Source: Solirubrobacteraceae bacterium (GTDB taxonomy: Bacteria > Actinomycetota > Thermoleophilia > Solirubrobacterales > Solirubrobacteraceae). From it: a stretch of 35,692 bases of DNA. A program made the position numbers and the translations under genes. The stretch covers positions 1 to 35,692 of the forward strand of contig JADGIB010000002.1 of assembly GCA_019683665.1 (NCBI GenBank). The letters run 5' to 3'. The notes under the pieces were generated by a model. The model was not told the DNA's origin and did not search any database. It saw only the letters and a list, made by a program, of their open reading frames with translations. This document shows, in pieces, positions 1-35,692 of the stretch. How positions within the stretch are numbered: position 1 is the stretch's first letter; each line of letters begins with the position of its first letter.

Positions 1-1
1 G

Positions 2-1438
2 CTAGGCCTGCGCCAGCGGCGGCCGCCGGTCCGCCCACGGCCGCGCCCGCTCGATCTGGGCGCCGAGCGCGAGGAGGACGTCCTCGCGGGCCGGGCGCCC
101 GACGAGCTGGACGCCGATTGGCAGCCCGTCCGGGCCGTGCGCGAGCGGCAGCGCGATCGCCGGCTGGCCGGAGGCGTTCGCCCCGGCGGTGAACGGGGTG
201 AAGCGCGCGCCGCCCGCGAACGCGGCCAGCGGGTCCTCGTCGTCGTCGCTGTCGAGCGCGCCGATCGGCAGTGGCCGCTGGGCCAGCGCCGGGGTGAGGA
301 TGACGTCCCACGGGTCGAGCTCGACGAGCAGCGCGCGCATCGTCCCCTGCAGCTGCGCGGTGGCGGCCGCGTGATCGACCGCGGTCCAGCGGCGCGCCTG
401 CTCCCAGATCGCCCAGCTCATCGCCTGCATGTCCTCGCGGCGCGGCTCGCGTCCGGCCAGGAGGGCGGTCCAGCCGATCGACGTCGCGATCGCGGTCATG
501 AACGCGGTCGAGAAGAGGCCGAGCAGCGCCGGGTTCGCCCAGCTCGGCTCGATCTCCTCGACCTCGTGGCCGAGCTCGGCCAGCAGCTCCGCCGCGTCGC
601 GCACCGCCGCCAGCGCGATCGGGTCGACCCCGGCGTCGGGCAGCGGCGGGTTCACCGCGACCCCGACGCGCAGCCGCGCCGGGTCGCGCTCGACCGCGGC
701 CGCGAACGGCGCCGCCGGCGGCGGCGCCCACGTCGCGTCGCCGACCTCCATCCCGGCGAGGACGTCGAGCAGCCGCGCGGTCTCGGCGACGGTGCGGGTG
801 AGGACGCCGTCCTGGACGAGCGGGTGGTCGCCGAGCTCGGGGCCGAGCGAGATCCGTCCGCGCGCCGGCTTGAGCCCGACGAGCCCGCAGCAGGCGGCCG
901 GGATCCGCGTCGAGCCGCCGCCGTCGTTGGCGTGGGCGACCGGCACGAGGCCGGCGGCGACCGCGGCGGCCGAGCCGCCCGACGAGCCGCCGGGCGTGCG
1001 CTGCGGGTCCCACGGGTTGCGGGCCGGCGGGAAGCGGCGCGGCTCGGTCACCGGCTGGATGCCGTACTCGGGCAGGTTCGTCGTCCCGACGACGACGAAC
1101 CCGGCGTCCTTCAGCCGCCGCACGACGTGGCTGACGACGTCCGGCACGTGGTCGCCGGCGAGGTCGCAGGCGAGCGTCAGTCGCCAGCCGCGGACGGCGC
1201 GGTTGTTCTTGATCGCGATCGGGACGCCGGCGAACGGCCGCGGGTCGCCCGGGCCGATCGCGTCGGCCTCCGCGAGCGCGCGGTCCCCGTCGACGTCGAC
1301 GAACGCGCCCAGCTGCGCGTCGAGCGCCTCGATCCGTCGCAGCGACGCCTCGACGAGCTCGCGGGCGGCCAGCTCCCCGCGCCGCACGAGCGCGGCGAGC
1401 TCGTCGACGGGGCGGAACATGAGGTCGGCGTCGGACAT
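2..1438 (-). CDS. Amidase (amidase signature family)
   Basis: 478-residue amidase-signature hydrolase that should cleave a carboxylic amide to acid plus ammonia or amine in the cytoplasm; the substrate cannot be read from sequence. The Ser-cisSer-Lys triad is visible: Lys77 in GVPIAIKNN, cis-Ser152 in TPGGSSGGS, and nucleophile Ser176 in [11 protein letters not shown]. The 24-residue distance between the two serines matches characterised family members. Length is normal for a stand-alone amidase (about 450-500). The residue before the nucleophile motif is Gly where many members have Gly-Gly-Ser-Ile; here the following residue is Thr. It is not a recognisable GatA, since no gatB or gatC lies nearby. 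The ATG start has TAGGGT nine bases upstream, so the mRNA is probably leaderless. It diverges from the CGNR regulator, which might control it, but this is inference. The stop codon lies at the window edge, so the gene is complete. Confidence 0.9.
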
Positions 1439-1447
1439 GGCCCGGGA

Positions 1448-1453
1448 ACCCTA
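1448..1453 (-). promoter_or_regulatory. Putative -10 element of the amidase gene
   Basis: TAGGGT on the minus strand, separated from the amidase ATG by nine bases and with no Shine-Dalgarno sequence between. It fits the TANNNT pattern seen before many first genes in this window and implies a transcript starting at or next to the start codon. Confidence 0.5.
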
Positions 1454-1498
1454 CGAGCCCGGCCGGGCGCGTGCGCCGGGCCGCGACCCTCGTCTCGT

Positions 1499-1506
1499 AA
1501 CCGGTT
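1499..1506. promoter_or_regulatory. Palindrome AACCGGTT in the amidase/CGNR divergent gap
   Basis: A perfect 8-bp palindrome lies 18 bases before the CGNR start, inside a looser inverted pair GTAACC...GGTTAT (about 1498-1526). It is the only A/T-containing symmetric element in this 86-bp divergent gap and could be an operator for the adjacent CGNR regulator. That role is inference; an 8-bp palindrome is short enough to be chance. Confidence 0.25.
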
Positions 1507-1524
1507 TGATGCGATCATGGGGTT

Positions 1525-2169
1525 ATGGACCTGCCGGACGACCTCGACCTCCCCCTCGAGCGCGGCGAGCCGTACTGGTACTGGCTCGGCGGCCGTCCGG
1601 CGCTGGACTTCGTCAACACCCTGCGCGAGCGCTGGTGGCGGCGGGTCGAGACGCTCGTCACGCCCGGCGACCTCGCCCGCTGGCTCGTCGCCGCCGGGGT
1701 CGCCGACGCGCCGCCGCCCGCCGGGCCCGCCGACGTCGAGCGCGCCCGCGCCCTGCGCGAGGCGATCGACGCCGCCGTCGTCGAGACCGTCGCCGGGCGC
1801 GACGTCCCCGCCGCCTGCGCCGAGGCGATCGACGGCGCGCTGCGCCGCGCCCCGCTGCGCGAGGCGGTCGCGCTCGAGCCGTCCGGCGCGCTCGCGCTGA
1901 CGACCGGGCGCGACGGGCCGCCCGTCGACCGCGCCCTGGCCGCCGTCGCCGCCGACGCGGCCGCGATGCTCGGCGCCGCCGAGCGCGGCCGGGTGCGCAT
2001 CTGCGCCTCCGAGACGTGCAGCGCCCGCTTCTTCGACCGTTCCCCGGCCGGCGCCCGCCGCTGGTGCTCGATGCGGCTGTGTGGCAACGTGGCCAAGGCC
2101 CGTCGCCACCGCCGCCGGCACCGGGCCGCGGCCGGCCGCACTCCCTCCGATCCCAGGAGCAGCACATGA
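1525..2169 (+). CDS. CGNR zinc-finger regulator (ABATE/CGNR family)
   Basis: 214-residue protein of the ABATE plus CGNR zinc-finger family, thought to be DNA-binding transcriptional regulators in actinobacteria and proteobacteria. The N-terminal part carries the ligand-sensing-like ABATE region (the [12 protein letters not shown] segment at 21-32). The C-terminal finger has Cys150, Cys155, Cys171 and Cys176, followed by a strongly basic tail ([10 protein letters not shown]) suited to DNA contact. The eponymous tetrapeptide reads CGNV instead of CGNR at 176-179, the one deviation from the family motif. Its TGA overlaps the ATG of the citrate synthase gene (ATGA), so the two are translationally coupled, and the regulator may sense or control central carbon flux. 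Start chosen at the ATG preceding MDLPDD; an NANNNT hexamer (GATCAT) lies six bases upstream, a weak leaderless signal. Confidence 0.85.
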
Positions 2170-3251
2170 CCACCGACCCCGACGTCCAGTCCGGCCTCGA
2201 GGGCGTCGTCGCCTTCGCGACCTCGATCGCCGAGCCCGACAAGGCCGGCGGCGCGCTGCGCTACCGCGGCGTCGACATCGAGGACCTCGTCGGCCGCGTC
2301 CCCTACGAGCAGGTCTGGGGCCTGCTCGTCGACGGGACGCTGAAGCCCGGCCTGTCGCCGGCCGAGCCGTGGCCGCTGACCGTCCGCTCCGGCGACGCGC
2401 GCGTCGACGTGCAGGCCGCGCTGGCGATGCTCGCCCCCGCGTGGGGCTTCCGGCCGCTCATCGACATCAGCGACGAGGAGGCGCGCACCGAGCTCGCCCG
2501 CGCCTCGGTGATGGCGCTCTCGTTCGTCGCCCAGTCCGCGCGCGGCGTCGGCCGCCCGCCGGTCCCCCAGAGCGAGGTCGACGCGGCGACCTCGATCCCG
2601 GAGCGGTTCCTCATCCGCTGGCGCGGCGAGGCCGACCCCGATCACGTCAAGGCGATCGACGCCTACTGGATCTCGGCCGCCGAGCACGGCATGAACGCCT
2701 CGACGTTCACCGCGCGCGTCGTCGCCTCGACCGGCGCCGACGTCGCCGCCGCGCTCTCCGCCGCCGTCGGCGCGCTCAGCGGGCCGCTGCACGGCGGCGC
2801 CCCGTCGCGCGTCCTGAAGATGCTCGACGAGGTCGAGCAGCTCGGCGACGCCGAGGCGTGGGTGAAGCGGGCGCTCGACCGGGGCGAGCGGATCATGGGC
2901 TTCGGCCACCGCGTCTACCGCGCCGAGGACCCGCGCGCCCGCGTGCTGCGGCGCACGGCCCGCGAGCTCGGCTCGACCCGGTTCGAGGTCGCCGAGGCGC
3001 TCGAGCGGGCGGCGCTGGCCGAGCTGAAGGCGCGCAAGCCCGACCGCGTGCTCGCCACGAACGTCGAGTTCTGGTCGGCGGTGCTGCTCGACATGGCCGA
3101 GGTGCCGCCGGAGATGTTCACCCCGATGTTCACGTGCGCGCGCGTCGCCGGCTGGTCGGCGCACATCCTCGAGCAGAAGCGCGAGGGGCGCCTGATCCGC
3201 CCGACGGCGAAGTACGTCGGCGAGGGGCCGCGCCCGCTGCCGCAGGAGTAG
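2166..3251 (+). CDS. Citrate synthase family protein
   Basis: 361-residue citrate synthase-fold enzyme, expected to condense acetyl-CoA (or propionyl-CoA) with oxaloacetate at the entry to the TCA or methylcitrate cycle. Visible signatures are EHGMNAS with His174, GPLHGGAP with His209, and MGFGHRVYR with catalytic His248. The segment that normally reads NVDFYSG with the catalytic Asp reads NVEFWSA here, giving Glu301. I recall NVEF as usual in the short actinobacterial CitA-like branch, so this is probably a subfamily trait rather than inactivation. The C-terminal region ([12 protein letters not shown], then a VGEGPRP-type end) fits that branch. The start ATG overlaps the stop of the CGNR gene by four bases (ATGA), so translation is coupled. 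Whether it is the main citrate synthase or a 2-methylcitrate synthase cannot be decided; no prpB or prpD is in the window. Confidence 0.88.
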
Positions 3252-3258
3252 GCCGGGG

Positions 3259-3702
3259 TCAGTCCCCGTCGCGCCCGAGCGCCTTGCGCAGGAGGTCCCG
3301 CAGCGTCCGCTGCTCGTCGGGATCGAGGCGCTCGAGCTGCTCGGGCGCCTGCTCCATGCGCTCCTTGATGCGGGCGCGCAGCTCCTGGCCCTTCGGGGTG
3401 ACGACGAGCATCTTCACCCGCCGGTCGTGGGGCGCCGGGCGGCGCTCCACGAGGCCGCGGTCCTCGAGGCGGTCGATGATGCCGGTGACGTTCGAGTTGT
3501 CGCAGTTCAGCGCGGCGGCCAGCTCGCGCATCGGCTTGGGCGACTCGGGGTCCAGCCACTTCAGGGCGTGCAGCTGGCCCGGGGCGAGGTCCAGCTCCGC
3601 GCACACGCACATCGTGCGGTGCCGCTGGCTGACGACGAGGTCCGCCATCAGCACCCAGGCCTCGCTCGCCGCGCTGCGGCGAGCCGGAGCGATGCTGGTC
3701 AT
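3259..3702 (-). CDS. MarR-family transcriptional regulator
   Basis: 147-residue winged-helix MarR regulator, a family of dimeric repressors that release DNA on binding small aromatic ligands or on oxidation. The recognition region reads MRELAAALNCDNSNVTGIIDRLEDRGLVER (58-87), followed by the wing APHDRRVKMLVVTPKG (90-104) with the typical D-x-R-x3 pattern. Three Cys (32, 34 and 67) could allow redox control, but this is speculative. I chose the ATG at 3702 (MTSIAPARR) over an upstream in-frame start at 3819 because TACCAT sits seven bases before it and the extra residues look non-coding. It is convergent with citrate synthase (7-bp gap) and divergent from the DUF4389/M48 genes, which are its most likely target besides itself. 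Confidence 0.85.
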   Translation of the reverse strand: MTSIAPARRSAASEAWVLMADLVVSQRHRTMCVCAELDLAPGQLHALKWLDPESPKPMRELAAALNCDNSNVTGIIDRLEDRGLVERRPAPHDRRVKMLVVTPKGQELRARIKERMEQAPEQLERLDPDEQRTLRDLLRKALGRDGD

Positions 3703-3709
3703 GGGCGCG

Positions 3710-3715
3710 ATGGTA
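3710..3715 (-). promoter_or_regulatory. Putative -10 element of the marR gene
   Basis: TACCAT on the minus strand ends seven bases before the MarR ATG, with no Shine-Dalgarno sequence. It supports a leaderless transcript and the shorter start. Confidence 0.5.
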
Positions 3716-3747
3716 CTTGCTGGCGGCGAAGGTTGACGTCGGCAAGT
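3715..3747. promoter_or_regulatory. Inverted repeat, possible MarR operator
   Basis: ACTTGC (3715-3720) and its reverse complement GCAAGT (3742-3747) flank a 21-bp spacer immediately upstream of and touching the marR -10 element. The position between divergent genes suits an autoregulatory MarR operator, but the 6-bp arms and long spacer are weaker than typical MarR sites of 16-20 bp. Confidence 0.25.
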
Positions 3748-3806
3748 TGTCGGGCGGCCGCCGGCGCCGGTCGCGCGCGGCCGGCGAACCTGGCAGGGTA
3801 CGGGCC

Positions 3807-5426
3807 GTGGAGTCCGCACCGACGCCGCATCCGATCCAGATCGTCGTGCGCGACCGGGCGCTGGAGCGCCGCCGCCTGACGGTCGTCCTCCGCCTGATCC
3901 TCGCGATCCCGCACATCATCTGGTGGTGGCTGTGGGGGATCGCGATCGTCGTCGTCGCGCCCGTCCTGTGGGCGTGGGCGCTCGTCACCGGCGGGCCGAC
4001 CGGCCTGCACGGCTTCTACGGGGCGTACGTCCGCTACAGCGTCCACCTGCACGCGTACGTGAGCCTCGCCGCCGACCCGTACCCGGGCTTCCTCGGCGAG
4101 CCCGGCTACCCCGTCGACCTCGAGCTGCCCGCGCCCGCGCGCCAGAACCGGTGGACGATCGCCTTCCGGATCGTCCTCTGGCTGCCGGCCGGCGTGCTCG
4201 CCTCGGCGCTCGTCGGCGGCGGCAGCTGGAGCGGCGGGACCGGCACGTCGACGAGCGACGGCGACTGGTCGTGGACGTACGGCGCGTCGTTCGCCGGCGT
4301 CCTCGCCCTCGTCGCGATCGGCGCCTGGTTCGTGATCCTCGCCCGCGGGCGCACGAACCCGGGCCTGCGGGATCTCGCCGTCTACTGCCTCGGCTACGCC
4401 GCCCAGGCCTACGGCTACCTCGCCCTCCTCACCGACCGCTACCCCGACAGCGCCCCCGCGCTGTCGCGGCCGTGGCCCCAGGCGGCCCACCCGGTGCGGC
4501 TGACCGTCGACGACGACCGGCGCCGCAGCCGCCTCACCGTCCTCTTCCGGCTCCTGCTCGCGCTGCCGCACCTCGTCTGGCTGACGCTGTGGGGCGTCGT
4601 CGCGCTCCTGGCGGCGATCGCGAACTGGGTCGCGACGCTCGTCGCCGGCCGCTCGCCGGACCCGCTGCACCGCTTCCTCGGCGCGTACGTCCGCTACCGC
4701 GTCCACGTGGGCGCGTTCCTGTCGCTGGCCGCCAACCCGTTCCCGGGCTTCGTCGGCCGCCCGGGCACGTACCCGGTCGACCTCGAGATCGATCCCAGTG
4801 CGCGCCAGAGCCGGTGGATCACCGGATTCCGGATCGTCCTCGCGATCCCGGCCGCGTTCCTCAGCTCGGCGCTCGGGAGCGCGGCGTTCGTCGCCGCCGT
4901 CCTCGGCTGGTTCGCCGCCCTGGTCACCGGGCGGATGCCGCGCGGCCTGCGCGACCTGCTCGCGTTCTGCCTGCGCTACGACGGGCAGCTGTCCGCGTAC
5001 GCGAACCTGCTCACGGACCGCTACCCGTACAGCGGCCCGACGCTCGAGACCGGGCCGGTGCCCGCCGCGCGGCGTGGGCGGCGGTGGCGGTGGTCGTGGC
5101 GGTCGCCGCCGTCGTCGCCGGGCGCGCGCTGTGGTCGACGATCGTGCCCGCCGGGCTGCCGCGGCCGGCGGTCGACGTCGACGCGACGTTCGGGGCCGCG
5201 GCGGTCGCCGAGGCCGAGTCGTTCGAGGCGTTCCTGCGCGTCCTCTCGATCGCCGGGATCGTCGCCACCGTCGTCACGCTCGGGCTGTACGCCTGGCGCG
5301 GCGCCCGCTTCGCGCGCGAGTCGGCCGCCGGCCCGGTCGGGACCGGCTTCCTGCTCGGGATGCTCGGGCTGGCGATCCTGTGGCTGGTCGAGCTGCCGTT
5401 CTCGGTCGTCGAGCTGTGGTGGCTGA
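3807..5426 (+). CDS. DUF4389 membrane protein (four repeat units), 3' end uncertain
   Basis: Integral membrane protein of unknown function built from DUF4389 units. Two long halves (residues about 22-215 and 239-410) repeat each other: each has RLTVxxRLxLAxPH followed by hydrophobic helices, then AYVRYxVHxxAxxSLAAxPxPGF, YPVDLE, RW-xx-FRIVL, and a closing TDRYP. That gives four units in total. From about residue 421 the frame becomes Arg/Ser/Pro-rich and looks like out-of-frame reading, while the M48 protease frame opens at the same point. The real C-terminus is therefore probably near 5070, or the gene is fused to the protease by an indel. No stop occurs in this frame until 5426. GTG 3807 is chosen because the coding pattern begins there; an in-frame ATG at 3717 would overlap the marR promoter. 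CAGGGT lies seven bases upstream. Confidence 0.65.
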   Translation: MESAPTPHPIQIVVRDRALERRRLTVVLRLILAIPHIIWWWLWGIAIVVVAPVLWAWALVTGGPTGLHGFYGAYVRYSVHLHAYVSLAADPYPGFLGEPGYPVDLELPAPARQNRWTIAFRIVLWLPAGVLASALVGGGSWSGGTGTSTSDGDWSWTYGASFAGVLALVAIGAWFVILARGRTNPGLRDLAVYCLGYAAQAYGYLALLTDRYPDSAPALSRPWPQAAHPVRLTVDDDRRRSRLTVLFRLLLALPHLVWLTLWGVVALLAAIANWVATLVAGRSPDPLHRFLGAYVRYRVHVGAFLSLAANPFPGFVGRPGTYPVDLEIDPSARQSRWITGFRIVLAIPAAFLSSALGSAAFVAAVLGWFAALVTGRMPRGLRDLLAFCLRYDGQLSAYANLLTDRYPYSGPTLETGPVPAARRGRRWRWSWRSPPSSPGARCGRRSCPPGCRGRRSTSTRRSGPRRSPRPSRSRRSCASSRSPGSSPPSSRSGCTPGAAPASRASRPPARSGPASCSGCSGWRSCGWSSCRSRSSSCGG

Positions 5427-6286
5427 AGCGCCACGACGTGACCGACGTCGGCTACCTCGAGGCGATCGGGATGCAGGTCGCCGCGCTCGGCGGGACGTTC
5501 CTGGCCATCTGCCTGGCCCTGCTCGTCGCGATGGGCCTGGCGCGGCTGCTGGGCGCCGCGTGGTGGCTGCCGGCGGCCGCGGTGTTCGTCGGGATCATGG
5601 CCGGGCTGACGTTCGCCTCCCCGTACCTCGTGCCCGGCCAGGAGCGCCCGCCGCGGTGGGCCCAGCGCGAGGTCGACCGCCTGGCCCGGGCCGAGGGACT
5701 GGACCGGACGGTGCCGCTGCGCGTCGAGGAGGTGAGCGAGTTCACGAGCGCGCCGAACGCGTACGCGACCGGCCTCGGCTCGTCGCAGCGCGTCGTGCTG
5801 TGGGACACGCTCGCCGACGGGTTCCCGCGCGACCAGGTCCGCGTCGTCCTCGGCCACGAGGTCGCCCACCTCGCCCGCCGCCACCTCCCGAAGTCGATCG
5901 GCTGGTTCGCGGTGACGATCGTGCCGACCGCGCTGGCGATCGCGTTCGTCACCCGCCGCCGCGGCGGGATGGGCGAGGCGGCCGCGGTGCCGGTCGCGCT
6001 CTTCGCGTTCGTCGTCTGCGGCCTGCTGGCGACCCCGCTCGACAACGCCCTCAGCCGCCGCTACGAGGCCGAGGCCGACTGGACGGCGCTGCAGGCCACC
6101 CGCGACCCGCGCGCGATGGAGGGCCTGTTCGTCGGCTTCACCCGCCGCGGCCTGTCGGACCCGGACCCGCCGGGCTGGTGGCACGTCCTCTTCGACAGCC
6201 ACCCGAGCGGGCGCGAGCGGGTGCAGATGGCGCGGGCCTGGGCGCAGCTCCACGGCGGCGCGAGCGGCGATACTCGGGCGCCGTGA
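5084..6286 (+). CDS. M48-family membrane zinc metalloprotease
   Basis: Ste24/HtpX-type (M48) membrane-embedded peptidase, a family involved in membrane-protein quality control or lipoprotein/prenyl-protein processing. Numbered from GTG 5084 (400 residues), it has a hydrophobic N-terminal helix (1-13), further helices around 52-70, 86-110, 130-158 and 160-180, the zinc motif HEVAH at 258-262, two hydrophobic segments, and the third ligand Glu328 in SRRYEAEAD. The C-terminal HPSGRERV motif is also typical. The start is uncertain: coding character in this frame begins about 5070, there is no nearby ATG, and GTG 5084 is the first usable codon and falls inside the hydrophobic helix. The DUF4389 frame remains open 340 bases past this point. 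Its stop overlaps the GTG of the downstream ArsC-like gene (GTGA). Confidence 0.72.
   Translation: MAVVVAVAAVVAGRALWSTIVPAGLPRPAVDVDATFGAAAVAEAESFEAFLRVLSIAGIVATVVTLGLYAWRGARFARESAAGPVGTGFLLGMLGLAILWLVELPFSVVELWWLKRHDVTDVGYLEAIGMQVAALGGTFLAICLALLVAMGLARLLGAAWWLPAAAVFVGIMAGLTFASPYLVPGQERPPRWAQREVDRLARAEGLDRTVPLRVEEVSEFTSAPNAYATGLGSSQRVVLWDTLADGFPRDQVRVVLGHEVAHLARRHLPKSIGWFAVTIVPTALAIAFVTRRRGGMGEAAAVPVALFAFVVCGLLATPLDNALSRRYEAEADWTALQATRDPRAMEGLFVGFTRRGLSDPDPPGWWHVLFDSHPSGRERVQMARAWAQLHGGASGDTRAP
6269..6274 (+). promoter_or_regulatory. Possible internal -10 element before the ArsC-like gene
   Basis: GATACT lies eight bases before the GTG of the ArsC-like gene, inside the last codons of the M48 gene. 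It resembles the -10 hexamers elsewhere here (same hexamer before the PhaC-like gene) and could give a separate leaderless transcript, although the GTGA overlap also allows coupling. Confidence 0.3.
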
Positions 6287-6615
6287 TCACCGTCTACGAG
6301 AAGCGCACCTGCACGACCTGCCGCAGGCTGGCGAAGCTCCTGGAGGAGCGCGGCGTCCCGTTCGAGCGGGTCGAGTACCACGTCGAGGGCCTCACCGAGG
6401 ACCAGATCCGCGACCTGCTGCGCAAGGCCGGCCTGCGGGCCGCCGAGGCGCTGCGGATGCGCGCGGAGGGCGCCCGCGAGCTGCGCGACGCCGACGAGGA
6501 CGCGATCGTCGCCGCGATGGCCCGTCGCCCCGAGCTCCTCCAGCGCCCGATCGTCGTCAACGGCGACCGCGCCGTCCTCGCCCGCCCCGTCGAGCGGGTC
6601 CTCGAGATCCTCTAG
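6283..6615 (+). CDS. ArsC/Spx-type thioredoxin-fold protein
   Basis: 110-residue ArsC-family protein (thioredoxin fold; relatives are glutaredoxin-linked arsenate reductase, YffB and the redox regulator Spx). The N-terminus VITVYEKRTCTTCRRLAKLLEE shows a CxxC pair, Cys10 and Cys13. Classical ArsC has a single Cys in CGTS, while Spx has CxxC, so redox sensing or disulfide chemistry is as likely as arsenate reduction. The C-terminal RPIVVNGDRAVLARPVE segment (about 90-106) is the family signature that shapes the active site. The GTG start overlaps the M48 stop by four bases. No ars genes (arsR, arsB) are near, so I would not name it arsC. Confidence 0.8.
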   Translation: MITVYEKRTCTTCRRLAKLLEERGVPFERVEYHVEGLTEDQIRDLLRKAGLRAAEALRMRAEGARELRDADEDAIVAAMARRPELLQRPIVVNGDRAVLARPVERVLEIL

Positions 6616-6634
6616 CGCCCGGCCCCGCCGGCGC
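6615..6634 (+). terminator. Possible terminator hairpin after the ArsC-like gene
   Basis: GCGCCCGGC (6615-6623) can pair with GCCGGCGC (6627-6634) with one bulged C, starting at the last base of the stop codon. There is no T tract. It is weak but well placed. Confidence 0.3.
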
Positions 6635-6703
6635 GAGTGGCGATCTCGATCCACCCCCTGGATGCGGATCGCCGCTCGTCGCGGGCCCGGCCCACGACGC
6701 AGA

Positions 6704-6729
6704 AGGGCCCGGCGCGAACGCCGGGCCCT
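6704..6729 (-). terminator. Hairpin terminator downstream of groEL
   Basis: Perfect 11-bp stem (6704-6714 with 6719-6729) around a four-base loop, about 30 bases past the groEL stop. Read on the minus strand it has a GTTCGC-type loop and is followed by a mildly T-containing stretch. It is also 3' of the convergent ArsC-like gene and may serve both strands. Confidence 0.7.
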
Positions 6730-6759
6730 CCGAAAGCGACGTGCAGGCGCCGAAGCGGC

Positions 6760-8382
6760 CTACATCATCCCCGACATGTCGGGCATGTTGCCGCCGCCGG
6801 ACTCCTTCTCCGGGATCTCGGCGACGACCGCCTCGGTCGTGAGGATGTTCTTGGCGATCGAGGCCGCGTTCTGCAGCGCCGAGCGCGTGACCATGGCCGG
6901 GTCGATGACGCCGGCCTTGACGAGGTCGACCATCTCGCCGGTGGCGGCGTTCAGGCCCTCGTTGCCCTTGGCCTTGCGGACGTCGTTGACGACGACCGAG
7001 CCCTCGAGGCCCGCGTTGAACGCGATCTGACGCAGCGGCTCCTCGAGCGAGCGCAGGACGATCTTCGCGCCGGTGCGCTCGTCGTCGTCCTCGAACGCGT
7101 CGAGCGAGACGGAGTCGGCCGCGCGCAGGAGCGCGACGCCGCCGCCCGGCACGATGCCCTCCTCGAGGGCCGCGCGGGTCGCCTGCAGCGCGTCCTCGAC
7201 GCGGTGCTTCTTCTCCTTGACCTCGGTCTCGGTGGCCGCGCCGACCTTGACGACGGCCACGCCGCCCGACAGCTTCGCGAGGCGCTCCTGGAGCTTCTCG
7301 CGATCGAAGTCGGAGTCGGTCGTCTCGATCTCGGACTTGATCTGGTTGATGCGGCCCTTGATCGCGTCGACGTCGCCGGCGCCGTCCACGATCGTCGTCG
7401 TGTCCTTGGCGACGACGACGCGGCGGGCGCGGCCGAGCTGCGAGATCTGGGTGTTCTCGAGCTTGAGGCCGAGATCCTCGGTGATGACCTCGCCGCCCGA
7501 CAGGATGGCGATGTCCTCGAGCATGCGCTTGCGGCGATCGCCGAAGCCCGGCGCCTTGACGGCGACGCCGGTGAACGTGCCGCGCAGCTTGTTGACGACG
7601 AGCGTCGCCAGGGCCTCGCCCTCGACGTCCTCGGCGATGATCAGCAGCGGCTTGCCCGACTGGATGACCTGCTCGAGGATCGGGAGGAGGTCACGGACGG
7701 AGCCGATCTTCTGGTTGGCGATGAGGATGTAGGGCTCCTCCAGGACGGCCTCCATGCGGTCCTGGTCGGTGACCATGTAGGGCGAGATGTAGCCCTTGTC
7801 GAACTGCATGCCCTCGGTGAACTCGAGGTCGAGGCCGAACGTCTGGCCCTCCTCGACGTTCACGACGCCGTCCTTGCCGACCTTCTCGATGGCGTCGGCG
7901 ATGACGTCGCCGATCTCCTCGTCGCCGGCCGAGATCGTCGCGACGCGGGCGATCTGGTCCTTGCCGTTGACCTCGGTCGCCTGCGACTTGATGTTCTCGA
8001 CGATCTGGTCGACGGCCTTCTCGATGCCGCGCTTGAGCGCGAGCGGGTTGGCGCCGGCGGCGACGTTCTTCAGGCCCTCGCGGACGATGGCCTGCGCCAG
8101 GACGGTCGCCGTCGTCGTGCCGTCGCCGGCGACGTCGTTCGTCGCCGTCGCGACCTCGCGCACGAGCTGCGCGCCCTGGTTCTGGAAGACGTCCTCCACC
8201 TCGATCTCACGAGCGATGGTCACGCCGTCGTTCGTGATGGTCGGGGCGCCGAACTTCTTGTCGAGGACGACGTAGCGACCCTTCGGGCCGAGGGTGACCT
8301 TGACCGCATTGGCCACGGCGTCCACGCCCGCCTGGAGCGCGTTGCGCGCCTCGGCGTCGTACTTCAGTTCCTTGTGAGCCAT
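6760..8382 (-). CDS. groL: Chaperonin GroEL (Hsp60)
   Basis: 540-residue 60-kDa chaperonin. It forms the double-ring ATP-driven folding chamber with GroES in the cytoplasm. Characteristic segments are [14 protein letters not shown] (nucleotide site, about 29-42), the ATPase motif [16 protein letters not shown] (about 82-97), [21 protein letters not shown], and [15 protein letters not shown]. The C-terminus [12 protein letters not shown] is the canonical GGM-type tail rather than the His-rich tail of actinobacterial GroEL1 paralogues, so this is the housekeeping type. It follows groES by 16 bases; AGGAGA overlaps the groES stop and lies 12 bases before the ATG, a long but usable spacing. Expression should follow the CIRCE-controlled groES promoter. 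Confidence 0.98.
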
Positions 8383-8398
8383 GTCGGTTCGCGTTCTC

Positions 8399-8692
8399 CT
8401 AGGACTCGATCTTGGCGAGGACGTCCGACTCGCGGAGGACCAGGAGATCCTCGCCGTCGACCTTGATCTCGGTGCCGCCGTACTTCGAGTAGAGGATCTC
8501 GTCACCCACGGCGACGTCGAGCGGGATGCGCTTCTCGCCGTCCTCGTCGTACTTGCCGTCGCCGACGGCCAGCACCTTCCCCTTCTGCGGCTTCTCCTTG
8601 GCGGTGTCGGGGAGCACGAGACCGCTGGCGGTCGTCTGGTCCTCCTCGATCGCCTGCACGATCAGCCGATCGCCCAGGGGCTTGAGCTTCAT
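8399..8692 (-). CDS. groS: Co-chaperonin GroES (Hsp10)
   Basis: 97-residue heptameric lid of the GroEL chamber. [43 protein letters not shown] is the family N-terminal half with the mobile loop at about 17-32, and [32 protein letters not shown] the second half. The ATG at 8692 is chosen from homologous length and from GGAGGT nine bases upstream; longer in-frame reading would run through the CIRCE operator. It is the first gene of the groES-groEL operon. It has a proper leader with a Shine-Dalgarno sequence, unlike most first genes in this window. Confidence 0.98.
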
Positions 8693-8701
8693 GAGATGTT
8701 G

Positions 8702-8707
8702 ACCTCC
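8702..8707 (-). promoter_or_regulatory. Shine-Dalgarno site of groES
   Basis: GGAGGT on the minus strand, nine bases before the groES ATG. It marks groES as a leadered transcript, consistent with an operator placed in the 5' untranslated region. Confidence 0.8.
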
Positions 8708-8728
8708 GGAATGGGACTCTTGCGTCCG

Positions 8729-8755
8729 CTGGCACTCTCGGATCGAGAGTGCCAG
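8729..8755. promoter_or_regulatory. CIRCE operator 1 (HrcA site) upstream of groES
   Basis: CTGGCACTC, nine-base spacer, GAGTGCCAG: a perfect 9-9-9 inverted repeat matching the CIRCE consensus TTAGCACTC-N9-GAGTGCTAA in its actinobacterial GC-rich form. It lies between the likely groES start site and the Shine-Dalgarno sequence. The heat-shock repressor HrcA binds such sites; hrcA itself is not in the window. Confidence 0.93.
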
Positions 8756-8766
8756 ACTCGTGGACG

Positions 8767-8772
8767 ATGCTA
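8767..8772 (-). promoter_or_regulatory. Candidate -10 element of groES-groEL
   Basis: TAGCAT on the minus strand lies between the two CIRCE copies and overlaps the stop codon of the upstream gene. Transcription would begin near 8760, placing CIRCE 1 in the early transcribed region and CIRCE 2 over the spacer/-35 region. No clear -35 is visible. Confidence 0.4.
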
Positions 8773-9522
8773 GCAATCCTGGCACTCTCGGGCCAGGCGT
8801 GCCAGCGGAGTGTCAGGCCCGGGCTCTGCGCCGAGGGGCGCCGGGGAGACCGTGACCGTGACGTCGTAGCGCAGCGTCCCGCGCATCCCGGCCGACCGCA
8901 GCCGCCGCGTCCCCGACGCCGTCAGCGTCACCGGGCCGGCGCGCAGCGCGTCGAGCGTCGTCGTCGCGACCGGCAGCGACCCGGTCGCCTGGAGGTCGGC
9001 CAGGCGCGGCCCGGCGCAGCGGGTCGACAGCGGGTCCTCGGAGCCCTCGATCTCGGCCCCGGCGGCCGCCGCGGGCGACAGGAAGACGACCTCGACCGCG
9101 TCGCCGCTGCGGCGCACGCCGAACGTCGTGACCGTGTGGGCGATCCGGTCGCGGCAGCGCTGGCCGCGGTCGCGCACGCGCGCGACCGTCCGCCCGGCCG
9201 GGTCGTAGAGACCGCCGCCGCCGGCGACGAGGTCGCCCATCGTCACGACGAACGCACCGCCCACCCCGCCCGAGCGGTGGCGGACGCGGCCGCGCAGCCC
9301 GCAGCGCCCGACGCGGCGGCAGGTCGCGCGGTCGCTGCGGAAGTCGAGCCGCAGGGCCGCGCGGGCGTCCTGGGCGAGGAGGGAGATCCCGCCGGCGGCG
9401 GGCTGGGCGTCGGCGGGGACGGGCTCCGGCGTCCCGTCCTGGGCGTGGGCGGCCGCGGGCGCGGCGGCCGCGAGGAGGAGGGTCGTGAGCGCGCCGACGA
9501 TCCGGGTCGATGCGTAGGTCAT
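8770..9522 (-). CDS. Secreted protein of unknown function
   Basis: 250-residue protein I do not recognise. Residues 1-28 form a signal peptide (MTYASTR, then a hydrophobic Leu/Ala run ending AHA), so it should be exported. The mature part is beta-rich in appearance, with Cys at about 68, 74, 123 and 171 that could form disulfides, and ends REC-QDC. The last residues are encoded by the second CIRCE element, so that part of the C-terminus may be shaped by the operator rather than by protein function. The ATG has TAGGCT ten bases upstream. It points toward groES on the same strand, with the groES promoter inside its 3' end; read-through could therefore add to groESL transcription. It diverges from the membrane protein at 9570. 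Confidence 0.7.
8779..8805. promoter_or_regulatory. CIRCE operator 2, inside the 3' end of the upstream CDS
   Basis: CTGGCACTC, nine-base spacer, GCGTGCCAG: one mismatch from a perfect inverted repeat, and exactly 50 bp from CIRCE 1 (start to start). It is wholly within the last codons of the adjacent minus-strand gene, encoding most of its C-terminal [10 protein letters not shown]. Two CIRCE copies 50 bp (about five helical turns) apart could support cooperative HrcA binding. Confidence 0.8.
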
Positions 9523-9532
9523 GGGGGCGGGC

Positions 9533-9538
9533 AGCCTA
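9533..9538 (-). promoter_or_regulatory. Putative -10 element of the secreted-protein gene
   Basis: TAGGCT on the minus strand, ten bases before the ATG at 9522, with only a C/G run between. It is back-to-back with the -10 element at 9555. Confidence 0.45.
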
Positions 9539-9554
9539 CCCGCCGTCCTGCCGC

Positions 9555-9560
9555 TACCGT
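9555..9560 (+). promoter_or_regulatory. Putative -10 element of the membrane-protein gene
   Basis: TACCGT, nine bases before the ATG at 9570; there is no Shine-Dalgarno sequence. Only 47 bp separate the two divergent start codons, so the two promoters must share their -35 regions. Confidence 0.5.
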
Positions 9561-9569
9561 CGCGCGCCG

Positions 9570-10634
9570 ATGCGGCCCCGCCTGATCCGCCATCCGACCC
9601 GCGACGCCGACGCGATCGCGCTGCTGGAGACCTTCCTCGTCTCCGGCGTCGCGACCGTCCTCGTCATCCGCACCCAGCTGTGGGCGACGAACTACCCGCA
9701 GCTCGGCGGCCACGGGCTCCACATCGCCCACCTCCTCTACGGCGGCATCCTCATGGCGATCACGATCGCCCTGCTGCTCGTCTACCTGAACCGGTCGCTG
9801 CGCCGCCCGGCCGCGGTCCTCGGCGGCATCGGCTTCGGCTTCTTCATCGACGAGCTCGGCAAGTTCATCACGTCCGACAACGACTACTTCTTCAAGCCGG
9901 CGGCGGCGCTCATCTACCTGACGTTCGTCGTGATGTACCTGCTCATCCGCACGTTCGAGCGCCGGCGCGGGCTGACCGAGATGGAGCGGGTCGTCAACGC
10001 GCTCGACCTCGCGGCCGAGGCCGCCCGCCACGACCTCGACGAGCGCGACAAGCAGCGGGCCCTGCGGCTCCTCGACGGCGCCGACCCGTCCGACCCGCTC
10101 GTCGCGCCCGTCCGCGACCTCATCGCCCGGCTCGACGCGCTCCCGCCCCGCCCGCCGCGCTGGCCGGCGCGCACCGCGCTGCGCATCCGCGACGCCTACC
10201 TCGCCTTCTCGCAGACGCCGCTCTTCACCCCGCTCGTCATCGCGGTCATCGTCGGCTGGGGCGTGCTCAGCCTCCTCGTCACCTTCGAGCTCGTGCTCTC
10301 GATCGGCCTGGACCTCGGCGGCGCCCGCCCGGGGGCCGAGAGCGACGCGCTCAGCGACCTGTCGGTCGTCAACTGGCTCAGCCTCGCCTCCTCGACGGCC
10401 TCGGGCGTGCTCGTCGCGGCCGGCGTCGTGCGCCTGCGCCGGGGCCGCGTCGAGGCCGCCTACCGCTCGTTCGAGCGCGCGCTGCTCGTCTCGATCCTCC
10501 TCACGCGCACGTTCTCGTTCGTCGAGTCCCAGTTCGGCGCCGTCTTCGGCCTCGGGATCGACCTGCTGCTGTGGGTCAGCCTCGGGCTCATGACCCGCGG
10601 GGAGCGCCAGCGCGCGAGCGTGGCGGCGGGCTGA
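9570..10634 (+). CDS. Polytopic membrane protein of unknown function
   Basis: 354 residues with about seven hydrophobic segments (near 18-36, 48-72, 80-95, 108-126, 213-242, 268-290 and 308-345). A charged cytoplasmic stretch (127-205) has heptad-like Leu/Ala spacing (MERVVNALDLAAEAARHDLDERDKQRALRLL). The third segment carries a conserved-looking GFGFFIDELGKFIT with acidic residues inside the membrane region. I cannot assign a function; it could be a small-ion transporter or sensor. The ATG at 9570 is chosen because of TACCGT nine bases upstream. Its TGA (10632-10634) directly abuts the stop of the convergent ASCH gene with no base between. Confidence 0.75.
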   Translation: MRPRLIRHPTRDADAIALLETFLVSGVATVLVIRTQLWATNYPQLGGHGLHIAHLLYGGILMAITIALLLVYLNRSLRRPAAVLGGIGFGFFIDELGKFITSDNDYFFKPAAALIYLTFVVMYLLIRTFERRRGLTEMERVVNALDLAAEAARHDLDERDKQRALRLLDGADPSDPLVAPVRDLIARLDALPPRPPRWPARTALRIRDAYLAFSQTPLFTPLVIAVIVGWGVLSLLVTFELVLSIGLDLGGARPGAESDALSDLSVVNWLSLASSTASGVLVAAGVVRLRRGRVEAAYRSFERALLVSILLTRTFSFVESQFGAVFGLGIDLLLWVSLGLMTRGERQRASVAAG

Positions 10635-11033
10635 CTAGTTCTGCGCGCCGCCGATGCCGAGGCGCCGGTCGGTGAACTCCGACGGCGAGTCGACGATCTG
10701 GCTGAACCGCACGACGGTCACGACGTCGTCCATCGAGACCTCCCGCCCGTAGATCTGCTCGAGGAAGTGGATCATCTCCTCGTGGCGGCGGAACTCGGGG
10801 TTGTCGTGCTCGATGTCGCGCGGCGAGAGCTCGCGGACGCGCTTGACCTCGACCTGGTCGATGACCGCCTCGAAGATCCGCTCGCGCGGCGAGTACTGGT
10901 AGCCGATCGTGACCAGGACGAGCTGGTTCTTGCGGTACTTGTGGGACTTGTCGCCGAGCCGGATCGTGGCGGTCTTGCGCCCCCGCTTCAGCTGGTCGGC
11001 GAAGATGCGTGAGTAGAAGTTCAGTACCTGCAC
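10635..11033 (-). CDS. ASCH-domain protein
   Basis: 132-residue protein whose N-terminal half matches the ASCH (ASC-1 homology) beta-barrel: VLNFYSRIFADQLKRGRKTATIRLGDKSHKYRKNQLVLVTIGY, with the ASCH-type motif of a basic helix followed by strands and RKTATIR. ASCH domains resemble PUA domains and are thought to bind RNA, often tRNA or transcripts linked to translation; one bacterial branch (YqfB) hydrolyses N4-acetylcytidine. No catalytic call is possible here. The start is GTG at 11033, with TAGAGT eleven bases upstream. The C-terminal 35 residues (VDSPSEFTDRRLGIGG) are unassigned. It is convergent, with no gap, to the membrane protein. Confidence 0.72.
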   Translation of the reverse strand: MQVLNFYSRIFADQLKRGRKTATIRLGDKSHKYRKNQLVLVTIGYQYSPRERIFEAVIDQVEVKRVRELSPRDIEHDNPEFRRHEEMIHFLEQIYGREVSMDDVVTVVRFSQIVDSPSEFTDRRLGIGGAQN

Positions 11034-11044
11034 AGGCGGGCGTG

Positions 11045-11050
11045 ACTCTA
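11045..11050 (-). promoter_or_regulatory. Putative -10 element of the ASCH gene
   Basis: TAGAGT on the minus strand, eleven bases before the GTG start and just past the stop codon of the NUDIX gene, which suggests a separate transcript for the ASCH gene. Confidence 0.4.
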
Positions 11051-11055
11051 GCGCG

Positions 11056-11493
11056 TCAGGGGGCCGCCCGTTCCCGCCGGACCCGCTCCAGCGCGCGCTG
11101 CACCATCTCCCGCTCGCCGCGGTAGGAGAGCTCGTCCAGCGCGCGCTCCAGCGGCACCCAGCGGGCCTCCTCGACCTCGGCGTCGTGGTCGGCCACGTCG
11201 CCCGACCGGTAGTCGAACAGGTAGAAGGCGACGACCTTCGCGATCCGCTTGCCGTCGCGCTGGTACCAGTAGCGGACGTCGCCGAGCTTCTCGACGAGCT
11301 CGGCCTCCACGCCGGTCTCCTCGCGGACCTCGCGCACCGCCGCCTGCGGCGGCGTCTCGCCCGGGTCGACGTGCCCCTTCGGCAGCGCGACGACCGCCCG
11401 CCCGTTCGCGGCCCGGCGGCGCGGGACGATCACGATCGTCTCGTCGCCGCGGATGACGACGCCGCCGGCGCTGAACTCAGTAGACGTAGCCAC
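11056..11493 (-). CDS. NUDIX hydrolase
   Basis: 145-residue NUDIX hydrolase cleaving a nucleoside diphosphate linked to X. The 23-residue Nudix box runs from Gly40 to Val62 (GHVDPGETPPQAAVREVREETGV) and satisfies GX5EX7REUXEEXGU exactly, so it should be an active, metal-dependent enzyme. The N-terminal SAGGVVIRGD and the VRYWYQRDGKRIAKVVAFYLFDY strand pair resemble diadenosine polyphosphate or MutT-like hydrolases, but specificity is open. The GTG start (11493) lies 17 bases inside the CRP-family gene, so the two are probably co-transcribed and coupled. No later start preserves the first strand. Confidence 0.88.
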   Translation of the reverse strand: MATSTEFSAGGVVIRGDETIVIVPRRRAANGRAVVALPKGHVDPGETPPQAAVREVREETGVEAELVEKLGDVRYWYQRDGKRIAKVVAFYLFDYRSGDVADHDAEVEEARWVPLERALDELSYRGEREMVQRALERVRRERAAP

Positions 11494-12172
11494 GCAGCGC
11501 GGCGGGGTCGTTGACGACGATGCGGCCGCGGCCCTGCGTGATGACCCCGGCCCGCTCGAGCACGGCCAGGAAGCGACTGGCCGACTCGCGCGAGGAGCCG
11601 GCGAGCTGGGCGATGTCGGCCTGGGTGATCGTGACGAGCACGTCGCGCTCGCCGGCGCCCTCCTTGCGGGCGGCCTCGACGAGCTCCCCGAGGACGGTCG
11701 CGACGCGGCTCTGCACGGTCTGGAACGACTGGCGCGTGAGGCGCTCGTTGGCCTCCCGCAGCCGCCGGCCGAGCGACACCGCGAGCTTCACCGCCATCGA
11801 CGCGTGCTCCTCGAGCAGGCGCCGGAAGTCCGGGCCGGAGATCGCGATCGTCTGCAGCTCGTCGAGCGCCTCGAGCGTCGCCGAGCGCTTCTCGTCGTCG
11901 AAGATCGCGAGCTCGCCGAAGATGTCGCCGGGGCCGAAGTGCGCGAGCGTGATGGTGCGCCCGTCGGCGTGCTCGCGGATCGCGCGCGCGTGCCCGCTGC
12001 GGATGACGTAGCACGTGTCGCTCGCGTCGCCCTCCCGGAAGATCACCTCGCCGGGCGCGAACGCCCGCGGGACGGCGACCCGGGCGATCTGGCGCAGATC
12101 GGGCTCGGCCAGGGTCTCGAAGACCCCGACCCCGTGGAGCAGCGCGACGGCCTCCTCGGTGGTGGCACCCAT
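11477..12172 (-). CDS. CRP/FNR-family transcriptional regulator
   Basis: 231-residue regulator with an N-terminal cyclic-nucleotide-binding beta-roll (about 12-130) and a C-terminal winged helix-turn-helix (about 150-225). The phosphate-binding cassette reads FGELAIFDDEKRSATLEA (about 87-104). FGELAxxxxxxRSAT retains the Glu and Arg-Ser needed for cyclic-nucleotide contact in CRP, so cAMP or cGMP sensing is plausible. No N-terminal Cys cluster is present, so it is not an FNR-type iron-sulfur sensor. The recognition helix is in AGSSRESASRFLAVLERAG (about 190-208). I chose the ATG at 12172; an immediately preceding GTG is also possible. TATCCT is ten bases upstream. It is the first gene with the overlapping NUDIX hydrolase and diverges from a secreted unknown. 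Confidence 0.9.
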   Translation of the reverse strand: MGATTEEAVALLHGVGVFETLAEPDLRQIARVAVPRAFAPGEVIFREGDASDTCYVIRSGHARAIREHADGRTITLAHFGPGDIFGELAIFDDEKRSATLEALDELQTIAISGPDFRRLLEEHASMAVKLAVSLGRRLREANERLTRQSFQTVQSRVATVLGELVEAARKEGAGERDVLVTITQADIAQLAGSSRESASRFLAVLERAGVITQGRGRIVVNDPAALRGYVY

Positions 12173-12182
12173 CACCCCCGTC

Positions 12183-12188
12183 AGGATA
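12183..12188 (-). promoter_or_regulatory. Putative -10 element of the CRP-family gene
   Basis: TATCCT on the minus strand, ten bases before the ATG (seven before the alternative GTG). It is one half of a compact divergent promoter pair only about 20 bp apart. Confidence 0.5.
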
Positions 12189-12207
12189 TGCGACGGCGGG
12201 CCGCCGC

Positions 12208-12213
12208 TATGGT
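12208..12213 (+). promoter_or_regulatory. Putative -10 element of the secreted-protein gene at 12220
   Basis: TATGGT, six bases before the ATG, the classical leaderless spacing. It lies within 25 bp of the divergent CRP-family -10 element, so the regulator could control both. Confidence 0.55.
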
Positions 12214-12219
12214 CGGGTC

Positions 12220-12720
12220 ATGGCCCGCTCCGCGCTCGCCGTCGCGCTGGCGGCGCTGGCGCTCGCCCCGGCCGGGGCGCAGGCCGCCGCGCCGAAGCCG
12301 TGGGCGACGGTCAACGTCTGCGACACCGCCAAGCACCCGAACACGATCGGGATCCGCGCCTCGATGCCGGGCGCCCGCCGCACGGGGGTCCGGCTCTACA
12401 TGCGCTTCCGGGTCCAGTGGCGCGACCGCACGGACGGCCGCTGGCACAACCTCCTCGAGGGCCGCGGCGGCGACTCCGGGTGGGTGTCGCTCGGCCGCTC
12501 GCGCGGCGGGCGCGGCCGCCAGGCCGGCCAGCTGTTCCGCTTCGCCGCGCCGGAGCCCGGCAGGCCGCAGGTCCTGCGTGGGCGGGTCGACTTCCAGTGG
12601 CGGATCGGCCGCGACGTCGTGCGCCACGCCACGGCGATCACTGAGAAGGGGCACCGCTCGGCCGCCGGGAGCGACCCGAAGGGCCACTCCGCGGCGACCT
12701 GCGTGCTGCGGGCGCCGTAG
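12220..12720 (+). CDS. Small secreted protein of unknown function
   Basis: 166 residues. A signal peptide (1-23, MARSALAVALAALALAPAGAQA) precedes a mature domain with two Cys (about 34 and 161) that could form one disulfide linking its ends. Between them are alternating aromatic/basic strands (VRLYMRFRVQWRDR, GQLFRFAAP, LRGRVDFQWRI), suggesting a beta-sandwich, perhaps immunoglobulin-like. I do not recognise a named family. The ATG follows TATGGT by six bases, and the gene diverges from the CRP-family regulator. It is convergent with bioY (6-bp gap). Confidence 0.7.
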   Translation: MARSALAVALAALALAPAGAQAAAPKPWATVNVCDTAKHPNTIGIRASMPGARRTGVRLYMRFRVQWRDRTDGRWHNLLEGRGGDSGWVSLGRSRGGRGRQAGQLFRFAAPEPGRPQVLRGRVDFQWRIGRDVVRHATAITEKGHRSAAGSDPKGHSAATCVLRAP

Positions 12721-12726
12721 CGGCGC

Positions 12727-13317
12727 TCAGCGCCCGTCGATGCGGCGCGCCAGGCGCCAGGCCGACGGCATCGCGACCGCGGCGATCGCGGCCTTGATCA
12801 GCCCGCCGACGATGAACAGCGTGAAGCCGTTGTGGACGGCCGTCGACCAGTCCGAGCCGGCCCAGACCTTCAGCCACGGCACGCCGATCCCGAAGACGAT
12901 CAGCTGCGCGAGGCAGAACGACGCGAACGCGATGAGCGGTCGGCGGTCGGCGCCCAGCTCGGCCAAGCGGCCGACGACGTACGTGGCGACGACGAAGCCG
13001 ACGAGGTAGCCGCCGGTGGCGCCCAGCAGGTGGTCGATGCCCATGCCGCCGTCGGAGTAGACGGGCATGAACAGGCCCATGACGACGTACAGGGCGACGG
13101 CGGTGACCCCGCGGTTGGCGCCCAGGGCCGAGCCGATCAGGACGACGCCGAGCGTCTGCCCGGTGATCGGGACGGGGGACGGCGGGACCTCGATGGCGAT
13201 CTGGGCCATGAGCGCCATGAACAGCGCCCCGGCGAGGACGAGCACGGCATCGCGGGCGCGAGCGCCCGGCAGGGCGTCGGCCAGCACGAGGCGGCGCGGC
13301 GCGGCGTATGACGTCAA
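12727..13317 (-). CDS. bioY: Biotin transporter BioY (ECF S-component)
   Basis: 196-residue membrane protein of the BioY family, the biotin-binding S subunit of energy-coupling-factor transporters. The signature [18 protein letters not shown] (about 49-66) and the [18 protein letters not shown] segment (about 100-117) are diagnostic; about six hydrophobic helices are visible. No ecfA or ecfT genes are adjacent, so it either borrows a shared ECF module or works alone, as reported for some BioY proteins. The start is TTG at 13317, chosen because AGAAAGGAG ends five bases before it, one of the strongest Shine-Dalgarno sites in the window; the first residues ([10 protein letters not shown]) fit a short cytoplasmic lead-in. 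Confidence 0.92.
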
Positions 13318-13322
13318 GACTG

Positions 13323-13331
13323 CTCCTTTCT
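13323..13331 (-). promoter_or_regulatory. Shine-Dalgarno site that fixes the TTG start of bioY
   Basis: AGAAAGGAG on the minus strand, five bases before TTG. It decides the rare start codon. The remaining 70 bases up to the phosphodiesterase gene hold no clear operator; TACCAAT at about 13350-13356 is a weak -10 candidate. Confidence 0.75.
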
Positions 13332-13404
13332 GCGCGACCAGGCCGGTATTGGTAGCGGCTCCGGCCGCCGGATGTCGCGGAGTTCGACGCCGGGACCGCG
13401 CCCG

Positions 13405-14118
13405 TCAGGCGTCGAAGAGCCGCGGGTCGTTGGAGATGACGCCGTCGACGCCCAGCGCCTCCAGGCGCGCGATCGTCGCCGCGTCGTCGACCGTCCAGAC
13501 GTAGAGCTCGCCGCCCGCCGCGTGGACGCGGCGCACGAGCGCGGCGGTCACGAGCCGCCACTGGGCCATGAGCGCGTCGGCGCGGCCGGCCCGGATCGCG
13601 GCGGCCGCCCGCCGCGGCAGCGCCGTGCGGTAGGCCAGGCCCCAGCCGATCGCGGGGACCCGCGTCCACGGCGAGCGCATCGGGTCGCGCCGCAGCCGCG
13701 GGACCGACCAGCCGAGGCGCAGCGACGGCTCGGCCGCCCGCAGGCGCGCCAGCGACGGGATCTCCATCGTCGACACGAGCGCGCGCTCGAGCAGGCCGTG
13801 GCGGCGCAGCGCGTCGAGGACCCGCAGCTCGTAGCCCTGCAGCTTGAGGTCGACGTCGAGCTCGACGCCGGCGAACGCGTCCTGCGCGAGGTGGGCCAGG
13901 CCCTCCTCGAGCGTCGGGGCGGCCCCGGCGCGCAGCGCGCCGTAGTCGTGGGCGAGGTACAGCTCGCCGGTGCCGTCGGGGCGCTCGGAGAGGACGTCGA
14001 ACTCGATCATGTCGACGCCGTGGGCGACGGCGGCGTCGAACGAGGCCGGCGTGTTGCCGGGCGCGATGTGGTCGGCGCCCTTGTGGCCGACCCGGCGGGG
14101 GCGGGGCGGGCGGCTCAC
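13405..14118 (-). CDS. Glycerophosphodiester phosphodiesterase family protein
   Basis: 237-residue GDPD-type TIM barrel, expected to hydrolyse glycerophosphodiesters to glycerol 3-phosphate and an alcohol using a divalent metal. Motifs are His12 in [18 protein letters not shown], metal ligands Glu39 and Asp41 in DMIEFDV, and second His57 in YLAHDYG. The first motif normally reads H-R-G; here Arg is Lys13, and the ENT triplet is GNT, so the phosphate-contact residues are altered. The C-terminal VWTVDD and [12 protein letters not shown] segments are canonical. There is no signal peptide, so it is cytoplasmic. The GTG start overlaps the nei stop by four bases (GTGA), making it the last gene of the repair operon. 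Confidence 0.85.
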
Positions 14119-14891
14119 CGCTGGCACCCCGGACACCAGAACGTCGTGCGGTTGTCGTCGCCCATCCCGCGCGCGGCGATCGGCGTGCCGCAGCGCGGGC
14201 ACGGCCGGCCGGCGCGGTCGTAGACCTGGACGTCGCGGGCCGCGAACCCGTCGAGCGCGGAGCGCTGCATCCGCGGGCGGGTCGCGCGGACGATCGCCAG
14301 CGCCTCCTCGTCGCTCACCCGCCCGGTCGGGCGCCACGGGTCGATCCCGGCCGCGAAGCAGCCCTCGGCCTTCCACAGGTTCCCGATCCCGGCGATCGTC
14401 CGCTGGTCCAGGAGCGCGTCGCCGATCGGGCGGGTCGGGTCGTCGGCGCGCAGCCGGGCCAGGAAGCCGCGCTCGTCGAGCTCGGGGGCGAGGATGTCGG
14501 GGCCGAGGCGGGCGATGCGCGGGTCGGTGCGGGTGCGCGCCTCGGTCATCAGCTCGAGGACCGGCCCGTCGAACTGGACCGCCTCGCCGCCGCGGGCGCG
14601 CGCGACGAGCCAGGCCCGCCGCGGCGCGCGGCGCCATCGCTCACCGGCCGCGTACACGCCCCACGCGCCGGTCATCCGCAGGTGCGAGTGGATGACGAGG
14701 CCGCCCTCGAAGCGGACGAACAGGTGCTTGCCGTACGGGTCGACCGACGTGACCGCCTGCCCGGCCAGCCGCTGCGGCCAGCGGTCGCCGCGCAGGCGCG
14801 GGTGCGGCGTGAGCAGCTCGTCGGGCACGGTGCCCTGCAGGAGCGGGCGCAGCCGGTTGGCCGCGTGGTGGATGGTGTCGCCCTCGGGCAT
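14115..14891 (-). CDS. nei: Endonuclease VIII/Fpg-family DNA glycosylase (Nei-like)
   Basis: 258-residue bifunctional glycosylase/AP lyase that excises oxidised bases. The N-terminus [11 protein letters not shown] supplies the catalytic Pro2 and Glu3; conserved Lys55 lies in YGKHLFVRF; an H2TH region covers about 130-190 ([23 protein letters not shown]). The C-terminal zinc finger is CPRCG...CPGC (spacing C-x2-C-x16-C-x2-C). MPEGDT followed by a hydrophobic residue and His favours the Nei branch over Fpg/MutM, which usually starts MPELPE. It follows lhr by 26 bases and overlaps the GDPD gene. The lhr-nei adjacency is conserved in Mycobacterium (Rv3296-Rv3297). TACCCT at 14904-14909 lies 12 bases upstream and GGCGGGGA near the ATG, so an extra internal promoter is possible. 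Confidence 0.92.
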
Positions 14892-14917
14892 TCCCCGCCG
14901 CCGAGGGTACGCGGCGG

Positions 14918-17900
14918 CTACGCGCTCAGGGTGAGCCGGCGCGGCCCCGGCCGGAAGCCGAGCTCGATGAGGACCGGCTCCATCTCGCTGCCGACGACCG
15001 GCTCGCCGTCGACCTTCTCCAGCGACAGGCGCCCGCCGCGGCCGGCGCGGACGAAGTCGGCCAGCGCCTCCAGGGCGGGCCGCACGCGCGGGTCGTCGCG
15101 GTCGGTGAGGATCTGCAGGCCGCGCCCGCCCTTCTCGACGAACACGACCGGCTCCGCGCCGGCGAGGACGACGTAGGCGCCGCGGACGCGGCGGGCGCGC
15201 GGCGCGCTCTCGCCGTCGCGGCGCGGCCACGGCAGCGCCGCCCCGTACGGCTGGGCGGGGTCGGTGGCGGCGAGCACGAGCGGGGCCGCCTCCTCGGCCT
15301 GGCGCTGGGCCCGCAGCCGCTCGACCGCGCCCGGCAGCGCGAACTGGGCGCCGCCGAGGCCCTCGACGAAGTAGCCGCGCCGGCAGACGCCGAGCGTCTC
15401 GAGGTTCGAGAGCGCGTCGTAGAGCGTCGAGAAGCCGCCGGGGATCCCCTCGGCCAGGACCTGCTCGCGGGTGACGATCCCGTAGCGCTCGAGCAGCAGC
15501 TCGGCCAGCGTGCGCCGCCACGCGCCCGGCTCGGGCCGGGTGCGGAAGATCGTCGAGGTCAGCGACCAGCGGCCCTGGACGGTCGGGGCGGCGCCGCGGC
15601 GGCGGGCGCCGAAGCGCCGGGCGGCGGCCCGCGTCGGCTGGGCGGCCCGCTGGGCGCGGGCGAGCGTGAGGCGCGGCGCGCGCAGCGGCGCCCAGGCGTC
15701 GTTCGTCACCTCGCCGGACCAGACGAGGTCCCACAGCGCCTCCTGGACCTCCTCGGGCGCGAACGGCAGGTCGGCGAGCAGGTCGGTGAAGAAGCAGGGC
15801 GCGGCGGCGATCCGCTCGCGCACGGCGACGTGGACGGGCTCGCCGGGGCCGGCCGGCTCGGCGAGGCGCTCCCACCCGCCGGGCGGGCCGATCGCCTCGG
15901 CGTCCTCGCGGAAGTAGAGGGCGACCTTCCCGGTCGTGCGCCCGAGCGACCCGGCGCCGACCCAGACGATCTCCCCGGCCGCGCACAGCTGGTCCATCCA
16001 GGCGGGCGAGTAGGCGCCGACGCGGCGGGGCAGCACGTCGCGCTCCCACACCTCGGCGGGCAGCGCGAGCCCCTGGAGCGGGACGAGCGCCTCGCGCAGC
16101 CGGTCGACGCCGGCGCCGGCGGCCGGGTGGCGGTCGACGCCCTGCCAGGAGGGCAGGAAGGCGGCGAGCTCGCGCTGGTCGGCCGGCTCGATCTCCCGGC
16201 GCAGGACGGCGAGCGACGCGCGCCGCAGCCGCCGCAGCACCTCGGGGTCGCACCACTCGCGCTCGGTGCCGCCGGGGCGCAGCTCGCCGCGGACGAGCTC
16301 GCCGCGCGCCTCGAGCTCGCGCAGGGCCGGCTCGACGTCGACCCGGTAGCGGGCGCGCAGCTCGGCCGTCGTGAACGGGCCGTGGGTGCGCGCCCAGCGG
16401 GCGACGAGCGTGCGCAGCGCGTGCTCGACGTCGGCGGTGAACGCGGCCGGCAGCCCGCCGGGCGGGACGACGCCGAGCGCGTCGCGGTAGAGCCCGGCGT
16501 CGTCGGCGGCGATCCAGCGCTCCTCGCCGCCGACGCGGACGCGCACGGCGCGCCGCTCGCCCTCGAGCGCCTCGAGCATCGCGGCCGCGTCGAGGTCGGG
16601 CAGGACGCGCTCGCGCACCTCGGCGTCGGTGAGGTCGCCGACGCGGCGCAGGACGTCGGCGAGCGCGTCGCGCGAGGCCGCCCGCGTCCGCGGCGAGCGG
16701 TGCTGGAGGTCGTCCTCGACCTGGGCCAGCGCGCCGGCGTCGATGAGGTCGCGCAGCTCCTCCTGGCCGAGCAGCTCGCGCAGGAGGTCGCGGTCGAGCG
16801 AGAGCGCGGCCGCCCGCCGCTCGGCGTTCGGCGTGTCGCCCTCGTACATGTACGTCGCGACGTAGTCGAACAGCAGCGACGACGCGTACGGCGAGGCGGT
16901 CGGCGTCTCGACCTCGACGAGCGACAGCTCGCGGCGATGCAGCGCGGTCAGCAGCTCGACGAGGCCGGGCAGGTCGAGGACGTCGCGCAGGCACTCGCGG
17001 TACGTCTCGAGGACGATCGGGAAGTCGGCGTAGCGCTTGGCCACCTCCAGCAGCGACTGCGCCTTCAGCCGCTGCTGCCACAGCGGGGTGCGCCGGCCCG
17101 GGCGGGCGCGCGGGATGAGCAGCGCCCGGCCCGCGTTCTCGCGGAAGCGGGCGCCGAACAGGGCCGACGCCCCGAGCTCGGCGACGACGAGGTCCTCGAT
17201 CTCGTCGGGCTCGACGAGGACGAGCTCGGCGCTCGGCGGCTCGTCGGCGTCGGGGAGGTGGACGATGATCCCGTCGTCGGACCAGATCGCGTCCGACTCC
17301 AGCCCGTACACGTCGCGGATGCGGGCGCTCAGCGCCAGCGACCAGGCGGCGTGGACCCGCCCGCCGTAGGGGGACAGGACGCACAGGCGCCAGTCGCCGA
17401 TCTCGTCGCGGAAGCGCTCGACGACGATCGTGCGGTCGCTGGGGACGACCCGGGTCGCGGCCTGCTGCTCGCGCAGGAAGTCGAGGAGGTTCTTCGCCGC
17501 GAGCGGGTCGAGGTCGTAGTCGCGCTCGAGCACCTCGGCGGGCTGGTCGACGGCCCAGCGCGCGAAGGCGCCGATCTCGATCCCCAGCTCCTTCGGGCGC
17601 CCGACGCCGTCGCCCCGCCAGAACGGCACCGCGGCCGGGACCCCGGGGGCGGGGGTGACGACGACGCGGTCGCGCTGGATCTCCTCGATCCGCCACGACG
17701 AGGCGCCGAGCAGGAACGTCTGGCCGGGGCGCGCCTCGTAGACCATCTCCTCGTCGAGCTCGCCGACCCGGCGCCCGTCGGGGAGCGTGACCGCGTAGAG
17801 CCCCCGGTCGGGGATCGTGCCCGCGTTCGTGATCGCGAGCTGGCGGGCGCCGCGGCGGGCGCGGATCGTCCCGCCGACGCGGTCCCAGACGATCCGGGGG

Positions 17901-19312
17901 CGCAGCTCGCCGAACTCGGCCGACGGGTAGCGGCCGTCGAGCATGTCGAGGACGTTCTCCAACAGGGTGCGCGGCAGCTCCGCGTACGAGTGGGTGCGGG
18001 TGACGAGCGCGTGGAGGTCGTCGACGGCGACCGGCTCGTCCTCGGGGGCGGAGGCGGCGATCGCGACGATCTGCTGCGCGAGGACGTCGAGCGCGTTGCG
18101 CGGCACGACGGTCGGCTCGATCCGCCCCTCGCGCATGAGCTTCGCGACGACCGCGCACTCGAGCAGGTCGCTGCGGAACTTCGGGAAGATCCGGCCCTTG
18201 CTGACGTCGCCGACGTTGTGGCCGGCGCGGCCGATGCGCTGCAGGCCGCGGGCGACGGACTTCGGCGACTCGACCTGGAGGACGAGGTCGACGGCGCCCA
18301 TGTCGATCCCGAGCTCCAGCGACGAGGTCGCCACCAGGCACGGCAGCTCGCCCGCCTTCAGCATCTCCTCGACGACCGTCCGCTCCTCGCGCGCGAGCGA
18401 GCCGTGGTGGGCGCGGGCGAGGTCCTCGCCGGCGAGCTCGTTGAGGCGCAGGGCGAGGCGCTCGGCGCCGCGGCGGTTGTTGACGAAGATGATCGTCGAG
18501 CGGTGCGCCCGGACGAGCTCCAGCAGCTGCGGGTACATCGCCGGCCAGATCGAGCGGCGGGTCGCCTCCTGGCCGGTGCCGTCGAGCGGGTCGAGGACGA
18601 CGCCGGCGTCCGGCTCGACCATCGACTCGACCGGCACCTGGATCCTCAGGTCCAGCGGCTTGCGGACCCCGGCGTCGATGACCCGGCAGGTGCGCCGCGG
18701 CCCGACGAGGAAGCGGCCGATCTCCTCGAGCGGGCTCTGCGTCGCGCTCAGCCCGATCCGCTGGACGGACTCGCGGTCGGAGGCCGCCTCCAGGCGCTCG
18801 AGCGTGAGCGCGAGGTGCGCGCCGCGCTTCGTCGAGGCGACGGCGTGGATCTCGTCGACGATGACCGCCTCGACGGCGCGCAGCATCTCCCGCGCCTGCG
18901 AGGTGAGGATGAGGTAGAGCGACTCGGGGGTCGTGATGAGGATGTCCGGCGGGTGGCGGCGCATCGCCGCGCGCTCGCGCTGCGGCGTGTCCCCGGTGCG
19001 CAGCCCGACGCGCAGGTCGGCCCCGATCCCGCGCAGCGGCGCGCGCAGGTTGCGCTCGACGTCGTAGGAGAGCGCCTTCAGCGGCGAGACGTAGACGAGC
19101 CGGGTGGCGCCGGGGTTCGGCTCCTGGGCGAGCCTGTCCAGGCCCCACAGGAACGCGGCGAGCGTCTTGCCCGAGCCGGTCGGCGCCGACAGCAGCACGT
19201 GCTCGCCCGACGCGATCGCCGGCCACGCCTGTGCCTGCGCGGGGGTCGGCGCCTCGAACGCCGCGGCGAACCACTCGCGGACCCGGGGGGAGAAGTGGGC
19301 GAGCGCGTCCAC
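14918..19312 (-). CDS. lhr: Lhr-family ATP-dependent helicase
   Basis: 1464-residue superfamily 2 helicase, the long Lhr type that translocates 3' to 5' on single-stranded DNA and unwinds RNA:DNA or DNA duplexes. Core motifs are Q-like PTPAQAQAW (22-30), Walker A APTGSGKT (43-50), DEIH (153-156), SATQ (189-192) and motif VI QRIGRAGH (358-365). After the Lhr core (winged helix and beta-barrel, to about 850) comes the long C-terminal region typical of full-length bacterial Lhr, which tetramerises in mycobacteria and E. coli. The total length compares with about 1510-1540 in those species. The GTG start at 19312 is chosen because TACCCT ends six bases upstream. It is followed by nei and preceded by udgB, indicating a DNA-repair role. 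Confidence 0.95.
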   Translation of the reverse strand: MDALAHFSPRVREWFAAAFEAPTPAQAQAWPAIASGEHVLLSAPTGSGKTLAAFLWGLDRLAQEPNPGATRLVYVSPLKALSYDVERNLRAPLRGIGADLRVGLRTGDTPQRERAAMRRHPPDILITTPESLYLILTSQAREMLRAVEAVIVDEIHAVASTKRGAHLALTLERLEAASDRESVQRIGLSATQSPLEEIGRFLVGPRRTCRVIDAGVRKPLDLRIQVPVESMVEPDAGVVLDPLDGTGQEATRRSIWPAMYPQLLELVRAHRSTIIFVNNRRGAERLALRLNELAGEDLARAHHGSLAREERTVVEEMLKAGELPCLVATSSLELGIDMGAVDLVLQVESPKSVARGLQRIGRAGHNVGDVSKGRIFPKFRSDLLECAVVAKLMREGRIEPTVVPRNALDVLAQQIVAIAASAPEDEPVAVDDLHALVTRTHSYAELPRTLLENVLDMLDGRYPSAEFGELRPRIVWDRVGGTIRARRGARQLAITNAGTIPDRGLYAVTLPDGRRVGELDEEMVYEARPGQTFLLGASSWRIEEIQRDRVVVTPAPGVPAAVPFWRGDGVGRPKELGIEIGAFARWAVDQPAEVLERDYDLDPLAAKNLLDFLREQQAATRVVPSDRTIVVERFRDEIGDWRLCVLSPYGGRVHAAWSLALSARIRDVYGLESDAIWSDDGIIVHLPDADEPPSAELVLVEPDEIEDLVVAELGASALFGARFRENAGRALLIPRARPGRRTPLWQQRLKAQSLLEVAKRYADFPIVLETYRECLRDVLDLPGLVELLTALHRRELSLVEVETPTASPYASSLLFDYVATYMYEGDTPNAERRAAALSLDRDLLRELLGQEELRDLIDAGALAQVEDDLQHRSPRTRAASRDALADVLRRVGDLTDAEVRERVLPDLDAAAMLEALEGERRAVRVRVGGEERWIAADDAGLYRDALGVVPPGGLPAAFTADVEHALRTLVARWARTHGPFTTAELRARYRVDVEPALRELEARGELVRGELRPGGTEREWCDPEVLRRLRRASLAVLRREIEPADQRELAAFLPSWQGVDRHPAAGAGVDRLREALVPLQGLALPAEVWERDVLPRRVGAYSPAWMDQLCAAGEIVWVGAGSLGRTTGKVALYFREDAEAIGPPGGWERLAEPAGPGEPVHVAVRERIAAAPCFFTDLLADLPFAPEEVQEALWDLVWSGEVTNDAWAPLRAPRLTLARAQRAAQPTRAAARRFGARRRGAAPTVQGRWSLTSTIFRTRPEPGAWRRTLAELLLERYGIVTREQVLAEGIPGGFSTLYDALSNLETLGVCRRGYFVEGLGGAQFALPGAVERLRAQRQAEEAAPLVLAATDPAQPYGAALPWPRRDGESAPRARRVRGAYVVLAGAEPVVFVEKGGRGLQILTDRDDPRVRPALEALADFVRAGRGGRLSLEKVDGEPVVGSEMEPVLIELGFRPGPRRLTLSA

Positions 19313-19318
19313 GACCCA

Positions 19319-19324
19319 AGGGTA
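19319..19324 (-). promoter_or_regulatory. Putative -10 element of lhr
   Basis: TACCCT on the minus strand, six bases before the GTG start, within the 49-bp gap after the glycosylase gene. It allows a leaderless lhr-nei-GDPD transcript independent of the upstream tetR-udgB pair. Confidence 0.5.
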
Positions 19325-19361
19325 CGCCCGGGCCGCCCCGGTCCTCGGGGCGGCTCGCGGG

Positions 19362-20120
19362 TCACGCGCACCCGCCGGGCCCGGCCGCGCACGGCGCGGG
19401 CCTGCCGGACGCCGAGCGCCTCGCGATCGCGCGCGCCCGCGCGAACACCGCGTCGGTCATCTCCTCGGTGAGCACGCCGGTGAACGTGTTCTGCTGGGAG
19501 ACGTGGTAGCAGCCGAGCAGCGTGCGGCCGGCGACCTCGACCTCGGCGCCGTGGGCGAAGCGCGGCTTGGGCCGCACCGGGCCGAGGATGCGCAGCGCCG
19601 CGTCCCAGGCGAACGCGCCGAGGCAGACGATCACCCGCACGTTCGGCAGCAGCGCCAGCTCCTCGCGGGCGAACGGCAGGCAGCGGTCGCGCTCGTCGGG
19701 CGTCGGCTTGTTCGCCGGCGGCGCGCAGCGCACCGCGGCGGCGATCCACATGTCGCGCAGGCGCAGCCCGTCGTCGACCGACACCGACGTCGGCTGGTTG
19801 GCGAAGCCGGTGCGGTGCAGCGACGCGTACAGCCAGTCGCCGGAGCGGTCGCCGGTGAACACGCGCCCGGTGCGGTTCGCGCCGTGGGCGGCGGGCGCCA
19901 GCCCGAGCACGAGCACGCGCGCCTGCGGGTCGCCGAAGCCGGGCACCGGCCGCCCCCAGTACGTCCAGTCGGCGAACGCGGCCCGCTTGACCCGCGCCAC
20001 CTCCTCGCGCCACGCGACGAGGCGCGGGCAGGCGCGGCATGCGACGATCCGCGCCTCGAGCTCGGCCAGCGACGCCGCGGGGGCGGGCGCGGCCGGCGGG
20101 TCCGCCGGGGCGCCCGCCAT
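19362..20120 (-). CDS. udgB: Family 5 uracil-DNA glycosylase (UdgB)
   Basis: 252-residue iron-sulfur uracil-DNA glycosylase that removes uracil (and often hypoxanthine or xanthine) from DNA. Motif A reads [14 protein letters not shown] (73-86). Family 5 lacks the polar catalytic residue present as GEAPG in family 4, and this Ala-for-Glu signature assigns the subfamily. The second motif is [10 protein letters not shown] (206-215). Four Cys (28, 31, 132 and 147) suit a 4Fe-4S cluster, and [15 protein letters not shown] (51-65) is a family landmark. The ATG at 20120 shares one base with the TetR stop; a GTG three bases earlier would give a four-base overlap, so coupling holds either way. It lies directly upstream of lhr and nei, completing a base-excision cluster. 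Confidence 0.92.
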
Positions 20121-20755
20121 CACTGCGGCTCGCGGAGCAGCCCGAGCGCGAGGCGCTCGATCACCGGCTCCAGGTCCATCAGCGACGGCGGGATCCCGAG
20201 GCGCAGCTGCCGGGAGGCGAGCTCGACGACCGCGCCGACGATCGCGTGCGCGTCGTGCTCTTGGAAGCGCCGCGTCCCGTGGCGCCGGTGGGCGGTCGCG
20301 TTCTCGGCGTCGATGAGCGACGCGAAGTGCTCGAGCATCGCGTCGCGGCGCTCGACCGCCCGCGGCCCGGCCCCGATGATCTCCACGAGCAGCGTCTGGG
20401 CGCGGTCGGGGTGCTCGGCCAGCGTCTCCAGGAACGCCCGCCCGCCGGCGCGGATCTGCGCGCCCGGCTCCTCCGGCACCTGGCTCGTCGCCTTCGCCAT
20501 CCGCTCGGCCAGCAGCGCGGCGGACGCGTCGAAGACGGCGATGATCGCGTCCTCCTTGTTCGTGAAGTGCTCGTAGAAGGTCGCCTTCGACATGCCGGCC
20601 TCGCGCGCGATCGCCTCGGCCGTCGCCTTCGCGTAGCCCTCGCGCGCGAAGACCGCCGCCGCCGCGTTCAGCAGCCGCTCGCGCTGGACCTCGAGGCGCA
20701 CCTCGAGCGGCGGGGCGTGGCGCCCGCGCGGGATCGGGACCGGCGAGGAGGACAC
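20120..20755 (-). CDS. TetR-family transcriptional regulator
   Basis: 211-residue TetR repressor. The N-terminal helix-turn-helix is at about 30-66 ([41 protein letters not shown]), with the FYxHFxxKEDA ending typical of the family. The C-terminal ligand domain (70-211) cannot be assigned a ligand. I chose GTG 20755 rather than longer in-frame starts because TACACT lies nine bases upstream and upstream codons would run through the divergent promoter. It is coupled to the uracil-DNA glycosylase and could regulate the repair genes or the divergent lipoprotein; a TetR over udgB-lhr-nei would be unusual, since such genes are normally SOS- or PafBC-controlled. Confidence 0.88.
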
Positions 20756-20764
20756 GGCGTCCCG

Positions 20765-20770
20765 AGTGTA
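20765..20770 (-). promoter_or_regulatory. Putative -10 element of the tetR gene
   Basis: TACACT on the minus strand, nine bases before the GTG start. It is 21 bp from the divergent -10 element at 20792, so one TetR dimer could cover both promoters. Confidence 0.55.
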
Positions 20771-20791
20771 GGGCGGCGCGACCCGATCGAA

Positions 20792-20797
20792 TACGCT
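20792..20797 (+). promoter_or_regulatory. Putative -10 element of the lipoprotein gene
   Basis: TACGCT, seven bases before the GTG start at 20805, with no Shine-Dalgarno sequence; leaderless spacing. Confidence 0.55.
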
Positions 20798-20804
20798 GCG
20801 GGCC

Positions 20805-21221
20805 GTGCGCACCGCCGTCCTCGCCTCCGCCGCCGCCGTGGCCGCGCTCGTCGCGGGCTGCGCCGGCCAGCAGACCTCGAACAACGCCGACGACTACAGC
20901 GGCGAGCAGAAGGCCGTCGCCCAGGTGATCGACGACCTCGCCGAGGCGGGCATGAAGGGCGAGGCCGGCGACATCTGCAACACGCTCTTCACCTCCGAGC
21001 TGGCCGACGCCCTCAACCAGGACAACCGCAACTGCCGGGACGCGGTCTCCGACCAGCTCGAGGACGCCAGCAGCTTCAGCCTCGACGTCGAGCGCATCGA
21101 GGTCTCGGGCGACACGGCGACCGCCGTCGTCCGCTCGGACTTCGACGGCACCGAGGAGCCGCGCACGCTCCGCTTCCAGAAGGTCAACGACACCTGGCGG
21201 ATCGCCGGCCTCGGCGGCTGA
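20805..21221 (+). CDS. Putative lipoprotein of unknown function
   Basis: 138-residue exported lipoprotein. Signal peptide [19 protein letters not shown] ends in a lipobox (V-A-G-Cys19), so Cys19 should be lipidated and the protein anchored outside the membrane. The mature part (about 30-138) has a helix-rich start ([38 protein letters not shown]) and then strands ending [16 protein letters not shown]. That is the layout of small NTF2-like/DUF4878-type lipoproteins, possibly ligand-binding or protective. Two Cys (about 66 and 84) may pair. The start is GTG with TACGCT seven bases upstream. It diverges from TetR, which may control it, and converges on rmlB with a hairpin between. Confidence 0.75.
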
Positions 21222-21243
21222 GCGGCGCGGCCCCGCGCGCCGC
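21222..21243. terminator. Hairpin between convergent lipoprotein and rmlB genes
   Basis: GCGGCGCG (21222-21229) pairs with CGCGCCGC (21236-21243) around a six-base loop, filling nearly all of the 27-bp gap between the two stop codons. No T tract; probably a bidirectional terminator. Confidence 0.5.
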
Positions 21244-21248
21244 GCCCG

Positions 21249-22244
21249 CTACGACAGCCTGCGCCCGTACTGGCGCTCGTAATACTCGCGGTACTCGCCG
21301 GAGCGGATCGGCTCCCACCAGTCCCGGCGCTCGCGGTACCACTGGACGGTCCGCTCCAGGCCCTCCTCGAAGCGCACCTGCGCCTCCCAGCCGAGCGCGC
21401 GGATCTTCTCCGACGCGAGGCTGTAGCGGCGGTCGTGGCCCGGGCGGTCGGCGACGTACTCGATGATCGACGGGTCGGCGCCGGTCAGCTCGACGATCCG
21501 CTTGACGACCTCGATGTTCGGGCACTCGTCGGGGCCGCCGACGTTGTAGACCTCGCCCGGCGTCCCGTGCGCGAGGACGTGGCCGATGCCGCGGCCGAAG
21601 TCCTCGACGTAGAGCCAGTTGCGCACCTGCATCCCGTCGCCGTAGACCGGCAGCGGGTCGCCGTGCAGGGCGTTGAGGATCATCAGCGGGATGAGCTTCT
21701 CCGGGTACTGGTACGGCCCGTAGTTGTTCGACCCGCGGCAGATGAGCGCCGGCAGCCCGTAGGTGTGGAAGTAGCTGAGGACGAGGAGGTCCGCCCCCGC
21801 CTTCGACGCGCTGTACGGGCTGGACGGGACGATCGGCGACTCCTCGGTGAACGAGCCGACCTCGATCGAGCCGTAGACCTCGTCGGTCGAGATCTGCACG
21901 TAGCGCTCGACCTCGTGGCGGCGCGCCGCCTCCAGCAGCTGGTACGTGCCCTGGCCGTTGGTCGTGATGAACGCGTCCGGCTCGGCGATCGAGCGGTCGA
22001 CGTGCGTCTCGGCCGCGAAGTTCACGATCGCGTCGACGCCGTCGCCGATCGCCTCGTCGACCGCCTCGCGGTCGGCGATGTCGCCGACGACGAGCGGCAC
22101 CTCGGGCAGGTCGGCCAGGTTCTCGCGCCGGCCCGCGTACGTGAGCTTGTCGAGCACGACGACCTCGTCGCCGTGGTCGCGCACGCGCAGGCGCACGAAG
22201 TTGGAGCCGATGAAGCCGGCCCCGCCGCAGACGAGCAGCCTCAT
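21249..22244 (-). CDS. rmlB: dTDP-glucose 4,6-dehydratase RmlB
   Basis: 331-residue extended SDR enzyme converting dTDP-glucose to dTDP-4-keto-6-deoxyglucose, second step of dTDP-L-rhamnose synthesis. Visible are the NAD motif GGAGFIGS (7-14), NFAAETHVDRS, the catalytic STDEVYG with Thr120, Asp121 and Glu122 (the Asp-Glu pair diagnostic of dehydratases), and YSASK with Tyr144 and Lys148. Length is slightly short of the usual 330-360 but complete. The ATG overlaps the rmlD stop by four bases (ATGA). It is last in the minus-strand rml run, and rhamnose is a likely component of the cell-wall or surface glycan. Confidence 0.95.
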   Translation of the reverse strand: MRLLVCGGAGFIGSNFVRLRVRDHGDEVVVLDKLTYAGRRENLADLPEVPLVVGDIADREAVDEAIGDGVDAIVNFAAETHVDRSIAEPDAFITTNGQGTYQLLEAARRHEVERYVQISTDEVYGSIEVGSFTEESPIVPSSPYSASKAGADLLVLSYFHTYGLPALICRGSNNYGPYQYPEKLIPLMILNALHGDPLPVYGDGMQVRNWLYVEDFGRGIGHVLAHGTPGEVYNVGGPDECPNIEVVKRIVELTGADPSIIEYVADRPGHDRRYSLASEKIRALGWEAQVRFEEGLERTVQWYRERRDWWEPIRSGEYREYYERQYGRRLS

Positions 22245-23092
22245 CTCGGGGATCCCACCTTTCTCTCGCTCAGATGCGCGCGCACGCCCTCCGGCCACGG
22301 CGGCAGGAGGATCGGGTCGTTCCGCTCGGTGCCCAGCACGCTGTAGGCCGGGCGCGGGGCCGGGCGCTTGAACGCCTCGCTCGTGGTCGGCAGCACGCGG
22401 CACGACACGCCCGCCTGGTCGAACACCTCGATCGCCAGCTCGTTCCACGAGCACGAGCCCTGGGCGGCGAGGTGGTGGATGCCGTCGTCGTCCGGCCGCT
22501 CGGCCAGCTCGATCAGCGCCTCGGCCAGGTGGCCGGTCCACGTCGGGCAGCCGACCTGGTCGGTGACGACGCTGACCTCGTCGCGCTCCTCCGCCAGGCG
22601 CAGCATCGTGTCGACGAAGTTCGGGCCGCCGACCCCGAACAGCCACGCCGTGCGCGCGATCGCGTGGCGCGGGGTCGCGTCGGCGACGAGCTCCTCGCCG
22701 CGCAGCTTGCTCAGCCCGTACACGGACTGCGGGTCGACCGGGTCGGACTCGACCCACGGCTCGTCGTGCTCGCCGTTGAAGACGTAGTCGGTCGAGACGT
22801 GGACGATCCGCGCCCCGATGGCGGCGACCGCGCGGGCGACGTTCCCGGCGCCGGTCGCGTTGACCGCCATCGCCAGGTCGCGCTCGTGCTCGGCGTCGTC
22901 GACCTTCGTGTACGCGGCGCAGTTGATGACGACCTCCGGCTCGGCCGCCTCGACGACGCGCGCGCAGGCGTCCGCGTCGGTGATGTCGAGCCGCTCGCGG
23001 TCGCAGGCGATCACGTCGTGGCCGAGCGCGCGGGCGCGCGCGCAGACGCGATGGCCGAGCATCCCGCCGGCCCCGGTCACGAGCAGCCGCAT
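22241..23092 (-). CDS. rmlD: dTDP-4-dehydrorhamnose reductase RmlD
   Basis: 283-residue SDR enzyme reducing dTDP-4-keto-L-rhamnose to dTDP-L-rhamnose, the last step. Motifs: Rossmann start VTGAGGMLG (5-13), NCAAYTKVDDAE (57-68), STDYVFNG (100-107), and YxxxK with Tyr125 and Lys129. The segment VTDQVGCPTWTGHLAEAL is typical. It sits between rmlA and rmlB. The gene for the 3,5-epimerase RmlC, which makes its substrate, is not here. An 85-bp gap with a large palindrome separates it from rmlA, and only a weak GGTGG precedes the ATG, so translation may depend on the upstream message. Confidence 0.94.
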   Translation of the reverse strand: MRLLVTGAGGMLGHRVCARARALGHDVIACDRERLDITDADACARVVEAAEPEVVINCAAYTKVDDAEHERDLAMAVNATGAGNVARAVAAIGARIVHVSTDYVFNGEHDEPWVESDPVDPQSVYGLSKLRGEELVADATPRHAIARTAWLFGVGGPNFVDTMLRLAEERDEVSVVTDQVGCPTWTGHLAEALIELAERPDDDGIHHLAAQGSCSWNELAIEVFDQAGVSCRVLPTTSEAFKRPAPRPAYSVLGTERNDPILLPPWPEGVRAHLSERKVGSPR

Positions 23093-23117
23093 CAGAGACC
23101 ACCCACGGGGGCCCGCC

Positions 23118-23137
23118 TCCGGTGGCCGGCCACCGGA
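23118..23137. repeat. 20-bp perfect palindrome between rmlA and rmlD
   Basis: Twenty bases identical to their reverse complement, centred on GCCGGC. In RNA on the minus strand the stem can extend by three further pairs including one G-T wobble. It begins 26 bases before the rmlD ATG and lies 40 bases past the rmlA stop. No T run follows, so it is not a classic terminator. It may be an operator, an RNA-processing or stability hairpin tuning rmlA against rmlDB, or a repetitive extragenic palindrome. Confidence 0.75.
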
Positions 23138-23177
23138 AGCCCGCTGTCACACCGTCTCGGGGCCACCGTCGCCACCC

Positions 23178-24251
23178 CTAGAGGATGCCGATCTCGCTGT
23201 TGTCGCCGACCATGAAGCGGTAGGCGCGCGGCTGGCGCCCCTCGTCGCGGCTGATCTTCACGTTGCGCCCCAGCAGCGACGACTCCATGCGCCCGGCGAG
23301 GTTGCGGACCTGGCTGCCGGCGAGCAGGATCGAGTGCTCGATCTCGGCCTGCTCGACGAGGCAGTCCTCGGCGATCGCCGTGTACGGGCCGACGTAGGCG
23401 TCGACGAGGCGGGTGCCGGTGCCGATGATCGCCGGGCCGCGGACCGTGCAGCGCTCCAGGCGCGCGCCCGGCTCGATGACGACGCGCCCCTCGACGGTCG
23501 AGTCGACGAGCTCGCCCTCGACCCGCGTCTGGAGGTTGTCGAGGATGAGCCGGTTCGCCTCGAGCATGTCGTCGAGGCGGCCGGTGTCCTTCCACCAGCC
23601 CTGGACGATGTGCGGCTCGACCCGGGCGCCGGCGTCGACGAGGTGCTGGATCGCGTCGGTGATCTCCAGCTCGCCGCGGGCCGACGGCTCGATCGCGCGG
23701 GCCGCGTCGTGGATGCGCGGGCTGAACAGGTAGACGCCGACGAGCGCGAGGTTCGTCTTCGGCTCCGGCGGCTTCTCGGCCAGCGCGACGACCCGGTCGC
23801 CGTCGAGCTCGGCCACCCCGTAGTGCTCGGGGTCGGGCACCGGCGTCAGGAGGATGAGCGCCTCCGGCTCGTTGCGCTCGAACGCCTGGACGAGGTCGGA
23901 GATGCCGCCCTGCAGGAGGTTGTCGCCCAGGTACATCACGAACGGGTCGGAGCCGAGGAACGGCTCGGCGGTGAGGACCGCGTGCGCGAGGCCGGCCGGC
24001 TCGTCCTGGACGATGTACGTGATGCGCACCCCGAAGCGGCTGCCGTCGCCGGCGGCGGCGCGGATCTCGTCGCCGGTCTCGGGGGCGATGATGATCCCGA
24101 CCTCCTCGATGCCGGCCGCCGCCATCGCCTCGATGCCGTAGAACAGCACCGGCTTGTTGGCGACGGGGACGAGCTGCTTGGCCGACGTGTGCGTGATCGG
24201 CCGCAGCCGGGTGCCCTTGCCGCCCGACAGGATCAGTCCCTTCAGGGCCAC
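23178..24251 (-). CDS. rmlA: Glucose-1-phosphate thymidylyltransferase (long RmlA/StrD type)
   Basis: 357-residue sugar-nucleotidyltransferase making dTDP-glucose from dTTP and glucose 1-phosphate. The N-terminal catalytic domain shows LSGGKGTRLRPIT (8-20), Lys25 in SAKQLVPVANKP, and metal ligand Asp110 in YLGDN. After about residue 240 a hexapeptide-repeat (left-handed beta-helix) domain follows (VEGRVVIEPGARLERCTVRGPAIIGTGTRLVDAYVGPYTAIAEDC). This places it in the long RmlA/StrD branch, distinct from the about 290-residue enterobacterial RmlA. The GTG start directly abuts the TAA of the preceding gene, and GGAGGT lies nine bases upstream inside that gene. First rml gene of the operon. Confidence 0.93.
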   Translation of the reverse strand: MALKGLILSGGKGTRLRPITHTSAKQLVPVANKPVLFYGIEAMAAAGIEEVGIIIAPETGDEIRAAAGDGSRFGVRITYIVQDEPAGLAHAVLTAEPFLGSDPFVMYLGDNLLQGGISDLVQAFERNEPEALILLTPVPDPEHYGVAELDGDRVVALAEKPPEPKTNLALVGVYLFSPRIHDAARAIEPSARGELEITDAIQHLVDAGARVEPHIVQGWWKDTGRLDDMLEANRLILDNLQTRVEGELVDSTVEGRVVIEPGARLERCTVRGPAIIGTGTRLVDAYVGPYTAIAEDCLVEQAEIEHSILLAGSQVRNLAGRMESSLLGRNVKISRDEGRQPRAYRFMVGDNSEIGIL

Positions 24252-24716
24252 TTAGTCGACACCTCCGAGCTTGCGGTGGTCCCAGGTGATGCGCGCCTCC
24301 TCGACGAACTGCAGGCCGACCCGCTTGGGCGCCTGCCTGGCGATCATCGCGCGGGTCGCGTCGTCGAGCGGGTGGCCGCCGGAGTAGCGCGTGAAGATCT
24401 CGGTGCCGAGCGCGGCGACCGCGTCGGGGTCGCGGTGGATGACCGCGCGGGCGCGCAGCATGACGCCGCGGAGCTGGTCGTAGGTCTCGCCCGCCTCGAC
24501 CTGCAGCGTCACCCGCGGGTCGCGCTCGAGGTTGCGGACCTTCTGCGACTTCGCGTACGTCCACGACCACAGCTCGTCGTCGCGCAGGACGTACCAGAGC
24601 GGCATGAGGTGCGGCCAGCCGTCGCGGCCGTTCGTCGCGCACGTCACGGTGCGCTCCTCCTCGAGGAAGGCGCGCACCTCGTCGTCGGACATCCTGATCT
24701 GGTCGCGGCGGCTCAC
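24252..24716 (-). CDS. PPOX-fold (split-barrel) flavin/F420-binding protein
   Basis: 154-residue split beta-barrel protein of the pyridoxamine-5-phosphate-oxidase superfamily. Family landmarks are FLEEERTVTCATNGRDGWPHLMPLWYV (17-43), where small-molecule oxidoreductases of this fold begin with two strands separated by a turn, then KSQKVRNLERDPRVTLQVEAG (56-76). In actinobacteria this branch commonly binds deazaflavin F420 (or FMN) and reduces or detoxifies small molecules; I cannot tell which. The GTG start (24716) is chosen over an internal ATG because TAGCCT lies eleven bases upstream and the ATG lacks a Shine-Dalgarno sequence. Its stop abuts rmlA, so it is co-transcribed with the rhamnose genes. 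An LLM-type oxidoreductase lies 31 bp upstream. Confidence 0.8.
   Translation of the reverse strand: MSRRDQIRMSDDEVRAFLEEERTVTCATNGRDGWPHLMPLWYVLRDDELWSWTYAKSQKVRNLERDPRVTLQVEAGETYDQLRGVMLRARAVIHRDPDAVAALGTEIFTRYSGGHPLDDATRAMIARQAPKRVGLQFVEEARITWDHRKLGGVD
24261..24266 (-). promoter_or_regulatory. Shine-Dalgarno site of rmlA inside the upstream gene
   Basis: GGAGGT on the minus strand within the last codons of the PPOX-fold gene, nine bases before the rmlA GTG. It fixes that start and ties rmlA to the same transcript. Confidence 0.8.
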
Positions 24717-24727
24717 GGCAGCAGGGG

Positions 24728-24733
24728 AGGCTA
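24728..24733 (-). promoter_or_regulatory. Putative -10 element of the PPOX-rml operon
   Basis: TAGCCT on the minus strand in the 31-bp gap after the LLM-type gene, eleven bases before the PPOX GTG. It may give a PPOX-rmlADB transcript. Confidence 0.4.
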
Positions 24734-24747
24734 GTGCCCTCGGGGGC

Positions 24748-25521
24748 CTACCCGCCGAGCGCGTCGCGCCACGCGACCATCTCGCGCAGGGGGCCGAGGT
24801 CGTAGTCGGGGCCGCTCGCGCTGACGACGAACTGGCGCACGCCCGCCTCCAGGTAGGCGTCGGCGTGCCGCGGCAGCTCGCGGTCGAAGCGGCTGACCGA
24901 GTGCTCGATCTCGCCCGGGTCGCGCCCGATCCGCGCGCAGTGCTCGGCCAGCACCCGCGCCTTGTGGCGGTACGTGTCGAGATCGGCGAAGACGTGCCAG
25001 GCGTCCGCGTGCTCGGCGACGATCCGCAGCGTCACCCGCTCGCCGCCGCCCCCGACGAGGATCGGCATGTCGCGCAGCGGCGGCGGGTTCAGGCGGGCCA
25101 GGCGGTCGCGGATGACCGGCAGGTCGCGCCGCAGCGCCTGCAGCCGGTCGGCCGCCGTCCCGAACGCGTAGCCGTACTCGTCGTAGTCCTTCTGGAACCA
25201 GCCGGCGCCGATCCCGAGCACGACCCGCCCGCCGGAGATGTGGTCGATCGTGCGGTGGGCGTCGGCCAGCAGGTTCGGGTTCCGGTACGAGTTGCACATG
25301 ACGAGCGCGCCGACCTCGGCCCGCTCGGTGCTCGCCGCCAGCGCGGCCAGGCAGGCGAGGCCCTCGAAGTGGCGCCCCTCCGGCTCGCCGCGCAGCGGGA
25401 AGAAGTGGTCCCACGTGTAGATGCAGTCGGCGCCGATCTCCTCGGCCTCCTGCCAGGCGCGGCGCATGCTCGCGAAGTCCGCGTGCTGGGGCTGGACCTG
25501 GATGCCGGCCCGCACCCGCAT
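24748..25521 (-). CDS. LLM-class (luciferase-like, probably F420-dependent) oxidoreductase
   Basis: 257-residue luciferase-like TIM-barrel enzyme. The N-terminus MRVRAGIQVQPQHADF, then EEIGADCIYTWDHFFPL (28-44), VGALVMCNSYRNPNLLADAHRTIDHISGGRVVLGIGAGWFQKDYDEYG and RLQALRRDLPVIRDRL match the actinobacterial F420-dependent LLM class, in which a hydride is moved between F420 and a small organic substrate. The NPNLLADAHRTIDHISGGR segment forms the cofactor face. Substrate unknown. The ATG at 25521 has GGTGAG five bases upstream; a GTG at 25530 would overlap the WYL stop by four bases and is an alternative. It sits between the double-WYL regulator and the PPOX-fold gene on the same strand, so two probable F420/flavin enzymes lie next to each other. 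Confidence 0.87.
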   Translation of the reverse strand: MRVRAGIQVQPQHADFASMRRAWQEAEEIGADCIYTWDHFFPLRGEPEGRHFEGLACLAALAASTERAEVGALVMCNSYRNPNLLADAHRTIDHISGGRVVLGIGAGWFQKDYDEYGYAFGTAADRLQALRRDLPVIRDRLARLNPPPLRDMPILVGGGGERVTLRIVAEHADAWHVFADLDTYRHKARVLAEHCARIGRDPGEIEHSVSRFDRELPRHADAYLEAGVRQFVVSASGPDYDLGPLREMVAWRDALGG

Positions 25522-25526
25522 CGCGC

Positions 25527-27575
25527 TCACCGCACTGGGGCCAGGCGCGACACGGCGGCGAGCACCGCCTCGCGCGCGTCCTCGGGCTCGAGGACGACCG
25601 CGTCGCCGGCCTCCTTGAGCACCTCGCGGACGAGGTAGTCGACGCCCTTGAACGGCAGCTCGACGACGATCGCGCCGTCGGCCAGCTCCTCGGCGACGCG
25701 CCGCTCCTCGCGCACCCAGCGCGCCCGCTCCGGGGCGATCCACACGCGCGCGGTCCGCGACGCCTCGACCTCGCCGGTGCGCAGCCAGCCGTCGACCTCG
25801 GCGGCCGGGTCGACCTCGGGGCGCGGCACGTACGTCTCGTCGAGGACGGTCGCGCGCCGGATGCGGTCGAGGCGGAAGTGGCGCACGTCGTCGCGCGACG
25901 GGTCGAAGGCGGCCACGTACCAGCCCTCGCGGCCGTTCGTCAGCGCGTACGGCTCGACGCGGCGGACCGAGAACTCGTCCTCGTTGGCCTTGTAGTAGTC
26001 GAGCTCGAGCATCCGCCGCTGGGCGATCGCGTTCGACACGACCTTCGCGATCTCCGAGTCGTCGCCGCCGGCGCTGGCGATCTGCAGGCCGGCATGGGTG
26101 GGGTCCTCGCCGAGGGCGGCGACGATCTTCTCGCGGGCCGAGGCGAGCGACCCCTCCGGGATGTGGTCGCCGATGAGGTCGATCGCCGCGATCAGCGCTT
26201 TCGCCTCGACCGGCAGCAGCCGGGCCGGGCGGGCGAAGTTGTCCGAGTACGGCTCCGGGTCGACCTCGATCTCGCCGTCCTCGGTCACCTCGGCGTAGAG
26301 GACGTACGAGCCGCCGCCGAAGTTCACGACGTTGAGGACGTTGATGTCCTCGCGCAGCTCGGCCTCGGAGACCTTCAGGCGCTCGAGCACCTCCTCCAGG
26401 CGCAGCCGGCGCCCGGCGCGGCCGGCCTCGATGAGGACCGACGCGAGCGTGACGAGGCGGGCGAAGCGCTCCGGCCGGATCGCCGTCTCGCGCCTGCCGC
26501 CGCCCGAGGGCGCCTCGTCCTCGGACGCGACGGGCCGCCCGGTGGACGGGGCGGTCTCGAACGTGCCCTCGTGGCGCTCGGCCACGCGCGCGGCCCGCTC
26601 GGCCACCTCGGCGGCCAGCTCCGGCGGCCCGAGGACCCGGGCGTGCTCGCCGAGGCCGAGGACCCAGCCCGACAGCAGCCGCGGGTCGGCGTACTCGGTC
26701 TCGAGGACGATCGCGCCCTCGTCGGCCGGGCGCACCGTGCCGAAGCGGCCGAAGTGGCGCTCGACCTGCCACGCGATCCGCTCGGAGATGCGCACCTCGG
26801 CCGTCCCGACCGGGTCGCCGAACTGCCACGGGGCGCGGCGCGCGAACGGCCGCGGGTCGAAGTCGGCCGGGCGCTTGAAGTCGTGCTCGGCCTTCGTCGC
26901 GTAGGCGACCTTGCCGCGCATCCGCGACAGGCGGAAGACGCGCAGCGCCTGGCGCTCGTGCGAGTAGCCGAGGAGGTAGAACTGCCCGCCCTGGTAGAGC
27001 AGGTGGTACGGGTCGACCTTGCGGCGGCCGACCTCGTCGCGGGCCATCGTGTAGTAGTCGAACGTGATCGTCTTCTGGCGGAAGATCGCCGTCTCGACCT
27101 TCGCCAGGCGCTGCGACAGCTCGTGGCCGCCGGCGCTGGCGGTGAGCCCGAGCGCGACCGAGCGCTGGTCGGGCGCCTGCAGCGGCGACGGGCGGCCCCA
27201 GGTGATCTGCTGCAGCGCGAGCCGCAGCGGCTCGGCGTAGGCGAACTCGCCGTCGAGCAGCGACAGCGCGGTCTGCAGGGCGGCCAGCTCCGCGTCGGTG
27301 AACTCGATCGCGGGCAGGTGGAAGTTCTCGGGGCGCAGGGAGTAGTTCTCCTGCTCGGCGACCCCGTCGGCCGGCTTGTCGACGGTGAGCTGGATCCCGA
27401 GCGACTCGAGCTCGGCGCGGTCGGCGTAGAAGCGGCGGGCGAACGCGTCCTCGTTCATCCCGCTGTAGCCCTCCACGTCCCGGCGGATCTCCGTCGCCGT
27501 GACCGGCCGCCGCTCCGCCATCAGGTACGAGATCAACGACAGCTGGCGGATGAGCTTCTCGGTGTCCTTCGCCAT
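25527..27575 (-). CDS. Double-WYL transcriptional regulator (PafBC-like fusion)
   Basis: 682-residue protein with two copies of the order winged helix, WYL domain and WCX tail. Copy one: helix-turn-helix at about 5-60 (MAKDTEKLIRQLSLISYLMAERRPVTATEI), WYL around 165-225 (FDYYTMARDE...VDPYHLLYQGGQFYLLGYS). Copy two: helix-turn-helix at about 365-420 (RLVTLASVLIEAG...LEEVLERLKVSEAELREDI), WYL around 510-575 (LDYYKANEDE...VEPYALTNGREGWYVAAFD). This matches PafBC, the DNA-damage activator usually made from two genes and fused in some actinobacteria. pafA and the proteasome genes are not here. WYL domains sense nucleic acid, probably ssDNA. The ATG at 27575 is set by TATCGT nine bases upstream. 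It diverges from the response regulator. Confidence 0.9.
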   Translation of the reverse strand: MAKDTEKLIRQLSLISYLMAERRPVTATEIRRDVEGYSGMNEDAFARRFYADRAELESLGIQLTVDKPADGVAEQENYSLRPENFHLPAIEFTDAELAALQTALSLLDGEFAYAEPLRLALQQITWGRPSPLQAPDQRSVALGLTASAGGHELSQRLAKVETAIFRQKTITFDYYTMARDEVGRRKVDPYHLLYQGGQFYLLGYSHERQALRVFRLSRMRGKVAYATKAEHDFKRPADFDPRPFARRAPWQFGDPVGTAEVRISERIAWQVERHFGRFGTVRPADEGAIVLETEYADPRLLSGWVLGLGEHARVLGPPELAAEVAERAARVAERHEGTFETAPSTGRPVASEDEAPSGGGRRETAIRPERFARLVTLASVLIEAGRAGRRLRLEEVLERLKVSEAELREDINVLNVVNFGGGSYVLYAEVTEDGEIEVDPEPYSDNFARPARLLPVEAKALIAAIDLIGDHIPEGSLASAREKIVAALGEDPTHAGLQIASAGGDDSEIAKVVSNAIAQRRMLELDYYKANEDEFSVRRVEPYALTNGREGWYVAAFDPSRDDVRHFRLDRIRRATVLDETYVPRPEVDPAAEVDGWLRTGEVEASRTARVWIAPERARWVREERRVAEELADGAIVVELPFKGVDYLVREVLKEAGDAVVLEPEDAREAVLAAVSRLAPVR

Positions 27576-27584
27576 GCCCACCGA

Positions 27585-27590
27585 ACGATA
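27585..27590 (-). promoter_or_regulatory. Putative -10 element of the double-WYL regulator
   Basis: TATCGT on the minus strand, nine bases before the ATG at 27575; only three bases before a competing GTG at 27581, which it thereby argues against. Confidence 0.5.
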
Positions 27591-27648
27591 GGGCGCGGCG
27601 AGCGGCGGAAGTCATGCCATTTGTTCCCTGTTTGCGGCAATCGCGCAG

Positions 27649-27654
27649 TACGGT
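27649..27654 (+). promoter_or_regulatory. Putative -10 element of the response-regulator gene
   Basis: TACGGT, ten bases before the ATG at 27665. The 60 bp between it and the divergent -10 element are unusually A/T-rich for this window (TTTGTT, TTTGCGG), as expected of a regulated divergent promoter. Confidence 0.5.
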
Positions 27655-27664
27655 GGCACCCGAG

Positions 27665-28294
27665 ATGACGCGCTTGGCCATCGTCGACGACCACGAGGCG
27701 CTGCGCGACGGGTTGGAGTCGCTGCTGAACGGCAGCGGGCTCGACGTGGTGGGGACCGCCGGGAACGTCGCGGCGGCGATGGACCTCGTCGAGCACGAGC
27801 GCCCCGACGTCGCGCTCGTGGACATCCGCCTGCCCGACGGATCGGGCATCGACCTCGCGCGCATGCTCCTGGCCACCCGGCCGGAGCTGCGGATCGTCCT
27901 CTACACCGGCGAGACCGACGCCGACCTGCTGTCGGAGGGGCTCGACTCCGGCGCGCAGGGCTACGCGCTGAAGGCGGGCTCGACCCGCGAGCTCGTCGAG
28001 GCGATCACCCGCGTCGCCGACGGCGGCACGTACGTCGACCCGCGCCTCGACGGCGTGCTCGCCCGCCAGCGGGAGGCCGCCCGCGTCCCGCGGCTGTCGC
28101 CGCGCGAGCGGGAGGTGCTCCAGCTCATGGCCGAGGGGCAGACCGCCGAGGGCGTCGGCGAGGCGCTCGGCGTCTCGGTCGAGACCGTCCGCACCCACGT
28201 CCGCAACGCGGTGCGCAAGCTCCAGGCGCGCAACCGCGTCCACGCGATCGCGCTCGCGGTCGCGCGCGGCGAGATCGCCGTCGACGACGAGTGA
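27665..28294 (+). CDS. NarL/FixJ-family response regulator
   Basis: 209-residue two-component response regulator. The receiver domain (1-120) has acidic pair Asp8-Asp9, phospho-acceptor Asp53 in ALVDIRLPDGSG, Thr81 in LYTGE and Lys103 in ALKAGS, so it should be phosphorylatable. The C-terminal LuxR-type helix-turn-helix (about 143-205) reads LSPREREVLQLMAEGQTAEGVGEALGVSVETVRTHVRNAVRKL. The start ATG follows TACGGT by ten bases. Its TGA overlaps the next start, a HisKA-only mini-gene, so the two are translationally coupled. No complete histidine kinase is in the window. NarL-type regulators normally work with HisKA_3 kinases, so the neighbouring HisKA-type domain is unexpected. Confidence 0.93.
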   Translation: MTRLAIVDDHEALRDGLESLLNGSGLDVVGTAGNVAAAMDLVEHERPDVALVDIRLPDGSGIDLARMLLATRPELRIVLYTGETDADLLSEGLDSGAQGYALKAGSTRELVEAITRVADGGTYVDPRLDGVLARQREAARVPRLSPREREVLQLMAEGQTAEGVGEALGVSVETVRTHVRNAVRKLQARNRVHAIALAVARGEIAVDDE

Positions 28295-28488
28295 TGGACC
28301 CCCGCGAGCGCGACCCGGTCGCCGCCCTCGTCCACGACCTGCGCACGCCGCTGGCCGTCGTCTCCGGCTTCGCCGAGCTGCTGCGCGCGAAGGCCGACGC
28401 GCTCACCGACGAGCAGCGCGCCGAGTACGTGGCCCGGATCGCCGAGGGCGCCCGCCAGATGGACGAGATCCTCAGCCGCGCGCGCTGA
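28294..28488 (+). CDS. Stand-alone HisKA (histidine kinase dimerisation/phosphoacceptor) mini-protein
   Basis: 64-residue protein that is nothing but a HisKA dimerisation/phosphotransfer helix pair. The H-box reads HDLRTPLAVVSGFAELLRAKA, with the phospho-acceptor His at residue 14, and the second helix EQRAEYVARIAEGARQMDEILSRAR. There is no sensor, membrane segment or ATP-binding (HATPase_c) domain. Only seven bases separate its stop from the stop of the convergent gene, so no kinase remnant remains. The ATG shares one base with the response-regulator stop (TGATG); a GTG three bases earlier gives a four-base overlap. It cannot autophosphorylate alone. It could act as phosphotransfer intermediate, phosphatase partner of the coupled regulator, or inhibitor that pairs with a full-length kinase. 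A decaying remnant is the dull alternative. Confidence 0.75.
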   Translation: MDPRERDPVAALVHDLRTPLAVVSGFAELLRAKADALTDEQRAEYVARIAEGARQMDEILSRAR

Positions 28489-28495
28489 GCGCCGG

Positions 28496-29479
28496 TCAGG
28501 CCGCCCGCGCGCCCGCCGGCTCGGTCGCGACGCGGCCGGCCGGGAAGTAGGCGCCGGTGCCCAGCGCCCGGTCGTAGGCGCTCCAGCGCTGCCCGTCGCG
28601 CAGCTCCTTCTCGAGCCGGTCGAACGAGCCGAGCCGCCCGCCGAGGTTGTCGACGAAGTGGACGAGCGTCGCCTCGCGCGTGCAGGGGACGACCGGCGAG
28701 CCGTGCTCGAGCGACCCGTGGTGGCTGAGGATGATGTGGAGCACCGCCTCGGCGCGGTCGGCCGGGAACCCCTCGATCGCCTCGATCGTGCGCCGCACGC
28801 GCGTGTAGCCGAGGACGATCTCGCCCTGCAGGCGGCCCGCGTCGGTCATGTGGATGCGCAGGCCGTCGGTGCGGTAGGCCTCGAGCTTGCCGATGTCGTG
28901 GAGGATCGCGCCGGTCACGGCGACGTCGTGGTCGATCCCCGGGAACGTCGCGCTCATCGCGTGGACGGCCTGGCCGACGGTGAGCGAGTGCTCCAGCAGC
29001 CCGTGGCGGTAGGCCTGGTGGTAGACCTTCGCCGCCGGCGCGTCGCGGAACGCCGGCCACGTCGGCGCCGACGGCCCGACGATCCGGTCCAGCAGCTCGG
29101 CCAGGTACGGGTCGCGGACCGTGCCGATGAGCTCGCGCAGGTCGGCCTCCATCGCCGCCGCCGGGCGCAGCGGCCCGTCGAGCAGGTCGGCCGGGTCGAA
29201 GCTGCCGTCGGCCGGGCGGCGCAGCGCCCGGATCGTGATCTCCGCCCCGTAGCGGGGATGGTCGGAGTAGCGGCCGATGACCCGCACCGGCACCCCGGGG
29301 CGGATGTGGGGCCGCAGCTCGGCGACGCCGTCCCAGATCGTCGCCGCCACCGTGCCCGTGCGGTCGCCGAGCACGAGCTTGAGGAACTCGCGCCCGTCGC
29401 GCTTCTGGCCGACCTCGACCTCGCGGACCAGGAGGACCTGGTCGATCTCGCATCCGTCGGTCAGCTCACGCACGAGCAT
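28496..29479 (-). CDS. OB-fold/HD-domain exoribonuclease-like protein (YhaM family)
   Basis: 327-residue protein with an N-terminal OB-fold (about 12-88, with LLVREVEVGQKRDGREFLKLVLGDRTGTVAATIWD as the nucleic-acid-binding strands) and a C-terminal HD phosphohydrolase domain. Metal ligands are His164 (LLEHSLTV), His194-Asp195 (ILHDIGKLEAY), His253-His254 (LSHHGS) and Asp277. This order is that of YhaM/CBF1-type 3' to 5' exoribonucleases of Firmicutes, which also degrade ssDNA; function in this organism is inferred. Length matches the family (about 310-330). The ATG at 29479 follows TACGTT by six bases. It diverges from the SDR gene and converges on the HisKA mini-gene. Confidence 0.88.
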   Translation of the reverse strand: MLVRELTDGCEIDQVLLVREVEVGQKRDGREFLKLVLGDRTGTVAATIWDGVAELRPHIRPGVPVRVIGRYSDHPRYGAEITIRALRRPADGSFDPADLLDGPLRPAAAMEADLRELIGTVRDPYLAELLDRIVGPSAPTWPAFRDAPAAKVYHQAYRHGLLEHSLTVGQAVHAMSATFPGIDHDVAVTGAILHDIGKLEAYRTDGLRIHMTDAGRLQGEIVLGYTRVRRTIEAIEGFPADRAEAVLHIILSHHGSLEHGSPVVPCTREATLVHFVDNLGGRLGSFDRLEKELRDGQRWSAYDRALGTGAYFPAGRVATEPAGARAA

Positions 29480-29485
29480 GCCGGC

Positions 29486-29491
29486 AACGTA
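29486..29491 (-). promoter_or_regulatory. Putative -10 element of the YhaM-like gene
   Basis: TACGTT on the minus strand, six bases before the ATG, leaderless spacing; paired back-to-back with the SDR -10 element 35 bp away. Confidence 0.5.
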
Positions 29492-29525
29492 GACGTGCGC
29501 GCGGACGAACCTTCGCGATCCGGGG

Positions 29526-29531
29526 TAGTGT
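29526..29531 (+). promoter_or_regulatory. Putative -10 element of the SDR-ROK-MFS operon
   Basis: TAGTGT, nine bases before the SDR ATG, no Shine-Dalgarno sequence between. Confidence 0.5.
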
Positions 29532-29540
29532 CCTGCGCCC

Positions 29541-30233
29541 ATGGGACGCACCGCGATCGTGACGGGCGGGACCGGCGGGCTCGGCCAGGCGGTGACGGCC
29601 GCCTTCCTCGAGGACGGCTGGCGGGTCGTCGTGCCGTGGGTCTCCGAGGAGGAGGCCGCGCGGCTGGAGCCCCACGAGCGGCTCGCGCTGATCCGCGCCG
29701 ACCTGGGCGACGAGGCGTCGGTCGCCGAGGTCGTCGCGCTCGCCGCCGGCGACCAGGCGGCGCCGCTGCACTCGGTCGTCAACCTCGTCGGCGGCTTCGC
29801 CCAGGGCGGGCGCATCCACGAGACCCCGATCGAGGACTTCGAGGCCCAGTTCCGGCTCAACCTGCGCCCGACCTACCTCGTGACCGCCGCCGCGCTGCCG
29901 CACCTCGTCGCCGGCGGCGGCGGCTCCGTCGTCTGCGTCTCCACCCGCGCCGCCGTGCGCCCCGGGCCCGGCGCCGCCGGCTACATCGCCTCGAAGGCGG
30001 CGGTGCTCGCCTTCGTCGACGCCGCCGCGGTCGAGTACCGCAACGACAACGTGCGCGTGAACGCCGTGCTCCCCTCGATCATCGACACCCCGGCCAACCG
30101 GGCCGCCAACCCCGACGGCGCCTACGAGCGGTGGGTGCGCCCGGAGGAGATCGCGCGCGTCATCCGGTTCCTGTGCTCCGATGACGCGGCGCCGACGAGC
30201 GGCGCGCACGTCCCGGTGTACGGCAAGGCGTAG
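29541..30233 (+). CDS. Short-chain dehydrogenase/reductase (SDR)
   Basis: 230-residue classical SDR. The nucleotide motif TGGTGGLGQA (8-17) and the catalytic set Ser134 (VCVSTRAA), Tyr148 and Lys152 (YIASK) are intact. NLVGGFAQGG (81-90) replaces the usual NNAG, a variation found in some SDRs. The C-terminal RVNAVLPSIIDTPANR (about 175-190) and PEEIARVIRFLCSDDAAPTSGAHVPVYG are standard. The substrate is unknown. It is first in an operon with a ROK kinase 11 bp downstream and an MFS exporter, so a sugar or polyol substrate is a reasonable guess. The ATG follows TAGTGT by nine bases. Confidence 0.9.
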   Translation: MGRTAIVTGGTGGLGQAVTAAFLEDGWRVVVPWVSEEEAARLEPHERLALIRADLGDEASVAEVVALAAGDQAAPLHSVVNLVGGFAQGGRIHETPIEDFEAQFRLNLRPTYLVTAAALPHLVAGGGGSVVCVSTRAAVRPGPGAAGYIASKAAVLAFVDAAAVEYRNDNVRVNAVLPSIIDTPANRAANPDGAYERWVRPEEIARVIRFLCSDDAAPTSGAHVPVYGKA

Positions 30234-30244
30234 GAGGAGCGGCG

Positions 30245-31195
30245 GTGCGAGGCGGAATCGACCTCGGCGGAACGAAGATCCAGGCGATCGTCGTCGACGA
30301 CGACCACGCGATCGTCGGCGAGGCGCGGCGCCCCACGCCGGCCACCGGCGGCCCCGACGACGTCATCGCCGCCCTCGCCGAGGCCCAGCGCGAGGCGGCC
30401 GCCGCGGCCGGGACGACGACCGAGGCCCTGGCCGGCGTCGGGCTCGGCTCGCCCGGCGACGTCGACGCCGGCGCGGGCACGATCGCCCAGGCCGGCAACC
30501 TCCCGAACTGGCGCGACCCGGTCCCGGTCGGGGAGCGCCTCGGCGCGCTGCTCGGCACGCGGGTGGCGATCGGCAACGACGTCTCCGTCGCGACGAAGGC
30601 CGAGTACGAGCTCGGCGCCGGCCGCCCCTACCGCTCGCTGCTCGGCGTCTTCTGGGGCACCGGCGTCGGCGGCGGGCTCATCCTCGACGGGCGCGAGTGG
30701 CTCGGCCGCGGCGCCGCCGGCGAGATCGGCCACATGGTCGTCAAGGAGGGCGGCGCGAAGTGCCCGTGCGGCCGCCACGGCTGCATGGAGGCCTACGCGG
30801 GCCGCAAGGCGATGGAGCTGACCGCCCGCGCGCGCCACGAGAAGGGCGAGCCGACGAAGCTGTTCAAGATCATGGAGGAGAAGGGCCGCGACCGGCTCAC
30901 GAGCGCGGTCTGGGCCAAGGCGATCGAGCACGAGGACACGCTCGCCGTCCACCTCATCGACCGCGCCTACCGGGCGATCACCACCGCCGTCGCGTCGGCC
31001 GTCAACCTCCTCGACCTCGAGGCGATCGTCCTCGGCGGCGGGCTCGGCGTGCGCTTCGGCGAGGCCGCCGCCCAGCGGCTGGCGGCCGAGATGCGCCCGC
31101 ACCTCTTCAACGACGACCGGCCCCCGGCGGTGAAGGTCGCCGAGCTGGGCGACTACGGCGGCGCGCTCGGCGCCGCGATGCTCGTCGGGCCATGA
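30245..31195 (+). CDS. ROK-family sugar kinase (glucokinase-like)
   Basis: 316-residue ROK protein, probably a glucokinase phosphorylating glucose or a related sugar with ATP. The N-terminal phosphate loop is GIDLGGTK (4-11). The catalytic base is Asp112 in IGNDVSVATKAEY. Zinc ligands are His163 in EIGHMVV and Cys173, Cys175 and Cys180 in CPCGRHGC, followed by Glu182, the full ROK signature. No helix-turn-helix precedes it, so it is a kinase, not an NagC-type repressor. The GTG start has AGGAGGAG five bases upstream, overlapping the SDR stop region. Its TGA overlaps the MFS ATG (ATGA). With the MFS gene it may handle uptake or efflux and activation of one sugar. Confidence 0.93.
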   Translation: MRGGIDLGGTKIQAIVVDDDHAIVGEARRPTPATGGPDDVIAALAEAQREAAAAAGTTTEALAGVGLGSPGDVDAGAGTIAQAGNLPNWRDPVPVGERLGALLGTRVAIGNDVSVATKAEYELGAGRPYRSLLGVFWGTGVGGGLILDGREWLGRGAAGEIGHMVVKEGGAKCPCGRHGCMEAYAGRKAMELTARARHEKGEPTKLFKIMEEKGRDRLTSAVWAKAIEHEDTLAVHLIDRAYRAITTAVASAVNLLDLEAIVLGGGLGVRFGEAAAQRLAAEMRPHLFNDDRPPAVKVAELGDYGGALGAAMLVGP

Positions 31196-32727
31196 GCGCC
31201 ACGCCGACGCGGACGCCGAACCCCAACCGCTGGTGGACCCTCGGCGTCGTCTGCGTCGGCATCTTCATGCTCCTGCTCGACATCACGGTCGTGAACGTCG
31301 CGCTGCCCGACATCGAGCGCGACCTCGGCGCCTCGTTCGCCGAGCTGCAGTGGGTCGTCGACGCCTACGCGCTCACGCTCGCCGCGCTCATGCTCACGGC
31401 CGGCTCGGTCGCCGACCGCGTCGGCCGCCGGCTCGTCTTCGCCGTCGGCCTCGGCGTCTTCGCGGGCTCGTCGCTGGCCTGCGGGCTGGCGCCGACCGCG
31501 ACGTGGCTCGACGTGCTGCGCGGGGTGCAGGGCGTCGGCGGGGCGATCATGTTCGCCTGCTCGCTCGCGCTCATCGGGACCGCGTTCCACGGCCGCGAGC
31601 GCGGCGTCGCCTTCGGGGTCTTCGGCGGCGTCGCCGGCGCGGCCCTCGCCGTCGGGCCGCTCGTCGGCGGCGCGCTCACCCAGGGGCTCGGCTGGCAGTG
31701 GATCTTCTTCGTCAACGTGCCGATCGGCGCGGCGGCGCTGGCGGTGATGCTGCGCCGCGTCGACGAGTCGCGCGACCCGCGCGGCGGCGGCATCGACGTG
31801 CCCGGCGTCGTCACCTGGTCGGCGGCGCTGTTCCTGCTCATCTTCGCGCTCGTGCGCGGCAACGCCGAGGGCTGGGGCAGCCTGCCGATCGCCGGCTCGC
31901 TCGTCGCCGCCGGCGTCCTGCTCGCCGCGTTCGTCGCGCGCGAGCTGACGACCGACCACCCGATGCTCGACCTGTCGCTGCTGCGGGTGCCGAGCTTCGC
32001 GGGCGCCGCGATCGTCGGGTTCACGCTCTCGGCGTCGCTGTACGCGATGTTCCTCTACATCACGCTCTACCTCCAGAACGTGCTCGGGCACTCGCCGATG
32101 GAGGCCGGTCTGCAGCTGCTGCCGCTGACGCTGCTGTCGCTCGTCGTCGCGCCGATCTCCGGGCGGCTGACCGCGCACGTCCCGCTGCGCCTCCCGCTCG
32201 GCCTCGCGCTCCTGCTGATCGCCGTCGCGCTCGTGCTCATGTCGCCCGTCGACGCCGGCTCGACGTGGACCGTCCTGCTGCCCGGCTTCCTCGTCGCGGG
32301 CGTCGCCAACGGGATGGTCAACCCGCCGCTGGCGTCGGTCCAGATCGGGGTCGTCGAGCCGAGCCGCAGCGGCATGGCGTCGGGGATCGGCAACACGTTC
32401 CGCCAGGTCGGGACGGCGACCGCGATCGCCGCCTACGGGGCGATCTTCGAGCACCGCGTCGCCGAGAGGACGCTGGCCGGGCTCGACGCCGGGGCCCGGC
32501 GCGCGCTCGCCGCCACCGGGGAGCTCGGCCAGGCGCTCGCCTCCGGGCACGTGACCGAGATCGCGGCGCGGCTGCCGCCCGCCGCCCGCGAGCCGTTCGA
32601 GCACGCGGTCCGCGTCGGCTTCACCGGCGCCCTGCACGAGCTGTTCCTCATCGCCGCCGCGGTCGCGCTCGTCGGCGCCGTCGGCGGGTTCGCGCTCGTC
32701 CGCGCCCGTGACCTCGTCTCGCACTGA
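31192..32727 (+). CDS. MFS transporter, DHA2 (14-helix, EmrB/QacA) type
   Basis: 511-residue proton-driven exporter of the DHA2 group. The D1 motif LDITVVNVALPDIERDLG (about 29-46) and the A-motif-like region GSVADRVGRRLVF (about 72-84) are clear. The antiporter motif C region reads GGVAGAALAVGPLVGGAL (about 146-163), and PIGAAALAVMLRRV precedes the long loop. About 14 hydrophobic segments are visible. Such proteins export drugs, dyes or metabolites; which one is unknown. The start overlaps the ROK stop by four bases, so it is the third gene of the SDR-ROK-MFS operon. G/C-rich inverted sequences in the 73-bp gap downstream may terminate the operon, but pairing is imperfect. Confidence 0.93.
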   Translation: MSATPTRTPNPNRWWTLGVVCVGIFMLLLDITVVNVALPDIERDLGASFAELQWVVDAYALTLAALMLTAGSVADRVGRRLVFAVGLGVFAGSSLACGLAPTATWLDVLRGVQGVGGAIMFACSLALIGTAFHGRERGVAFGVFGGVAGAALAVGPLVGGALTQGLGWQWIFFVNVPIGAAALAVMLRRVDESRDPRGGGIDVPGVVTWSAALFLLIFALVRGNAEGWGSLPIAGSLVAAGVLLAAFVARELTTDHPMLDLSLLRVPSFAGAAIVGFTLSASLYAMFLYITLYLQNVLGHSPMEAGLQLLPLTLLSLVVAPISGRLTAHVPLRLPLGLALLLIAVALVLMSPVDAGSTWTVLLPGFLVAGVANGMVNPPLASVQIGVVEPSRSGMASGIGNTFRQVGTATAIAAYGAIFEHRVAERTLAGLDAGARRALAATGELGQALASGHVTEIAARLPPAAREPFEHAVRVGFTGALHELFLIAAAVALVGAVGGFALVRARDLVSH

Positions 32728-32800
32728 GCGGCGCTCCGACACCCGTCCAGCGGCCGCGCGCGGGGGCGCGGCGGGCCGCCCGGGCGCCGATGTCGGACGC

Positions 32801-33337
32801 GTGCTGTCGCGTTCCCTGCTCCCGACCCTCCTGACCGCCCTCGCGCTCGCCGCCCCGGCCGCCGCGGCCCCCGCCCTCGACGCGGACACGGGCCCGTACA
32901 CGAACCCGCCGACCGCGCCGGCGACGACCCCGGTGAGCGGCAGCGCCACGGCGAACCCGCTGGTGGCGAAGCTGTGGGCGGCGGCCGTCCGCTACTGGGG
33001 CGGCGCCCCCGCGAGCTGCGCGTCGGCCGGCGTGTCGATCCGCCTCTCGACCGAGGACCCGGAGGCGACCGGCGACGCCGACGAGGCCGTCTACAACGGC
33101 TGGGTCTACGACGACGACCTGTGCACGATGTACCTGAACGTGCGCAACGAGAGCTGGCCGATCCGCGCGCGCAACGCCGAGCTCTGGTGCCAGATCATCA
33201 CCCACGAGGCCGGGCACATGCTCGGCCTGAGCCACTCGCGCAACAAGCGCCACATCATGTACGAGGGCTGGATCCCGAACGCGAACCCGCACTGCCGGGC
33301 GTTCCGGCCCAAGGCGCGGTCGACGCGCCGCCGGTGA
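32801..33337 (+). CDS. Small secreted matrixin-like metalloprotease
   Basis: 178-residue exported metzincin-like peptidase. Signal peptide 1-23 (LSRSLLPTLLTALALAAPAAAA), then a compact domain with the zinc motif HEAGHMLGLSH (135-145; ligands His135, His139 and His145, base Glu136) and a Met-turn candidate Met153 in HIMYEG, eight residues on. This is the matrixin (M10A) arrangement, without a recognisable pro-domain cysteine switch. Four Cys (73, 108, 130 and 165) may form two disulfides. The short spacing from third His to Met is compatible with metzincins. The GTG start is chosen as the first codon before the signal peptide; no -10 hexamer or Shine-Dalgarno sequence is convincing. A hairpin follows the stop directly. 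The substrate is unknown. Confidence 0.8.
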   Translation: MLSRSLLPTLLTALALAAPAAAAPALDADTGPYTNPPTAPATTPVSGSATANPLVAKLWAAAVRYWGGAPASCASAGVSIRLSTEDPEATGDADEAVYNGWVYDDDLCTMYLNVRNESWPIRARNAELWCQIITHEAGHMLGLSHSRNKRHIMYEGWIPNANPHCRAFRPKARSTRRR

Positions 33338-33360
33338 CCGGCGGGGCGGCGGCCCGCCGG
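33338..33360 (+). terminator. Hairpin terminator after the matrixin-like gene
   Basis: CCGGCGGG pairs perfectly with CCCGCCGG around a seven-base loop, starting at the base after the stop codon. There is no T tract, as is common in G+C-rich actinobacteria. The next gene's -10 element follows five bases later. Confidence 0.6.
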
Positions 33361-33364
33361 ACGC

Positions 33365-33370
33365 GATACT
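33365..33370 (+). promoter_or_regulatory. Putative -10 element of the PhaC-like gene
   Basis: GATACT (one mismatch to TATACT), seven bases before the ATG and right after a terminator hairpin, so the gene likely starts its own leaderless transcript. Confidence 0.5.
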
Positions 33371-33377
33371 GGACGCG

Positions 33378-34481
33378 ATGCGCCTGCCGCCGACCCCGGC
33401 CGAGCTGACGGCCGCCGCCGCCAACCTCCACGACGCGATCTTCCGCGGCGGCGTCGCCGACCTGCGCCGGGCGCCGGCCTCGATCATCGACGAGGGGCCG
33501 CAGCGGACGGTGTTCCGCTACCACCCGGTCCACGACGCGCCCGCGGGCCCGCCCGAGCCGGTCCTCCTCGTCCCGCCGCTGGCCGCGCCGCCGACCTGCT
33601 TCGACCTGCGCCGCGGCTGCTCGTACGTCGCCCACCTGCTGGCCGGCGGCCGGCGCACCTACCTCGTCGACTACGGCGAGATCGGCTTCTCCGACCGCGA
33701 GCTCGGGCTCGAGCACTGGATCGACGACGTCCTGCCCGCCGCGATCCGCCGCGTCAGCGAGGACGCCGGCGGCGCGCCGGTCCAGCTCGTCGGCTGGTGC
33801 CTGGGCGGGATCATGACCCTGCTGGCCGCCGCCGCCGACCGGGACCTGCCGATCGACGCGATCGCGACGGTCGCGGCGCCGTTCGACGTCCGGCGCGTGC
33901 CGCTGCTGCAGCCGCTGCGGCTGCCGGTCAACGCGACCGGCGGCTGGCTGCTGTCGCCGATCTACCGCGCGCTCGGGACCGCGCCCGCGCCGATCGTGCG
34001 GCGCGTCTTCCAGCTCACGTCGATCGACAAGGAGCTGACGAAGCCGCTCGCCCGCCTGCGCCACCTCGACGACCGCGAGTTCCTCGCCCAGATCGAGGCG
34101 GTCGACGACTTCACCCGCCACATGCAGGCCTACCCGGGGCGGACGTTCGGCCAGCTCTACCACCGCTTCTTCCGGGTCAACGACCTCGCCGACGGGCGGC
34201 TCGCGCTCGACGGCCGGGTGCTCGACCTGCGCGACGTGACCGCGCCGGTCCTGGTGATCGCCGGCGACCGCGACGGCCTCGCGCCGCGGCCCGCCGTCCA
34301 CCACGTCGCCAAGCTGCTGCCCAACGCGGCGCAGGTGCGGCTGGAGACCGGCCCGGGCGGGCACCTCGGCGTCCTCGCCGGGCGCGCGGCGCGCACGACG
34401 ACGTGGGCCTGGATCGACGACTTCCTCGCCGGCCGCGCGGCGGCGGCCGAGGGCGGCGACGCGCTGCGCGTCGTCGCGTGA
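33378..34481 (+). CDS. PhaC-like alpha/beta hydrolase
   Basis: 367-residue alpha/beta-hydrolase-fold protein related to polyhydroxyalkanoate synthases. The lipase-like box is GWCLGG (139-144), where the nucleophile is Cys141, not Ser; G-x-C-x-G is the hallmark of PhaC-type synthases. The other triad members are probably Asp299 in IAGDRDGLAP and His329 in GPGGHLG. VLLVPPLAAPPTCFDLRRGCSYVAHLLAGGRRTYLVDYG (62-100) is typical of class III synthases. Length is similar to class III PhaC (about 350-360). No phaE, phaA, phaB or phasin gene is adjacent, so polymer synthesis is not certain; it could be a Cys-hydrolase or acyltransferase paralogue. The ATG follows GATACT by seven bases. Confidence 0.85.
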   Translation: MRLPPTPAELTAAAANLHDAIFRGGVADLRRAPASIIDEGPQRTVFRYHPVHDAPAGPPEPVLLVPPLAAPPTCFDLRRGCSYVAHLLAGGRRTYLVDYGEIGFSDRELGLEHWIDDVLPAAIRRVSEDAGGAPVQLVGWCLGGIMTLLAAAADRDLPIDAIATVAAPFDVRRVPLLQPLRLPVNATGGWLLSPIYRALGTAPAPIVRRVFQLTSIDKELTKPLARLRHLDDREFLAQIEAVDDFTRHMQAYPGRTFGQLYHRFFRVNDLADGRLALDGRVLDLRDVTAPVLVIAGDRDGLAPRPAVHHVAKLLPNAAQVRLETGPGGHLGVLAGRAARTTTWAWIDDFLAGRAAAAEGGDALRVVA

Positions 34482-34535
34482 GCCGGGGCTCCTGTCCGTG
34501 AAGGCGCACTTGCAGGCGGACCGGGGGCGGGTGAC

Positions 34536-34541
34536 TACCCT
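34536..34541 (+). promoter_or_regulatory. Putative -10 element of the L,D-transpeptidase gene
   Basis: TACCCT, ten bases before the ATG at 34552, no Shine-Dalgarno sequence. It favours this ATG over an in-frame GTG at 34498, which would also bury the signal peptide. Confidence 0.5.
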
Positions 34542-34551
34542 GACCCGCCGC

Positions 34552-35691
34552 ATGGACGCTCGCCGCCGCATCCCGACCGCAGCCCTCGCCGTCGCCGCCG
34601 CGCTCGCCGCCGCCGCGCCGGCCGCCGCCGCGACCGACGACGACACCGCGGTCATCGCCCCGGGCACGCTCGTCGGCGGGATCGACCTCGGCGGGCAGAC
34701 GATCGCGCAGGCGGCCGCGACGCTCGACGCGCAGCTCAAGCCGCGGCTGCTCGCGCCGGTCACCGTGCGGATCGCCGGCAGGACGTTCCAGATCGGCGGG
34801 ACGCGGGCCGGCGTCCGGCTCGACGCGCTGCGCACCGCGCGCCGCGCCTACTACGCGGGCCGCGACGCCGCCGCGACGACGACGCCGACGCCGGCGCCCG
34901 CGACGCCGCCGTCGTCGACGACCACGCCGGCGGCGACGGCCCCGGCGACGACGACGAGCACCGGCCCGGAGACGCGGACGGCCGCCCGGCGCGACGGCGG
35001 CGCCGTCCCCGGCGTCAGCGTGCCGCCCGCCGTCTCGGTCTCGACGAAGGCGGTCCGCGCCTGGGCCGGCAAGGTCGCCGCCCGGACGAGCCGCGCCCCG
35101 CGCGACGCCCGCCTGCGGATCGGCGTGACGCGGATGCGCGTGATCCCGGCCCGCCGCGGGATGGCCGTCGACGCCTCCCGGCTCGCGTCGAAGGTCGTCG
35201 CCGCGTTCAAGGACCCGGCCGCGTCGCGCACGATCCGCCAGGAGCGCACGGCGGTCGACCCGAAGGTGACGGTCGCCGACCTGCGCCGCCAGAACGCGAC
35301 GATCGTCACCGTCGACCGCGGCCGCTTCACGCTGCGGCTGTTCAAGAACCTCAAGCTCGTCAAGCGCTACCCGATCGCCATCGGCATGGCGGGGATGGAC
35401 ACGCCGGCCGGCCTGTACTCGATCGCCAACAAGGCCGTGAACCCGGCCTGGCACGTCCCGAACTCCGCGTGGGCGGGCTCGCTGGCCGGCCAGGTCATCC
35501 CGGGCGGCGCGCCGAACAACCCGCTGAAGGCCCGCTGGCTGGGGATCGTCGACGGCGTCGGGATCCACGGCACCGCCGAGGAGTGGTCGATCGGGACCCG
35601 CGCCTCGCACGGCTGCATCCGGATGCGGGTGCGCGACGTCATCGACCTGTACCCGCGGGTGCCGGTCGGGGCGAAGGTCCTCATCCGCTAG
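34552..35691 (+). CDS. L,D-transpeptidase with PG_binding_4-like regions and a YkuD domain
   Basis: 379-residue exported cell-wall enzyme cross-linking peptidoglycan stems (3-3 or attachment links). Order: signal peptide 1-27; a PG_binding_4-like half (38-90, TLVGGIDLGGQTIAQAAATLDAQL); a Thr/Pro/Ala-rich linker (about 106-143); a second such region (160-240); and a YkuD catalytic domain (about 250-379) with His339 (GIHGT) and the SHGCIRM motif with Ser352, His353 and nucleophile Cys355. The architecture is the common one in Thermoleophilia; the Thr/Pro-rich low-complexity linker between the two regions looks like an extended cell-wall-spanning spacer. The ATG is set by TACCCT ten bases upstream. 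The gene is complete, with its stop two bases from the window end. Confidence 0.92.
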   Translation: MDARRRIPTAALAVAAALAAAAPAAAATDDDTAVIAPGTLVGGIDLGGQTIAQAAATLDAQLKPRLLAPVTVRIAGRTFQIGGTRAGVRLDALRTARRAYYAGRDAAATTTPTPAPATPPSSTTTPAATAPATTTSTGPETRTAARRDGGAVPGVSVPPAVSVSTKAVRAWAGKVAARTSRAPRDARLRIGVTRMRVIPARRGMAVDASRLASKVVAAFKDPAASRTIRQERTAVDPKVTVADLRRQNATIVTVDRGRFTLRLFKNLKLVKRYPIAIGMAGMDTPAGLYSIANKAVNPAWHVPNSAWAGSLAGQVIPGGAPNNPLKARWLGIVDGVGIHGTAEEWSIGTRASHGCIRMRVRDVIDLYPRVPVGAKVLIR

Positions 35692-35692
35692 G

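What the first reader, a model, noticed from the sequence alone, without database searches (positions are those of the whole stretch)
8729..8805. Tandem CIRCE operators exactly 50 bp apart, one inside the neighbouring coding region
Operator 1 is a perfect 9-9-9 CIRCE before groES; operator 2 has one arm mismatch and lies entirely within the last codons of the upstream secreted-protein gene, so operator and protein C-terminus share DNA. Spacing of 50 bp start to start is about five helical turns, which suits cooperative HrcA binding or a loop enclosing the TAGCAT -10 element between them. A protein tail constrained by a repressor site is an uncommon overlap.
Basis: partly seen in the sequence, partly recalled or inferred. 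Interest (0 to 1): 0.5.

Follow-up and report, generated by a model that had tools for sequence, protein, structure and literature searches.

The report
Paired CIRCE operators around groESL promoter
Two copies of the standard heat-shock repressor site (CIRCE, bound by HrcA) flank the promoter of the chaperonin operon groES-groEL; this pairing is widespread in related bacteria and so ordinary, and the overlap of one site with the end of a neighbouring gene looks like an accident of a newly arrived gene.

Summary
A perfect CIRCE (8729-8755) and a one-mismatch CIRCE (8779-8805) lie 50 bp apart upstream of groES-groEL. They are the only sites in the genome with at most one core mismatch, and hrcA is present. 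Operator 2 lies wholly inside the last codons of an upstream gene, whose TAG stop forms half of the TAGCAT -10 hexamer.

This is a standard HrcA/CIRCE groESL promoter with paired operators. In the window's family, 62 of 77 genomes (21 of 24 genera) have two CIRCEs there, with a -10 candidate between them. Spacing is not fixed: 48-80 bp, mostly 71-72. Paired groES CIRCEs are already published for Bifidobacterium.

The constrained-protein-tail idea is not supported. All three congeners have operator 2 but lack the secreted-protein gene at this locus. The tail loses coding composition and aligns with no homologue found. It looks like an inserted gene reading into a pre-existing operator.

One loose end: across genomes the upstream operator sits about 35, 45, 57 or 68 bp before the -10, roughly one helical turn apart. 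This is suggestive but not statistically secure.

The parts
8729..8755 (.). CIRCE operator 1, perfect palindrome, in the predicted 5' leader of groES
   Evidence: 0 mismatches; perfect in all four species of the genus
8779..8805 (.). CIRCE operator 2, one mismatch, covers the predicted -35
   Evidence: a second CIRCE is present in all three congeners and 62 of 77 family genomes
8767..8772 (-). -10 hexamer TAGCAT; its first three bases are the stop codon of the upstream gene
   Evidence: sequence; a -10 at the same place in congeners: TAGGAT, TAATCT, TACGAT
8791..8796 (-). predicted -35 (CTGGCC, weak) in the 9-nt loop of operator 2, 18 bp from the -10
   Evidence: position matches TTGAGC/TTGAGT/TTGTGC in congeners; not found by the strict consensus scan
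8703..8707 (-). GGAGG ribosome-binding site of groES
   Evidence: sequence
8399..8692 (-). groES (97 aa)
   Evidence: Pfam Cpn10, E 2e-33
6760..8382 (-). groEL (540 aa)
   Evidence: Pfam Cpn60_TCP1, E 7e-78
8770..9522 (-). gene of a predicted secreted protein, 250 aa, no Pfam family; its last codons contain operator 2
   Evidence: third-position GC about 1.0 up to about codon 228, then about 0.7

Best explanation
This is the HrcA/CIRCE-controlled promoter of groES-groEL with paired operators, as in most of its family. At normal temperature HrcA dimers occupy both sites. Operator 2 covers the -35 region and operator 1 covers roughly +5 to +32, so RNA polymerase is shut out on both sides of the -10. 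On heat shock HrcA loses activity and the operon is expressed; the operator-1 hairpin may also protect the mRNA leader. The overlap with the secreted-protein gene is incidental: that gene came to lie between a divergent neighbour and a pre-existing operator 2, and its frame reads through the operator to a stop that falls in the -10. Shown: the sites, their genome-wide uniqueness, conservation of the pair and of the promoter placement, presence of hrcA, and absence of the gene at this locus in congeners. Inferred: HrcA binding, occlusion, heat release, and that insertion rather than loss explains the gene's distribution.
For: Only two strong CIRCE sites in the genome, both here. hrcA present. 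Two CIRCEs in 62 of 77 family genomes and 21 of 24 genera, with 1 hit in 1540 shuffled 400-bp regions. -10 between the operators and, in short-spaced genomes, -35 in the loop of operator 2. The same layout at 45-47 bp in other actinobacteria. Congeners lack the secreted-protein gene at this locus and have a homologue of the 9570-10634 membrane gene divergent from groES. Tail without coding composition or homology. Strong leader hairpin, z -4.0.
Against: No binding or expression data. The window's -35 (CTGGCC) is weak and its operator 2 has a mismatch, so repression or promoter strength may differ from relatives. The gene's absence in congeners could in principle be loss rather than gain in the window's lineage.
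Confidence: 0.9

Rival explanations
1. Dual-use DNA: the C-terminal [11 protein letters not shown] of the secreted protein is functional, so that operator and protein tail constrain each other.
For: Operator 2 really is inside the reading frame.
Against: The best homologue aligns only to residue 235 and other homologues end differently. Third-position GC drops to about 0.7 in the tail. The operator is conserved in genomes without this gene.
Confidence: 0.04
2. Operator 2 is helically phased so that HrcA bound there contacts or traps RNA polymerase, or binds cooperatively with HrcA at operator 1, rather than merely covering the -35.
For: Operator-2 to -10 distances fall in classes near 35, 44.5, 57 and 68 bp; R is 0.77 at an 11-bp period over 42 genus-level units. 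Shifts between classes occur within genera g22 and g25.
Against: Only four classes: randomly placed class centres score as well in about 24% of trials. Operator-to-operator distance is not significantly periodic. Clashes between the -35 and operator arms could also create classes. Genera are not independent.
Confidence: 0.2
3. Operator 2 is decaying in this species and only operator 1 is functional.
For: One mismatch here and two in congener G002, while operator 1 is perfect in all four species of the genus.
Against: Perfect in congeners G001 and G003. Over the family, operator 2 is perfect in 53 of 62 and operator 1 in 54 of 62, so operator 2 is not generally the weaker site.
Confidence: 0.15

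Closest known systems
Bifidobacterium groES promoters with two CIRCE sites (PMC9004370)
   Same: Two CIRCE elements upstream of groES in an actinobacterium, hrcA present.
   Different: Reported there as motif counts; exact spacing and promoter overlap were not compared here, and no coding overlap is described.
Streptomyces groES/EL1 and groEL2 under HrcA (PMC2687793; genomes of genus g91 look like Streptomyces by size, an inference)
   Same: HrcA-controlled groES operon; g91 genomes have two CIRCEs 47 bp apart, TTGACC in the upstream loop and the -10 between.
   Different: Spacing 47 instead of 50 bp, stronger -35, CTAA-type outer arms in the upstream operator.
Lactococcus lactis dnaK operon with two CIRCEs overlapping its promoter (PMC1676014); Lactobacillus plantarum hrcA with two CIRCEs (PMC3842655)
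   Same: Paired CIRCE elements at one chaperone promoter.
   Different: dnaK/hrcA operons of Firmicutes, not groESL.

Membership tests
HrcA/CIRCE operator | Inverted repeat with GCACTC-N9-GAGTGC core (consensus TTAGCACTC-N9-GAGTGCTAA) | tested here: met
   Core exact in operator 1 and one mismatch in operator 2. The outer arm bases are CTG/CAG instead of TTA/TAA, as throughout the family.
HrcA/CIRCE operator | Located at a chaperone operon promoter (groESL) | tested here: met
   groES and groEL directly downstream
HrcA/CIRCE operator | hrcA gene in the same genome | tested here: met
   PF01628 match E 9.5e-44, over the cut-off, contig C21
HrcA/CIRCE operator | Position overlapping promoter or early leader | tested here: met
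   Predicted -35 in operator 2, -10 between, operator 1 in the leader; same in relatives. Transcription start not measured.
HrcA/CIRCE operator | HrcA binds and represses, released by heat | not testable with these tools
   needs footprinting and expression assays
Cooperative or looping repressor pair | Conserved helical spacing between the two operators | tested here: not met
   48-80 bp in the family, periodicity not significant
Operator constrained by protein coding (dual-use DNA) | Conserved protein tail encoded by the operator | tested here: not met
   Gene absent at the locus in congeners, tail not homologous to any homologue's tail

The most novel reading that the evidence does not exclude
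The upstream CIRCE of the pair is kept on one face of the helix relative to the -10 (classes near 35, 45, 57 and 68 bp), because HrcA bound there contacts or traps RNA polymerase rather than only blocking the -35.
Probability: 0.15. Interest if true: 0.45.

Novelty: new member of a known kind. Interest (0 to 1): 0.2.

Why it matters
Paired CIRCE operators enclosing the groESL promoter turn out to be the rule in a whole actinobacterial family, with a natural series of spacings that could be used to test whether HrcA acts by plain occlusion or by helically phased contact with RNA polymerase. The coding overlap is only a small example of a gene landing next to, and reading through, an existing operator.

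Tried and rejected
The classical TTAGCACTC consensus with up to 3 mismatches found nothing, because this lineage uses CTGGCACTC arms. The strict sigma-70 scan found nothing, because the -35 is weak; the promoter was placed by comparison with congeners. A fixed 50-bp (five-turn) spacing was rejected. Joint constraint on the protein tail was rejected. The automatic -10 caller misassigned two promoters: G015 (corrected by limiting the distance to operator 1) and L045 (read by eye, TAAAAT at +56 pairs with TTGACA). In one search the membrane gene was translated in the wrong frame; the hits still locate its homologues, but the identities there are not meaningful.

Full report
WHAT IS THERE. Both CIRCE elements are at the stated place: operator 1 at 8729-8755 (perfect) and operator 2 at 8779-8805 (one mismatch), 50 bp start to start. 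Up to 3 mismatches, two sites were found against 0.03 expected. Over the whole assembly (3.56 Mb, 435 contigs, 96% complete) no other site has fewer than two mismatches in the 14 core bases, so the predicted HrcA regulon in this assembly is groESL alone. hrcA is present. Downstream are groES (8399-8692) and groEL (6760-8382). The upstream co-directional ORF (8770-9522, predicted secreted from its N-terminus, no Pfam family) contains operator 2 as codons 240-248, and its stop TAG is the first half of the -10 hexamer TAGCAT.

PROMOTER ANATOMY. Aligned with its congeners, the window reads: operator 2, 6 bp, TAGCAT, operator 1 starting 17 bp after the first base of the -10, then GGAGG and ATG. The congeners have TTGAGC, TTGAGT or TTGTGC as -35 in the 9-nt loop of operator 2, 17-18 bp from the -10. 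The window has CTGGCC there, a weak -35. Transcription would start near 8760 (inferred), so operator 1 lies in the leader at about +5 to +32. As RNA it folds into a 12-bp hairpin with a 3-nt loop (leader -31.4 kcal/mol, z -4.0). Roles of CIRCE in mRNA stability in B. subtilis and Rhodobacter capsulatus are cited in PMC3207917.

CONSERVATION. I read the DNA upstream of groES in 123 genomes of the same order, the window's included. In the window's family 62 of 77 genomes have two CIRCEs within 400 bp, 13 have one and 2 have none; 21 of 24 genera have at least one genome with two. Shuffled upstream regions gave 1 hit in 1540. Other families of the order mostly have one (f2: 15 one, 7 two; f3: 20 one; f4: 4 one). 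Record titles of near relatives name Solirubrobacteraceae, Conexibacter and Solirubrobacter. In a phylum-wide sample of 397 genomes, 45 have a pair 27-57 bp apart and 4 a pair 58-88 bp apart, by exact core match; a class-wide sample of 399 has 64 with the wider pair. Several other actinobacterial groES loci show 45-47 bp with TTGAC in the loop.

SPACING. In the family the operator-to-operator distance is 48-50 (11 genomes), 59 (4), 65-67 (2), 70-76 (39) and 78-80 (6); periodicity near 10-12 bp is not significant. The operator-2 to -10 distance is much more clustered: 32-36, 44-45 and 54-60 in the family, and about 35-36, 43-45, 55-59 and 68 when other families and phyla are added. Shifts occur within genera: 57 versus 35 in g22, and 57 versus 45 in g25. 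At genus level R is 0.77 for an 11-bp period (42 units), but with only four class centres a random placement does as well in about a quarter of trials. Avoiding a clash between the -35 and the operator arms could also create classes. This is a lead, not a result.

THE CODING OVERLAP. The three congeners (G001, G002, G003) have both operators but not the secreted-protein gene at this locus; a homologue of the membrane-protein gene at window 9570-10634 sits divergently next to groES. In three other genera (L095, L096, L097) the ASCH-domain gene lies next to groES. So in the window's lineage the secreted-protein gene lies between the membrane-protein gene and operator 2, most simply by insertion. 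Its third-position GC is about 1.0 up to about codon 228 and falls to about 0.7 at the end. The best homologue (G001, elsewhere in that genome) aligns only to residue 235, and the other homologues end differently. A screen for coding-like frames entering operator 2 shows that most upstream genes in the family end before it. Two frames end partway into it (G031, G110), and three frames of genus g12 (G034, G111, G129) run through it with an ambiguous coding signal that I did not resolve; the window is the clearest case of a gene running right through. The tail is best read as run-through into a pre-existing operator.

LITERATURE. Two CIRCE sites upstream of groES are listed for Bifidobacterium breve, B. 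longum and B. adolescentis (PMC9004370). Two CIRCEs overlap the promoter of the L. lactis dnaK operon (PMC1676014), and two precede hrcA in L. plantarum (PMC3842655). HrcA controls groES/EL1 and groEL2 in Streptomyces (PMC2687793). Paired CIRCE promoters are therefore a known kind.

VERDICT. Observation confirmed; interpretation partly supported. This is an ordinary HrcA/CIRCE groESL promoter with paired operators, a new member of a known kind. The coding overlap is real but most likely incidental.

Noticed in passing
L244, and genomes G720, G762, G752, G126, G027, G043, G056 (genus g25): In these promoters operator 2 is about 11 bp closer to the -10 than in other members of the same genus; in G720 and G762 a TTGACA lies only 6 bp from TATAGT, as if one helical turn had been deleted between -35 and -10.
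   Followed up: partly
families f2 of the order, for example L139, L144, L122, L142: Some genera have two CIRCEs almost abutting (28-30 bp start to start), with a TGCTAGAGT-like -10 inside the upstream operator: a different paired layout.
   Followed up: no
table, for example G022:C13:36463-36747 and G054:C8:74529-74804: Many relatives carry a second, distant GroES-like match (about 40% identity) besides the CIRCE-controlled groES.
   Followed up: no
8770-9522, and L087, L088, L089, L090: The secreted protein belongs to a sparse family without a Pfam model: 5 of 101 genomes searched (the window's included) have a match.
   Followed up: partly
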